64,000 nt of DNA from an uncultured Pelagibacteraceae bacterium (lineage in GTDB: Bacteria > Pseudomonadota > Alphaproteobacteria > Pelagibacterales > Pelagibacteraceae), in NCBI GenBank assembly GCA_902594915.1, contig CACJOA010000001.1, positions 78,832 through 142,831 on the forward strand, written 5' to 3'. The notes below the pieces were generated by a model. That model made no database searches. It saw nothing but the letters and a program-made list of their open reading frames with translations, and was not told where the DNA came from. A program made the translations under genes and the position numbers. Shown one piece after another: positions 1-64,000 of the stretch; position 1 is the stretch's first letter; each line of letters opens with the position of its first letter.

Positions 1-648
1 TAAAACTTTATTGACATATGTTCTACTTCTTTGGGCGACAGTGTACCACTGAGGTCTGTTTTTAAGTTTAAATAGACCATGATTTTGAAAAAATTTTAGA
101 AAAAAATTCATAGGCATTTTACCTGCTTCATATGGTGGCATAGACCAAATTGCAGATACCATTGGTATAATGTGGTAATTAATAAAACCTTTGGACCATT
201 TATTTTTTTTTAAAAAATCATCTAAAGTTATTTTTTGATCAATTTCTGAGATATTGTCGCAAGTTTTATAAAATTTTAAAATATCAAAAAACATTTTGAG
301 AAATTCAATATTCAATAAGTTAGATTTGTTGGCAAAAATACCTGATAAACCTTTACCACAATACTCATAATTAGTGTCTTCTACAGAAACAGAAAATGAC
401 ATATCGCTTTTTTCAATTTCAATATCAATCTCTTTAAAAAAATTTATTAAATTTGGATATGTTTGATGATTAAATACAATAAATCCCACATCGACAGATA
501 TTTTTTTTTCATTAAGAATTGCATCAACGGTATAAGAGTGACCTCCAAAATGATTCTCTCTCTCAAAAAGATCTACATGATGATTTTTTGATAAATAATA
601 AGCTGCGCTTAAGCCTGATATACCTGAGCCAATTACAGCTACTTTCAT
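1..648 (-). CDS. FAD/NAD(P)-binding oxidoreductase (amine-oxidase-like), C-terminus truncated by window edge
   Basis: Open reverse frame read by eye from CAT at 646-648: MKVAVIGSGISGLSAAYYLSKNHHVDLFERENHFGGHSYTVDA..., Rossmann GxGxxG motif; runs off the left edge so absent from the ORF track. Confidence 0.85.
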   Translation of the reverse strand, partial: MKVAVIGSGISGLSAAYYLSKNHHVDLFERENHFGGHSYTVDAILNEKKISVDVGFIVFNHQTYPNLINFFKEIDIEIEKSDMSFSVSVEDTNYEYCGKGLSGIFANKSNLLNIEFLKMFFDILKFYKTCDNISEIDQKITLDDFLKKNKWSKGFINYHIIPMVSAIWSMPPYEAGKMPMNFFLKFFQNHGLFKLKNRPQWYTVAQRSRTYVNKVL

Positions 649-651
649 TAA

Positions 652-3522
652 TTAAGCTGCATCTTCTTTAAATTCATCCATACTAGGACAAGTACAAAAG
701 ATATTCTTATCTCCATAAACATTATCTACTCGCGCAACAGGTGGCCAAAATTTATTTAATTTTAAAAATTTAGCTGGATAAGCTGCTTCCTCTCTAGAAT
801 AATTGTGTTTCCAGTCATCTGAAGCAAGCTCCATATCTGTATGAGGAGCATTCTTAATCGGATTATCAGCTTTATCAAATTTTCCAGACTTAATTTTATC
901 TATTTCTTGTTTTATATTAATTAATGTGTCACAGAATCTATCAAGCTCTGATAAACTCTCACTTTCAGTGGGTTCAATCATCATAGTACCAGCAACTGGC
1001 CATGACATTGTTGGAGCATGAAACCCATAATCAATTAATCTTTTGGCAATATCTTCTTCAGTAACTCCAGTCTCAGACTTAATTGTTCTGATATCAATTA
1101 TACATTCATGCGCTACGTTACCTTTTGAACCTTTATATAAAATAGGAAAATGATCTTTAAGTCTATTAGCAATATAATTGGCATTCAAAATTGCAATTTT
1201 AGTTGCAAGTTTAAGTCCTTCAGACCCCATCATCTTAATGTACATCCATGAAATTGATAAAATACTTGAGCTTCCCCAAGGAGCAGCTGAAACTGCACCA
1301 ATTCCTGTTGCGGGCCCACAATCTTTGACAACTGGATGATTAGGCAGATATACTTGCAAATGTCTTTTACATGCAATCGGTCCCATTCCAGGTCCTCCTC
1401 CACCATGTGGGATACAAAATGTTTTATGTAAGTTAATATGACAAACATCTGGACCAAAATTTCCAGGTTTTGCGATTCCTACTAGGGCATTTAAATTTGC
1501 TCCATCCATATAAACTTGACCTCCGTGTTTATGAATTAAATCACAAATGTCTGATATTTTTTCCTCAAAAACTCCATGTGTGGATGGATAGGTGACCATT
1601 AGCGCTCCAAGATTTTCAGAATGTAATTCGGTTTTTTTCTTTAAATCTTCAAAATCAACATTTCCCTCTTTATCGCAATTAACTACAACAACTTTCATTC
1701 CGACCATTTGAGCACTTGCTGGATTAGTTCCATGTGCTGAACTTGGTATTAAACATATATTTCTATTATTATCGCCTCTATCTAGATGATATTTTCTTAT
1801 TACCATTAACCCTGCATATTCACCTTGAGCACCTGCATTGGGCTGAAGTGAAACTCCTGAAAAACCAGTAATTGATCTTAACCAATTTTTAAGATCTGTG
1901 AACATTGTTCTATATCCTTCCATTTGTTCAATAGGTACAAACGGATGAGGCTCTGCTAATTCTCTCCATGAAATAGGTATCATTTCTGCAGTAGCATTTA
2001 ATTTCATTGTACATGAGCCTAAGGCAATCATAGTTCGATTGAGAGCTATATCTTTGTCTTCTAACTTCTTAAGATATCTAAGCATTTCTGTTTCTGAATG
2101 ATATGAGTTAAAAACAGGATGTTCTAAATATTTAGAAGTTCTTAATAAATTTTTTGGTAGATTAGGTAAACTTACTGTAGGATCCTCTTTTTTAATGGAC
2201 TCCGCAGCGTTAAAAATTTTTAATAATTGATTTACTCTATAAACATTTTTCTTTTCATCAAAAGAAACAGCAAGCATTTCTGAATTTACTTTTCTAATAT
2301 TTACTTTTTGAACTAAAGCATTTTTAAAAATTTGATCAGTCTTTTCTTTAGTAATAATTGTTACAGTATCAAAAAAATAATCTGAATATAATTCATATCC
2401 AGATTGCTTTATTTTATCAGCAAAATTTTTTGCTAATTGAGATACTCTCTCAGAAATATTTCTTATTCCATTTGGACCATGATAAATAGCATATGCCGCA
2501 GAAACTATTGCTAATAAAGCCTGTGCAGTACAAATATTACTTGTAGCTTTATCTCTTCTGATATGTTGCTCTCTGGTCTGAAGTGATAACCTGTAAGCTT
2601 TATTTCCATGTCTATCTACTGAAACACCAACTATTCTTCCTGGCATAGATCTTTTATATTCATCTTTGGTAGCAAAAAAAGCTGCATGCGGTCCTCCATA
2701 ACCCATTGGAATACCGAACCTTTGAGAACTACCAACTGCAATATCAGCTCCAAGCTCTCTTGGTGTTTTTAGTTTAGCAAGAGCTAGAAGATCACATGCT
2801 AAAATTGCTTTACCATTTTTTTTATGAATCTTGCTTATTGCCTCACTTGGATCTTTAATATCACCTAAAGTTCCAGGATACTGTAAAATTCCACAAACAA
2901 TATCCTCTCTTAACTGTTCAAAAATTTTGTCCTCATTTCCAACAAGAACTTTTAGACCCATAGGCTCTGCTCTAGTTTGTATAACGTTAATTGTTTGTGG
3001 GTGACAATTTTCTGAGACAAAAACTAAATTACTGTCACTTTTATTTAGTCTGTGACTTAAACCCATAGCCTCTGCTGCAGCTGTGCCTTCATCAAGTAAA
3101 GATGCATTTGCAATATCCATTCCTGTAAAATCAACAATCATTTGTTGAAAGTTTAATAACATTTCTAATCTTCCTTGAGCTACCTCAGGCTGATAGGGTG
3201 TATAAGAAGTATACCAACCTGGATTTTCTAATATATTTCTTAAAATTACATATGGTGTATACGTTCCATAATAACCCATACCAATAAAATTTGAGTAAAT
3301 TTGATTTTTTTTTGAAATTGCTTTTAGTTTTCTTAACGCTTCATATTCCGAATTCGACTCACCAATATTGAGTTCGCCCTTAAACTGTATTTTTTCTGGC
3401 ACAGTATTTTCTATTAAATCATCCAGAGATTTATAATTTAGTTTTTTTAGCATTTTTAATTGATCCTCTTCTGAAGGACCGATATGTCTTTTTAAAAAAT
3501 CTTTTTGTGAATTTTGTAACAT
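652..3522 (-). CDS. gcvP: Glycine dehydrogenase (decarboxylating), P-protein
   Basis: 956 aa; full-length GcvP with PLP motif ...CHINLHKTFCIPHGGGGPGMGPI; adjacent to gcvH and gcvT. Confidence 0.98.
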   Translation of the reverse strand: MLQNSQKDFLKRHIGPSEEDQLKMLKKLNYKSLDDLIENTVPEKIQFKGELNIGESNSEYEALRKLKAISKKNQIYSNFIGMGYYGTYTPYVILRNILENPGWYTSYTPYQPEVAQGRLEMLLNFQQMIVDFTGMDIANASLLDEGTAAAEAMGLSHRLNKSDSNLVFVSENCHPQTINVIQTRAEPMGLKVLVGNEDKIFEQLREDIVCGILQYPGTLGDIKDPSEAISKIHKKNGKAILACDLLALAKLKTPRELGADIAVGSSQRFGIPMGYGGPHAAFFATKDEYKRSMPGRIVGVSVDRHGNKAYRLSLQTREQHIRRDKATSNICTAQALLAIVSAAYAIYHGPNGIRNISERVSQLAKNFADKIKQSGYELYSDYFFDTVTIITKEKTDQIFKNALVQKVNIRKVNSEMLAVSFDEKKNVYRVNQLLKIFNAAESIKKEDPTVSLPNLPKNLLRTSKYLEHPVFNSYHSETEMLRYLKKLEDKDIALNRTMIALGSCTMKLNATAEMIPISWRELAEPHPFVPIEQMEGYRTMFTDLKNWLRSITGFSGVSLQPNAGAQGEYAGLMVIRKYHLDRGDNNRNICLIPSSAHGTNPASAQMVGMKVVVVNCDKEGNVDFEDLKKKTELHSENLGALMVTYPSTHGVFEEKISDICDLIHKHGGQVYMDGANLNALVGIAKPGNFGPDVCHINLHKTFCIPHGGGGPGMGPIACKRHLQVYLPNHPVVKDCGPATGIGAVSAAPWGSSSILSISWMYIKMMGSEGLKLATKIAILNANYIANRLKDHFPILYKGSKGNVAHECIIDIRTIKSETGVTEEDIAKRLIDYGFHAPTMSWPVAGTMMIEPTESESLSELDRFCDTLINIKQEIDKIKSGKFDKADNPIKNAPHTDMELASDDWKHNYSREEAAYPAKFLKLNKFWPPVARVDNVYGDKNIFCTCPSMDEFKEDAA

Positions 3523-3902
3523 TATGCTGAGCTCTCCTTTGCAAATTTATCGTACTCATCTTTGTTCATTAAAGTATCCATCTCTGACTTATCTTTAATT
3601 TTCAATTTAAAGAACCAAGCAGAATTTTCTGGATCTTGATTTATTTTTGATGGGTCATCAACAATAGATTGATTTAAATCAACAACTTCGCCACTTACAG
3701 GCGTATATACATCACTTGCAGCTTTTGTCGATTCTACTACCCCTGCTGTTCCATCTTTTTCTACATTAGATCCTTTTTCTGGAAGTTCAGCAAAAACTAT
3801 ATCGCCTAGCATTTCTGTTGCATGTTTGGTTATCCCAATAGTGGCTATATCTCCCTCTAATTTAATCCACTCGTGCTCTTTAGAAAATTTTACTTCACTC
3901 AT
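3522..3902 (-). CDS. gcvH: Glycine cleavage system H protein
   Basis: 126 aa; lipoyl-lysine region [21 protein letters not shown]. Confidence 0.98.
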
Positions 3903-5023
3903 TAATTAACTCCTTTTACATAACTTTTTTTGTAAAAAGGCAAACTACAAATTGTAGCTGGATGCTTTTTACCTCTAACCTCTAAAAATATTTTAGTATT
4001 TTTTTTTGAAAATTCATTTTCCACGTATCCCATGGCCACAGGGCCATTAACACTTGGTCCAAACGTTCCGCTTGTTATTTCACCAATTTCTAAATCGGAT
4101 TCATTATAAATTTTAGTTTTTTCTCTAGCGATTATTTTTCCCTCTGGCTTTATCCCTACTCTTATCTTGCTCACTCCATTGGTTAATTGTTTAGTTATTA
4201 TATCTGATCCAATAAAGTTTCCTTTTAAAATTCTCTCTTTTGAAATAGCCCATTTCAAATTTGCCTCAACTGGAGTCTTGTCTTTACTTAGTTCATGACC
4301 ATACAGGCATAGACCGGCTTCTAATCTTAAAGTATCTCTTGCTCCAAGACCAATTAATTTTGCACCTTTGTCAATTAATCTTCTTGTAAACCGGTCTGCA
4401 AATTCATTAGTTAGTGATACCTCGAAACCATCTTCACCTGTATATCCTGATCTCGTAACGTAAATGTTGTAATCGTCCAGTATAAACCAATTGCCTGACA
4501 TAAAATTTAAATTTTCAACACCTTGAATAACACTTTTTAAAATTTCTACAGATTTAGGACCCTGAATTGCGATTAGAGATCTTTCTTCATCTAAAATCAT
4601 TTTATATTTATCGTTCAATAGTTCTTTTAAAATTTTATAATCATTTTCTTTGCAAGCAGCGTTTAAAATAATTAAAAAACCATCTTTGATTTTAGTAATT
4701 ATTAAATCATCATAAATTCCAGCATTGTCACTCATTAAAAAACTATATTTTGAGTGGTTTAACTTTAAATTTTTTAGGTCCAATGGAAAAATTCTCTCTA
4801 AATCATTAACTAAATCCTCTTGGCCATAGATAAATAATTGACCCATATGCGAAACATCAAAAATACCGGAATGGTTTCTTGTGTATCTATGTTCTTCAAC
4901 AATACCCTCCGAATATTGAATTGGCATTTGGTATCCTGCAAATTCTACAAATTTTGCTTTGCTGGCCTGATGCAATTGATAAAGCGATGTTTTTTTTATA
5001 TCCATATTAACTCTTTTACCCAT
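3902..5023 (-). CDS. gcvT: Aminomethyltransferase (T-protein)
   Basis: 373 aa; GcvT family motifs, heads gcvTHP operon; start may be the internal Met (MDIKKTSLY...). Confidence 0.97.
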
Positions 5024-5027
5024 CTGT

Positions 5028-5160
5028 ATATTTGCCTGAGAGTTTTGCTCCTTCGGCGAGAACTTAATCTCTTTCCAGAGTTAATATGTTACGGTCCTTT
5101 TGCCTGAGAGATTCCTGGGCAGTTGCTCCTTCGGCGCTACAAATATGTAGTCTCTCCCGT
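5028..5160 (-). promoter_or_regulatory. Tandem glycine riboswitch (two aptamers) upstream of gcvT
   Basis: Reverse complement contains two copies of the aptamer signature: GGGAGAGAC...GCGCCGAAGGAGCAACTGCCCAGGAATCTCTCAGGCAAAAGGACCG and CTCTGGAAAGAGA...CGCCGAAGGAGCAAAACTCTCAGGCAAA, directly upstream of gcvT. Confidence 0.95.
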
Positions 5161-5192
5161 AAACAAACAATTTAATTCACCTGGCAAGGATG

Positions 5193-6071
5193 TCAATGAG
5201 AAATACTTTTTTTGTTTTTATTTAAAAGTGAGTAAAATTGAAGTAATACTGCTGACAAAATAATTGCTCCACCTAATAAACCATAAATTGAAGGTCTTTC
5301 ACTTACAAATAAAAATGCCCATATAGGTCCAAGAACTGACTCTGATAACATTATAATTCCAACCATTGCAGATGGTGTTGTTCGGGCCCCTATCGTTATA
5401 AAAATAAAACCAAAGCCAACTTGAAAAAAACCTGCCAAAAATCCTAAAAAAATATCATGCGGAGATATCAAAATCTTTGTTGATAATAAATATCCAATTA
5501 AACAAGAACTTAACCCAGCAATAAATTGTGCCGGAACCATATCCACAGTTGGAAATTTTCTAATAATCATAATTAATACAGCAAAAGTTATTGGCATTGT
5601 GAAAGCTGCTAAATTTCCAGATAATTCTCCTGGGGTTAACGAGTTTCCAATCATTAAAATCACTCCAGTCAATGCTAAGATTATAGAAAATAAAGTTAAT
5701 GAAGAAATTTTTTCTTTTAAAAAAAAATATCCAAATATAGCTAAAAAAATTATTTGAAGAGAGATGATGAAATTAGTGTTTGCTACAGTAGTATTATACA
5801 TTGCATATACATAGCCACAAAAACCAAACGATAATACTATTCCTCCTATAAAACCTTGAAATCCTGAGTCATGAAAAGCTTTAAAAGTTTTTTCTTTATA
5901 GCTAATAATTAAAAAAGTAAGTACTGTTAAAGAAAAAAATAAAGACCTCCAAAATAAAATCTGCCATAACGTTGCTCCTTCAAAAGATTTTACTATTAAT
6001 CCACCTGTACTCAAACTTAAAGCTCCTAAAAAGATTAATAGAGGTCCTGGCAAATTTTTTACAATTTTCAT
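5193..6071 (-). CDS. EamA/DMT-family transporter
   Basis: 292 aa, about 10 hydrophobic segments, DMT-like repeats; overlaps pxpC by 4 nt. Confidence 0.85.
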   Translation of the reverse strand: MKIVKNLPGPLLIFLGALSLSTGGLIVKSFEGATLWQILFWRSLFFSLTVLTFLIISYKEKTFKAFHDSGFQGFIGGIVLSFGFCGYVYAMYNTTVANTNFIISLQIIFLAIFGYFFLKEKISSLTLFSIILALTGVILMIGNSLTPGELSGNLAAFTMPITFAVLIMIIRKFPTVDMVPAQFIAGLSSCLIGYLLSTKILISPHDIFLGFLAGFFQVGFGFIFITIGARTTPSAMVGIIMLSESVLGPIWAFLFVSERPSIYGLLGGAIILSAVLLQFYSLLNKNKKSISH

Positions 6072-7033
6072 TTTATTTGTGAAATCAAATTCTGAGTTTC
6101 CATCTCATACAACTTAAATAAAGTTTCTGCATCTTTTAATTCAATATTTGAAAATTTTATTTTTGAACCTGACGGGATTTGAACCAACTTATCATAATCA
6201 GCACTGATTATTACTCCAATTTTAGGATAACCTCCAATTGTACCGTGATCTGATAGCATAATAATTGGATTACCATCAGGAGGCACTTGCACAACTCCTT
6301 TCATCAAACCTTCAGATGTAATATTAGGATCTTTAATATTTTCGATTGTTAATCCCTCCAGCCTCATTCCCATACGATCAGATAATTTTGAAACTTTAAA
6401 ACTCTTCTCAAAAAAATTTTTTTTTCCTTGGTCTGAAAAATAATCAAAATTAGTTCCTTTAATTACTCTAATCTGTTCTATTTTTGTATTTATATAATTT
6501 AATTTAAGATTACTTAAATCTTTATTTATTCTTGAAATGTTTATTTTTTGATTTGTTTTTAATCTTTTCCCTTTATTTGCGCCTATAATTGCTTTTGTAT
6601 TAGTTGAACAACTCCTCCATTGATACTCTAAATCAAATTCTCCACTAATAGCAAGATAGCCATAAACAGATTTATTAGTTGATAAGATATCTAATTCATC
6701 ACCACTTTCTAAAGTAAAACAATTATAACATTCACCTTTAATATGATTTTGATTTTTCTTTATTTTAAAATTCACATCACCTGTAATAACAGCGCTTATT
6801 TTTTCTCCAAAGTATTTTAACAATGGTCCTTGGTAGGCAAATTCTATAACTTGCATATTAATTTCATTTCCTGCAATTTTATTAGCTAATAAAAAATTTC
6901 TGTTATCCATTGCGCCACTAATTGGAATTCCGATATGGTTAAGATTTTTTCGACCACTATCTTGAAAAGTAGAATTGATTCCAGATCTAATAATATGTAA
7001 ATAATTTTTATCCATAAAGTTTTTTGTATTCAT
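6068..7033 (-). CDS. pxpC: 5-oxoprolinase subunit C (biotin-dependent carboxyltransferase-like)
   Basis: 321 aa; FQDSGR...HIGIPISGAMD and DHGTIGGYPKIGVI motifs; next to pxpB/pxpA. Confidence 0.9.
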   Translation of the reverse strand: MNTKNFMDKNYLHIIRSGINSTFQDSGRKNLNHIGIPISGAMDNRNFLLANKIAGNEINMQVIEFAYQGPLLKYFGEKISAVITGDVNFKIKKNQNHIKGECYNCFTLESGDELDILSTNKSVYGYLAISGEFDLEYQWRSCSTNTKAIIGANKGKRLKTNQKINISRINKDLSNLKLNYINTKIEQIRVIKGTNFDYFSDQGKKNFFEKSFKVSKLSDRMGMRLEGLTIENIKDPNITSEGLMKGVVQVPPDGNPIIMLSDHGTIGGYPKIGVIISADYDKLVQIPSGSKIKFSNIELKDAETLFKLYEMETQNLISQIK

Positions 7034-7682
7034 CGATTGTTATTCTTTCAAATACAACTGTATCTCCAGGACTTATTAAATTAGGTTTATTCTCTTTAGA
7101 ACTATCAAAAATATTAAATGGTGTATTACCAATAATATTCCAACCTCCTGGACTTTCTGAGCTATAAATATTTGTAAATTGTTCTGTAATGCCAATAGAT
7201 CCTTTAGGCACTTTTACTCTTGGTGTTTCAAGACGTTTCAATCTAATTTTTTCATCTAAATCTCCTAAAAAAGGCATTCCAGCAATAAAACCTGTCATGT
7301 AGCAAAAATATTCATTATTAAAAAAGTTTTCATAAATTTTTTCACGGTCTAATTTTAATTTTTCACTTAATCTTTTTATATCTAGTGAAAAATTTTCTTC
7401 ACAACAAACAGGTATCTTTATTTTTTCTTTGGATAAATTTTCAAATAAATCTATTTCAACATTTTCGATTTTATTTTTAAGACTTTTGTAATCGGTTTTA
7501 TTAAGATCAAATGATATAATCAACTTATTATAAGATGGTGTTAAATTATTTATGCCATCAATTTTTGTCTTCTGAAGACTTTTAAAGTACTTTATTACCA
7601 TTGAGTTGGTATCTTTATTTACCTCTTTACCAAAGTCACAATATAATCCTGCGTCACCAAGATTTGATATATTTTTAATCAT
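7008..7682 (-). CDS. pxpB: 5-oxoprolinase subunit B (KipI-like)
   Basis: 224 aa; GFIAGMPFLGDLDEKI and SPGGWNIIGNTP motifs. Confidence 0.9.
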   Translation of the reverse strand: MIKNISNLGDAGLYCDFGKEVNKDTNSMVIKYFKSLQKTKIDGINNLTPSYNKLIISFDLNKTDYKSLKNKIENVEIDLFENLSKEKIKIPVCCEENFSLDIKRLSEKLKLDREKIYENFFNNEYFCYMTGFIAGMPFLGDLDEKIRLKRLETPRVKVPKGSIGITEQFTNIYSSESPGGWNIIGNTPFNIFDSSKENKPNLISPGDTVVFERITIDEYKKLYG

Positions 7683-7703
7683 GCCATGTTATACTTAACT
7701 ATT

Positions 7704-8483
7704 ATGAGTATTGAAATTAATATAAACTGTGATTTAGGTGAAAAATCAAAACATCATTCAAATAAAAACGACCCAGATTTATTAGAAATAGTAAATTCAG
7801 CTAATGTTGCTTGTGGTTATCATGCAGGAGATGAGGAAACAATGAGTCAGGTAATAGAAATTTCAAAAAAAAATGGTGTAAGCATTGGTGCTCATCCATC
7901 ATTTAACGATCCCGAAAACTTTGGAAGAGAGAGAATAAATTTATCTTCCTCTGAAATAAAAAAATTGATTATTGATCAATATGAAATTCTACAAAATATT
8001 GCAACAAATTATGGTGAAAATGTTACACACATAAAACCCCATGGTGCATTAAATAATATGGCATGTGAAGATATTGAATTATCTAATATACTTGCAAAAA
8101 CAATTAAAGAAATAAACAAAGAGATAATTTATTTAGTACCAACAGGGTCTAAAATGGAAATAGCAGCAAAAAAACAAGATATGAGAATAGCTTGTGAAAT
8201 ATTTGCAGATAGAAATTATGAAGATGATGGAAATTTAGTTTCAAGAAAAAAATCCAATGCCCTAATTACTGATCCAAATGAAGCAAAAAGACACGTTTTA
8301 ACCATGATTAAAAATCAGGCACTTAATTGTCACAGTGGAAAAAAAATTCCTTGTGAAATAGACTCTATATGCATACATGGCGATAATATAAGTTCATTAA
8401 ATACGGCTAAATCGTTAAAAAAACATTTACTAGATAATGGACTTTTGCTTAAACCTTTAAATAAAATGGAGAAATTTTTATAA
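7704..8483 (+). CDS. pxpA: 5-oxoprolinase subunit A (LamB/YcsF family)
   Basis: MSIEININCDLGEK...; VNSANVACGYHAGD and HIKPHGALNN motifs; start trimmed from ORF 7686. Confidence 0.93.
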   Translation: MSIEININCDLGEKSKHHSNKNDPDLLEIVNSANVACGYHAGDEETMSQVIEISKKNGVSIGAHPSFNDPENFGRERINLSSSEIKKLIIDQYEILQNIATNYGENVTHIKPHGALNNMACEDIELSNILAKTIKEINKEIIYLVPTGSKMEIAAKKQDMRIACEIFADRNYEDDGNLVSRKKSNALITDPNEAKRHVLTMIKNQALNCHSGKKIPCEIDSICIHGDNISSLNTAKSLKKHLLDNGLLLKPLNKMEKFL

Positions 8484-8974
8484 TGTCAAATAAAATAATT
8501 TTAATAATATTTTTTATCTTTTCTTTTTCTTCAAATTCATTTTCCGCAGGTTCAAGTGGTGGGGACTCCTCCTCAACTAAAACAGATTACGATAAAGCTG
8601 TAACATTTGTTAAATCAGCAAAAAAATTTGAAAAAAAAGGTAAACTAGAAAAAGCAAAAAAAAACTATTCTAAAGCTCAACAACTTTTACTTAAGTATAA
8701 TAAAAAAAAGCCAAATAATCCTGATACGTTAAATTATCTTGGATTTACAACAAGAAAACTTGGTGATTATGAAAATGGTGAAAAATATTATCTTCAAGGG
8801 TTAGCTATAGACCCAAACCATATCGGTATAAATGAATATCTTGGAGAATTATACGTTGCCACTAAAAGACATAATTTGGCTGTCCAAAGATTAGAGGTTC
8901 TGAAAAATTGTAATTGTAAAGAATATGATGAACTTAAGGATATAATTGAAGGAAAAAAAGTTTCAAAATATTAA
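8483..8974 (+). CDS. Exported TPR-repeat protein
   Basis: 163 aa; hydrophobic N-terminal signal, TPR-like repeats (PDTLNYLGFTTRKLGDYENGEKYYLQGLAIDPN), C-terminal CNC. Confidence 0.75.
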   Translation: MSNKIILIIFFIFSFSSNSFSAGSSGGDSSSTKTDYDKAVTFVKSAKKFEKKGKLEKAKKNYSKAQQLLLKYNKKKPNNPDTLNYLGFTTRKLGDYENGEKYYLQGLAIDPNHIGINEYLGELYVATKRHNLAVQRLEVLKNCNCKEYDELKDIIEGKKVSKY

Positions 8975-10281
8975 TTTATATTTTGAACCATTTTTTCTGG
9001 CATCCAAAGAGCAATTTCAGGGAATATAACTACTAATATTACCGCAACTACCATTAACAAAAATAATGGGAAAGCACTTTTAGCGATAAAACCCATGTCT
9101 TTATTTGCCATACCTTGTAGTACAAATAGATTAAATCCAACAGGTGGGGTTATCTGAGCCATTTCTACAACGATTACTAAAAAAATTCCAAACCATATCA
9201 TGTCAAATCCAGCTTGCCTTATCATTGGTTCAATTATTGCCATAGTGAGAACTACAGCTGAAATACCGTCTAAAAACATTCCTAAAATTATATAAAAAAT
9301 CATTAGGACAAATATTAAAACATAAGGAGAAAGACTCATATTATTTATCCAGATTGCTAAATTCCTCGGCAAGCCAGTAAAGCCCATAGCCAGAGATAAA
9401 AATGTTGATCCAGCTAAAATAAAAGCAATCATACAAGAAGTTTTAGTGGCTCCAAGTAATGACTCCTTAAAATTCTTATAATTAAGACTTTTTTGAAAAA
9501 AAGAGAGTATCAATGCTCCAATAACACCTAGAGCAGCAGCCTCAGTTGCAGTTGCAATTCCAGCATAAATAGATCCAATAACTCCTATAATTAAAAAAAT
9601 AACAGGTAATAATTGTCTAGATCTTTTAAGTTTTTCGATGAAACTATACTCATCATCTAATTTAGGCATTTCATTTTTATGGATTAAAGACCAAAAAATT
9701 ACATATGACATAAATATAATAGCAATCATTATTCCTGGTATAATTCCGGCAATAAATAGTTTAGCAATAGACTCCTGAACTGTTACTCCATAAATAATTA
9801 AGATAATTGATGGTGGAATTAGAAGACCTAAAGTACCTGATCCAGCTAAAGTGCCAAGTAAAATTTTTTCTGGGTAATTTCTTTTACGCAGCTCAGGGAT
9901 AGACATTTTACCGACTGTAGCAACCGTCGCTGCAGATGAACCTGAAATTGCCGCAAAAAGAGCACATCCTACCACGTTTACATGAACTAAACCGCCAGGT
10001 AGTTTTTGCATCCAAGGTGATAATCCTTTAAATAAGTTTTCAGACAGTTGGGTTCTAAACAGTATTTCTCCCATCCACACAAACAATGGTAAGGCTGTTA
10101 GTGTCCACGACGAAGAAGTTCCCCATATAGTAGTTGCCATAGCGTCACCAACTGGTCTTGAGGTAAAAATCATCATACCTAATGCTGAAACACCAATCAT
10201 GCTTATGGCTACCCAAATGCCAGAGCCAAGAAAAAATAGTAAGATGCTTATAAAAAAAATTATCAAAAAAATTTCAGTCAT
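8971..10281 (-). CDS. dctM: TRAP transporter large permease subunit (DctM)
   Basis: 436 aa polytopic; DctM family motifs (GTLGLLIPPSIILIIYG). Confidence 0.94.
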   Translation of the reverse strand: MTEIFLIIFFISILLFFLGSGIWVAISMIGVSALGMMIFTSRPVGDAMATTIWGTSSSWTLTALPLFVWMGEILFRTQLSENLFKGLSPWMQKLPGGLVHVNVVGCALFAAISGSSAATVATVGKMSIPELRKRNYPEKILLGTLAGSGTLGLLIPPSIILIIYGVTVQESIAKLFIAGIIPGIMIAIIFMSYVIFWSLIHKNEMPKLDDEYSFIEKLKRSRQLLPVIFLIIGVIGSIYAGIATATEAAALGVIGALILSFFQKSLNYKNFKESLLGATKTSCMIAFILAGSTFLSLAMGFTGLPRNLAIWINNMSLSPYVLIFVLMIFYIILGMFLDGISAVVLTMAIIEPMIRQAGFDMIWFGIFLVIVVEMAQITPPVGFNLFVLQGMANKDMGFIAKSAFPLFLLMVVAVILVVIFPEIALWMPEKMVQNIN

Positions 10282-10762
10282 TTTTACAAATTATCTTTTT
10301 TATAAATTGATGTAATATACATACGAAAAATAAAGAAGATCCTAAAGCTACACTAGTCTGAGGAATCCAAATTAAGATCTCATCGGCTCCTTCACTGCGT
10401 TCTTTAAATTGAAATGAAATAATAAGCATCTTAATAAAATAAAAAGCTAAATATCCGGAAAAAAAACTTGTTATTAAAAAACACCAAATTTCCAAAAAAT
10501 ATCTATTTATACCTTTTGCTTTTTCTAAAAATAGAGTTATTCTGATATGACTCCCCTCAACAAAAGTATAGGATAAAGCAAAAAAAGATGCGGATGCCAT
10601 ACAGTAACCTGAATATTCCGCTAATCCTCTTATATAAAAATTAAAAATTCTTGAACTTATTCCAATAAGAATAAAAATTGCTACCATTATTAAAAAAAAA
10701 GCAGCTATGAAACCAGAAATCTTATAGGTTTTATTTAAACTTTTATCTAATAAGTTTAACAT
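10274..10762 (-). CDS. dctQ: TRAP transporter small permease subunit (DctQ)
   Basis: 162 aa, 4 TM, overlaps dctM start. Confidence 0.9.
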   Translation of the reverse strand: MLNLLDKSLNKTYKISGFIAAFFLIMVAIFILIGISSRIFNFYIRGLAEYSGYCMASASFFALSYTFVEGSHIRITLFLEKAKGINRYFLEIWCFLITSFFSGYLAFYFIKMLIISFQFKERSEGADEILIWIPQTSVALGSSLFFVCILHQFIKKIICKND

Positions 10763-10769
10763 GATAAGT

Positions 10770-10804
10770 AAAAGGCTATCTTAAATTAAGTAAGATAGCC
10801 TTTT
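10770..10804 (-). terminator. 14-bp perfect stem-loop between dctP and dctQ (weak terminator or mRNA stabilising hairpin)
   Basis: AAAAGGCTATCTTA-AATTAAG-TAAGATAGCCTTTT; short U-run on the minus strand. Confidence 0.7.
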
Positions 10805-10812
10805 ATAAAAGA

Positions 10813-11787
10813 TTAATATTTGAATGCTGATAATACAGATGCACCTCTTGAGCCAGCTTTAGATGTCCATTCTTTTGCCATGGTCGCTCCAACTTTTTCA
10901 AAATGTGACCTTAGAGTAGAATTTACTTTACCGACAACCATACCTGCAGCAGCTAAAGCCTTCTTATCCGCAACATTTCCTTGTTTCGATAACTGCCAAC
11001 CTTTTCTCTCAGCTAGAGCAGCTTCTTTCATTACAAGTTCCTGTGTTTCTTTATCTAGGCTATTCCAAGACTTTTTATTTACAATTACCATATTTTTAGG
11101 AAACCAAGCAGCAATATCATAAAAATATTTCACACCATTTTCCCAAATCTTTTTATTTTTACCTGTTGTAGGAGACGTGATCATACTTTCAACTGCACCT
11201 GTTGAAAATGCTTGGCTTATTTCCGCAGCCTCTATTTTTGTAGGGGCCATACCTGTCAATTCTGCAATTCTAATTGTAGCAGAGTTGTAAGCTCTAAATT
11301 TTAAACCTTTTAAATCAGAAACAGAATTTATTTCTTTTTTGCTGTACAAACCTTGAGCTGGCCAAGGAACTGCATATAAAAAAATAAGTCCTTTAGAATC
11401 TAAACTCTTAACAATTTCAGGTTTTGAAGCCTTATATAACTTCATCGCATCTGAATAAGATGTTGCAAGAAAGGGTTGTGAATCTACCTCAAGTAAAGGA
11501 TCTTCTTTACCTAAGGCGGACATAAATCTTTCACCAATTTGAGCCTGTCCTGTTCTCACTGCTCTAAATATTTCTCCCCCTTTAAACAAAGATCCTCCTG
11601 GATGAGTGACAATAGTTAGTTTTCCACCACTCTTTTTTGAAACATTGTTAGCAAATTCAGTAGCGTTTGCAGAATGAAAGTTTCCAGCTCCATAAGCAAG
11701 CGCCATGTCCCATTTTTCTGCAATAGCAATATTAATTGACAAAATCAATGATGCTAAAACAGTGAATAAATATTTTATTAATTTCAT
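10813..11787 (-). CDS. dctP: TRAP transporter substrate-binding protein (DctP)
   Basis: 324 aa with signal peptide; DctP-family FRAYNSATIRIAELTGMAPTKIEAAEISQAFSTGAVESMITSP. Confidence 0.93.
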   Translation of the reverse strand: MKLIKYLFTVLASLILSINIAIAEKWDMALAYGAGNFHSANATEFANNVSKKSGGKLTIVTHPGGSLFKGGEIFRAVRTGQAQIGERFMSALGKEDPLLEVDSQPFLATSYSDAMKLYKASKPEIVKSLDSKGLIFLYAVPWPAQGLYSKKEINSVSDLKGLKFRAYNSATIRIAELTGMAPTKIEAAEISQAFSTGAVESMITSPTTGKNKKIWENGVKYFYDIAAWFPKNMVIVNKKSWNSLDKETQELVMKEAALAERKGWQLSKQGNVADKKALAAAGMVVGKVNSTLRSHFEKVGATMAKEWTSKAGSRGASVLSAFKY

Positions 11788-11899
11788 TAATCCTCCATTT
11801 TTTTTTAAATCATTTCATTATGTATTCTAATTTTAATCAATAAAAAAATTTACTACTTTTAATTGAATTATCTATTTTTTTAATTAAAATATTATTATT

Positions 11900-12511
11900 T
11901 TGTTAGAAGAAACACTCATATTAGTTCAAATTATATTTATTGATATAATTCTTGCTGCTGACAACGCTATAATCATAGGTCTGATTGCTGCAAATTTTGT
12001 ACCAAAAAATAGAAGACAGATAATTCTTTGGGGCGTTGCTGGAGCTCTAGTGTTTAAAATAATCTTTGCCTTATTTGCTACTTATTTATTTAAGTTTTAT
12101 TTCATAAAGATTATAGGAGGGTTATTATTAATCTGGATTGTTAATGACTTAAGAAAAGATTTATTTGAAATAAAAAAAATTAAGTCACCTACAAAAAAAT
12201 CAAAAGAACCTTCTTTTATAAGAAGTATATACAAAGTTCTTTTTGCAGATATTACTATAAGTTTTGATAATGTAATTGGTGTTGTTGGTGCATCAAAGGG
12301 ACATTTTGGTTTTATGATATTTGGTTTAGTACTATCTGTAATTCTAACTGGAGCACTTGCGACAGTATTGGCAAATTATATTCAAAAACACCTTTGGATC
12401 GCTTATATTGGTTTAGGTTTTATTCTATTGGTAGCCATTCAATTAGTAATTGGAGGTTTGGTAGACCTGGATATCTTGTCAATAAATGAAAACTTTAAAA
12501 AATATTTTTAA
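11900..12511 (+). CDS. TerC-family integral membrane protein (YjbE type)
   Basis: 203 aa; IDIILAADNAIIIGL and ADITISFDNVIGV motifs; TTG start. Confidence 0.88.
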   Translation: MLEETLILVQIIFIDIILAADNAIIIGLIAANFVPKNRRQIILWGVAGALVFKIIFALFATYLFKFYFIKIIGGLLLIWIVNDLRKDLFEIKKIKSPTKKSKEPSFIRSIYKVLFADITISFDNVIGVVGASKGHFGFMIFGLVLSVILTGALATVLANYIQKHLWIAYIGLGFILLVAIQLVIGGLVDLDILSINENFKKYF

Positions 12512-13284
12512 TAAGAATATTTTTTTGTTGGATACTTTTGTGATTTAACTTCTTTTTTAAACCTTAGAACTGAAGAATTAATTATTTTTTTTATATTAAC
12601 ATATTTTTTTACAAATCTAATCTTTGCATTGGTCAAACCTAATATATCATCCGTAACCAAGACTTGACCATCACAATAAACAGAGGCTCCAATTCCAATA
12701 GTTGGTATTTTTATAGAACTAGAAATTTCTTTTGAGATATTGCCATATATGCACTCTAAAACTATTCCAAAAGCACCACTCTTCTCTAACGCTTTTGCAT
12801 CTTTAAATAATCTGTTTTTTTCTTTTTCAGATTTTCCAACTGATTTGAATTTTCCTTTCATGGTTTGAGGAGTAACTCCAATATGACCTAAAACTGGAAT
12901 CTTATTTTTCACCAAATGATTAACTATATTTTTAACTCTTGTTCCCCCTTCTATCTTAACTGCATCACATTTAGTTTCTTTAATTGCTCTCTTTGAATTT
13001 TTTAAAGCTTCTTTTTTATTTCTGTATGTGTTGTATGGAAGATCAATTACTAAAAGGCTTTTTTTAACTCCCATTCTAACACTTTTTGTATGATCTAACA
13101 TCATTCTAAGATCTACTTTTCTAGTAGTATCAAAATTATAAAGTACTGAGCCCAGTGAATCTCCAACCAAGACTATATCCACATGCTTATCTAATATCTC
13201 AGCTATATTTTTTGAATAAGCAGTAAGACAAACAATCTTTGATTTATTTTTTTTTTTAATAATTTTTTTTATTTTATTAATCAT
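12508..13284 (-). CDS. panB: 3-methyl-2-oxobutanoate hydroxymethyltransferase
   Basis: 258 aa; VCLTAYS, LVGDSLGSVLYN, AVKIEGG, PVLGHIGVTPQ motifs. Confidence 0.94.
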   Translation of the reverse strand: MINKIKKIIKKKNKSKIVCLTAYSKNIAEILDKHVDIVLVGDSLGSVLYNFDTTRKVDLRMMLDHTKSVRMGVKKSLLVIDLPYNTYRNKKEALKNSKRAIKETKCDAVKIEGGTRVKNIVNHLVKNKIPVLGHIGVTPQTMKGKFKSVGKSEKEKNRLFKDAKALEKSGAFGIVLECIYGNISKEISSSIKIPTIGIGASVYCDGQVLVTDDILGLTNAKIRFVKKYVNIKKIINSSVLRFKKEVKSQKYPTKKYSY

Positions 13285-14846
13285 TATTCTAGTTCTATTG
13301 TACTTGGCGGTTTTGATGTTATATCGTAAACTACCCTATTGATACCTTTTATATTATTAATTATCTTATTTGAGACAAACTGCATAAAACTTTTAGAAAA
13401 ATTATAAGTATCAGCCGTCATTCCATCCTCTGATGTTATTGCTCTTAATAAACATATATATTCATAAGTTCTATTATCACCCATTACACCAACAGTTTTT
13501 ACTGGAAGTAAAGCAGCATATGCTTGCCATATCTTAGCGTATAGATTTTGTTCCTTTAGTGTATTAATAAAAATATAATCAGCATCTTTCAAAATTTTTA
13601 TTTTATCTTTTGTTATTTCCCCAGGCATCCTTATTGCTAAACCTGGTCCTGGGAAAGGGTGTCTTAACACGATTTCCTTTGATAATTTAAGTTCTAATCC
13701 TAGTTTTCTTACCTCATCTTTAAATAGTAATCTTAAAGGTTCTATCAACTTTAATTTCATCTTTTTTGGTAGACCACCAACATTATGATGAGATTTTATT
13801 TTTGAAGTTTGACTTCCAGTAACTGACTTGCTCTCAATTAAATCTGGATAAAGAGTTCCTTGAGCTAAGTATTTTACGTTTTTTATCTTTTTAGCGTAGT
13901 TTTCAAAAATTTTAATAAATAAATTTCCTATTATCTTTCTTTTTTTTTCTGGGTCTGAAATTCTTTTAAGTTTATTTAGAAATAAATTTTTCGCATCCAC
14001 ATAAATTATATTGATTTTAAATTTTTCTTTAAATGTTTTAATAACCTGTTTTTCCTCATTTTTTCTTAATAGACCATTATTGACAAAAACACAGGTTAGT
14101 TGGTTGCCAATCGCATTATGCAATAATTTTGCAACAACACTACTATCAACACCTCCAGATAATGCACAAATTACTTTTGAATTTCCAACTTCATTTTTTA
14201 TATTTCTAATTAGCAGTTTTTTCTGATTTTTTGATAACCAGTTTTTCTTCATCTCACATATAGAAAAAACAAAATTTTTTAAAATTATTTTCCCTTTTTT
14301 GGTGTGGGTTACCTCTGGATGAAATTGAATTCCATAAAAGTTTTTTGATAAATTTTCTACAATAGAAAATTTAGATGTTTCAGTTTTTGCAATAACTTTA
14401 AATCCTTTAGCTAACTTTGTTACCTCATCAGCATGACTCATCCAGACATTATTTGATCCATCTTTATTAAAAAAGTTTTTGGTTAACTTACTTTTATTTA
14501 ATCTTCTCAATTTTGCTAAACCAAATTCTCTATTTTTAGCTTTTTTGACCTTTCCACCTAATTCTTTTGATATGACTTGATGACCAAAACAAATTCCTAA
14601 AATTGGTTTTTTCCATTTAAAAATTTTATTGTTAAACTTTACTTTTTTTGATTGATAAACATTTAAAGGTCCGCCTGATAAAATTATTCCTTTAATTTGT
14701 GAGTTTTCAAATTTTGAATTTAATTTTTTGTGACTAATGATCTCCGAAAAAACTCCTAATTCTCTTATCCTTCTTGCTATAAGTTGTGTAAACTGAGATC
14801 CAAAATCTATTATTAAGATTTTGTTTAAGTTTTGATCAAGACTCAT
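13284..14846 (-). CDS. guaA: GMP synthase (glutamine-hydrolysing)
   Basis: 520 aa; GATase GICFGHQ and PP-loop [10 protein letters not shown] motifs. Confidence 0.97.
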
Positions 14847-15276
14847 TATTAATTGGTTCTAAATTTGAAAGCTTTTCTAAGATATCTTTGTTTTCATCAC
14901 ACAATTTTTTACATACCTTTTCAAAAGTTTTTGATAATTTTTTTACTTTAGAATAATTTGATTTTTCTAAAGCTATTTTGATAGACATTAAAATTGCTTC
15001 TTCATTATCTGGCTCGATTAATAAAGTTGTCTCTAGGTTTTTTTCTTCATTAATTTGATCCTCTTCTATATTATAAATTTTAGCTAAATATAAATAAGAA
15101 TTTGAGTCTTTTGGATTAAAAACAATACTTCTTTCAAACATAAATCGCGCGTCTTCATACTTTTTATTTTTGTAAAACTCTAAACCCTTATTAAAGAAAT
15201 TTTCACTTGCTAATGCATTACTAAAAATTATTTTTATAAAAAAAAAGAGGAATAAAAATTTTTTAAGTTTATTCAT
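14836..15276 (-). CDS. Exported TPR-repeat protein
   Basis: 146 aa; signal-like N-terminus, TPR repeats, paired cysteines (VCKKLC). Confidence 0.65.
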
Positions 15277-16352
15277 TAATATTTACTTTCATTTTTAATT
15301 ATATCTACATTATGAACCATGCTCTCATAAAATCCAGCTTTTGTAATTTTTACAAATTTAGGTTGATGCCTTAGATATTTTATTTGAGATGAGCCAAGAT
15401 ATCCCATGGATGATCTTAGACCACCGATTAATTTAAAGATTATATCTTTCACATTACCCTTGTATTTTGAAAAACCTTCTACACCTTCAGGAACATATTT
15501 TGAATTGTCTTTTTGTTTAGATTGAAAATACCTATCTGCTGAACCTTTATTCATTGCCCCTACAGATCCCATTCCTCTAAAGCTTTTGAATAATTTACCA
15601 TTTCTTTTTATTAATTTACCAGGTGTTTCATCGGTACCAGCAAATAGAGATCCTATCATCACAGCATCAGCTCCAGCAGCAAAAGCCTTTGCAAGATCAC
15701 CAGAATACTTAATACCACCATCTGAAATAATTTTAACTTTTTTATTTTTTATACCATTTCTGACATTAAGAATTGCACTTAATTGAGGAACTCCAATACC
15801 GGCTACTAATCGCGTTGTACAAATTGAACCTGGTCCTATTCCCACTTTAATCACATCTACTCCCAATTTAAGTAAAAATTTTGCAGCCTCTGGTGTTGCA
15901 ATATTACCAGCACACAAAGCGGTATTCTGATTTTTATTTTTTTTAATAAACTTTATTATTTCTGAAACTTTTTTAGTATGTCCATGCGCTGTATCTACAA
16001 CTATCATATCAATTTTTTCTTTTAAAATAGCTTCAGCTCTTTTAAATTCACTAGGTCCTGCTCCTACTGCAGCACCAACTAACAATTTTTTTTCTTTTAC
16101 TTTTCTAATTTCTGAAATTTGTTTTTTAATTTCTAAATTTCTATGAATAATTCCTAATCCACCAGTTTTTGCTATTGCGATAGCCATTTTACTTTCTGTG
16201 ACAGTATCCATTGCTGAAGAAAGAAGAGGAATATTTAATTTTAATGTTTTTGTTAATTTAATACTAGTATCTACCTCAGAAGGCAATATTTCTGAGTATT
16301 TCGGAACTAACGTTACATCATCAAAGGTGAGTGCTTCTTTTATAGGAACCAT
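15276..16352 (-). CDS. guaB: IMP dehydrogenase, short form lacking CBS domains
   Basis: 358 aa; [20 protein letters not shown] catalytic loop; no CBS insert between IRKVKEKK and LLVGAAVG. Confidence 0.95.
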
Positions 16353-16389
16353 AATCTTTTATATACGATTCCTTTAAAATTTAAAGAAA

Positions 16390-17001
16390 CTATCTAAGTT
16401 TTTTGCAAATTATAAAACTTTCTTTAGAATCTTTTCTACTAGACTTTGGTTTAAAAACCTTTACTTCTTTAAAAATCTCTTTTCCGAGTGCGACAATTTC
16501 ATTAAACGTACTTCCCATAAATATTTTTGATACAAAAACTCCATTTTTTGACAAAACATCCTTAGAAAAAATCATAGCTTCCTTACATAGCTCACCCGTT
16601 TGAATAGAATCTACATTTTTTATTCCAGTTGTATTGACTGCCATATCAGAAATTACAATATCTAAACAAGTGTTTATATGTTTTTTTATTAAATCCTTAA
16701 CACTCATCTCTGTAAAATCTCCTTTAATTTGAGTAGTATTCTTTATTTTTTCCATTTCTTTAAGATCAACAGAGATTATTTTTCCATTTCTTACAACTTT
16801 TGCGGCATATTGAGACCAACTTCCAGGAGCTGCCCCAATGTCTATTATACTTTTTCCATTTTTAAAGATCTTAAATTTCTCATCAATTTCAATTAACTTA
16901 TAAACAGATCTTGCTCTATAACCATCTACTTTGGATTGACGTACATAAGTATCCCGTCTCTGTTTATTAACCCAATTTTTTGAAATTTTATTTTTTTTCA
17001 A
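16390..17001 (-). CDS. rlmE: 23S rRNA (uridine-2'-O)-methyltransferase, FtsJ/RrmJ
   Basis: 203 aa; DIGAAPGSWSQYA SAM motif. Confidence 0.92.
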   Translation of the reverse strand: MKKNKISKNWVNKQRRDTYVRQSKVDGYRARSVYKLIEIDEKFKIFKNGKSIIDIGAAPGSWSQYAAKVVRNGKIISVDLKEMEKIKNTTQIKGDFTEMSVKDLIKKHINTCLDIVISDMAVNTTGIKNVDSIQTGELCKEAMIFSKDVLSKNGVFVSKIFMGSTFNEIVALGKEIFKEVKVFKPKSSRKDSKESFIICKKLR

Positions 17002-17913
17002 TTAAGTATTATATCTTAAACTTTTTGTAATTTTTTTATTATCTAAGGTTTGAATTTCAATCTTTATACTTTTATCAACTCTCATATCTTTTCCATCTTT
17101 CCAAATACCTGCAGCAAGATGCATAATTCCTATTTTATAATTTGGTAAATATGGCTCAACAAATGTTTGATTAAGTTCATCAAACTTTGGCAATAAATTA
17201 CTTGTTAACCAATTGCAGTTTAACGGTAAAAATTCAGTTTCTAAATCATCAATATATACCGATATATTAATCGCCAATCCCTCAGATCCAAAAATATTAC
17301 CTGCTTTTAAAGTTTTAGATAAATTATTTTGCCAAATTTCCCATGCCCTAGAGTTCTTTTCCAAAGAAAATACTCCAATATTTATATGTGGTGCAAAAGC
17401 AAGTTTTCTAGCTTTTGCATAACCAATATTTGATTTAATTGCATGTTTAAAATTTTGAGACTTTATAATAGCTATTTTACCAAACAACCAATTTACTTTT
17501 GAGGTTATTTTATATCCGGGGCCTATTGTTTGAGTAATTCCGAGTTTTCCACCTTCACTAGCCTTAAAATATAGCTCCACACTATTCCAGTCATTTACCC
17601 ATGCATCACAGTCTATCCAAAGGTATTTTTCATAACTTGGAAAATATTTTGGTAAAAAAGCCCTAGAGACCTGACTTTTTAGCCATTCTTTGCCTTTTAC
17701 TTTAAATTCAGGAACTTCAATGTCCCATTCAGCAGATTCAATTTTATCAACTTTTTTTAATAATATCTCTTTTTGATCGTGAGTTAATCCTGCATCTAAA
17801 ATACAAATTGCAATATTTTCGCTCTCTTTAAATCTTTTTATTGAATCAATTAGTTCCTCTAGAAGTGGAAAATAATTACTATCAGCTAATGAGACAATTG
17901 CATTTTTTTTCAT
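17002..17913 (-). CDS. Putative GT-A-fold glycosyltransferase (GT8-like), specificity unknown
   Basis: 303 aa; AIVSLADSNYFPLLEELIDSI...YLWIDCDAWV DxD-like motif, HLAAGIWKDG. Confidence 0.55.
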   Translation of the reverse strand: MKKNAIVSLADSNYFPLLEELIDSIKRFKESENIAICILDAGLTHDQKEILLKKVDKIESAEWDIEVPEFKVKGKEWLKSQVSRAFLPKYFPSYEKYLWIDCDAWVNDWNSVELYFKASEGGKLGITQTIGPGYKITSKVNWLFGKIAIIKSQNFKHAIKSNIGYAKARKLAFAPHINIGVFSLEKNSRAWEIWQNNLSKTLKAGNIFGSEGLAINISVYIDDLETEFLPLNCNWLTSNLLPKFDELNQTFVEPYLPNYKIGIMHLAAGIWKDGKDMRVDKSIKIEIQTLDNKKITKSLRYNT

Positions 17914-18716
17914 TAAAGTACGTCTTCAAGATCATCATCGTCTTGAATTTTGTCATTTTCATGATGTTTTTTAATTTTTTGAAAATGGACATAACTTACT
18001 GGTAATAATAACAAATATACTGCAGCGCTTATTGCTATCACGTTGAATGTATAAATTAATAAAAGACCAAAAAATAAAACTATTCCAAATAACAAAAAAA
18101 TAGTTGTTTTTCTTGGAATAACAATTTTTTTGAAAGAATAACTCGGAAATTTACTTATGAGCAAAAATGAAGTAATTATAAAAAATAAAGGTGTAATCAC
18201 ATCATAGTTTAAATTAATAAAATCAAACCCACTTATACTAAATATTAGTGGTGTAAGAACCAAGATCCCTCCAGCAGGTGAAGGTACCCCTTCAAAAAAA
18301 TTATCTTTCCAAGAGGGTTCTTGATTTGAATTTACATTAAATCTCGCTAATCTTAGTGCAACACAAATTACATATATTAAACATAACAGCCAACCAAATC
18401 TTCCTAAAGTATTTAATTTCCAAAAATACATTATAAATGCAGGCGCCACACCAAAGCTTATCATATCAGTTAAAGAGTCTAATTCTTTTCCAACTTTTGA
18501 TGTTCCTTTTATTAATCTTGCAATTCTTCCATCTAGACCATCAATTAAAGCTGCAAAGATTATTGCTATAATTGCAAATTCATATTTTTCATCTAATGCA
18601 AATCTAATTGATGTAAGACCTATACAGACCCCAATTAAAGTAAGCATATTTGGTAGGATCATTCTTGCATTCTTATTATCCGCTACAATTTTTAAATTAT
18701 TTTTTTTAGGTTCCAT
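17913..18716 (-). CDS. pssA: CDP-diacylglycerol-serine O-phosphatidyltransferase
   Basis: 267 aa; CDP-alcohol transferase motif DGLDGRIARLIKGTSKVGKELDSLTD. Confidence 0.93.
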   Translation of the reverse strand: MEPKKNNLKIVADNKNARMILPNMLTLIGVCIGLTSIRFALDEKYEFAIIAIIFAALIDGLDGRIARLIKGTSKVGKELDSLTDMISFGVAPAFIMYFWKLNTLGRFGWLLCLIYVICVALRLARFNVNSNQEPSWKDNFFEGVPSPAGGILVLTPLIFSISGFDFINLNYDVITPLFFIITSFLLISKFPSYSFKKIVIPRKTTIFLLFGIVLFFGLLLIYTFNVIAISAAVYLLLLPVSYVHFQKIKKHHENDKIQDDDDLEDVL

Positions 18717-18717
18717 C

Positions 18718-19365
18718 TTATTTTTTAGCTAGCAATGTTTCACCTGAGATGGCTTTTTGACCAATCTTTACTAATGGTTCATAATTTTCATAATACACAT
18801 CTGCTCGACTACCAAATCTAATCATACCAAGTCTATCACCTTGGTTGACCTCTTGATCTTTATTTGACTCACAAACTATTCTTCGAGCTACTAGACCAGC
18901 AATTTGAACTACAATTATATCATTATTATGAGAATCTTTAATTTTAAAATAGTTTCTTTCATTTTCCTCACTTGCTTTATCTAATGATGCATTGAAAAAC
19001 TTTCCTGGCTTATATAAAATTTCTTCTATCTTACCACTACAAGGAGTTCGATTTACGTGGCAATCAAAAACATTCATAAAAACACTTATCTTTTTGAATC
19101 TTTTATTTTCTAAACTAAGTTCTTTTGGACCATCTACTTCTTCAACTTTAATAATCTCTCCATCAGCAGGACTTACAAGATAGTTATTATCATTAATTAT
19201 TACTCTTTCGGGATCTCTAAAAAAATAGTAAACCCAAATAGTTAAAACAAAACCAATTAAGCCTAAGAAATCACTAAAACTATAAAATATAATAGTAATT
19301 ATTCCTGCAATTACTAAAAACTTATATCCTTCAGCGTGAATTTTTGGAAATATTTTACTAAACAT
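18718..19365 (-). CDS. psd: Phosphatidylserine decarboxylase (short proenzyme type)
   Basis: 215 aa; SPADGEI, HVNRTPCSG, and C-terminal GS self-cleavage site (IRFGSRADVY). Confidence 0.92.
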   Translation of the reverse strand: MFSKIFPKIHAEGYKFLVIAGIITIIFYSFSDFLGLIGFVLTIWVYYFFRDPERVIINDNNYLVSPADGEIIKVEEVDGPKELSLENKRFKKISVFMNVFDCHVNRTPCSGKIEEILYKPGKFFNASLDKASEENERNYFKIKDSHNNDIIVVQIAGLVARRIVCESNKDQEVNQGDRLGMIRFGSRADVYYENYEPLVKIGQKAISGETLLAKK

Positions 19366-19440
19366 ATTCTTCTATTTGATAATTTTTAATTAATATGTAT
19401 ATAAAATCGCAAAATTCAATTATTAAGATAAATATATTTA

Positions 19441-20655
19441 GTGAGTAAAATAAGCGTTAAAAACCCAATTGTAGAGTTAGACGGTGATGAAATGACCAGA
19501 ATAATCTGGGAATTTATCAAAAAAAAATTAATCCTTCCTTATCTTGATATCGGTATCGAATATTACGATTTAGGCATGAAAAGCAGAGATGATACTGATG
19601 ATCAGATCACAATAGACTCTGCTAATGCAATTAAGAAAATTGGCGTAGGTATAAAATGTGCAACCATCACGCCTGATGAAGCACGAGTTGAAGAATTTAA
19701 TTTAAAAAAAATGTGGAGATCACCAAATGGAACAATAAGAAATATTATTGGTGGAACTGTTTTTAGAGAACCCATAATTTGTTCTAATATTCCTAAATTA
19801 GTACCTTCATGGTCAGATCCAGTAGTAATTGGCAGACATGCTTTTGGCGATCAATATAGAGCAACCGATTTTAAAGTTCCAGGCAAAGGAAAGATGGAAG
19901 TTAAGTGGACATCAGAAGACGGTAAAGATGAAATTAAATACGAAGTATTTAATTTTACTGGACCAGGAGTAGCCCTTTCTATGTATAACTTAGATAAATC
20001 CATCGAAGACTTTGCTAGATCTTGCTTTAGCTACGGTCTTATAAAAAAGTGGCCAGTATATCTTTCAACAAAAAATACAATCCTTAAGAAGTACGATGGA
20101 CGTTTTAAAGATATATTTGAAGATGTGTTTAATAAAGAATTTAAAGCAAAATTTGATAAGGAAAAAATTACTTATGAACATAGACTAATTGACGACATGG
20201 TTGCATGTGCAATGAAATGGAGTGGAAAATATATTTGGGCTTGTAAAAACTACGATGGTGATGTTCAGTCTGATACAATGGCACAGGGTTACGGCTCTTT
20301 AGGTTTAATGACAAGTACACTCTTAACTCCTGATGGAAAAATTATGGAGGCTGAGGCAGCTCATGGAACAGTTACAAGACATTATAGAATGCATCAGCAA
20401 GGAAAAGAAACTTCAACTAATCCTATCGCCTCGATTTTTGCCTGGACAAGAGGTTTAGCTCACCGAGGTAAATTAGACGGAAATGATGATCTTATAAAGT
20501 TTGCTAATACAATTGAGCAAGTTTGTATTGATTGTGTCGAAAGCGGTTCTATGACCAAAGATCTAGCTATATTAGTTGGGCCATCAAGTAAGTACTTAAC
20601 TACAAATCAATTTCTAGATGAAATTGATAATAATTTAAAAAAGAAATTAAATTAG
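19441..20655 (+). CDS. icd: Isocitrate dehydrogenase (NADP), eukaryote-like type
   Basis: 404 aa; [28 protein letters not shown] start. Confidence 0.96.
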
Positions 20656-23313
20656 CGACTTAATTTTTTCAAAAGCTTCATCAATCTTGCTCTTATCTTG
20701 ACCCCCTGCTTGAGCAAAATCTTTTCTACCACCACCACCTTTTCCACCAATTATCTCTGATCCTAATTTTGCAAATTTTACTGCATCATATTTATCAACT
20801 AATTTATCAGTAATACCAACTGCCAAGCCAACCTTATCTTCACTGCTTGCAAAAACAATTACAATACCATTGCCTAATTCTTTTTTACCATTGTCAACTA
20901 ATTTTCTTAAATCTTTAGGAGGTAAATCTTGCACTTTTTGAAATCTAACTTTTATATTATTTATCTTATCATCTTTAATAATATTTTTAGTTTTGTCTTG
21001 AAGAACTGAACTAACATTTAGTTGTTCAAGTTGTCTTGAAAGATTTTTTATAATTTCTTTTAAATCTTTATTATCAACATTTGGTTTGCCTCCAAGTTTA
21101 ATAATTTGCGATGACAAATCTTTAATCGTTTCTTCATCTTTTTGAGTAGATAAAGTTGATAATTTTTCTTTATTCTTAATAAAATCCTCAAGTTGTTTAT
21201 CTCTTAAAGCTTCAACTCTTCTAACACCCGCAGCAATAGATGATTGGCTTACAGTTTTAAATTTTCCAATATCACCGGTATTTTTGACATGTGTTCCTCC
21301 ACATAATTCTGTTGAAAAGTATGCTTCTTTTTCCTTTCCCATAGATACAACACGAACTTCTTCTCCATATTTTTCGCCAAAAAAAGCTAGCGCTCCTTTT
21401 TCGATTGCAGCTTTTGGTGTCATAATTCTCGTGGTTACTTCAGAACTATTTGAAACATATTCATTAACTAATTTATCGATAGTTTCTAACTCTTCATCAG
21501 TAATTGGTTTCATATGACTAAAGTCAAATCTTAATCTATCTGGAGCAACTAATGATCCTTTTTGCATAACATGTTTACCTAAAGTTCTTCTTAATGACTC
21601 GTGGAGTAAGTGTGTAGCAGAATGATAAGCTTTTAGATTATCTCTTCTCTCTACATCTATTTTCATTTCAACTACATCATTGATTTTTATTTCTCCAGTT
21701 TTCAAAGATCCATAATGAACAAATAAGTCTCCAAGTTTTTTTTGTGTATCTTCTACTTCAAAAACAGAATTACCAGAAACAATTGTACCTTTGTCTCCAA
21801 GTTGTCCTCCTGACTCTCCATAAAACGGGGTTTGATTGGTAATGATCATTCCTTCTTCACCAGAAGATAAAGATTTTGTTTCTTTGTTATCTTTAATTAA
21901 GTTTAACACAACACCCTCAGACTGATTAGACTCGTAACCTAAAAATTCTGTTGGACCTGTTTTATCTTTTATTGAAAACCAAATTGCTTCCTCAGAACTA
22001 TCCCCAGAACCTTTCCAATTCTTTTTTGCAAGCTCTTTGCTTTTTTTCATTAATTCATCAAATTTCTGATGATCAACTTTTAAAGATTTATTCTTTAGAA
22101 TGTCTTCAGTAAGATCTAATGGAAAACCATAGGTGTCATATAATTTGAAAGCGACATCCCCAGGTAAAACTTTGTCTATTTTTGCAATTTCATCATTTAA
22201 AATTTTGATACCTCTATCTAGTAAAACTAAAAATTTTTCTTCCTCCATCCTTAAAGTTTCCTTGATCAAAGATTGAGACCTTTCAAGCTCTGGATAATTC
22301 CCTGACATCTCATTTTTTAATGAGTCAAAAATTTTATAAAAAATTGGTTCTTTAGATCCTAACAAATGGGAATGTCTCATTCCTCTTCTCATAATTCTTC
22401 TTAGAACATATCCGCGACCTTCATTTGATGGTAAAACTCCTTCAGCCAAAAGAAATGAGCTTGCTCTTAAGTGATCAGCAATTACTCTAAAACTTGATAT
22501 ATTTTTATCTTCTTGTTTGACTTTTGTTGCATCAGATATTGAGCTAATTAATTTCTTAAAATGATCAGTTTGATAGTTATCATGTGTGCCTTGTAAAAGA
22601 GCTGCAATTCTCTCTAATCCCATCCCTGTATCAACAGATGGTTTTGGCAAATCTATTCTTTTTTCTTTTGAGACTTGCTCATACTGCATAAAGACTAAGT
22701 TCCAAATTTCAATAAAACGATCTCCATCTTGATCTTTGGTTCCGGGCAGTCCACCTTTTAAGTGATCACCGTGATCATAAAATATTTCTGAGCAAGGGCC
22801 ACAAGGGCCAGTTTCACCCATTGACCAGAAGTTATCCGATGTTGCAATTCTAATTATTCTGTCATCACTAAAACCCGCTATTTTTTTCCAGAAATTAAAA
22901 GCCTCATCATCTTCATTAAAAACAGTTACATAAAGCCTATTTTTATCTAAACCAAAATCTTTGGTGATTAAATTCCATGCAAGTTCAATTCCTCTTTCTT
23001 TAAAATAATCTCCAAAAGAAAAGTTTCCCAACATTTCAAAGAAAGTATGATGTCTTGGTGTATAACCGACATTTTCTAAATCATTATGTTTACCACCTGC
23101 TCTAACACATTTTTGTGAGGTAGTAGCTCTTTGATAATCTCTTTTCTCTAAACCAGTAAACACATTTTTAAACTGAACCATCCCTGAATTGGCAAACATT
23201 AAGGTTGGATCGTTATTTGGGACCAAATTGCTAGATTCAACAATCTTATGATCATTTTTTTCGAAGTATTTAAGAAACGTACTTCTTATCTCATTTAATG
23301 ATTTGTCCGCCAT
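20647..23313 (-). CDS. alaS: Alanyl-tRNA synthetase
   Basis: 888 aa; full-length AlaRS motifs, [14 protein letters not shown]. Confidence 0.98.
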
Positions 23314-23363
23314 ATTTTTAAAATACAGTTTTTTTGTTCTATGTCTAGATAACGATAAGGGGG

Positions 23364-23388
23364 AAAGGCGCTTATAATAAGCGCCTTT
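23364..23388 (-). terminator. Intrinsic-terminator-like hairpin downstream of recA
   Basis: AAAGGCGCTTA-TAA-TAAGCGCCTTT, 11-bp perfect stem in recA-alaS gap. Confidence 0.75.
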
Positions 23389-23412
23389 ATAATTTAAAGA
23401 TGACCTTTAATT

Positions 23413-24561
23413 CTAGTTCTTCTTTGTAGGAGCAGTCTCTTTTGCAGCCTCTTCTTTTTCAGCTACTTTCTTCTCCTTTTCAATTTTTTCAGGACTTAAT
23501 GGATTTCCCTCAATTTTCTTTGAAATCACACCAGCTTTTTCCCTAATTGCCATTTCTATTTCTGCAGCAACTTTAGAGTTTTGCGCAAGATAAGTTTTTG
23601 CATTTTCTCTTCCTTGACCTATCTTCTCACCTTTGTAAGCATACCAAGCTCCTGATTTTTCAATGATATCAGCTTTAGCGCCTAGATCGACTAGCTCACC
23701 CATTTTGCTGATACCTCTCCCATACATCAAATCAAACTCGACAACTTTAAACGGTGGAGCAACTTTATTTTTAACCACTTTAACTCTTGTGGTATTTCCA
23801 ATAATTTCATCTTTATCTTTGATGGCACCAATTCTTCTAATATCCATTCTTACAGATGAGTAGAACTTAAGTGCGTTACCACCTGATGTTGTCTCAGGAC
23901 TTCCAAACATAACTCCAATTTTCATTCTGATTTGGTTTATGAAAATCATCATTGTATTAGTATTTGAAATTGAACCAGTTAGTTTTCTTAAAGCCTGACT
24001 CATTAATCTTGACTGAAGACCAACATGATGATCTCCCATTTCACCTTCAATTTCAGCCTTTGGCGTTAAAGCTGCAACTGAGTCAATTACGATAACTGAA
24101 ATAGAGCCCGATTTTACAAGTGTATCTGCTATTTCTAAAGCTTGCTCGCCTGCATCTGGTTGTGAGATTAAAAGCTCTTCAGTATTTACTCCTAATTTTT
24201 TTGCGTACACTGGATCTAAAGCATGCTCGGCGTCAACAAATGCGCAAATTCCACCAGCTTTTTGAGCTTCGGCAACAACTTGTAATGCTAAAGTTGTTTT
24301 TCCTGAAGATTCTGGTCCATAAACTTCAACAATTCTCCCTTTTGGCAAACCACCTATTCCTAAAGCTAAATCCAAACTTAAAGAGCCTGTAGATATCGAC
24401 TCGATATCCATAGCCCTTTTTTCACCCAGCTTCATAACTGAACCTTTTCCAAAGTTATCAGTTATTTGATTAATCGCTGCATCTAGCGCTTTATTCTTTT
24501 CTTTAATATCCATTTCTTGATTTTTAGTAGACTTAACTACCTTTAAGTTATTTTTTGTCAT
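23413..24561 (-). CDS. recA: Recombinase RecA
   Basis: 382 aa; [13 protein letters not shown] Walker A, full RecA core. Confidence 0.99.
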
Positions 24562-24610
24562 TTTTAGCCTTTTTTTTTAATTTTTTTAACACTCGAATCA
24601 TAAAATAAAT

Positions 24611-24625
24611 GTACACATTTTGTTC
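24611..24625 (-). promoter_or_regulatory. Candidate imperfect LexA/SOS box upstream of recA
   Basis: Minus strand GAAC-AAAATGT-GTAC (one mismatch from GAAC-N7-GAAC), 50 nt upstream of recA start, between TTGCTA and TACATT promoter-like hexamers. Confidence 0.55.
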
Positions 24626-24668
24626 TCTTTAGCAAGATCTATTTATTTAGGAGTTAAAAAGACAGTAA

Positions 24669-25967
24669 TTACTTAATTTTAAGATAATCGCTAGTCAGCA
24701 AACCTACTGATTTAAGAAGATTATATTGTGAGAGAATATAGTTTCTCTCAGAATCTACTAATGAAATTTGAGCATTGAGTAATAAAGAATTAGACTGAAT
24801 TACTTCTAAAGTTGTCCTGTCAGAGCCACTATTATATTCTGCAACTATACCTTCATTTGCAATTTCAGCAGCATTAACTTGAGCTTTAACTGAATTCAAT
24901 AAACTTTTATTTGACTCATAATTTGACCAAGCACTAGCAACATCTGTTTGATTTTTAGTGGTCATATTATCAAGGAGCAAATTTTTTTTTAATTCTAAAC
25001 TTTTAGATTTATTTAGATTTGCGTAATTTTTTCCACCAGAGAAAAAAGGCCATGTAAGCGTTGCTTTGAGAGTTTCTTGATCTTTCTCTTTATATGTTGA
25101 GCTAAAATCATTAGTTTGAGATTTATCAATAGACAAAGTTGCTTTAGGAGCTAAGTCAGATCTAGCACTTGTAGTGTCTTTTTTTGATTGTTCATATTCT
25201 AATTTTGCAATTATTAGATCAGGATTATTTTTTTCAGATAAACCAATTGCCAGATTTAGTTCGATTGGCAACCTAACTTGAAATATTGAAGATTTATCTA
25301 GTAACTCTGGATCATTTAATTTTCCAATTATATTTTCGTAATTTAATATACTTGTCTGAAAATCATTTTCTGCTTGAATAAGTTTTGCTTGAGCTCCCGC
25401 TAATGAGGATTCTGACTGTGCAACGTCTGATAAGGAAATATTTCCTCTTTCACGCCTAATTCTATCTGTTTCTAGTTGTCTTTCTAATAAATTTACATTG
25501 GATGTATTTATTTTCAGCTTATCATTAGCAGCTAGAAGCCCTGTATAAGCCTCTATAGATTTGTATAAAATTTCTTGTTCTTTTTTTAATAATTTTGCTT
25601 TAGCTAATTCAATACCAATTTTACTTTTTTTTAATTCTGCTCCTCTTCCAAAATCAATTAATGTTTGAGTAATTGTAATTGATTGGATAGAGGGGTCAAC
25701 GTCAGTAATGGTTGCATTAGATCCATCTCGATTAGTTAATTTTTCTGTATCCTCTCTACTTTTACTTCCACTCAAAGTAACTGTTGGAAAGTAAGAACCT
25801 CTAGAAATTTTTAATTCTTGCTCTGAAATATTTAAACTTTCCCTCTCTGCATTTAATTCTGGATTATTTTCGTAAGCCTTTTTTAGTGCTTCGACAAAAG
25901 TCTCGGTTTTAGCGCTAGATATTAAAAGAAAAAAACTTAAAAAAATAAATAAAATATTTTTCATCAT
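24669..25967 (-). CDS. tolC: TolC-family outer membrane efflux protein
   Basis: 432 aa; signal peptide, VDPSIQSITITQTLIDFGRGAEL, coiled-coil repeats. Confidence 0.9.
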   Translation of the reverse strand: MMKNILFIFLSFFLLISSAKTETFVEALKKAYENNPELNAERESLNISEQELKISRGSYFPTVTLSGSKSREDTEKLTNRDGSNATITDVDPSIQSITITQTLIDFGRGAELKKSKIGIELAKAKLLKKEQEILYKSIEAYTGLLAANDKLKINTSNVNLLERQLETDRIRRERGNISLSDVAQSESSLAGAQAKLIQAENDFQTSILNYENIIGKLNDPELLDKSSIFQVRLPIELNLAIGLSEKNNPDLIIAKLEYEQSKKDTTSARSDLAPKATLSIDKSQTNDFSSTYKEKDQETLKATLTWPFFSGGKNYANLNKSKSLELKKNLLLDNMTTKNQTDVASAWSNYESNKSLLNSVKAQVNAAEIANEGIVAEYNSGSDRTTLEVIQSNSLLLNAQISLVDSERNYILSQYNLLKSVGLLTSDYLKIK

Positions 25968-26890
25968 CTTTTATATACAGCAGATTTTATCTGATGGTTA
26001 CTGTTTAAATTGATAATAATTGATGCGTATTTAGGCGTATATCTAAACATGTTTTGGGAAATTCTTTGATACGTTTGCATAAAGCTTAATACGTCCTCTC
26101 TACTCATTATTTTTGTATTTAAATTTTTTTTGTTTTTAGTCCTAAGCTTTCTCTCTTGTTTTAATCTCCATTTTTGTAATAAATTAAAATTTTTTGCTTT
26201 TAAATAAATTAAACAATTTAATTGGGAATATAATTTTTTATACTTAGTTTTAAGTTGATCATTAACGTACTTTCTCCAAATAAATTTTTGGTCTTTGTTT
26301 TTTTCCATTTTGTTAATCGTTTTTTTTAATGTATTGTTTTTTTCAGATTTTGCACCAACACACCATCCTTCAAAAATAACAACATCTGGTCTTTTCTTTA
26401 AATCGTACCATTTTTTTTTATTAAACCTGTCGTCAATAGCTTTATTAAATGTCGGTAATTTCAATCTTTTGAATTTCTTACTTTTTGAATTTTTAAAGAA
26501 ATTTAACATCATATTTATATCATGTGTTCCAGGAACTCCTCTTGTTAAAAGCATAGGATGAACTCTTTTAGATAAATTTATTCGTTCTTTTCTTGTTTTA
26601 TAAAAGTCGTCTATAGAGATCCTAAAAACGTTTAATCTAAAGTATTTAGTTAAGATAATTCTAATTAAAGAGCTAATTGTAGTTTTTCCTGTACCTTGAC
26701 CACCTGCTAAACCTACAAAATAAGGTCTTTTATTTTCAGATTTTTTACTGATCCAGAAACATAATGGAATTAAGAAAGACTTAATCATTCTTTCTTTGTT
26801 TTTAAATTTATCAGCTTTAGTTTCTTGAGATTTAATAAATTTAAAACAATCTTTTTTTACTCTTCTAAAACATAAATTAAATTGTTGCAT
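25964..26890 (-). CDS. P-loop kinase, D-glycerate 3-kinase-like (plant GLYK/Tda10 type)
   Basis: 308 aa; GLAGGQGTGKTTIS Walker A, SIDDFYKTRKER, RGVPGTHD, VIFEGWCVGA. Confidence 0.8.
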   Translation of the reverse strand: MQQFNLCFRRVKKDCFKFIKSQETKADKFKNKERMIKSFLIPLCFWISKKSENKRPYFVGLAGGQGTGKTTISSLIRIILTKYFRLNVFRISIDDFYKTRKERINLSKRVHPMLLTRGVPGTHDINMMLNFFKNSKSKKFKRLKLPTFNKAIDDRFNKKKWYDLKKRPDVVIFEGWCVGAKSEKNNTLKKTINKMEKNKDQKFIWRKYVNDQLKTKYKKLYSQLNCLIYLKAKNFNLLQKWRLKQERKLRTKNKKNLNTKIMSREDVLSFMQTYQRISQNMFRYTPKYASIIINLNSNHQIKSAVYKR

Positions 26891-26895
26891 GAAAA

Positions 26896-27258
26896 TTATT
26901 TTTTATCTAATGGATGATTTTGACCATCGTTTACTGGAACTTCTTTCATATCAAAAGTATTTATTTCATCAATACAACCGACATTAAATCCTGTCATGGC
27001 TGGATTTATTCTTGGGTTATGATGAGTATAAATCCCACAGTCAGAACAAAAGTAATGTTTAGCAACTTTAGAATGAAATTGATAAAGTTTTAATTTATCT
27101 TCACCTTTTACAATTTTAAAATCTTCATTTTTTACCATCGACATAATTGCTCCTTTTCTTTTACAAATAGAACAATTACATTTAATTACTTTTGCTAAAT
27201 CTCCATCTAAATTAATTTCAGCTTCTACAGCTCCACAATGACATATGAGTTTTTTCAT
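26896..27258 (-). CDS. GFA / CENP-V-family zinc protein
   Basis: 120 aa; CHCGAVEAEI, CNCSICKRKG, YFCSDCGIYTHH. Confidence 0.88.
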   Translation of the reverse strand: MKKLICHCGAVEAEINLDGDLAKVIKCNCSICKRKGAIMSMVKNEDFKIVKGEDKLKLYQFHSKVAKHYFCSDCGIYTHHNPRINPAMTGFNVGCIDEINTFDMKEVPVNDGQNHPLDKK

Positions 27259-27259
27259 A

Positions 27260-27850
27260 TTATAAATTTATCCTATACATTACTTCATTTCTTTTTAACA
27301 TTGGTAAAGTAAATGGTGAATTGTAAGATGCTCTTATTGGAGGGCTTAAAATTGTAATATTGTCTTGTTTAAGCAATTTTTCAAGTATGTCTTTGTTCTT
27401 TAAAAAATTTTTATCTGAAGATCTGCCTGAATATTCAATTACGGCATAATATCCACCCTCTATAGTTAAAATTTTAATATCTGAATTAGAAGGTTTGGGT
27501 GCATTATCTTTATTGAATTTTAAAGGTAGGTAAAATTGCATAGTCATATTTCCATTCTTAATCTCTTGAGTAACAGGGACTGTCATCTTAATTTCCTGAT
27601 TTTTTTCATTGTTGCCTGAAATATAATTAAATAGTTTTCTAAAACCATTGCCCTCTATAGAATTTGTTTCAATAACTAACCGATCAGAATATTTTCTGAT
27701 TTCATATTCCTTATTTTCTTTTACTACTTCATAATTTGCTTCTTCGTATGCCATAGCTTGAGAACTTAAAGTTAATATTGAAATTAAAATTACTAAAATT
27801 CTTTTCATTTGGTATTTAATTAAACTATCTCTGGTTGAAGTTATCCACAA
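27260..27850 (-). CDS. SOUL-family heme-binding protein, exported
   Basis: YEVVKENKEYEIRKYSDRLVIET, MTVPV motif; true start likely MKRILVIL... Confidence 0.85.
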   Translation of the reverse strand: MWITSTRDSLIKYQMKRILVILISILTLSSQAMAYEEANYEVVKENKEYEIRKYSDRLVIETNSIEGNGFRKLFNYISGNNEKNQEIKMTVPVTQEIKNGNMTMQFYLPLKFNKDNAPKPSNSDIKILTIEGGYYAVIEYSGRSSDKNFLKNKDILEKLLKQDNITILSPPIRASYNSPFTLPMLKRNEVMYRINL

Positions 27851-27924
27851 GCATACAAAATATAGTTTTGATGTTCACGTTTTGATTCACTTTTGATTCA
27901 ATTACGGACTCAAAATACAACTTC

Positions 27925-27953
27925 TTGCGTGCATTGTATAAATAGGCTATAAA
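27925..27953 (+). promoter_or_regulatory. Sigma70-like promoter of umuDC
   Basis: TTGCGT (27925-27930) N17 TATAAA (27948-27953). Confidence 0.65.
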
Positions 27954-27956
27954 TTA

Positions 27957-27971
27957 GAACAAAACAAGAAC
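27957..27971 (+). promoter_or_regulatory. LexA/SOS box of umuDC
   Basis: GAAC-AAAACAA-GAAC, exact GAAC-N7-GAAC direct repeat; immediately precedes ATG at 27972. Confidence 0.8.
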
Positions 27972-28367
27972 ATGAAACTAACTATTCCCTATTATCTGCA
28001 TAAAGCTGGTGCTGGTTTCCCGTCACCTGCCACTGATTATATCGAAGAAGATATCGATCTGAACATGCATTTAATCAAAAATGTTCCAGCTACTTTCATC
28101 ATCAGGGTTCAGGGCAAATCCATGGTCGATGTTGGAATTAATGACGGGGACTTATTAGTTGTCGATAAAAGCTTAAAACCAAAAAACTTTTCAACCGTTA
28201 TTGCAAATGTTCATGATGAGCTTGTGGTTAAAACTTTAGTTCAAGAAAGAGATAAAAAATTTCTATCATCTGGCTCTAAGGATTTTTCAAATAGAATTTT
28301 AATTAACGAAGAAGAAGATGTTTTCATTTGGGGGGTTGTGACGTATGTCATCCATTCAACGTACTAA
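27972..28367 (+). CDS. umuD: UmuD-like S24 peptidase / Pol V subunit
   Basis: 131 aa; AGAGFPSPA cleavage site, VQGKSMVDVGINDGD catalytic Ser, VVKTL Lys. Confidence 0.95.
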   Translation: MKLTIPYYLHKAGAGFPSPATDYIEEDIDLNMHLIKNVPATFIIRVQGKSMVDVGINDGDLLVVDKSLKPKNFSTVIANVHDELVVKTLVQERDKKFLSSGSKDFSNRILINEEEDVFIWGVVTYVIHSTY

Positions 28368-29622
28368 AAAAATAGGTTTAGTTGATTGTAATTCTTTCTA
28401 TGTTTCATGTGAAAGATTATTCAATCCAAGAATAAGAAAAAAACCTGTGGTTGTATTATCTAATAATGATGGTTGTATTATTTCTAGATCCAATGAAGCA
28501 AAAGCATTAGGAATTAAAATGGGTGAACCTTATTTTAAAGCAAAAGATATTATCATTAAAAATAAAGTTGAAGTTTTTTCATCAAATTATTCTTTATATG
28601 GAGACTTGTCTAGAAGAGTAATGAGAACCCTTAAAAGATTTAATACAGAAATAGAAGTATACTCAATTGATGAAGCATTTATAGATTTATCAAATTTTCC
28701 AGATTCAGAAGTTGAAAAAGTTGGCAGAGAAATCAGGGAAACAGTTTTACAGTGGACCGGAATCCCGACTAGCATTGGAATTGCTAAAACTAAAACTTTA
28801 AGCAAGGTTGCAAATCATATTGCAAAGAAAAAACAGTCAGGTGTTACTAGTTTAATTGGTATCGAAAACTTAGATCCAATTTTGGAAAAAATTGAGATTA
28901 ATGATGTTTGGGGAGTTGGTAGGCAACTTACAAAGTTTTATCAAAAAAACGGAATTTATAATGCTAAACAACTTAAAAATAAATCTAATACTTGGATTAA
29001 AAAATGCTCTAACGTCTTAAGTTCGAGGACTGCAATGGAACTTAGAGGTATTCCCTGTATAAATTTAGAAACTACACAAACAAAAAGAAAAAGTTGTGTG
29101 GTCTCAAGATCGTTTGGAAAAAGAATTGAAAAGTTTCAAGAATTAAAAGAAGCGGTTGCGAACTATTGTTTAAATGCATCTGAGAAAATTAGATCAGAAT
29201 CTTTAGTTGCAAAAGCAATTACAGTTTTTGTAAGGACCAGTCCTTTTCAAAGAGATTACAGTTATTATTCAAATGCAAAAACAGTTGATTTTCCAATCGC
29301 AACAAATAATAGTATTGAGACTGTTAAAACTGCCATTTCAATTTTAGAAAGTATTTTCAAAAATGGTTGCCGGTATCAAAAAGCAGGTGTCATGCTTACA
29401 GGATTGCGTAATGATGACGGAAGGAAAAATTTATTTTCATCAGAAAAAGATGAAAAAATAAAAACCTTAATGAAATCAATCGATAATACTAATTATAGAT
29501 ATGGGCGATCAACATTAAGCTTAGCTAGTGCAGGTGTTCATAAAAAATGGAATATGCGAAGACAATACTCCTCTAAAATAGATACAGCTGATTTTTATTG
29601 TCTGCCAACAATTAGAGTTTAA
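28345..29622 (+). CDS. umuC: Y-family DNA polymerase V catalytic subunit
   Basis: 425 aa; LVDCNSFYVSCERLF, VYSIDEAF motifs; overlaps umuD. Confidence 0.96.
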   Translation: MSSIQRTKKIGLVDCNSFYVSCERLFNPRIRKKPVVVLSNNDGCIISRSNEAKALGIKMGEPYFKAKDIIIKNKVEVFSSNYSLYGDLSRRVMRTLKRFNTEIEVYSIDEAFIDLSNFPDSEVEKVGREIRETVLQWTGIPTSIGIAKTKTLSKVANHIAKKKQSGVTSLIGIENLDPILEKIEINDVWGVGRQLTKFYQKNGIYNAKQLKNKSNTWIKKCSNVLSSRTAMELRGIPCINLETTQTKRKSCVVSRSFGKRIEKFQELKEAVANYCLNASEKIRSESLVAKAITVFVRTSPFQRDYSYYSNAKTVDFPIATNNSIETVKTAISILESIFKNGCRYQKAGVMLTGLRNDDGRKNLFSSEKDEKIKTLMKSIDNTNYRYGRSTLSLASAGVHKKWNMRRQYSSKIDTADFYCLPTIRV

Positions 29623-29631
29623 TCAATTTTA

Positions 29632-32319
29632 TTATCCAGTATTTTTCATAGCAGCGGAAATACCTGCTATAGAGGTTAGCAAAGCATCCTCTAAATATTT
29701 TCTATTATTTTTATCTTTTTTCTTTTTTAATTTGTAAATAACTATTGGCTGAATAATATTTAAAACCTCGGAGTAAATATTTCTTGCTAATACCTTGGAT
29801 CTAAATTCTTTTCTTATCTTCAAAATTTCCTTAGGAGTAATTCTTTTATTTAATTCCTTTATTGTATCAAATTGAAATCTCAGTTTTTGTCCAACTCTTT
29901 GAAGTTTTTTATCAGCGAGAAACTCCTCGTAAATTTTTGAAATTTCTGGATCAGCTTTAGAAATTACCATATCAAGCATATCAAGCATTGAATTAAAAAA
30001 AGGCCAATTTTTTTCCATATCATATAAAGTTTTTCTAAACTGTTTGATATAAGAGTATCTTAATGCTTCTGCACTTCCTAACCAGGCTGGAAGCATTAAT
30101 CTGATCTGTGTCCATGCAAAAACCCACGGTATTGCTCTTAAACTTTTTATATTATCAACATTTTTTCTTTTTGATGGTCTTGAACCAATAGATAACTTTC
30201 CAAGTGCCTTATGAGGAGTGACAGTCCTAAAATACTCAATAAAATCTGAACTTTGATTAATGTTTTTTCTATATGAATTTTTTGAAATTTCAGACATTTT
30301 TTCAATTAAATTTCTCCAATTTTTTTTTGGAATTGGTGGAGGATTTAATGTGGCCTCTGTAACAGCACCAATGTAACTACATAAATTATAATTAGCTAAA
30401 GGCTCATAACCATACTTTTGTTGAATAACTTCTCCTTGATCAGTAATTCTTATATTGCCATTAACTGAATTAGGGGGTTGTGATCTTAAAGTAGCCTGTA
30501 TCGGACCTCCTCCTCTACCAGCTGATCCCCCTCTGCCGTGAAAAAAAGTTACTTTTATCTTAAATTTTTTTGCTAGTCTTATTATTTGTTCTTGTGCTTT
30601 ATATTGATGCCAACTAGCACATATTTTTCCAGCATCCTTACTTGAGTCTGAATATCCAATCATAACCTCCTGATTATGGTTAATCAGTCTTCTATACCAT
30701 TTTTGTGAGAATAAAGTTTCCATTATGTATTTTGCATTAATAAGATCATCTAAAGTTTCAAATAAGGGAACTACTCTCAATTTGTTTTTAATATTTGCCT
30801 CTTTTTGCAAAAAAGATACTGATAAAATATCTGATGCAGATGTTGTCATTGAAATTACATATGCACCTAAACACTCCGATGGTTCATTAGATAAGGTTTT
30901 GAAGGTGGCCCAAACTTCTTTATTTTCTTTATTCTTAAATGAGAAATTTCTAATACTATTAGATTTAGAAGTTATCAATTTCTTTAAAAAATTTAATTTT
31001 TCTTTTTCAGTAAAATTTGAATAATCTTTTTTATACTTTGTTTTAACAAACTCAGATATTAATTGTTTATGTCTTGCAGATTCTTGCCTGATATCTAATC
31101 TCGCTAAATTAATCCCAAAACATTTAGCTCGCCTCATTAAATCCAACAATTCACCACTAGCAATGTTTTCATTTTGGTTTTGCTCTAAAGACTCTCTTAC
31201 TACTCTTAGTGGTTTGAGAATTTCTTCTCGAGAACTTAATAGTTTTTTTTGATCTAATGTCTTGTTATGGACCAGATGTTGTTCGATAGCTCTGTGAGTA
31301 ATTCTCATTTTATCCCTCAAAGGCCTTAGGAAAACTCTATAAGGCTCAAAAGATTGACCAACTTTATTTAAGATTTTTTTTGAGGCTTTTTTCATAGAAT
31401 ATGATCTTATAATTTTAGTAAGAGCTTTTTCATATAATTTAGCTGCTTCCCATCTAGAAAGTAAAATTACTTTTCTTGTGACATCTGAGGTAACATTAGG
31501 GTTACCGTCTCGATCACCACCCATCCATGAGCCAAATACAATAGGATTAAAATTTTTTGGTAAATTTTTACCCATATTTTTTAGAAATATAGAATTTAAT
31601 TTTCTGTAAACTTTTGGAACAGTATCCCACAAACTATCTTCGATGATAGCCAATCCCCATCTCGCTTCATCAAATGGTGATGGTTTGAATCTCTTAAGAT
31701 CATCCGTATTCCAAATAATTGTTAACTCATCATAAAGATTTTTGTCAAGAGCTTTTAATTTTGAAGGAAAATTTTTAAACAATTCCCGTTCTTCCAGTAT
31801 CTCAATAATCTTGTGATATTTTTGAATTAAAGTTCTTCTTTTTACTTCTGTAGGATGAGCAGTCAAAACAATACCTATATTAAGATTTTTTGCTAAATCA
31901 TAAATTTTATTATCTGAAAGATTTTTTTTTCTAAATAGGTCCTCAAAAATTTCCTCTATAAATAAATTTTTTTTATTCAATTTTTTCTTATTATTTTCAT
32001 TTTCATTTATACTTCTAGAGGCATCAACTAGCTCAGCTAAATTTATAAAATTCATAAAATGTGAAAATGCTCGGGTTAATCTAAGAGTATTTTTAGAATC
32101 AAGCCTTTTTATTGTATTAATTACATCAGTATTTAATTTTTTTGAATTTGGATTGACTTTATTTGCTTTTGATAATTTTCTGACTTTTTCAACTAAACTA
32201 AAAAACTTTTGTCCCTCTTGTGCCTTTATCACATGTCCTAATATATTTCCTAAGTGTCTGACATCCTCTCTTAAAAGTTTTGTGGGAATTCTTTCGTAAT
32301 AAAGGTCTTTTTTTTTCAT
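29632..32319 (-). CDS. ppc: Phosphoenolpyruvate carboxylase
   Basis: 895 aa; LTAHPTEVKRRT, FHGRGGSAGRGGGP. Confidence 0.98.
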   Translation of the reverse strand: MKKKDLYYERIPTKLLREDVRHLGNILGHVIKAQEGQKFFSLVEKVRKLSKANKVNPNSKKLNTDVINTIKRLDSKNTLRLTRAFSHFMNFINLAELVDASRSINENENNKKKLNKKNLFIEEIFEDLFRKKNLSDNKIYDLAKNLNIGIVLTAHPTEVKRRTLIQKYHKIIEILEERELFKNFPSKLKALDKNLYDELTIIWNTDDLKRFKPSPFDEARWGLAIIEDSLWDTVPKVYRKLNSIFLKNMGKNLPKNFNPIVFGSWMGGDRDGNPNVTSDVTRKVILLSRWEAAKLYEKALTKIIRSYSMKKASKKILNKVGQSFEPYRVFLRPLRDKMRITHRAIEQHLVHNKTLDQKKLLSSREEILKPLRVVRESLEQNQNENIASGELLDLMRRAKCFGINLARLDIRQESARHKQLISEFVKTKYKKDYSNFTEKEKLNFLKKLITSKSNSIRNFSFKNKENKEVWATFKTLSNEPSECLGAYVISMTTSASDILSVSFLQKEANIKNKLRVVPLFETLDDLINAKYIMETLFSQKWYRRLINHNQEVMIGYSDSSKDAGKICASWHQYKAQEQIIRLAKKFKIKVTFFHGRGGSAGRGGGPIQATLRSQPPNSVNGNIRITDQGEVIQQKYGYEPLANYNLCSYIGAVTEATLNPPPIPKKNWRNLIEKMSEISKNSYRKNINQSSDFIEYFRTVTPHKALGKLSIGSRPSKRKNVDNIKSLRAIPWVFAWTQIRLMLPAWLGSAEALRYSYIKQFRKTLYDMEKNWPFFNSMLDMLDMVISKADPEISKIYEEFLADKKLQRVGQKLRFQFDTIKELNKRITPKEILKIRKEFRSKVLARNIYSEVLNIIQPIVIYKLKKKKDKNNRKYLEDALLTSIAGISAAMKNTG

Positions 32320-33185
32320 TTAATATTCTCAATATCATTTATTTGGCTTAAACAATTTTTAAATTCTTCCATATTTTCTCTTAAAGCTAAATTTGAAATT
32401 AAATAGACTGCAATTAATAAAAAAAATAATGGTATTGCAGTAATAATAGAGGCATTACTTTTTATTAATAAGATATATAGAATTACAAATAGAGCAGAAC
32501 GAATTAAGAATGTTTTTCTAAAAACACTTATGATTGACAAAGAATGTTTTATCAAATTATAAAAGCTCATCTTAGATGGACCAAAATACCTAGTTCCTCT
32601 TGTGGAAGGTATTGTTATTAGTTTATCTTCTATTTTTCTCAAAGAACCTGAAAAACTATTCCAAGTTGCTTTTTCATTAATCATTTTTTTTACTGTAGAT
32701 TTAGATAAACAAGTAAAATTTCCAAATTTAATTAGTTTTCCAACAAAAACGAAAGTTATTAATTTATGTAATTGATAACATATTTTAAAAGTTAAACTTT
32801 CTGATCTTTTTATTCTCTCACCAACTATTGGTTTATCCTGAGAATTTTCAATTTTACCTAAGAATGCCAATATTTCCTCTGGCCTATCTTCACCATCACC
32901 GTCCATAGGAATAACATAATCAAATTGATCTTTTTCAAATATAAATTTTAGACCTGTAGCTATACATCGCGCATGACCTTGATTTTTTTTCATATTTAAA
33001 ATTTTAATTGTTTCAATTTTTTTTAGATTTTTAATTTCATCTCCATGATCATGGTTAGACGCATCATTGACTAAAATAACTGAAATATTAAATTTTTCAG
33101 AAAAATTTAATTTATCGATTTCATAAATTAATTTAGATACTGATTGCCAGTCGTTAAAGACAGGAATTAAAATTATTATTTTCAT
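32316..33185 (-). CDS. Glycosyltransferase family 2 (DPM1/ArnC-like), C-terminal TM helices
   Basis: 289 aa; ILIPVFNDWQSV, VIPMDGDGEDRPEEI. Confidence 0.88.
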   Translation of the reverse strand: MKIIILIPVFNDWQSVSKLIYEIDKLNFSEKFNISVILVNDASNHDHGDEIKNLKKIETIKILNMKKNQGHARCIATGLKFIFEKDQFDYVIPMDGDGEDRPEEILAFLGKIENSQDKPIVGERIKRSESLTFKICYQLHKLITFVFVGKLIKFGNFTCLSKSTVKKMINEKATWNSFSGSLRKIEDKLITIPSTRGTRYFGPSKMSFYNLIKHSLSIISVFRKTFLIRSALFVILYILLIKSNASIITAIPLFFLLIAVYLISNLALRENMEEFKNCLSQINDIENIK

Positions 33186-33193
33186 ATATTAAG

Positions 33194-34516
33194 TTAATAT
33201 CTCCCTAGGCATACGTCATCTATACAAAAAAATTGTGAGGATTTATTTAAGATTTCATTATTTGTGGTGCCTTCCCATTTTGGCCTAGACTTTAAGTGAT
33301 AAGAAAGATTGCCAGCTTTCCATTCATCACCTGTTACGAATTCTATTTCTTTTTTAAAATCTTGTTCCCAAGTAATTTGAACCTTATCAGCAATCTGTTT
33401 ACCAGGATAATCAGTTCTTTTGTCTGACTGCGTTAGCGAAATGTATGCATAACAAATGGGTGACAAAAAAAATAAAAACAAGAAAAAATATAAAAATGAA
33501 TTTATATTTTTTAAATATATTTGAGACTTAAATAAATAAATCACAAAAATCCCAAAAAATAGATAAAAGGGAGTCATCCACATTGTTCTAATTCTTGATC
33601 CAAAAAATATAGAGGTTAATAAAATTAATAAAAGAGGTACAATATTAACAAATATCAGAAAGACTAATCTTTTATCATTTAGGTCAAATTTAAATCTAAT
33701 TTTATTAATTATTAAAAAAAACAAAAAGAAAAATGGTATAAGAATTATAATTTGTTTAAATAAAAAAATAGTTGGATTTGTTAAATGATTTAGAATTACC
33801 ATCTCCTCTAAACCTGATCTATTTAAGGCATATGTAATTGTAATAAATTGATTATTAAATAACCAAATTAAATGCGGCACTAGAAGGACAAAAAATATCT
33901 CAATAATAATTAAATATTTAAAATCAAATTTCTTATTTCTTTTTATAAAAATTGAATACACAAAAAATAAAAAGATTGATAGCAACAAATAAAAAAATAA
34001 ATATTTCGACAAAAAGCCTACAGCTGCAAAAAAACTGACGAAAAAACAGTCGATAAATTTTATATTTTTAGAGTCATAAATTTTCCAAGAATAATAAACA
34101 ACTAAAGACCAAAAAGGTAATTGGCAAACATTCACATTAAACTCTGGTGTGGTAAAATTATAGAAATATATAGCCTCTAACAAAAGTACTGATATTAAAC
34201 TTAATTTTAAATTAGCTAAAATTTCATTACCAAGTTTAAATACATAATAAAACGCAGTTATAACAAAAATTTGACTTAAAAGATAAAACGACCAGTCTTT
34301 TGGACCAAAAATATTGAAAAAAACTTCTGAGAAAAAGGCGCTTAATGGAGGATGTTTGTTAAATCCCCAATCCAAATTACTTCCCCAAGCTAAAGCTTCT
34401 ATTGTATCAAGAGGTAAATTTTTATTTGTTAAAGAAGGAATCAAAGTCCAGATAATTAAGTGCGCTAAAGCAAAAATAAAAAATATATTATTAATATTTC
34501 TGTTCAAAACATTCAT
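33194..34516 (-). CDS. Glycosyltransferase family 39-like (ArnT/PMT type) membrane protein
   Basis: Polytopic; GSNLDWGFNKHPPLSAFF luminal motif typical of GT39; start set at MNVLNRN to clear the dksA promoter. Confidence 0.8.
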   Translation of the reverse strand: MNVLNRNINNIFFIFALAHLIIWTLIPSLTNKNLPLDTIEALAWGSNLDWGFNKHPPLSAFFSEVFFNIFGPKDWSFYLLSQIFVITAFYYVFKLGNEILANLKLSLISVLLLEAIYFYNFTTPEFNVNVCQLPFWSLVVYYSWKIYDSKNIKFIDCFFVSFFAAVGFLSKYLFFYLLLSIFLFFVYSIFIKRNKKFDFKYLIIIEIFFVLLVPHLIWLFNNQFITITYALNRSGLEEMVILNHLTNPTIFLFKQIIILIPFFFLFFLIINKIRFKFDLNDKRLVFLIFVNIVPLLLILLTSIFFGSRIRTMWMTPFYLFFGIFVIYLFKSQIYLKNINSFLYFFLFLFFLSPICYAYISLTQSDKRTDYPGKQIADKVQITWEQDFKKEIEFVTGDEWKAGNLSYHLKSRPKWEGTTNNEILNKSSQFFCIDDVCLGRY

Positions 34517-34545
34517 AAGTAAATATTTACAATAATTAAGGTTGC

Positions 34546-34573
34546 TTGACACGCATAATTTGCTGAATATACT
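34546..34573 (+). promoter_or_regulatory. Sigma70 promoter of dksA
   Basis: TTGACA (34546-34551) N16 TATACT (34568-34573), 22 nt before ATG at 34596. Confidence 0.75.
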
Positions 34574-34595
34574 CCGACGAATTCAATTTGAAAAT

Positions 34596-35120
34596 ATGCC
34601 GAAAACCAATAAAGTTAAAAAAAAAGTTGCAAAAGTTAAGATCAAAACAACTAGTAAAACTAAATCAAAAGTAGTTAATAAACTAAAAAGTAGTAATAAA
34701 GGTCTTATCAAAATTTCCAAGACATACATGCCTAAAGATACAGAAAAATATATGTGCGAAAAACACAAAATTTTTTTTAGAATGAAGCTCCAAGATTGGA
34801 AGAAAGAATTAATAAAAGCTAATAATGAAGCTCTTTATAATGGAAGTATGGATGACAATAGTATTTCTGCTGACATAGTTGATCAAGCTAGTTCTTACAC
34901 AGACAAAAATGTTGAGATGAAAGCAATCAATAGACAAATAAAACTTATTTCTGAAATTGATAAAGCTTTAGCAAGAATTCGAGAAGATACTTACGGATTT
35001 TGTTTAGATACTGCAGAGCCCATTGGTTTAAAAAGACTAATGGCGAGACCAGTGGCCAAATATACTATTGCAGCACAAGAGAAACATGAAAAAAATGAGA
35101 AAGTACATGCCGATGACTAA
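34596..35120 (+). CDS. dksA: DksA/TraR-family transcription factor with degenerate zinc finger
   Basis: MPKTNKVKKK...; DNSISADIVDQAS and YGFCLDTAEPIGLKRLMARPVAKYTIAAQEKHE; start trimmed from 34542. Confidence 0.92.
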   Translation: MPKTNKVKKKVAKVKIKTTSKTKSKVVNKLKSSNKGLIKISKTYMPKDTEKYMCEKHKIFFRMKLQDWKKELIKANNEALYNGSMDDNSISADIVDQASSYTDKNVEMKAINRQIKLISEIDKALARIREDTYGFCLDTAEPIGLKRLMARPVAKYTIAAQEKHEKNEKVHADD

Positions 35121-35250
35121 AAAAACAAAAAAAAACAAAAAAAATAAAACTGTTCATAATCCAATTACATACAACTTCACAAAAAAGTATATTTATTTTT
35201 ATTATGCCTTTTTTTGGATCCTTTTAATAATCTTTGTATTTACTAGATGA
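35113..35250 (+). CDS. Micro-ORF 1, 45 aa: basic N-terminus plus one TM helix
   Basis: MTKKTKKNKKNKTVHNPITYNFTKKYIYFYYAFFWILLIIFVFTR; ATG overlaps dksA stop (ATGACTAA). Confidence 0.65.
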   Translation: MTKKTKKNKKNKTVHNPITYNFTKKYIYFYYAFFWILLIIFVFTR

Positions 35251-35351
35251 ATATTAAATTTGTGTTAATCATAGTTGTTATTCTGGCCATAGAATTGTCC
35301 GGCCATGGCATTGTAGTATCTTTAATGAGATTAATGAACTCGATGGGATAA
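35247..35351 (+). CDS. Micro-ORF 2, 34 aa: single hydrophobic helix
   Basis: MNIKFVLIIVVILAIELSGHGIVVSLMRLMNSMG; ATGA overlap with micro-ORF 1 stop; ends 1 nt before the convergent GST stop. Confidence 0.55.
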   Translation: MNIKFVLIIVVILAIELSGHGIVVSLMRLMNSMG

Positions 35352-35978
35352 CTATGCTTTTGGAGGAATTTCATTCTTATCCATAAATGCAAAACCCTTA
35401 ATCACAGCTTCTCTACCAGAGATTTCATTATACCATCTAGTAAGATTTTTAAATTTTGATAGTCCAATATCATGCCATTCATGTCTAGCAATCCAAGGGA
35501 AGGTGGCAATGTCAGCAATACTGTATTCGTTTCCTGACAAAAACTTAGATGATGACAATCTTAAATCAAGATCTTCATATATCTTTTTTGAAATTTTAAA
35601 ATATCTATCTTCTCCAAATTCACTTTTACCTGGATTATAATGATGAAACTGGTGGTGTTGACCTAGCATTGGACCAACATATCCCATTTGTGCCATTAGC
35701 CATTGGTTAATAACTAATCTGTTTTTTTTGTCGTAAAATTTTCCACTTTTTTCAGCTAAATAAATAAGAATTGCCCCAGACTCAAAAACTGTTTCATTGG
35801 TATCATAATCAATTATAACTGGAATTTTGTTTAACGGACTTATCTTTTTAAATTTATCATTAAACTGTTCTCCTTTATTTAGATCAATCTTGGTTATCTT
35901 ATAATCAAACCCAATTTCTTCGAGCATGATGCTAATTTTTTTTCCATTAGGAGTATTTGCAGAAAATAACTCAATCAC
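35352..35978 (-). CDS. Glutathione S-transferase family protein
   Basis: 208 aa; ANTPNGKKISIMLEEIG, LNKIPVI, ESGAILIYLAEK. Confidence 0.92.
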   Translation of the reverse strand: MIELFSANTPNGKKISIMLEEIGFDYKITKIDLNKGEQFNDKFKKISPLNKIPVIIDYDTNETVFESGAILIYLAEKSGKFYDKKNRLVINQWLMAQMGYVGPMLGQHHQFHHYNPGKSEFGEDRYFKISKKIYEDLDLRLSSSKFLSGNEYSIADIATFPWIARHEWHDIGLSKFKNLTRWYNEISGREAVIKGFAFMDKNEIPPKA

Positions 35979-36990
35979 TTTTTACACCAAGCCTATCTTT
36001 TATAGTCTTAGATGATGTTGTAAATTCAAATCTATATTTTTCATTTGGTCTTGCTAATTTGAAACATGCTCGGGCAGCTAAGGCTCCCTCGTGAAAACCA
36101 GATAAAATAAGTTTAAGCTTTCCGGGGTAATTACAAATATCGCCAACTGCATAAATACCTTTTTGGTTAGTCTCAAATTTTTCAGTGTCTACTTCAATCG
36201 TCTTTTTATCAATATTCAAACCCCAATTTGCTATTGGTCCAAGCTGCATTATTAAACCAAAAAAACCTAATGCAAAATCTGTTTTAAGTTGTTTAATTTT
36301 ATTGTCATCGTTTTTAATTTCAATCTCATCTAATTGATTTTCTCCTTTAACTGCTGTCATTTGATATCTAGTTAAAAGGGTAATTTTACCTGCTTTAGCT
36401 AACTCATGAACCATGTCTACCGTTGCTTGAGCTCCTCTAAAATCATCTCTTCTGTGAACTAAGTTTACTTTAGAATTTTTTGATAATTCAACTGCCCAGT
36501 CTAAAGCACTATCTCCTCCTCCAAATATTGTTACAGTTTTTCCTTCGAAAATTTTTTTATCTTTTATTGAATAAAATATGGATTTATTTTCAAATTTTTC
36601 ACATTCTTTGACAGGAAATTTTCTTGGTTCAAAAGATCCTACGCCACCAGCTATTATTACGTTAGGAGTTGAAAACATTGAGTTGTTATTTGTTTTTACA
36701 ATCCAATTATTTTCCTCTTTTTTAACCTCATCCACCCTTTCGCCTAAATGAATCTTTATATCAAAAGGTTTCAATTGATTTATTAAATTATTTGTCAACT
36801 CTTCCCCAGTGCATTCAGGAACTGCAGGAATATCATAAATTGGTTTATCTGGATAAAGCTCAATACATTGACCACCAATTTTATCTAAATTATCGACAAT
36901 CTCACAGTCAAGACCTATTAGTTTTAATTGATGAGCTGTAAACAGCCCTGTTGGTCCTGCTCCAATTATTAATGCATCTGTCTTATTCAT
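35971..36990 (-). CDS. Ferredoxin-NADP reductase, TrxR-like (YumC) type
   Basis: 339 aa; GAGPTGLFTAHQ, GGGDSALDW in place of the TrxR CxxC. Confidence 0.9.
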   Translation of the reverse strand: MNKTDALIIGAGPTGLFTAHQLKLIGLDCEIVDNLDKIGGQCIELYPDKPIYDIPAVPECTGEELTNNLINQLKPFDIKIHLGERVDEVKKEENNWIVKTNNNSMFSTPNVIIAGGVGSFEPRKFPVKECEKFENKSIFYSIKDKKIFEGKTVTIFGGGDSALDWAVELSKNSKVNLVHRRDDFRGAQATVDMVHELAKAGKITLLTRYQMTAVKGENQLDEIEIKNDDNKIKQLKTDFALGFFGLIMQLGPIANWGLNIDKKTIEVDTEKFETNQKGIYAVGDICNYPGKLKLILSGFHEGALAARACFKLARPNEKYRFEFTTSSKTIKDRLGVKSD

Positions 36991-37311
36991 CTATACTTGT
37001 TTCGATGGAATATTTACTACTAAACCATCAAGTTCATCCGTTACAATTATTTGGCAACTAAGCCTACTATTTTTTTTGGGTTCGAAAGCCATGTCAAGCA
37101 TATCTTCCTCACCTTCTTCTTTTGTTGGAATCTTATCAAACCATTCTTCATTTACATATACGTGACATGTCGCACAAGCCATGCCTCCCCCGCAGTCAGC
37201 GTCAATTCCGGGAATATCATTTTGCACCGCTCCCTCCATTACAGAAAGTCCATTTTGAACATCTATAGTATGATTTTTATTATCGTGGGTGATGTAAGTT
37301 ATTTTTGCCAT
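36991..37311 (-). CDS. 2Fe-2S ferredoxin
   Basis: [17 protein letters not shown] cluster-binding motif; start at [10 protein letters not shown]. Confidence 0.93.
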
Positions 37312-37325
37312 AACAGTGATTATAC

Positions 37326-37366
37326 AAAAAAAATAGGGCAAGTATGTGAAAACATACTCGCCCTAT
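37326..37366 (-). terminator. Rho-independent terminator downstream of proteorhodopsin
   Basis: Minus strand ATAGGGCGAGTATGT-TTTC-ACATACTTGCCCTAT followed by a T run; 14 pairs plus one mismatch. Confidence 0.9.
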
Positions 37367-37389
37367 AAATTATATGATTACTTTAGTAA

Positions 37390-38160
37390 TTATCTGGCTC
37401 TTGCACCAGCTGAACTTACTGCAGCAGCCCAAATTACTAGACCAAATGCAATTTTATTTATAAAGTCAGCTAAGTTGTAAACAACGTTAAGTGTGTTAGC
37501 ATCTACACCACCTGTTAGGTAACCAAATACATAACCTAGTGGGTAAATTGCCCAACCTACAGTAACAATCATTCTCATTGCGCCGAACGCAGTTGTTAAA
37601 GCTTTGTTTCCGCTTTTTGCAGCAGCTCTTCCAGCTTCACCAGAGAATACTTCATAAAGAATGTATACCCAACCTGCCATACCGATTACAAAACCAAGTG
37701 TAGCGTTGATGTATCCAGCTTCTCCTAAATATCCACCGATTAACATTACTAATGAACCAATTAACAATCTCCAGAACATTCCAGAATTTGCTTTTCTTAC
37801 AGCTACTAGAATTAAATAAAATTCTACCATCTGTAATGGTACAGTTATTAACCAGTCAATATATCTGTATACTGTTGGTGAATCACCAGTCATTACCCAT
37901 ACTTCTCTCATGTACATGTAGTGTATGAATGCAATACCAGTTACTAGACCTGCAACAGTTACTGACGTTTTCCAGCCAGGAGCAACAGTTCCTCTTTCCA
38001 TGAAGAAGAAAGCTGTAGCAGCCAACATACCCATTGAAATTACCCAAAAGGAAATTCCAACAAAGTCATCTTGAGCTAACATAGCGGTCGCAGCGTTTGC
38101 AACACCTGTAATACCTATTAAGGCTACAGCTGCTAAAGCAAACAGTTTAAGTTTTTTCAT
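37390..38160 (-). CDS. Proteorhodopsin (proton pump, Q at spectral-tuning site)
   Basis: 256 aa; YRYIDWLITVPLQMVEFY (proton acceptor D, donor E), NLADFINKIAFG retinal Lys; SD-like AGAGGGAG before ATG. Confidence 0.98.
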   Translation of the reverse strand: MKKLKLFALAAVALIGITGVANAATAMLAQDDFVGISFWVISMGMLAATAFFFMERGTVAPGWKTSVTVAGLVTGIAFIHYMYMREVWVMTGDSPTVYRYIDWLITVPLQMVEFYLILVAVRKANSGMFWRLLIGSLVMLIGGYLGEAGYINATLGFVIGMAGWVYILYEVFSGEAGRAAAKSGNKALTTAFGAMRMIVTVGWAIYPLGYVFGYLTGGVDANTLNVVYNLADFINKIAFGLVIWAAAVSSAGARAR

Positions 38161-38188
38161 AAAAAACTCCCTCTTTAGTTAGTTTTTA

Positions 38189-38224
38189 TTAGTTTATATA
38201 AACTAAGCTTAGCTTTTACTAAGC
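38189..38224. repeat. Two adjacent inverted repeats upstream of proteorhodopsin
   Basis: TTAGTTTATATAAACTAA perfect 18-bp palindrome (38189-38206) then GCTTAG-CTTTTA-CTAAGC (38207-38224). Confidence 0.85.
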
Positions 38225-38370
38225 CAAAGTTGTGCGTTAAATACCAAATAAAAACGGTTAATAGAAGGTTTAATTACTGTAAATTTACATTGATTTTACT
38301 CATTTTTTAAAATTAAATACAATTTGTGATTTAAAAACCACAGTAAATTAACTATCGAATCAAAAAACCT

Positions 38371-40266
38371 ATGTCTGATAAATTTGATAATATTTATAAA
38401 AAATCAATAAATAATCCTGAAAATTTTTGGCAAGAAGCCTCGAATAATATTTTTTGGTTTAAAAAACCAACCAAAATTCTAAATAGTTCTAATCCACCAT
38501 TTTATAAGTGGTTTGAGGATGGAGTGACAAATACTTGTTATAATGCATTAGACTTACACATAGATCAAGGACGAGGTGAAAAATCTGCTCTAATCTATGA
38601 TAGTCCAATTACAGGAAACAAAAATAAGTTCACTTATAAACAACTTAGATCAAAAGTATCCAAGTTTGCAGGTGCATTAAAGACACAAGGAGTTTCAAAA
38701 GGTGATAGAGTAATCATTTATATGCCAATGATACCAGAGGCGGTGATTGCTATGCTTGCTTGCGCAAGAATTGGGGCAATACATTCTGTTGTATTTGGTG
38801 GATTTGCCTCTAATGAACTAGCTAGTCGAATAGACGACAGTAAAGCAAAACTTTTGGTCACTGCTTCCTGTGGCTTTGAGCCTGGTAGAACTGTTGAGTA
38901 TAAACCACTAGTGGATGAAGCTGTTAAATTAGCTAAGCACAAGATTAGTAAAATGATTTTGTATCAAAGAAAGGGTTATGAAGTTAAATTAAATGCTCCA
39001 ATAGAAATTAGTTGGGATGAAGCTATTACAAATGCAAAAGAAGTTGATTGTGTTGAGATGAATTCAAATGAATTTGCTTATATTCTTTATACTTCAGGTA
39101 CAACTGGTACTCCAAAAGGGATTGTAAGAGACATTGGAGGACACATTGTAGCTTTAAAATGGACAATGAAAAATATTTACAACATTGATGAGGATGATAT
39201 TTGGTGGTCAGCAAGCGATATTGGTTGGATTGTAGGTCACTCTTATATTGTTTATGCTCCTTTATTTAAAGGATGCACAACAGTGCTTTTTGAGGGAAAG
39301 CCAGTGGGCACACCGGATGCTGGTGCTTTTTGGAAAATTATTTCTGATTATAAAGTGAAATCTTTATTTACAGCTCCAACTGCATTTAGAGCAATTAAAA
39401 AAGAAGACCCTGATGGTAAATTCTTTTCTAAGTACGATTTAAGTAAATTTGAGAGTCTTTTTCTTGCTGGAGAACGTGCAGATCCAGATACTATTAAATG
39501 GGCAGAAAATTTGCTTAAAGTTCCAGTAATAGATCATTGGTGGCAAACTGAAACTAGTTGGGCGATAAGCTCAAATTGCACTGGAATTGAAATGATGAAA
39601 ACTAAATATGGGTCAGCTTGTAAAGCTGTCCCTGGCTATGATGTCAAAATAATTAAATCTGACCAAACATTAGCTAAACCGAATGAAATGGGAGATATAG
39701 TTGTTAAACTTCCATTGCCTCCAGGAACGTTTCCAACCTTATGGAACGCTGATCAAAGATATAAAGAGAACTATATGTCAAATTATGAGGGTTACTATCA
39801 AACTTATGATGCAGGTCATATCGACGAGGATGGGTATATTTGGATTATGTCTAGAACAGATGATATAATTAATGTTGCTGGTCATAGATTATCAACTGGT
39901 GCAATAGAAGAAGTTTTATCGGAACATCAGTCAGTAGCTGAGTGTGCTGTTCTAGGTATTTCTGATAAGCTTAAAGGACAACTGCCTATTGGTTTAGTTG
40001 TTTTAAAAGCAGGTGTTGATAAAAGTCATGAGGATATATCAAGTGAGTGTATTCAAATGGTCAGAGAAAAAATTGGTCCTGTTGCTGCATTTAAAATTGC
40101 AATAGTAATCAAAAGACTCCCTAAAACAAGATCGGGAAAAATTTTAAGAGGAACTATTAGGAAAATTGCTGATAATGAGAAATATAAAATACCTCCAACT
40201 ATTGATGATCCAGCAATCTTAGATGAAATAAAAGTAGATCTAAAAAATAACAATATTCTTAAATAG
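38371..40266 (+). CDS. prpE: Acyl-CoA synthetase, propionyl-CoA synthetase-like
   Basis: 631 aa; YTSGTTGTPKGIVRD, DHWWQTETSW, RTRSGK-type C-terminal motif. Confidence 0.9.
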   Translation: MSDKFDNIYKKSINNPENFWQEASNNIFWFKKPTKILNSSNPPFYKWFEDGVTNTCYNALDLHIDQGRGEKSALIYDSPITGNKNKFTYKQLRSKVSKFAGALKTQGVSKGDRVIIYMPMIPEAVIAMLACARIGAIHSVVFGGFASNELASRIDDSKAKLLVTASCGFEPGRTVEYKPLVDEAVKLAKHKISKMILYQRKGYEVKLNAPIEISWDEAITNAKEVDCVEMNSNEFAYILYTSGTTGTPKGIVRDIGGHIVALKWTMKNIYNIDEDDIWWSASDIGWIVGHSYIVYAPLFKGCTTVLFEGKPVGTPDAGAFWKIISDYKVKSLFTAPTAFRAIKKEDPDGKFFSKYDLSKFESLFLAGERADPDTIKWAENLLKVPVIDHWWQTETSWAISSNCTGIEMMKTKYGSACKAVPGYDVKIIKSDQTLAKPNEMGDIVVKLPLPPGTFPTLWNADQRYKENYMSNYEGYYQTYDAGHIDEDGYIWIMSRTDDIINVAGHRLSTGAIEEVLSEHQSVAECAVLGISDKLKGQLPIGLVVLKAGVDKSHEDISSECIQMVREKIGPVAAFKIAIVIKRLPKTRSGKILRGTIRKIADNEKYKIPPTIDDPAILDEIKVDLKNNNILK

Positions 40267-40598
40267 TGCTAAAAACTTACTTATTTCTCATAGGTGCAAT
40301 CTTTTGTGAAGTTGCTGGAACTATGTTATTGCCAGTTTCCCAGAATTTCACAAAATTTTTTCCAACTTTTGCGTTGTCTGTTTTATATCTAACCGCATTT
40401 TATCTTCTAACTTTTGTTGTAAATAAATTACCAATAGCAATAGTTTATGCTACTTGGAGCGGTTTAGGAATTTTCACGATTGCAATATTAGGTTACCTTT
40501 TTTTTAAACAAACTTTAGCTTGGCAAGCAATTATTGGATTATTTTTAATCGTTATTGGCGTTATATTGGTTAATAGTTATACTGGAAAAGTTAGCTAA
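40266..40598 (+). CDS. Small multidrug resistance (SMR)-family protein
   Basis: 110 aa, 4 TM; FLIGAIFCEVAGTMLLP, AIVYATWSGLG; GTG start overlapping prpE stop. Confidence 0.88.
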   Translation: MLKTYLFLIGAIFCEVAGTMLLPVSQNFTKFFPTFALSVLYLTAFYLLTFVVNKLPIAIVYATWSGLGIFTIAILGYLFFKQTLAWQAIIGLFLIVIGVILVNSYTGKVS

Positions 40599-41898
40599 AT
40601 ATTAATGAAGTACCATCAGGATCTCCTAGAATCTTTCCATCTTTCATTTTTATTTTTCCTGCAATAATAGTTGCTGTTGGTGTACCTTTAAATTCAAATC
40701 CATTAAACGGTGACCAACCACACTTACTCTCTATATTTTCATTTTTGATTTGAATTCTTTTATTCATATCTACAACTGTAAAATCAGCATCATAACCCTC
40801 TTTAATAAATCCTTTATTTTTTATTCCAAAAATTTTTACCGGATTTTCACATACAAGATTAATTAATTGTGTTAAAGATAATTTGCCATCATTTACATGA
40901 TTCAACATCACGGGCATTAAAGTTTGAACACCTGGCATACCTGATGGAGAGTTAGGATATATTTTATCTTTATTTACTTTAAGATGTGGGGCATGGTCCG
41001 AACCAATGGTGTCATTTAAATTATTTTTTACTGCGTACCAAAATCTATCGTAATGAGATTTGTCTCTTATAGGAGGATTCATTTGAGCATATGTTCCAAG
41101 TTTATCATAACAATCAGGAGCGTAGATTGTTAAATGCTGGGGTGTAATTTCAAAAGTAATATTACCTTTGTGTTGTGATAAAAAATCTATTTCTTGTTTT
41201 GTTGAAATATGAAGTATGTGTGCTTTTTTATTATAACGCTCTGCAATCTTAACAATTCTTCTTGTTGATGACATTGCACATTCCTCGCTCCTCCAAATTG
41301 GATGTGTGTGCACATCTCCATTTTTAATCAATTTTTTATTAATTTCTAAAAGAGCTTCATCCTCTGAATGAACTGCTACAACTTTAGAAGAATTTTTAAA
41401 TACATTAATAATGTCTTTTTCATCTGCAACTAATAAATTTCCAGTGGAAGAACCAGCAAACAGTTTAATACCACAACATCCTTCTAAATTTTTTAAATCT
41501 GCTAATTGATTAACATTGTCAGCTGTTGCTCCAAAATAAAAAGCGTAATTACAATACATTCTATTTTTTGCGAGATCTAATTTTCTCTGAAATTCTTTTA
41601 TATTTGAAGTAGGTGGGTTAGTGTTTGGCATTTCGAATACAGCCGTTATACCCCCTGCAATTGCAGCTCTACTTCCAGAATTGAGATCCTCGGTATCAGT
41701 CGAACCTGGCTCTCTAAAGTGAGTTTGAGTGTCTATACAACCAGGTAAAACTATTTGATTATTTGCATCATAAATCTCCAGAGATGCTTCAGAAATTTTA
41801 CCAATCTTTAATATTTTGCCACCTTTTATAGCAATGTCTTCTTTTTTTAATTTACCATCTGTATAGTATTGTCCGTTTATTATTTTTAGATCTAACAT
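40591..41898 (-). CDS. pyrC: Dihydroorotase-family amidohydrolase
   Basis: 435 aa; DTQTHFREPG, MPNTNPPT, GSDHAPH. Confidence 0.9.
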   Translation of the reverse strand: MLDLKIINGQYYTDGKLKKEDIAIKGGKILKIGKISEASLEIYDANNQIVLPGCIDTQTHFREPGSTDTEDLNSGSRAAIAGGITAVFEMPNTNPPTSNIKEFQRKLDLAKNRMYCNYAFYFGATADNVNQLADLKNLEGCCGIKLFAGSSTGNLLVADEKDIINVFKNSSKVVAVHSEDEALLEINKKLIKNGDVHTHPIWRSEECAMSSTRRIVKIAERYNKKAHILHISTKQEIDFLSQHKGNITFEITPQHLTIYAPDCYDKLGTYAQMNPPIRDKSHYDRFWYAVKNNLNDTIGSDHAPHLKVNKDKIYPNSPSGMPGVQTLMPVMLNHVNDGKLSLTQLINLVCENPVKIFGIKNKGFIKEGYDADFTVVDMNKRIQIKNENIESKCGWSPFNGFEFKGTPTATIIAGKIKMKDGKILGDPDGTSLIFS

Positions 41899-41941
41899 TT
41901 TTGAAAAAAATTATTATATTAAAAATTGATATCAATCAAAT

Positions 41942-42829
41942 ATGAATAACAGTGTTTTTATATTAAAAGACAGGTCCATACTCTATGTAAATGGCTCAGA
42001 TACTAAAAATTTTCTTCAAAATTTAATTAGTAACGATATAAACAAGGTAACGGATAACTCAAGTTGCTTTGCATCTTTATTAACACCACAAGGTAAATTT
42101 TTATACGAATTTATTATTATAAAACATAAAGTAGGATATTTTATTGATTGTGAAAAGTCACAATCTGAAGAAATATTTAAACAATTAAATACCTATAAAA
42201 TCAGATCAAAAGTTGAAATACTTGATTTAAGTAATGAATTTGTTGTTGCGGGTTTTAGTTATGAAAAATTTTTATCTATTGAGGGCTCTAAAAATATCTT
42301 AGGTTTCACCTTTAAATACAGAGAAGATCCAATTATTTTAGATCCAAGAAATAAAAATTTAGGAGCGAGATTAGTTATAAATCTAGAAAAATTATATTTA
42401 TCTCTAAAAAAATTAGATCTAAAAAATGGCAATGTTGAAAATTATTACACTCTAAGTCATAAACTTGGAATCGTTCCAAAAAATTTAAATAAATTACAAA
42501 ATAAATTATTTGGAATAGAGTGTAATTATGAAGAGCTAAATGCAATTGATTTTAAAAAAGGGTGTTACGTAGGTCAAGAAAATACAGCGAGAATTAAACT
42601 TAAGAATAAACTCTCAAAAAGATTATTACCTATTCAGCTCATTGATGGAAATTTAATTGAAGATGAAAAAATCTTTAATAATGATTTTGAAATTGGAAAA
42701 GTGTTAATAAACGATAAATACCCATTTGCACTAATCAAATACCTTGATAAAAATTTTGAAAAAAATAAAATTTTAAAGGGAAATAAAGGATCTTTTAAAA
42801 TATTTATACCTCATTGGCTAAATATTTGA
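41942..42829 (+). CDS. ygfZ: YgfZ/GcvT-like folate-binding protein (Fe-S maintenance)
   Basis: 295 aa; KGCYVGQENTARIK signature. Confidence 0.88.
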   Translation: MNNSVFILKDRSILYVNGSDTKNFLQNLISNDINKVTDNSSCFASLLTPQGKFLYEFIIIKHKVGYFIDCEKSQSEEIFKQLNTYKIRSKVEILDLSNEFVVAGFSYEKFLSIEGSKNILGFTFKYREDPIILDPRNKNLGARLVINLEKLYLSLKKLDLKNGNVENYYTLSHKLGIVPKNLNKLQNKLFGIECNYEELNAIDFKKGCYVGQENTARIKLKNKLSKRLLPIQLIDGNLIEDEKIFNNDFEIGKVLINDKYPFALIKYLDKNFEKNKILKGNKGSFKIFIPHWLNI

Positions 42830-42833
42830 GATA

Positions 42834-42919
42834 TGGTGCGGCCAGAGAGACTCGAACTCTCATGGACTAGGTCCACACGGCCCTCAACCGTGCCTGTCTA
42901 CCAATTTCAGCATGGCCGC
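42834..42919 (-). tRNA. tRNA-Leu (anticodon GAG), CCA encoded
   Basis: GCGGCCATGCTGAAATTGGTAGACAGGCACGGTTGAGGGCCGTG...GAGAGTTCGAGTCTCTCTGGCCGCACCA; loop TTGAGGG; variable arm present. Confidence 0.95.
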
Positions 42920-42974
42920 AATATGACCCATAATAAATCAATGACAAGTTGGTTTCAAATTGATAAATTTTAAT

Positions 42975-43964
42975 ATGGAATTTAATCAAGAAGTAAAAAA
43001 AGCAACAGATCCAATATACAAAAAAATATCAAAAGTAATGCCTGAAATTGAGTGGTCAATTCATGCCCCATATATTCATAAAATTAATAAATTAAAAAAA
43101 AAGAAGAACGCAGTTATATTGGCTCATAATTATCAAACACCAGAAATATATCATGGCATCGCAGATTTTTCTGCTGACTCTCTTGCTCTTGCGGTAGAGG
43201 CATCTAAGACCTCAGCAGATATAATAGTTATGGCTGGCGTTCACTTTATGGCAGAAACTGCAAAACTGATGAGTCCAAACAAAAAGGTTTTACTACCAGA
43301 CATGAAAGCTGGTTGTTCTCTTTCTTCTTCTGTGACAGGTAAAGATGTAAGATTGCTAAAAGAAAAATATCCAGGTGTGCCTGTCGTTTCATATGTAAAT
43401 ACTTCGGCAGATGTGAAAGCTGAAACAGATGTATGTTGTACTTCTGCTAATGCGGTAAAAATTGTTAAATCATTAGGAGTAAAAAAAGTAATTTTTTTAC
43501 CTGATGACTATCTGGCCAAATACGTGGCTTCCCAAATTGATGTTGAAATTATTTCTTGGAAAGGAATTTGTATTGTTCATGACCAATTCAATGAAAAAGA
43601 AATTATCAATATCAGAAAAAATAATCCTGGTATAAAAATAATTGCTCATCCTGAATGTCCGCCTGATGTAATCAAAGCGAGTGATTTTGCGGGCTCAACC
43701 TCTGGTATGATTAATTACGTAAAAGATAATCAGCCGAAAAAAGTTATGATGGTGACCGAATGCTCAATGAGTGACAATATTCAAGTTGAAAATCCAAACG
43801 TAGAATTTATCAGACCGTGTAATATGTGTCCTCATATGAAAAAAATTACTTTACCAAAAATTTTACATTGTTTAGAAAACGAAACTGGCGAAATAATTAT
43901 GGACAAAACAACAATCGACAAAGCTAGATTGTCTGTAGAAAAAATGGTTGCCATTGGTAGATAA
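42975..43964 (+). CDS. nadA: Quinolinate synthase
   Basis: VILAHNYQTPEIYHGIADF, CCTSANAV, MCPHMKKI; ATG preferred to TTG at 42960. Confidence 0.96.
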   Translation: MEFNQEVKKATDPIYKKISKVMPEIEWSIHAPYIHKINKLKKKKNAVILAHNYQTPEIYHGIADFSADSLALAVEASKTSADIIVMAGVHFMAETAKLMSPNKKVLLPDMKAGCSLSSSVTGKDVRLLKEKYPGVPVVSYVNTSADVKAETDVCCTSANAVKIVKSLGVKKVIFLPDDYLAKYVASQIDVEIISWKGICIVHDQFNEKEIINIRKNNPGIKIIAHPECPPDVIKASDFAGSTSGMINYVKDNQPKKVMMVTECSMSDNIQVENPNVEFIRPCNMCPHMKKITLPKILHCLENETGEIIMDKTTIDKARLSVEKMVAIGR

Positions 43965-43970
43965 GACTTT

Positions 43971-44810
43971 GTGTCAAAAATTAAATTAAGTGAAACTTTC
44001 ATAATTGATCGCGTTAAACTCGCATTGGCCGAAGATTTATATCCAGACGGAGATATAACCACTAACTTGATAAAAAAGAGCAAAATCATTACCGCAAAAT
44101 TAGTCTGTAATCAAAAGGCAATTATTGCTGGACTGCTATTTGTAAAACATACTTTTGCTCAAGTTGATAAAAAAATTAAATTTATTATTAAACGGAGGGA
44201 CGGATCTCTTGTTAAAAAAAACTCAATAATTGCAATAATACGGGGAAATCCAAAATCAATATTGATAGCAGAGAGAGTAGCTTTAAATTTTTTATCTCAC
44301 ATTTCAGGCATTGCAACAAAGACAAATAAATTCGTAAAACTTGCTGGAAAAAAGTGTAAGGTTTGTTGCACAAGAAAAACAATTCCTAATTTAAGAGTTA
44401 TTCAAAAGTATGCGGTAAAATTAGGTGGTGGATTTAATCATAGGTTTAATTTGAGTGATGAATTTTTGATAAAAGATAATCACATCGCAAGTTCCAATCT
44501 AAAGGAAATTGTAATGCTTGCTATTAAAAACAAAAATAGAAAAAAAATAACTGTTGAGGTTGATAATTTACATCAATTAAAAAAGATTATTGGATTAAAA
44601 TTTGATAGAATCTTACTTGATAATATGAGTTTAAAAAGCTTAAAAACTGCGGTCAAACTTTCAAAGGAATATTATGAAACTGAAGCCTCTGGTAATGTTA
44701 ATACTAAATCCATAAAATCCATTGCATCAACAGGTGTAGATAGGATCTCAATAGGTAGTATTACACATAGTGTTCCAGCAATTGATTTTAAAATTGAATT
44801 TATAAAATAA
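43971..44810 (+). CDS. nadC: Nicotinate-nucleotide pyrophosphorylase (carboxylating)
   Basis: 279 aa; ALAEDLYPDGDITTNL, TRKTIPNLR, KDNHI; GTG start. Confidence 0.96.
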   Translation: MSKIKLSETFIIDRVKLALAEDLYPDGDITTNLIKKSKIITAKLVCNQKAIIAGLLFVKHTFAQVDKKIKFIIKRRDGSLVKKNSIIAIIRGNPKSILIAERVALNFLSHISGIATKTNKFVKLAGKKCKVCCTRKTIPNLRVIQKYAVKLGGGFNHRFNLSDEFLIKDNHIASSNLKEIVMLAIKNKNRKKITVEVDNLHQLKKIIGLKFDRILLDNMSLKSLKTAVKLSKEYYETEASGNVNTKSIKSIASTGVDRISIGSITHSVPAIDFKIEFIK

Positions 44811-44819
44811 TACGTCTTG

Positions 44820-47486
44820 TTAATTTTTATTTTTTTTTAATTCTGCTTGAGCTGCGGCTAATCTAGCAATTGGAACTCGGTAAGGTGAACACGAAACATA
44901 GTTTAAACCAGCTTTTGAGCAAAAAAGTATGCTTTTAGGATCACCGCCATGTTCTCCACAAATTCCAAGTTTAATATTTCTGTTTTGTTTTTTTCCACTT
45001 TTAACAGCTATTTTAACTAGATCTTTAACTCCATCATCTATAGACACAAATGGATCAATAGTAAAAATTTTATTATCTATATAATCGTTAAGAAATTTAC
45101 CACTATCATCTCTGCTAATACCAAAAGTAGTCTGGGTCAAATCATTTGTACCGAAACTAAAAAACTCCGCATGTTTTGCGATATCTCTTGCTTTTATAGC
45201 GGCTCGAGGAAGTTCAATCATTGTCCCAACTAAAAATTCTATTTTAATATTATTTTCATTCTGTACTTTTTTTGCAGTATTTATCACTAAATTTTTCATA
45301 ATTCTTATTTCTGCTTCAGTTGAAATTAGTGGTATCATAATTTCAGGGAAAGCTGACCTTTGTTTTTTTTTTTTGATATCAGCTAAAGCCTCAAAAATAG
45401 CCCTACACTGCATTTCATAAATTTCTGGAAAAGAAATACCTAATCTACATCCACGATGTCCTAACATTGGATTTTGTTCATGTAATTCATCAATTCTTGA
45501 CTTTACCTCCTTTGAGTCCACTCCAACAATATTGGCAACCTCTAAAATCTCTTTTTCTGATTTAGGCAAAAATTCGTGAAGAGGTGGATCAAGCAATCTT
45601 ACAGTAACTGGAAGACCATGCATAATTTTAAATATTTCTATAAAATCTTTTTTTTGATGAGGTAAAAGTTTTTCTAATGCTTTTGCTCTATCCTCTTGAG
45701 TCTTAGACAAAATCATTTGCCTCACAGATAAAATTCTTTCCTCATCAAAAAACATGTGCTCTGTTCTACATAACCCAATCCCTTCAGCACCAAAATCTCT
45801 AGCTGCTTTTGTATCTATTATAGTTTCTGAGTTAGTTCTTATTTTAAGTTTTCTTATTTTGTCAGCCCATTTCATTAATTTCGAAAAATCTCCTGAAATT
45901 TCAGGTTTTACAGTTGGTACATTTCCTAGAATAATTCTACCTGAAGACCCGTCAATTGTAATTATGTCTCCTTCATTAACTTGACATAAATGGGTTTTAA
46001 AAAATTTTTTTTCATAATTTATATCAATCTCACTTGAACCAGACACACAAGGTCTGCCCATTCCTCTAGCTACAACTGCAGCATGACTAGTCATTCCCCC
46101 CCTAGCTGTTAAAATGCCTTTTGCAGCATTCATGCCTTGAATATCCTCAGGTGATGTCTCAATTCTAACTAAAATAGTATCTTGCATCATATCATTTAAT
46201 CTTTGAGCTTCTTCAGAAGAAAAGACTACTTTTCCACTTGCTGCTCCAGGAGAAGCTGGTAAACCGTTTGCTATAACTTCAATTGAGCTATTCTCATCTA
46301 AAGTAGGATGTAACAAAGTGTCCAAGGAATTTGGGTCGATTCTTAATATGGCCTCTTTTTTTGAAATTAATTTTTCCTTTACCATATCAACCGCAATTTT
46401 TACTGCAGATCTAGAGGTTCTTTTGCCTGAGCGTGTCTGAAGTATCCAAAGTTTTTTATTCTCGACTGTAAATTCTACATCTTGCATATCTTTATAATGC
46501 TTTTCCAATTTAATTAAAATTTTTTTTAGCTCTAAATATATTTTGGGCATCGACTCTTGCATTGACAGTGCTTTTACATTTGCATTTATTCTAGCTTGTT
46601 TAGTTATATATTGTGGAGTTCTTGTACCAGCAACTACGTCTTCACCTTGAGCATTAATTAAATATTCCCCATAAATATGATTAGATCCATCAGATGGGTT
46701 TCGTGTAAATACTACTCCAGTTGCGCAATCGCTTCCCATATTTCCAAAAACCATTGACTGAACATTAACTGCTGTTCCCCATTCAGATGGAATTTGATTT
46801 AATTTTCTGTAGATCTTTGCTCTAGAACTTTCCCAAGATAAAAAAACTGCACTTATGGCCCCAAATAGTTGTTTAAAAACATCTTGTGGAAAATCTTGTT
46901 TAGTTTTCTCTTTTACTGTCATCTTAAAATCTTTTATTAAACCATCCCAATCTTCCTCGTCTAGCTCTGTATCAAGCAAAACCCCCTTGGTTAATTTATA
47001 ATTTTCAATTAATTCCTCAAAATGGTAATTCTCAACGCCCATAACAACATTTCCGTACATTTGAATAAACCTTCTGTAGCTATCTTTTGCGAATCTTCCA
47101 TTTGCTGTTATTTTTGATAATGCAATAACCGTTTGATCATTTAAACCTAAATTCAAAATAGTATCCATCATTCCAGGCATTGAAACCCTTGCACCAGATC
47201 TAACAGATAACAACAAAGGATTTCTTAAGTCACCAAATTTTTTACCAACATCTTTTTCTATTTTCTTTAATTCATTTTTTATTCCAGTAATTACTCTCAT
47301 ATTCAATTTTTTTTTACTCTTATAAAAAATATCACAAACTTTAGTTGATATTGTAAAACCGGGTGGCACCGGTAAACCCATTTTTCCCATCTCAGATAAA
47401 TTTGAACCTTTGCCACCTAAGAAATTTTTTAAATTCTTAATTTTTTTTGTATTTTTTGCTTTAAAGTTTAAAATTAGTTTATTCAT
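44820..47486 (-). CDS. ppdK: Pyruvate, phosphate dikinase
   Basis: 888 aa; GGMTSHAAVVARGMG phospho-His motif, FGTNDLTQTTFG. Confidence 0.98.
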   Translation of the reverse strand: MNKLILNFKAKNTKKIKNLKNFLGGKGSNLSEMGKMGLPVPPGFTISTKVCDIFYKSKKKLNMRVITGIKNELKKIEKDVGKKFGDLRNPLLLSVRSGARVSMPGMMDTILNLGLNDQTVIALSKITANGRFAKDSYRRFIQMYGNVVMGVENYHFEELIENYKLTKGVLLDTELDEEDWDGLIKDFKMTVKEKTKQDFPQDVFKQLFGAISAVFLSWESSRAKIYRKLNQIPSEWGTAVNVQSMVFGNMGSDCATGVVFTRNPSDGSNHIYGEYLINAQGEDVVAGTRTPQYITKQARINANVKALSMQESMPKIYLELKKILIKLEKHYKDMQDVEFTVENKKLWILQTRSGKRTSRSAVKIAVDMVKEKLISKKEAILRIDPNSLDTLLHPTLDENSSIEVIANGLPASPGAASGKVVFSSEEAQRLNDMMQDTILVRIETSPEDIQGMNAAKGILTARGGMTSHAAVVARGMGRPCVSGSSEIDINYEKKFFKTHLCQVNEGDIITIDGSSGRIILGNVPTVKPEISGDFSKLMKWADKIRKLKIRTNSETIIDTKAARDFGAEGIGLCRTEHMFFDEERILSVRQMILSKTQEDRAKALEKLLPHQKKDFIEIFKIMHGLPVTVRLLDPPLHEFLPKSEKEILEVANIVGVDSKEVKSRIDELHEQNPMLGHRGCRLGISFPEIYEMQCRAIFEALADIKKKKQRSAFPEIMIPLISTEAEIRIMKNLVINTAKKVQNENNIKIEFLVGTMIELPRAAIKARDIAKHAEFFSFGTNDLTQTTFGISRDDSGKFLNDYIDNKIFTIDPFVSIDDGVKDLVKIAVKSGKKQNRNIKLGICGEHGGDPKSILFCSKAGLNYVSCSPYRVPIARLAAAQAELKKNKN

Positions 47487-49551
47487 TATTTGTTTTTATA
47501 AGTTCAAAATTTCCAAAATTTTGAAAGGTTTTACATAACATATTAATAAGTTCCAATCTGTTTTTTCTTAAGATTTCATTTTCTTCATTTACTTTTACAT
47601 TATCAAAAAACTCAAAAACTTCTTTTTTAACACTAGCTAAAATCAAGAGTGATTTTTCGTAACTTTCATCATTGTCAATAGAAGAATAATATTTTTTTAT
47701 TTCATTTAATTTTCTATACAAGTTTTTTTCAAATTCACTTTTAAAAATACCAGGATCAGTTGTATTACCTATCTCTATTCCATTATTTTTTATTTCACTT
47801 TCCAAAATATTTGAGGCCCTTTTATAGCTCAATATAATATCTATACCTATTTGACTGTTTATTATTTTGTTTAAACATCTAGCTTTATCAAAAGATGAAA
47901 ATAATTTATTTAATGAAAATGATGCAATAGAAACCTCAATTATATCATAACGAATTTCTTTTTCTTTAAGGTAATATCTAAACCTATCTTTAAAAAAATT
48001 ATATAAATCTTTTTGGAGGTATTTATTATCAAGCTTATGTCCTTGGGTATTATATAAACTAGCAGAATAAGTTAGCAAATCATTCAATTTTAAATCTTTT
48101 TTATTTTCTATTATGGTTCTTATTATACCAAGTGCAGATCTTCTTAGGGCTAATGGATCCTTTGAACTAGTAGGTTTTTCATTAATGCCAAAAAAACCAA
48201 CCATCGTGTCTATTTTATCAGAAATTGATAATGCTAGACTAAATGGCTTTTTTGGAACTTTAGAATTTAAACCAATTGGTAAATATTGTTCTGTTATCGC
48301 TAATGAAATATCTTTGTCGAAACCTTGATAACTTGAAAAATAACCTCCCATAAGACCTTGTAACTCTGGGAATTCTTTAACTAGGTCAGAAGTTAAATCT
48401 GTTTTACATATTGATGCTGATAGCTCTACTTTTTCTTTGCTTATTAACAACTCATCAGAAATCATTCCACCAAGTTTTCTCATGCGTTGCACTTTATCAA
48501 AATAATTTCCAAGCCCGTTAAAGAAATTCATTGACTTCAATTCTGATATTTTTTTAACTAAATTTTGTTTTTTATCTTTGTTCCAAAAAAATTCTGCATC
48601 ACTCAATCTTGCTTCTATAACCCTCTCATTGCCAATTTTAATATATCCTTTGTAATCCTTTTTATTTGCGACAATCAAAAACTCATTAGTAATTTCATTT
48701 TTATTATCAAAAGTAGGAAAATATTTTTGATGAGTTTCCATCGTTAAAATCAGGATTTCTTTTGGAACTGTTAAAAATTTTTTATCAAACCGACATAAGA
48801 AAATATTAGGGTTATCTACCAAATTTACAACCTCTTCGATAAGTTTAAAATTCTCATTAATTTTTAATTTTTTTTTATTAAGTATTTTAGTGAAATATCG
48901 ATTTATAATTTTTAACCGTTTGTTTTGATCAATAATTATCCCTTGTTTTTCAAAAAATTTCTCATATTCCATAAAGTTTCTGAAAACTTTTTTCTTTTCC
49001 TCTAAATCTTTATCTATAAAAGTTGAATTTGAGGATATCAGGTGGTGAAACTTGAAATTTAATACTTTTTTATCAAAGATTGATAAAATTGATTTTAAAG
49101 GTCTTCCCCAATTCAATTGAAATTCACCCCATTTCATTGACTTTTTCCACTGATAATTTCCTAAAATTTTTGGAATAAACTCTGTCAATAAATCTTGAGT
49201 CTTTAGTGTTATTAATTTTGTTTTATAAAAATAAAATTCATCTTTTTCAGTTTTTTTTTTATATAAATCTTTTTTTTCAATTTTATTTGATCTAATAAAA
49301 CCTTCTAATGCCTTATCAGAAGCATTAGTTTTTGGACCTCTAATTTCCTGAGGTTGAATTTTAATTTGTTTCTCTAAGTTCTCAAAAACAATGATAACTC
49401 TATTAGGGGAAGATAGACAAAAACTTTTTTTTGATTTGATTGATCTTTTGTTAAATAAATTCTTAAAATCTTTAAAAATTTTTTCCCTTAAATCTACTTG
49501 AAGATCTGCTGGAATTTCTTCACTAAAAAGCTCTAAAAAAAATTCTGACAT
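47479..49551 (-). CDS. glyS: Glycyl-tRNA synthetase beta subunit
   Basis: About 690 aa; MSEFFLELFSEEIPADLQ, KSMKWGEFQLNWGRPL. Confidence 0.95.
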   Translation of the reverse strand: MSEFFLELFSEEIPADLQVDLREKIFKDFKNLFNKRSIKSKKSFCLSSPNRVIIVFENLEKQIKIQPQEIRGPKTNASDKALEGFIRSNKIEKKDLYKKKTEKDEFYFYKTKLITLKTQDLLTEFIPKILGNYQWKKSMKWGEFQLNWGRPLKSILSIFDKKVLNFKFHHLISSNSTFIDKDLEEKKKVFRNFMEYEKFFEKQGIIIDQNKRLKIINRYFTKILNKKKLKINENFKLIEEVVNLVDNPNIFLCRFDKKFLTVPKEILILTMETHQKYFPTFDNKNEITNEFLIVANKKDYKGYIKIGNERVIEARLSDAEFFWNKDKKQNLVKKISELKSMNFFNGLGNYFDKVQRMRKLGGMISDELLISKEKVELSASICKTDLTSDLVKEFPELQGLMGGYFSSYQGFDKDISLAITEQYLPIGLNSKVPKKPFSLALSISDKIDTMVGFFGINEKPTSSKDPLALRRSALGIIRTIIENKKDLKLNDLLTYSASLYNTQGHKLDNKYLQKDLYNFFKDRFRYYLKEKEIRYDIIEVSIASFSLNKLFSSFDKARCLNKIINSQIGIDIILSYKRASNILESEIKNNGIEIGNTTDPGIFKSEFEKNLYRKLNEIKKYYSSIDNDESYEKSLLILASVKKEVFEFFDNVKVNEENEILRKNRLELINMLCKTFQNFGNFELIKTNNE

Positions 49552-49552
49552 T

Positions 49553-50434
49553 CTATATTTGTGTATCAATCCAAATTTTTGCAGCTGATTTTGTAATCTC
49601 TCTTATTCTTCCAATGTATTCAGCTCTTTGAGCGACGCTAATTGCACCACGAGCATCTAATACATTAAAAATATGACATGCTTTTAAGCATTGATCATAT
49701 GCTGGAAGAGATATCTTTTTTTCGACTAAAGATTTTGCTTCACTTTCGTGCATATCAAAAATCTTAAATAGGTTTTCAATATTAGCATATTCAAAATTAT
49801 ATGCTGAAAATTCCTTCTCAGCCTGATGAAAAACCTCTCTATAATTAACACCGTCATTATTCCAAATTAAATCATAGACATTTTTTTTTTGTTGTGTGAA
49901 CATGCAAATTCTTTCCAAACCGTAAGTTAACTCAACTGAAACTGGTTTACATTCGAAACCTGCCATTTGCTGAAAATATGTAAACTGAGTAATTTCCATT
50001 CCATCACACCAAACCTCCCATCCAAGTCCAGCAGCACCAAGAGTTGGGCTTTCCCAATCATCTTCAACAAATCTGATATCATGATCTTTATGATTAATGC
50101 CAATTACTGATAAACTATTTAGATAAAGTTTTTTTATATTAGAAGGAGATGGTTTTATTATAACTTGAAATTGATAATAATGTTGAAGTCTATTAGGATT
50201 GTCTCCATATCTTCCATCAGTAGGTCTTCTCGAAGGTTGAACATATGCAGCTTTCCACGGCTTCGGTCCTACGGATCTTAAAGTGGTTGCTGGATGAAAT
50301 GTTCCTGCTCCAACTTCCATATCATAAGGTTGTAAAATTACACAACCATTTTTACTCCAAAATTTTTGTAAATTAAATATTGTATCTTGAAAAGATTGAG
50401 ATTTTAGTTTTTTTTTATTTTTTTTAGAGACCAT
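49553..50434 (-). CDS. glyQ: Glycyl-tRNA synthetase alpha subunit
   Basis: [39 protein letters not shown]; start trimmed to MVSKKNKK. Confidence 0.97.
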
Positions 50435-51230
50435 ATCTTTGCCAGACAGATTTTTCATCCAATATATTTGCAAGCTGATCAACATGATCATTTGATGATG
50501 ATAGTTTTTTACTTAACCAGCTTTTTGATTTTTCAAATTTTTTGATTACTACATCCTCTCCAAATTTTTCTCTTAGTATTTGATTGGCATCTCCAACTCC
50601 ATCAATTAAACCTAAATTTTTTGCTTTTCTGCCTGACCAAAATTCTCCCGAAAATAATTCTACCTCATTTTTTTTTAATTTAGACCCCCTGCTTGTCTCG
50701 ACAACCTCTATAAAATCTTTATGCAAATCAAGCTGAATATTTTTTAGTCTTTCTATATCTTCCTTTTTTTCTTCTTGAAAAGGGTCTAGTGTGCTTTTGT
50801 TTTTTCCTGCAGTATGAACTCTTCTTTCAACACCAATCTTTTTTATTAATTCTGTAAAACCAAATGAAGAATAAATAACTCCTATTGAACCAATGATAGA
50901 GCTTGAATTTGCATATATCTCATCTCCAGCACATGCAATTAAATACCCGCCTGAAGCCGCTACATCTTCTGCAAAAACTATTACTTTTTTCTTATTTTTT
51001 TTAGCTTGCTGCCTTATAAAGTTATAAATTAGATGAGACTGAACTGGAGACCCTCCAGGAGAATTGATTGTAATTGCAATGCATGAAGCTTTTTTTAATG
51101 CAAAAGCTTTAGAAATAATCTCTTCTTGACCTGAAAAGTCTATTCCCTGCTTGAACTTTCCTACATTTCCAATAACTCCACTTAATTTAATATGTGGAAT
51201 AATTTTTTTCTTTTTAAAAAAAGAGAACAT
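50424..51230 (-). CDS. S49-family signal peptide peptidase (SppA-like)
   Basis: 268 aa; [36 protein letters not shown]. Confidence 0.92.
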
Positions 51231-51345
51231 CGTTAATCTTTATAAAATTTTTAATTGAATATAAAGACACCTTATAATTGAAGATTTAGGTGCGTCAATT
51301 GATAAGTAATAAATATAAACTTATTATACTAATTTGTTAACATTT

Positions 51346-52359
51346 ATGGGAACTGTTATACACCTCAAAAATCAAATTAATAATTCTTATTTTCAACTAA
51401 AAGATTCAGTTGATAACAGATTATTATTAGTGGAAGAGAAAATTAAACTAAAATTATCAAGTGACGTTGAATTAGTTAAAAAAATGACTGCCTACCACCT
51501 GCATACTGGTGGTAAAAGATTAAGAGCATTACTTACTTTAGGTTCTGCAAAATTATGTAAATATTCAAAAGGGACAAGAGATATAAACTTAGCAGCCTGC
51601 GTTGAATTAATTCATTCTGCAACTTTAATGCACGATGATGTAATAGACAATGGTGCTGTAAGGAGAGGAAAAAAAACTCTAAACAAAATTTGGGATAATC
51701 ATTCATCTGTACTAATTGGAGACTATTTACTTAGTAGATGTTTTGAAATGATGGTAGAAGATGGGAACCTAGAAGTTTTAAAATTATTATCGTCAACGTC
51801 TTCAAAAATTGCTCAAGGAGAAATACTACAACTTCAACACAAGGGTGAAGTTGATATGTTAGAAGAAACATATCTTAAAATTATATCTGCTAAAACTGCA
51901 GAACTATTCGCAGCATCAACTAAAGTTGGAGCTATTTTATCTGATATGGATAATAAAAAAAAAGAAGCTTTAGAGTTTTATGGCAGGAACCTTGGTTTAA
52001 CTTTTCAAATAGCTGATGATACTTTAGACTACAATTCAGAGTTAAAATTATTTGGAAAAAAAATTGGTCAAGATTTTTATGAAGGTAAAGTTACTCTTCC
52101 TATAATATTATTATTTCAAAAAGCTAATATAAATGAAAAAGAAAAATTAAAAGATATTTTTACAAAAGATGCTAGAGATGAAAATGATTTAGATTATTCT
52201 TTATCATTAATTAAGAAATATAATATAATCAAAGCATGTTATCAAAAAGCTCAACACTATATTAATCTAGCCTCTAATTCATTGTCAGTTTTTAATGATT
52301 GTGAGGAAAGAAATATTCTCGAGAATTTAACTTCTTTCAGTTTATCAAGAAATTTTTAG
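51346..52359 (+). CDS. ispB: Long-chain polyprenyl diphosphate synthase
   Basis: ATLMHDDVIDNGAVRRGKKT first Asp-rich motif, FQIADDTLDY second. Confidence 0.92.
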   Translation: MGTVIHLKNQINNSYFQLKDSVDNRLLLVEEKIKLKLSSDVELVKKMTAYHLHTGGKRLRALLTLGSAKLCKYSKGTRDINLAACVELIHSATLMHDDVIDNGAVRRGKKTLNKIWDNHSSVLIGDYLLSRCFEMMVEDGNLEVLKLLSSTSSKIAQGEILQLQHKGEVDMLEETYLKIISAKTAELFAASTKVGAILSDMDNKKKEALEFYGRNLGLTFQIADDTLDYNSELKLFGKKIGQDFYEGKVTLPIILLFQKANINEKEKLKDIFTKDARDENDLDYSLSLIKKYNIIKACYQKAQHYINLASNSLSVFNDCEERNILENLTSFSLSRNF

Positions 52360-52982
52360 GGACTTAAAATATTTTTAACCCAATTTTTATTTGAATCTAA
52401 AATATATTTTAATCTTTCATGAATTCTATTATCTCCATCTAGCCAAAACTCAATACTTGATGGTTTTAAATTCCAACCGGACCAATGATCGGGTCTCGGC
52501 ACATTATCCTTATCATTATATTTTTTTCTAAAATTTTCCAAAGAAACTAAAAGTTCCTCTCTATTTCTCAAAGTGCTACTTTGTTTTGATGCCCATGCAC
52601 CTATTCTGCTTTCATAAGCTCTAGTATTAAAATAATCATCTGCGGTCTTATCATCAACTAGCTTTAAAGTGCCAACAATTCTAATTTGCCTTAATAAACT
52701 TTTCCAGTGAAAACACATTGTTGCATTTGGATTTTCTTTTAATTCATTACTTTTTTGACTTTTTAAATTCGTGTAAAAAACAAATCCATTTTTATCAAAA
52801 CCTTTTAATAAAACCATTCTTACAGATGGTATGCCCGTCTTACTGGCTGTTCCAAGAGCTAAGGCATTTGGATCATTGATTTCTTTATTTTTGGCTTCTT
52901 CAAACCAATATTCAAATAATTTAAATGGATCATCTAGATCTAAAAAGCATTTATTGAGCCCTAATGAGTTTTTTTGATTCAT
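52356..52982 (-). CDS. pdxH: Pyridoxamine 5'-phosphate oxidase
   Basis: 208 aa; VRMVLLKGFDKNGFVFYTN, C-terminal RIHERLKY...W...LSP. Confidence 0.95.
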   Translation of the reverse strand: MNQKNSLGLNKCFLDLDDPFKLFEYWFEEAKNKEINDPNALALGTASKTGIPSVRMVLLKGFDKNGFVFYTNLKSQKSNELKENPNATMCFHWKSLLRQIRIVGTLKLVDDKTADDYFNTRAYESRIGAWASKQSSTLRNREELLVSLENFRKKYNDKDNVPRPDHWSGWNLKPSSIEFWLDGDNRIHERLKYILDSNKNWVKNILSP

Positions 52983-53015
52983 AATTTTAACAAAATAATC
53001 TATACAATATAAATA

Positions 53016-54098
53016 ATGTCATTTAATACTTTTGGAAAGTTTTTTCGTTTCACTACTTGGGGAGAATCCCATGGTCCAGCTATTGGTTGTATAATTGATG
53101 GTTGCCCACCCCTAATTCAACTAAAAGAACAAGATATACAAGAAGAATTAGATAGAAGAAGACCTGGGCAGTCAAAATTTACTACTCAGAGAAAGGAAAG
53201 CGATAAAATTGAAATACTTTCAGGTATATTCGAAGGTAAAACAACTGGAACTCCTATATCACTTATCATTTATAACGAGGATGTACGATCGAAAGATTAT
53301 AAAGATATAAAAGATAAGTTTAGACCAGGACATGCAGACTTCACTTACTATAAAAAATATGGTATTAGAGATTTTAGAGGTGGTGGAAGATCTTCTGCAA
53401 GAGAGACTGCCGCAAGAGTAGCCGCAGGAGCAGTAGCAAAAAAAGTTTTAGAAAAAAAATTAGGAAAAAAATTCAAAATTAATGGAGCAGTTACTCAGCT
53501 TGGAATTCTTGGCTGTGACACCTCAAAATGGAATGATAAGATAATCAATAAAAATCCATTTTTTTGTCCAGACAAATCAATGCTCAAAATTTGGGAAAAA
53601 TATCTTTTAAGTATTAGGAAAGCAGGCTCATCATGTGGAGCTATTATTGAAGTAAGGGCAAATGGAATACCGGCAGGCTTTGGTGCACCTATTTACTCAA
53701 AACTAGACTCTGATATAGCATCAGCAATGATGAGTATCAATGCAGTAAAGGGAGTAAATATAGGTTCTGGTATGAATTCTGCTCAGCTTTCAGGAGAAGA
53801 AAATTCTGATGAAATTTCACAAAATAAAAAAAAAATGAAGTTTAATTCAAACAATGCAGGTGGAATACTCGGCGGAATTTCCTCTGGTCAGGAAATAATA
53901 GTTTCTTTTGCAGTTAAACCAACATCATCAATTTTAAAAAGTCGAAAAACAATTAACAGATTTGGAAAAAATACAACAATATCTGTTAAAGGAAGGCATG
54001 ATCCGTGTGTAGGAATAAGGGCGGTGCCAGTTGGTGAGGCAATGCTATCATGTGTTTTGCTGGATCACTACTTAATGAATAAAGCTCAGTGTGGTTAA
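53016..54098 (+). CDS. aroC: Chorismate synthase
   Basis: 360 aa; [43 protein letters not shown]. Confidence 0.98.
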
Positions 54099-54104
54099 AT
54101 TTAT

Positions 54105-56018
54105 TTATTTTTGTTTTTGGACAACTATATTAGAATTTAATACATCTAAAACTTTTTCTTCAATAGAATTACTATCTAAATTGGAAAATTTATACATGTT
54201 CTCAGGTGTATCTTGATCAATAAAAATGTCTGGAAGTGTCATGGATCTAAATTTTAAATTTCTATCAATTAATCCTTTTTTAGACAAAAAATCTATAACA
54301 TGGGATCCAAAACCTCCAATAGATCCCTCTTCTATAGTCACAATTGCTTCGTGTGTAGTAGCTAATTGCCAAATTAAATTTTCATCCAAAGGTTTCGCAA
54401 ATCTTGCGTCAACTATAGTTAAGTTTATTCCTTTTTTTTTCAAATTATCTGATGCTTTAAAAGTTTCTTTTAACCTTGCTCCAAAATTTAAAATTGCCAA
54501 TTTTTTTCCTTCTTGAACAACTCTAGATTTTCCAATTTCTATCTTCTCGTTTATTGATGGTAACACAGAGCCAATTCCAGAACCTCTCGGATATCTAAAA
54601 GCACAAGGTTTGTTATTTATCTCGGTCGAAGTATTTATCATTTTAACTAGTTCAGATTCATCACTTGCAGCCATTACAATAAAATTAGGTAAAGTAGATA
54701 AATAAGTAATATCAAAACTTCCAGCGTGAGTAGGTCCATCTGCTCCGACTAAACCTGCTCTATCAATTGCAAATCTAACAGGTAAACTTTGAATAGCTAC
54801 ATCATGTACAACCTGATCATAAGCTCTTTGTAAAAAAGTAGAATATATTGCTGCATAAGGTTTGTAGTTTTCTGTGGCAAGACCGGCTGCAAAAGTAACT
54901 GCATGTTGTTCCGCAATACCTACGTCAAAAGTTCTATCAGGAAATTCTTCCCGAAAAATATCTAATCCAGTTCCGTCTGGCATAGCTGCTGTTATTGCTA
55001 CTATTTTACTATCTTTTTTAGCGTGTTGAACCAATGTATTGGCAAATACTTTAGTGTAAGACGGAACTTTGCTTGAACTTTTAACTTGTTCACCAGTGTT
55101 AATATTAAATTTTGTTACACCATGATATTTATCTTTTGCTTTTTCAGCAAATGAATATCCCTTACCTTTTTTAGTTTTAATGTGAATTAAAATTGGTCCT
55201 TCATGTTTCGAGTCTCTTGCATTTTTTAAAATTGGTATTAAAGAGTTTAAATCATGTCCATCTATTGGTCCTATATAATAAAATCCAAGAGAGCTAAATA
55301 ATGTTCCTCCTGTGACAGCTGATCTAAACAAATCTTCAGCTTTTCCAGCTTTAGCACTAAATCTTTTTGAAAATGCAGATGTAATTAATTTTATAGTTTC
55401 TCTTAAGCTAAAATAAATTTTTCCAGAGAAGATTTTAGCAAGATAAGTGCCCATAGCACCAACAGGTTTTGCTATTGACATATCATTATCGTTAAGAATA
55501 ACAATCATTTTAGTATGCGATGCTCCAGCGTTATTCATAGCTTCGTAAGCCATACCAGCACTTATAGCTCCATCACCTATTACAGCAATCACATTGTCTG
55601 ATTTATTAGAGAGTTTATTTGCTTCAGCAATTCCTAATGCCGAGGAGATTGAAGTTGAACTATGTGCAGCACCAAATGGATCATATTCACTTTCCTTCCT
55701 TTTTGTAAAGCCTGATAATCCTCCACCTTTTCTTAAAGTTCTTATTCTCTCTTTTCTTCCAGTAAGTATCTTATGAGGGTAACACTGGTGACCTACATCC
55801 CAAATCAATTTATCCTTAGGAGTGTCAAAGATATAATGTAAAGCTACACTTAATTCAACTACACCTAAACTTGCTCCTAAATGTCCTCCAGTTTCAGAAA
55901 CAGCATCAATTGTTTCTTTTCTTAATTCATCAGCTACTTTTTGTAATTCATGTTCTTTAATTTTCTTCAAATCTGACGGAAAATTTATATTATTTAAAAA
56001 TTGATAATTATTTCTCAT
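54105..56018 (-). CDS. dxs: 1-deoxy-D-xylulose-5-phosphate synthase
   Basis: 637 aa; [34 protein letters not shown]. Confidence 0.98.
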
Positions 56019-56887
56019 CTACTTCTATCTAAAATATAATTAAGAGTTTCTGATAAATTTTTTGATTTTGGTCCAAACATTTTTAATCTACTATTAATCT
56101 TATTAATTAAGTTATTTGCATATTTAATAGTATTTTTATATCCCAGTAAACTAATTAAAGTTGCTTTTCCTCTTTTTTTATCTTTTCTTGTTTTTTTTCC
56201 AGCTAATTTAGTAGTTCCTTTATAATCGATCAAATCATCAGCAACTTGGAATAATAATCCAATATCAGCTCCTATATTTTCAAATTTTTCAATTTGTCTT
56301 TTATTTTTATTTTTCAAAATTAGTGGTGCAGCACAACAAAAACTAAAAAGTTTACCTGTCTTTTTAACCTCCATTTCAATTATTTTTTTTTTAGATACTT
56401 TTTTGTGCTCAAAATCTAAATCCAAATATTGACCACCAGCTATTCCAAGATGGCCAGAACTTTCTGAAATTTTATTGATCAAATTAATTTTAATTTTCTC
56501 TGAAATATTTAATTTTTTATGACTTAAAATTTCAAATGCCATAGTCAACAACGAATTACCTGCCAGAACTGCTGTAGATTCCCCAAATTTTACATGAGTA
56601 GATGGCTTCCCTCTCCTAATAGCATCATTATCCATACAAGGTAAATCATCATGAATTAATGAGTATGCGTGTATACACTCTATCGCAGCACCAATAATAA
56701 TTAAAATTTTATAATTCAAATTAAATAGTGATCCAACATCTATCAAGATCTTTGATCTTATCTTTTTACCTCCAGAAAAAAGACCATATTGCATTGGAAC
56801 AATCAAATCTGATTTTTTTTGTTTATCAATAAAAGTTTTAAGAAACAAATTTGTATCTTTTGCTATTTTATCAATTTTTTCTTTCAT
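56015..56887 (-). CDS. ispA: Geranyl/farnesyl diphosphate synthase
   Basis: 290 aa; [21 protein letters not shown]. Confidence 0.95.
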
Positions 56888-57125
56888 CTTTTTTATTTAT
56901 AAAAATTTTTGATATTTTCTCCTTAGTTCTTTCATTAATATTTTTTACACTTTTTTGAAATTTTTTCTCGATGATTTTATTCAATTTGATCAAATTTTGA
57001 TAATTATGCAATGAATTTTCTAGATCTTTTTGGCTCTCTAGTTCATCAATCATCTTATTAGCTTTTTTAGTTAATTCTTCTAGTGTTAGAGACTCATAAT
57101 TATTTGTTAAATTTTTATCTTTCAT
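56871..57125 (-). CDS. xseB: Exodeoxyribonuclease VII small subunit
   Basis: 84 aa; LTLEELTKKANKMIDELES; conserved xseB-ispA-dxs context. Confidence 0.75.
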   Translation of the reverse strand: MKDKNLTNNYESLTLEELTKKANKMIDELESQKDLENSLHNYQNLIKLNKIIEKKFQKSVKNINERTKEKISKIFINKKDERKN

Positions 57126-57145
57126 ATAATACTCCCAGATAATAC

Positions 57146-58078
57146 ATGAAAATCAAAGTTGCAAATATTAAAAAAGCAAAAAATTTACTTGATAAAAGTA
57201 ATTGTATAGCTATCCCTACTGAAACTGTTTATGGTTTAGCTGGAAATGCATACTCTAATCGTGCGTGTAAAAAAATCTTTGAATTAAAAAAAAGACCTAA
57301 AAATAATCCTCTGATTGTTCATTATTATAATATATCTCAATTAAAAGCTGACTGTATTTTAAATAAAGATTTTTTTAAATTATATTATAAATTTTGTCCA
57401 GGTCCTATTACATTTGTATTGAAACTAAAAAAAAATTCAAAAATCTCTAAAATAGTAAATAATAATAAAAAAGATTTAGCTGTGAGATTTCCAAAACATC
57501 CTGTTGCACGAAAGTTACTAAAATATCTTAATTATCCTCTTGCGGCACCTAGCGCTAATCTATCTAAAAAAGTAAGTGCAGTTAAATCTGAAGATGTGAA
57601 AGATGATTTTGGAAAAAAAATTAAATTCATACTTGAAGGCGGAACATCTTCAATTGGTCTTGAATCAACAATAATTGATTTAAGGAAAAGGCCTAAAATT
57701 TTAAGATTGGGTGGTCTCGAAATATCTAAAATTAAAGATGTTCTTAATAAGAAAATTCTTTATGAAAATAATCCTAGGAAAATCTCTGCGCCTGGACAGT
57801 TTAAACTACATTACTCACCTGATTTACCTATAAAATTAAATGTAAAAAAAGTAAAAAATTATGAGGCTTATATATTGATTAAAAAAGTAAGAAGAATTAA
57901 ACCTAACTACTTTTTCCTATCTAAAAATGGCAACTTGAAAGAGGCAGCAAAAAATTTATATAGTACTTTTAGAAAAATAAAAAAGAGTCAGTATAAGTTT
58001 ATTAGTGTCGAAAGAATTCCAAATAAAGGTTTGGGGAAAACAATTAATGATAGACTGAAAAGGGCATCGAAATTTTAA
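57146..58078 (+). CDS. Threonylcarbamoyl-AMP synthase (Sua5/YwlC type)
   Basis: 310 aa; AIPTETVYGLAGNAY, KRPKNNPLIVH, C-terminal Sua5 domain. Confidence 0.93.
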   Translation: MKIKVANIKKAKNLLDKSNCIAIPTETVYGLAGNAYSNRACKKIFELKKRPKNNPLIVHYYNISQLKADCILNKDFFKLYYKFCPGPITFVLKLKKNSKISKIVNNNKKDLAVRFPKHPVARKLLKYLNYPLAAPSANLSKKVSAVKSEDVKDDFGKKIKFILEGGTSSIGLESTIIDLRKRPKILRLGGLEISKIKDVLNKKILYENNPRKISAPGQFKLHYSPDLPIKLNVKKVKNYEAYILIKKVRRIKPNYFFLSKNGNLKEAAKNLYSTFRKIKKSQYKFISVERIPNKGLGKTINDRLKRASKF

Positions 58079-58815
58079 TGAGTAGTCCATTAGAAATAAT
58101 TCAATTATCCAAGAAATACGAAGATAAAATTGCAGTGAAAAATATTTCTTTTAAAGTTAAAAAAAACGAGGTAATTGGAATCCTTGGTCCAAATGGTTGT
58201 GGAAAAACTACCACTATCGGAATGATTCTCGGATTATTAAAACCCTCTAACGGTAAAATATTAATAAATGGTTTAGAGATTGAAAAACAAAGAGTAAATT
58301 TATTGGCAGAGTTAAATTTTATCTCACCCTACATAGAACTACCAAAAAAATTAACTGTCCAACAGAATTTAGAGGTATATGGAAGACTTTATGATGTGAA
58401 ATACTTAAAAGAAAAAATAAATCATCTCTCAGAAAAATTAAGGCTTGGTGATATAATAAATAAAATAACAGGGGAACTTTCATCAGGTCAAAAAAATAGA
58501 GTAAGCTTAGCAAAGTCTATCATAAATGATCCATTAATTTTACTTTTAGATGAACCTACTGCTTCTCTTGATCCTGAAACTGGAGATTTTGTAAGAAGTT
58601 TTTTAGAGGATTATAAAAAAGAAAATAAAGCCTCCATTTTACTTGCCTCACATAACATGGCAGAGGTTGAACGTTTATGTTCATCGGTTTTAATGATGAA
58701 TAAAGGTATCATTATTGACTACGGTAAGCCAGCTGAGTTAATTAAAAAACATAAAAGACAAAATATGGAAGAAGTTTTTTTAAAACTAACTAGGGAAAAA
58801 TATGAATTTAAATAA
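58078..58815 (+). CDS. ABC-2 exporter ATP-binding protein
   Basis: 245 aa; GPNGCGKTTTIG Walker A, LSSGQKNRVSLA signature. Confidence 0.95.
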   Translation: MSSPLEIIQLSKKYEDKIAVKNISFKVKKNEVIGILGPNGCGKTTTIGMILGLLKPSNGKILINGLEIEKQRVNLLAELNFISPYIELPKKLTVQQNLEVYGRLYDVKYLKEKINHLSEKLRLGDIINKITGELSSGQKNRVSLAKSIINDPLILLLDEPTASLDPETGDFVRSFLEDYKKENKASILLASHNMAEVERLCSSVLMMNKGIIIDYGKPAELIKKHKRQNMEEVFLKLTREKYEFK

Positions 58816-59593
58816 GATGTATGGTCTATTTCTTAGACATTTCTTTTTAATCAAAGGCTCTTTGCCTAGAATTTTGGATCTTATATATTGGCCAACAATT
58901 CAAATAATCCTCTGGGGTTTTATCTCAAAGTTTTTTACGATTTATAGTGATTATTATAATAACACTCTAGGTATAATACTCACTTGTGCTATTCTTTACG
59001 ATATTCTTTTTAGATCCAGTATAAGTTTTAATATGCTTTTCTTAGAGGAAATTTGGAGTAGAAACTTCACAAATTTATTTATAGCTCCATTAAAAATAAA
59101 AGAAATAATAGTTTCATTAATTTTTACTGCTTTAATTAGAACTTTAATTGGATTGGTACCAGCAATAATTCTAACATCTCCGCTATTTGGAGTATCAATT
59201 TTGAATTTAGGCTTTCCTTTACTGTTACTTTTTATTAGTTTATATCTCTTTGGTATAACTTTAGGGCTGTTTGTAAGTGCTGGTCTTATGAGATATGGAC
59301 CTTCTTTTGAAAATATTGCGTGGTCATCTCTTTTCCTACTAGCGCCGCTTGGTTGTATTTATTATCCTTTAGAAATTCTTCCAAATTTTTTTCAAATTAT
59401 TGCAAAGGGGTTACCCTTAGTTTATATTTTTGATGAAGCAAGAAATATTCTTTTAAATAATTATTTAGATTACAATAATCTTAAATATGCATATATTCTG
59501 AATCTTGTCTATTTATGTATTGGTATAATTTTATTTTACTATTCATTTTTAAAAGCAAGGGTAAAGGGTACTTTAATAAATATGGGAGAATAG
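58802..59593 (+). CDS. ABC-2 exporter permease (NodJ-like)
   Basis: 263 aa, about 6 TM, overlaps the ATPase gene. Confidence 0.85.
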   Translation: MNLNKMYGLFLRHFFLIKGSLPRILDLIYWPTIQIILWGFISKFFTIYSDYYNNTLGIILTCAILYDILFRSSISFNMLFLEEIWSRNFTNLFIAPLKIKEIIVSLIFTALIRTLIGLVPAIILTSPLFGVSILNLGFPLLLLFISLYLFGITLGLFVSAGLMRYGPSFENIAWSSLFLLAPLGCIYYPLEILPNFFQIIAKGLPLVYIFDEARNILLNNYLDYNNLKYAYILNLVYLCIGIILFYYSFLKARVKGTLINMGE

Positions 59594-59594
59594 A

Positions 59595-60722
59595 TTAAGT
59601 AATTTTTTTTTTCTTCTTATCAAGAATCTTTATTTTTTGAAAAATTAATTCAGAAACTTTTCCATTGCCAAATACACTTGATGGTCTCAAGTCTTTTTTA
59701 AGAAAATATACTATAGCTGCTTTAATTTTTTTATAATCATATCCAGTAATAATATTTGTTTTATTTTTAATTGTTATTTGTCTCTCAGTAGTAGTTCTAA
59801 TAGTTACACATGGGACCCCTAATAAAGACGTTTCTTCTTGGATACCTCCAGAATCAGTTAAAACTAATTTGCTATTTTTCATTAAAGATAAAAAATCTAT
59901 AAATTCTAAAGGTTTAATAAATTCAACATATTTGACTAATCCTACTCTCATTTTGTCAATTATTTTTTTTGTTCTTGGGTGGGTTGGAAAAATAAACTTT
60001 TTATTAAATTTTTTTCCTAACTTATTAAACGCTAAAATTAATTTTTTAAACTTTTTTGGATCATCCACAGTTTCTGGTCTATGTAGAGTCATCAGGTAAA
60101 ACTGTTTTTTTTTTAAATGCAACTTTTTAAGAATTTTATTACTTTTAATTTTAGGTGAATATTTTTTAATAATGTCAGAAATTGTATTACCAACTTTATA
60201 AACTTTTTTGTTTAATAAAAGTCTTTCTTTTTTCAAATTATCTAAATCAAATTTTGTTGGAACAAAAAGAATGTCTGAAAGCTGATCAATTAATCTTCTA
60301 TTAATTTCCTCCGGCATTCTTTCATCAAAGGATCTTAGTCCAGCCTCAACATGAGCAATCTTTATTTTGTTTAAATTTTCAAAATATTTTCTGTTGAATA
60401 TAGAAGCAGCAAAACATCCTGCAAAAGCTGTGTTAGTGTCCCCCTGAACAATTAAGTAATCTGGTCTCTCTTTAAACAAAATTTTCTCAATATTTTCTAT
60501 TGTTTTTGAAAAAAAACTCCCATAGGTTTTATTTATTGCTTTAATATTATACCTTGGTTTTGGTATTTTAAAAAAATCAAAAAAAACATCACTCATTATT
60601 TTAATGTAATGTTGATTTGTATTTATTAAAAAAAAATTAACTTTGTTTTCTTTTAAGATTTTTATTAGTGGGGCGAGCTTGATTATTTCTGGTCTTGTTG
60701 ATAATACGATACAAATTTTCAT
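59595..60722 (-). CDS. wecB: UDP-N-acetylglucosamine 2-epimerase
   Basis: 375 aa; STRPEIIKLAPL, HVEAGLRSFDERMPEEINRRL, TDSGGIQEE. Confidence 0.93.
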   Translation of the reverse strand: MKICIVLSTRPEIIKLAPLIKILKENKVNFFLINTNQHYIKIMSDVFFDFFKIPKPRYNIKAINKTYGSFFSKTIENIEKILFKERPDYLIVQGDTNTAFAGCFAASIFNRKYFENLNKIKIAHVEAGLRSFDERMPEEINRRLIDQLSDILFVPTKFDLDNLKKERLLLNKKVYKVGNTISDIIKKYSPKIKSNKILKKLHLKKKQFYLMTLHRPETVDDPKKFKKLILAFNKLGKKFNKKFIFPTHPRTKKIIDKMRVGLVKYVEFIKPLEFIDFLSLMKNSKLVLTDSGGIQEETSLLGVPCVTIRTTTERQITIKNKTNIITGYDYKKIKAAIVYFLKKDLRPSSVFGNGKVSELIFQKIKILDKKKKKIT

Positions 60723-60805
60723 AGTAATTTTACTTTTTCAAAGTAATAATAATCACTTATATAATTCATAAATCAATTAATGAAAGTTAATTATAAGTCT
60801 AAAAT

Positions 60806-62050
60806 ATGAGATTATTAAAAAACAGATTCTCTCTTTTGCTACTGATTTTAATCCCAATATTATCTTTATTTATTGGTTTTATTTTCAATGAAGACTTGTC
60901 TACTGGTGGCTCAAAATGGGATTTTAATCTTACATGGACAGTTGTAGAAAAATATTCTAACTTAGAATTCGAAGATGCCAATGAATACACAAGACATTTT
61001 CCTCTACACTACTTTTTTCTATCTTTTTCTCATTCAATTTTTAATGACCAGAAATTAGTCAGATTATTTTATTTAATTTTCAGTTTTTCTCTACCGATTT
61101 TCTTATTTTTAAATTTAAGAAAGATTTATAAATTTAAAGAAATAAATCTTATTATATTTAGTTTTAGCTTTTTATTAATTCCACTATTTAGGGCTGAAGC
61201 TATTTGGGCTAATTCCCACTTAACAGCAACAATTTTTTTTCTTATAGGTAATTTTTTTTATCTTAAAAGTTTAGAAAAAAATGTTTTTTATTTTAAATTG
61301 ATAAACTTATTTTTTTTAGCACTAGCAACATACTGCCTTCAAACTTATGTAATTTTATATCTTTATTATTTATCAAAGTACTTCCTAAATGAAAAATTTA
61401 GAGTTTTTACCTCACTTTTTTTATTCTCATGCTTACTCGGTATCCCTGGTCTTTATTTCATTTACTTAAATCCAAGAACATCAAATTTAACTATTACACA
61501 GGATTTTTATTACACATTTATAACAAATATTTCTATAATGTTTTTTTTCTTATGTTTTTTACTTTGTAATTTAAAAACTATTAAAGCTTTGAAAAATGAA
61601 ATTTTTATTTTAAAATTTTGGGAAATTTTGATACTTTTCATAGTAGCTGGATTTGTATTAATAAATCTGGATTTTAATCTTTTAAAATCAAATCTAAAAG
61701 GTGGGGGATTTTTTTTTAAATTATCCCACTTCATTTTGAAAAATAATTTAATATTTATCATGTCTTTTTTAATAGGTCTTTTTGTGAGTGCTTTAATAAT
61801 TAAAAAAGAAAAAAAAATTTTTTTTATTTTTTTAATAATGTTTTTAATGGCTTTAAATTTCCAGATATATCAAAAGTATTTTGAACCATTGTTTCTAGTT
61901 ATGTTTTGTGTATTATATAAAAATTTTTTACTAAGTAATATTTTAAACAATTTAAAAAATATTCTTTCCTTTTATTCTTTGATAGTTATTTATTTTATTA
62001 TTGCATACATCAATTATCTTAATAACTTTTCTCATAAATTAGTTATTTAA
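60806..62050 (+). CDS. Polytopic membrane protein, GT39/PMT-like
   Basis: 414 aa, about 11 hydrophobic segments; GT39-like HFPLHYFFLS region. Confidence 0.55.
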   Translation: MRLLKNRFSLLLLILIPILSLFIGFIFNEDLSTGGSKWDFNLTWTVVEKYSNLEFEDANEYTRHFPLHYFFLSFSHSIFNDQKLVRLFYLIFSFSLPIFLFLNLRKIYKFKEINLIIFSFSFLLIPLFRAEAIWANSHLTATIFFLIGNFFYLKSLEKNVFYFKLINLFFLALATYCLQTYVILYLYYLSKYFLNEKFRVFTSLFLFSCLLGIPGLYFIYLNPRTSNLTITQDFYYTFITNISIMFFFLCFLLCNLKTIKALKNEIFILKFWEILILFIVAGFVLINLDFNLLKSNLKGGGFFFKLSHFILKNNLIFIMSFLIGLFVSALIIKKEKKIFFIFLIMFLMALNFQIYQKYFEPLFLVMFCVLYKNFLLSNILNNLKNILSFYSLIVIYFIIAYINYLNNFSHKLVI

Positions 62051-62773
62051 AAATTTTTTAAAAATTATCAATTTTAAAGTTAAAAAAATTGTCTTCATAA
62101 TTTTCATTTTACTTTTTCCTATTTTCTTATCGTAACCAAGTATAAAAGGAATTTCTTTTAAATTTACAGAATTAAAACTATTAGTTAAAAAAATAATTAT
62201 TTTGGCTGCAATATTAAAGTCTTCATTTTTAAAGAATGTTTTATCTTTTAAAATTTTTTTTATCAAATAAAATTTATAAGCTCTAAAATTACAAGTATAA
62301 TCATTTAAGTTTTTGAATGGATAAAATAGCTTAAACAAATATTTTGCTCCATAACTCATTATTAATCTAAAAAAAGTGACACCTTTTACCTTTGAATTTT
62401 TTTGAAATCTTGATGCAATTACTATGTCATTTGAATTTTTTATTTCTTTGAACATGCCAGAAATAATTTCAATAGGGTGCGTATTATCACTATCAAGTGT
62501 TATAACTATATCTTCGTCATTTGCTATTTCATTTATAATTTTAAAACCAGTTTCCATAGCTATGCTCAAGCCTGAATTTTTTTTATGAGCTTTATAAAGT
62601 AATCGAAAATTACTTTTATAATTTTTAAATCTAATTGAATTATCTGTAGAACAATCATCAATAAGCACTACAGTTATTTTAAGTCTTTCTCTATCTACTA
62701 ATCTCTCAATTTTTTCTAAAATCTTAAGGAGATTTTTTTCCTCATTATATGCTGGTAATAAGATATATATCAT
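62039..62773 (-). CDS. Glycosyltransferase family 2 (DPM1-like)
   Basis: 244 aa; YILLPAYNEEKNLLKIL, VITLDSDNTHPIEII. Confidence 0.9.
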   Translation of the reverse strand: MIYILLPAYNEEKNLLKILEKIERLVDRERLKITVVLIDDCSTDNSIRFKNYKSNFRLLYKAHKKNSGLSIAMETGFKIINEIANDEDIVITLDSDNTHPIEIISGMFKEIKNSNDIVIASRFQKNSKVKGVTFFRLIMSYGAKYLFKLFYPFKNLNDYTCNFRAYKFYLIKKILKDKTFFKNEDFNIAAKIIIFLTNSFNSVNLKEIPFILGYDKKIGKSKMKIMKTIFLTLKLIIFKKFLNN

Positions 62774-62782
62774 ATTAATAAT

Positions 62783-62859
62783 TGGTGCGCCCGGAAGGAC
62801 TTGAACCCTCAGCCTCCTGATCCGAAGTCAGGCGCTCTATCCAATTGAGCTACAAGCGC
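62783..62859 (-). tRNA. tRNA-Arg (anticodon UCG), CCA encoded
   Basis: GCGCTTGTAGCTCAATTGGATAGAGCGCCTGACTTCGGATCAGGAGGCTGAGGGTTCAAGTCCTTCCGGGCGCACCA; cloverleaf pairs. Confidence 0.95.
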
Positions 62860-62973
62860 GACAACTTATGTGTATTATAAATTAATCAATATTGCATTAA
62901 ATTAATAATTCATTAAATATATTTATATTTTAAAATCATTAAATATAATCAAGGCGTTAACGAAAAATATTAT

Positions 62974-64000
62974 ATGAAAATATTTAAAAACTTAGGGAAA
63001 ATTGATTATCTAAAAAAGATTAAAAAGGTTGAGTTAAATCTTGACTCAATTAAAAAAGGTTTAAATCTTACAGAAGAATTTATAATTTATAAGGATAAAG
63101 ATATTTCAATATACGATCGAATTTGTGACCATAATAGCGGTAAACTTATTTCGAAAAATAATAAAACTTTTTGTCCAATGCATAAATGGGAATTTATACC
63201 TGAGACTGGTAAATACACAAATGGGCTTGTTAAAAAAAAGAAAGATTATGAAATAATAAACAATAAAATTTTAGTTGATGAAAAAATATTTGAACCAAAA
63301 ATAAAAAGTTCGAAAAAAGAGTCAAAAATTAAAGTTAGATATATAAATCACGCATTTTTAATCATTGAGACAAAAAATTACAAATTTGCAACTGACCCTT
63401 GGGCTCTAGGACCAGCTTTTAATACTGGTTGGTGGTTAAAGCATAAAACTATCGCTAATTGGAAAGAGGAATTAAATTCATGTGATTTTATCTATGTAAG
63501 CCATAATCATCCTGATCATTGTCATGAACTGACTCTTTCATACGTCAAAAAAGATATAGATATTATTATTCCAAATTTTCAATCAAATTCTGTAGGTATT
63601 TTACTAGAAGACTTTGGATTTACAAATATCCATAAACTAAATTTTGAAAATCAATATCAGTTTAAAGATACTAATTTAATTTTATCTATATTTAAATCTG
63701 GAGATTTAAGAGAAGATTCTGGTCTGTTTTTTAGTATTGGATCTTTTAAAATACTTTTAACCGTTGACTCAAATAATTTAAATTTTCTTAGACTACCAAA
63801 AGTAGATTTATTTGCCTCGAGTTTTGCAGGTGGTGCTCATGGTTATCCATTAAATTGTGAAAATTATTCACTCGATGATAGAATTAAAATGCTCACAACA
63901 GATAAAAATTTTATCAAAAATACAAAAATCAAATACTTAAAGAATATAAATCCAAAATTTTTTTTACCCTATGCTGGTTTTTTTGAGGAAAGGTTAAAAA
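62974..64000 (+). CDS. Rieske + metallo-beta-lactamase-fold protein, CMP-N-acetylneuraminate monooxygenase (CMAH)-like, truncated at right edge
   Basis: Open frame translated by eye: MKIFKNLGKIDYL...RICDHNSGKLISKNNKTFCPMHKWEF (C-x-H...C-x2-H) then FIYVSHNHPDHCHEL (HxHxDH); runs off window, so absent from ORF track. Confidence 0.75.
   Translation, partial: MKIFKNLGKIDYLKKIKKVELNLDSIKKGLNLTEEFIIYKDKDISIYDRICDHNSGKLISKNNKTFCPMHKWEFIPETGKYTNGLVKKKKDYEIINNKILVDEKIFEPKIKSSKKESKIKVRYINHAFLIIETKNYKFATDPWALGPAFNTGWWLKHKTIANWKEELNSCDFIYVSHNHPDHCHELTLSYVKKDIDIIIPNFQSNSVGILLEDFGFTNIHKLNFENQYQFKDTNLILSIFKSGDLREDSGLFFSIGSFKILLTVDSNNLNFLRLPKVDLFASSFAGGAHGYPLNCENYSLDDRIKMLTTDKNFIKNTKIKYLKNINPKFFLPYAGFFEERLK

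Follow-up and report, generated by a model that had tools for sequence, protein, structure and literature searches.

The 64,000-nucleotide stretch of SAR11 DNA analysed here (the window) was found to end within a gene for a CMAH-type Rieske–MBL hydroxylase, the product of which is probably an oxygenase that adds a hydroxyl group to the N-acetyl moiety of an activated amino sugar, as an optional add-on to a wecB-containing gene module of SAR11. That it is a hydroxylase of the CMAH type, acting on some activated amino sugar, has good support; the domains, the full length, the bacterial kin and the gene linkage were all observed directly. According to a statement in PMC8227644 citing Peri et al. 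2018, CMAH has been reported also in algae and bacteria, and the SAR11 gene is thus a further member of a family with already reported bacterial genes, found in an unusual setting; no report of a CMAH-type gene in SAR11 or beside wecB was found in the open-access literature. With this gene, a relative of the Neu5Gc-forming enzyme of animals is found in a bacterial group that ranks among the most abundant in the ocean; its product would allow CMAH chemistry to be tested in a bacterial system, and may point to a source of N-glycolyl sugars in the environment.

The 5′ part of the gene (positions 62974–64000, plus strand, 342 codons) is truncated at the window end, which is also the end of contig C1; its open frame at 62974–63999 starts with ATG, encodes 342 amino acids and runs past that end. 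An earlier note on this DNA had called for an extension of the contig, and when that genome was searched with a profile, this located the C-terminal part of the protein (171 amino acids, profile positions 395–557) at the end of contig C18, encoded by the 171 codons of the 3′ part of the gene (G000:C18:16636-17148, minus strand). On C18 this part is followed by rluD, rpoH and purA, an order that recurs behind the intact gene of AG-325-D07. By comparison with the AG-325-D07 protein, about 55 codons remain unread between the C1 and C18 parts, giving a complete hydroxylase of about 565 amino acids. An assembly artefact could be ruled out because the gene order is the same in the single-cell assembly AG-325-D07, and a chance motif or a pseudogene because of the Pfam matches and the intact relatives described below.

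It was also clear that the protein contains both of the domains that had been claimed from its motifs, namely an N-terminal Rieske-type C-x-H/C-x2-H pair followed by an MBL metal motif. The Rieske [2Fe-2S] domain (63067–63222, plus strand; residues 32–83 matched) has its ligands C51/H53 and C67/H70 in the motifs C-D-H (51–53) and C-P-M-H (67–70), and the MBL-fold domain (63331–63999, plus strand; from residue 120) carries the metal motif S-H-N-H-P-D-H (176–182). The Pfam Rieske model matched with 27.2 bits (cut-off 20.3) and Lactamase_B_3, C-terminal to it, with 27.9 bits (cut-off 24); with both models above their cut-offs and the Rieske domain first, the arrangement is therefore not due to chance. 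The Rieske Cys/His ligands and the H-x-H-x-D-H motif were kept in all full-length members of the family.

Having established the domains, we considered the possibility that the protein is a UlaG-like MBL hydrolase, with the Rieske domain serving another purpose and no hydroxylase activity. Most MBL folds are indeed hydrolases, and a UlaG-type hydrolase model gave a weak match. The best PDB matches of the family profile were, however, the MBL-fold oxygenases FrsH (E 5e-9) and CmlA (E 2e-6), which also came out on top in a Foldseek search using a predicted structure of low confidence (mean pLDDT 54.8), and the presence of all the Rieske ligands implies a role in electron transfer, which together make a hydrolase unlikely. 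The MBL-fold diiron beta-hydroxylases CmlA and FrsH are thereby the nearest solved structures for the SAR11 MBL domain; they are not known to have an N-terminal Rieske domain, and use amino acids as substrates.

The order of Rieske, MBL and C-terminal domains is that of CMAH, and this part of the earlier proposal stood, over the full length of the protein and with close full-length kin; the hydroxylation had rightly been put forward in that note as an inference. An unverified mammalian CMAH sequence could be aligned over its whole length with the SAR11 proteins as well as the other alphaproteobacterial ones, at 25–30% similarity, and grouped with them (94/92 support) in a tree made without the Rieske part; with such a sequence, this apparent likeness to animal CMAH over the full length is to be taken as a lead only. 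NamH, which combines a UlaG-type MBL domain with a Rieske domain, is known to hydroxylate the N-acetyl group of muramic acid (PMC10050696), a precedent that speaks for an N-acetyl hydroxylase here too. A NamH-like (Rv3818-type) role in N-glycolylation of UDP-MurNAc for peptidoglycan would agree with the domain types and with the chemistry, in which the N-acetyl group of an amino sugar becomes N-glycolyl. We nevertheless regard that role as highly improbable. NamH relatives on actinobacterial plasmids have the order MBL, SCP2_Rv3818, Rieske, whereas the Rieske domain is N-terminal in the SAR11 protein, in which the SCP2_Rv3818 model found no match. The similarity is furthermore weak and confined to the MBL part (E 5e-8), which is also the only part through which NamH-like proteins matched this CMAH sequence; NamH falls on a separate branch of the tree, and the SAR11 loci have no peptidoglycan gene directly beside the hydroxylase.

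Scanning 84,980 species genomes, we found five other full-length SAR11 relatives that were 51–78% identical to the window protein, with frame and motifs conserved; as the scan needs exact peptide patterns, these five loci are a lower bound. Two distant relatives, about 29% identical, were found in another alphaproteobacterial genus. Full-length members were rare in whole-genome samples (2 of 397 genomes in the order, 2 of 240 in the class and 1 of 399 in the phylum, each count including the window's genome, which is the sole member in the phylum sample), the remaining SAR11 matches being MBL-only proteins of mostly about 450 amino acids. The phage records and viral contigs searched held no relatives of the hydroxylase, and a phage origin was rejected on those grounds.

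In five of the six SAR11 loci (the window, AG-325-D07, AG-426-P20, AH-287-O20 and AG-343-I16) the hydroxylase gene lies beside wecB, a membrane protein gene and a GT2 gene. For the window, the neighbours named in the earlier note were mostly confirmed. The gene at 59595–60722 (minus strand) is wecB, for the non-hydrolysing UDP-GlcNAc 2-epimerase that makes UDP-ManNAc, matching PF02350 and the equivalog model TIGR00236 (310 bits, cut-off 210). The GT2 glycosyltransferase gene at 62039–62773 (minus strand) matched PF00535 with 75 bits; ArnC- and PpgS-type models matched it below their own cut-offs, and its product may be of the polyprenyl-phosphate sugar synthase type. The hydroxylase gene is inserted beside a tRNA-Arg gene (anticodon tcg, 62783–62859, minus strand), which also flanks the module in loci L041, L085 and L086. 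The label GT39, given previously to the gene at 60806–62050 (plus strand), found no backing, as sequence searches of Pfam, NCBIfam and PDB gave no match. This gene encodes a polytopic membrane protein with invariant N-E-D-L and R-H-x-P-x-H-Y motifs in the alignment, for which those searches and a fold search yielded no family or usable fold match; a structure-based identity was dropped, the model being too poor and its fold matches meaningless. We infer that it may be GT-C-like. Its relatives occurred in 83 of the 397 genomes of the order, several adjoining tRNA genes, with relatives at 45% identity or more in only four, the window's included.

The module genes have a low G+C content (19–26%) and were found together with the hydroxylase at three unrelated sites, namely tRNA-Arg/rluD (two genomes), tRNA-Met/transaldolase (two genomes, differing in gene order) and tRNA-Thr/DedA (one genome). 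In two further genomes (G198 and G324) the tRNA-Arg site holds the three-gene module but no hydroxylase gene. The locus had been thought to mark the border of a surface-glycan region; what we found was instead a module of three to four genes amid housekeeping genes, with rluD, rpoH and purA directly downstream. The five module-linked SAR11 members form one clade in the tree, outside of which AG-447-M05 makes up the deepest SAR11 branch; its unlinked copy (L045:2598-5891) is a single gene flanked by fabI and a type IV pilin-like gene, and the module membrane protein was not found in that genome. As separate observations, the AG-325-D07 module holds an extra gene for a 274-residue protein without a Pfam match (L041:7022-7846), possibly a methyltransferase, and in another genome (G342, L088:2731-6858) a related set of wecB, GT2 and membrane protein genes abuts a tmRNA gene, another tRNA-like insertion point.

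With regards to the substrate, animal CMAH acts on CMP-Neu5Ac, whereas the genes linked to the one in SAR11 are wecB and those of a membrane glycan module, not sialic acid genes. This setting points to N-glycolyl sugars that are not sialic acids, and we tentatively place UDP-ManNAc, or another UDP-HexNAc, slightly ahead of a CMP-nonulosonate. The enzyme might alternatively be imagined to act on CMP-Neu5Ac or CMP-Leg5Ac7Ac like animal CMAH, with its proximity to wecB reflecting co-inheritance in flexible islands, a reading that we consider possible although somewhat doubtful. It would agree with the homologues in two genomes of the other alphaproteobacterial genus, each being the last gene of a legionaminate operon, preceded by genes for LegB-like, LegC, NeuC, NeuB, NeuD, a nucleotidyltransferase and a CMP-sugar synthetase (LegC, NeuC, NeuB and NeuD above cut-offs in the first genome; the same operon at 67–88% identity in the second). 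These operons also speak for the main reading, a hydroxylase of activated amino sugars. AG-447-M05, furthermore, has a legionaminate-type cluster of NeuB, NeuC, nucleotidyltransferase, cytidylyltransferase and a DegT-type aminotransferase, which, in a genome without the module membrane protein, favours a CMP-nonulosonate there. The earlier note had looked to nonulosonate genes near the hydroxylase; none were found nearby, the window genome's own neuC (above cut-off), neuB-like gene (below cut-off) and cytidylyltransferase lying beside rRNA genes on another contig, where the O-chain cluster of SAR11 is known to lie (PMC11898729). Their presence in the genome, as well as the vicinity of MBL-only relatives to NeuB, would also fit a CMP-nonulosonate. 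NeuB was, however, not enriched in carriers of the hydroxylase (four of six, against 100 of 150 relatives) and was unlinked to it where present; it was unseen in two carriers with incomplete genomes, and one carrier has PseI instead. That the hydroxylase and the wecB module occur together at three sites unrelated to one another likewise argues against this substrate.

Returning to a UDP-HexNAc as the preferred substrate, the Rieske cluster would hand electrons to the metal site in the MBL domain, and that site, together with O2, would hydroxylate the N-acetyl group of the activated amino sugar to N-glycolyl, the resulting sugar being destined for the cell surface. WecB would make UDP-ManNAc within the module, the GT2 protein would put a sugar onto polyprenyl phosphate, and the membrane protein would transfer the polyprenyl-linked sugar to a surface acceptor. 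It is conceivable, if far from assured, that a CMAH-family enzyme has here switched from CMP-nonulosonates to UDP-ManNAc or other UDP-HexNAc, making N-glycolyl-hexosamine surface sugars as an optional part of a recurring tRNA-side module. Such sugars might conceivably also serve to alter the cell surface in defence against phages.

Finally, the MBL-only SAR11 relatives lacking the Rieske domain (L005–L021; L107:8874-10148), of about 420–450 amino acids, had NeuB within 10 kb in 7 of 12 cases, and these proteins may represent an uncharacterised nonulosonate enzyme.
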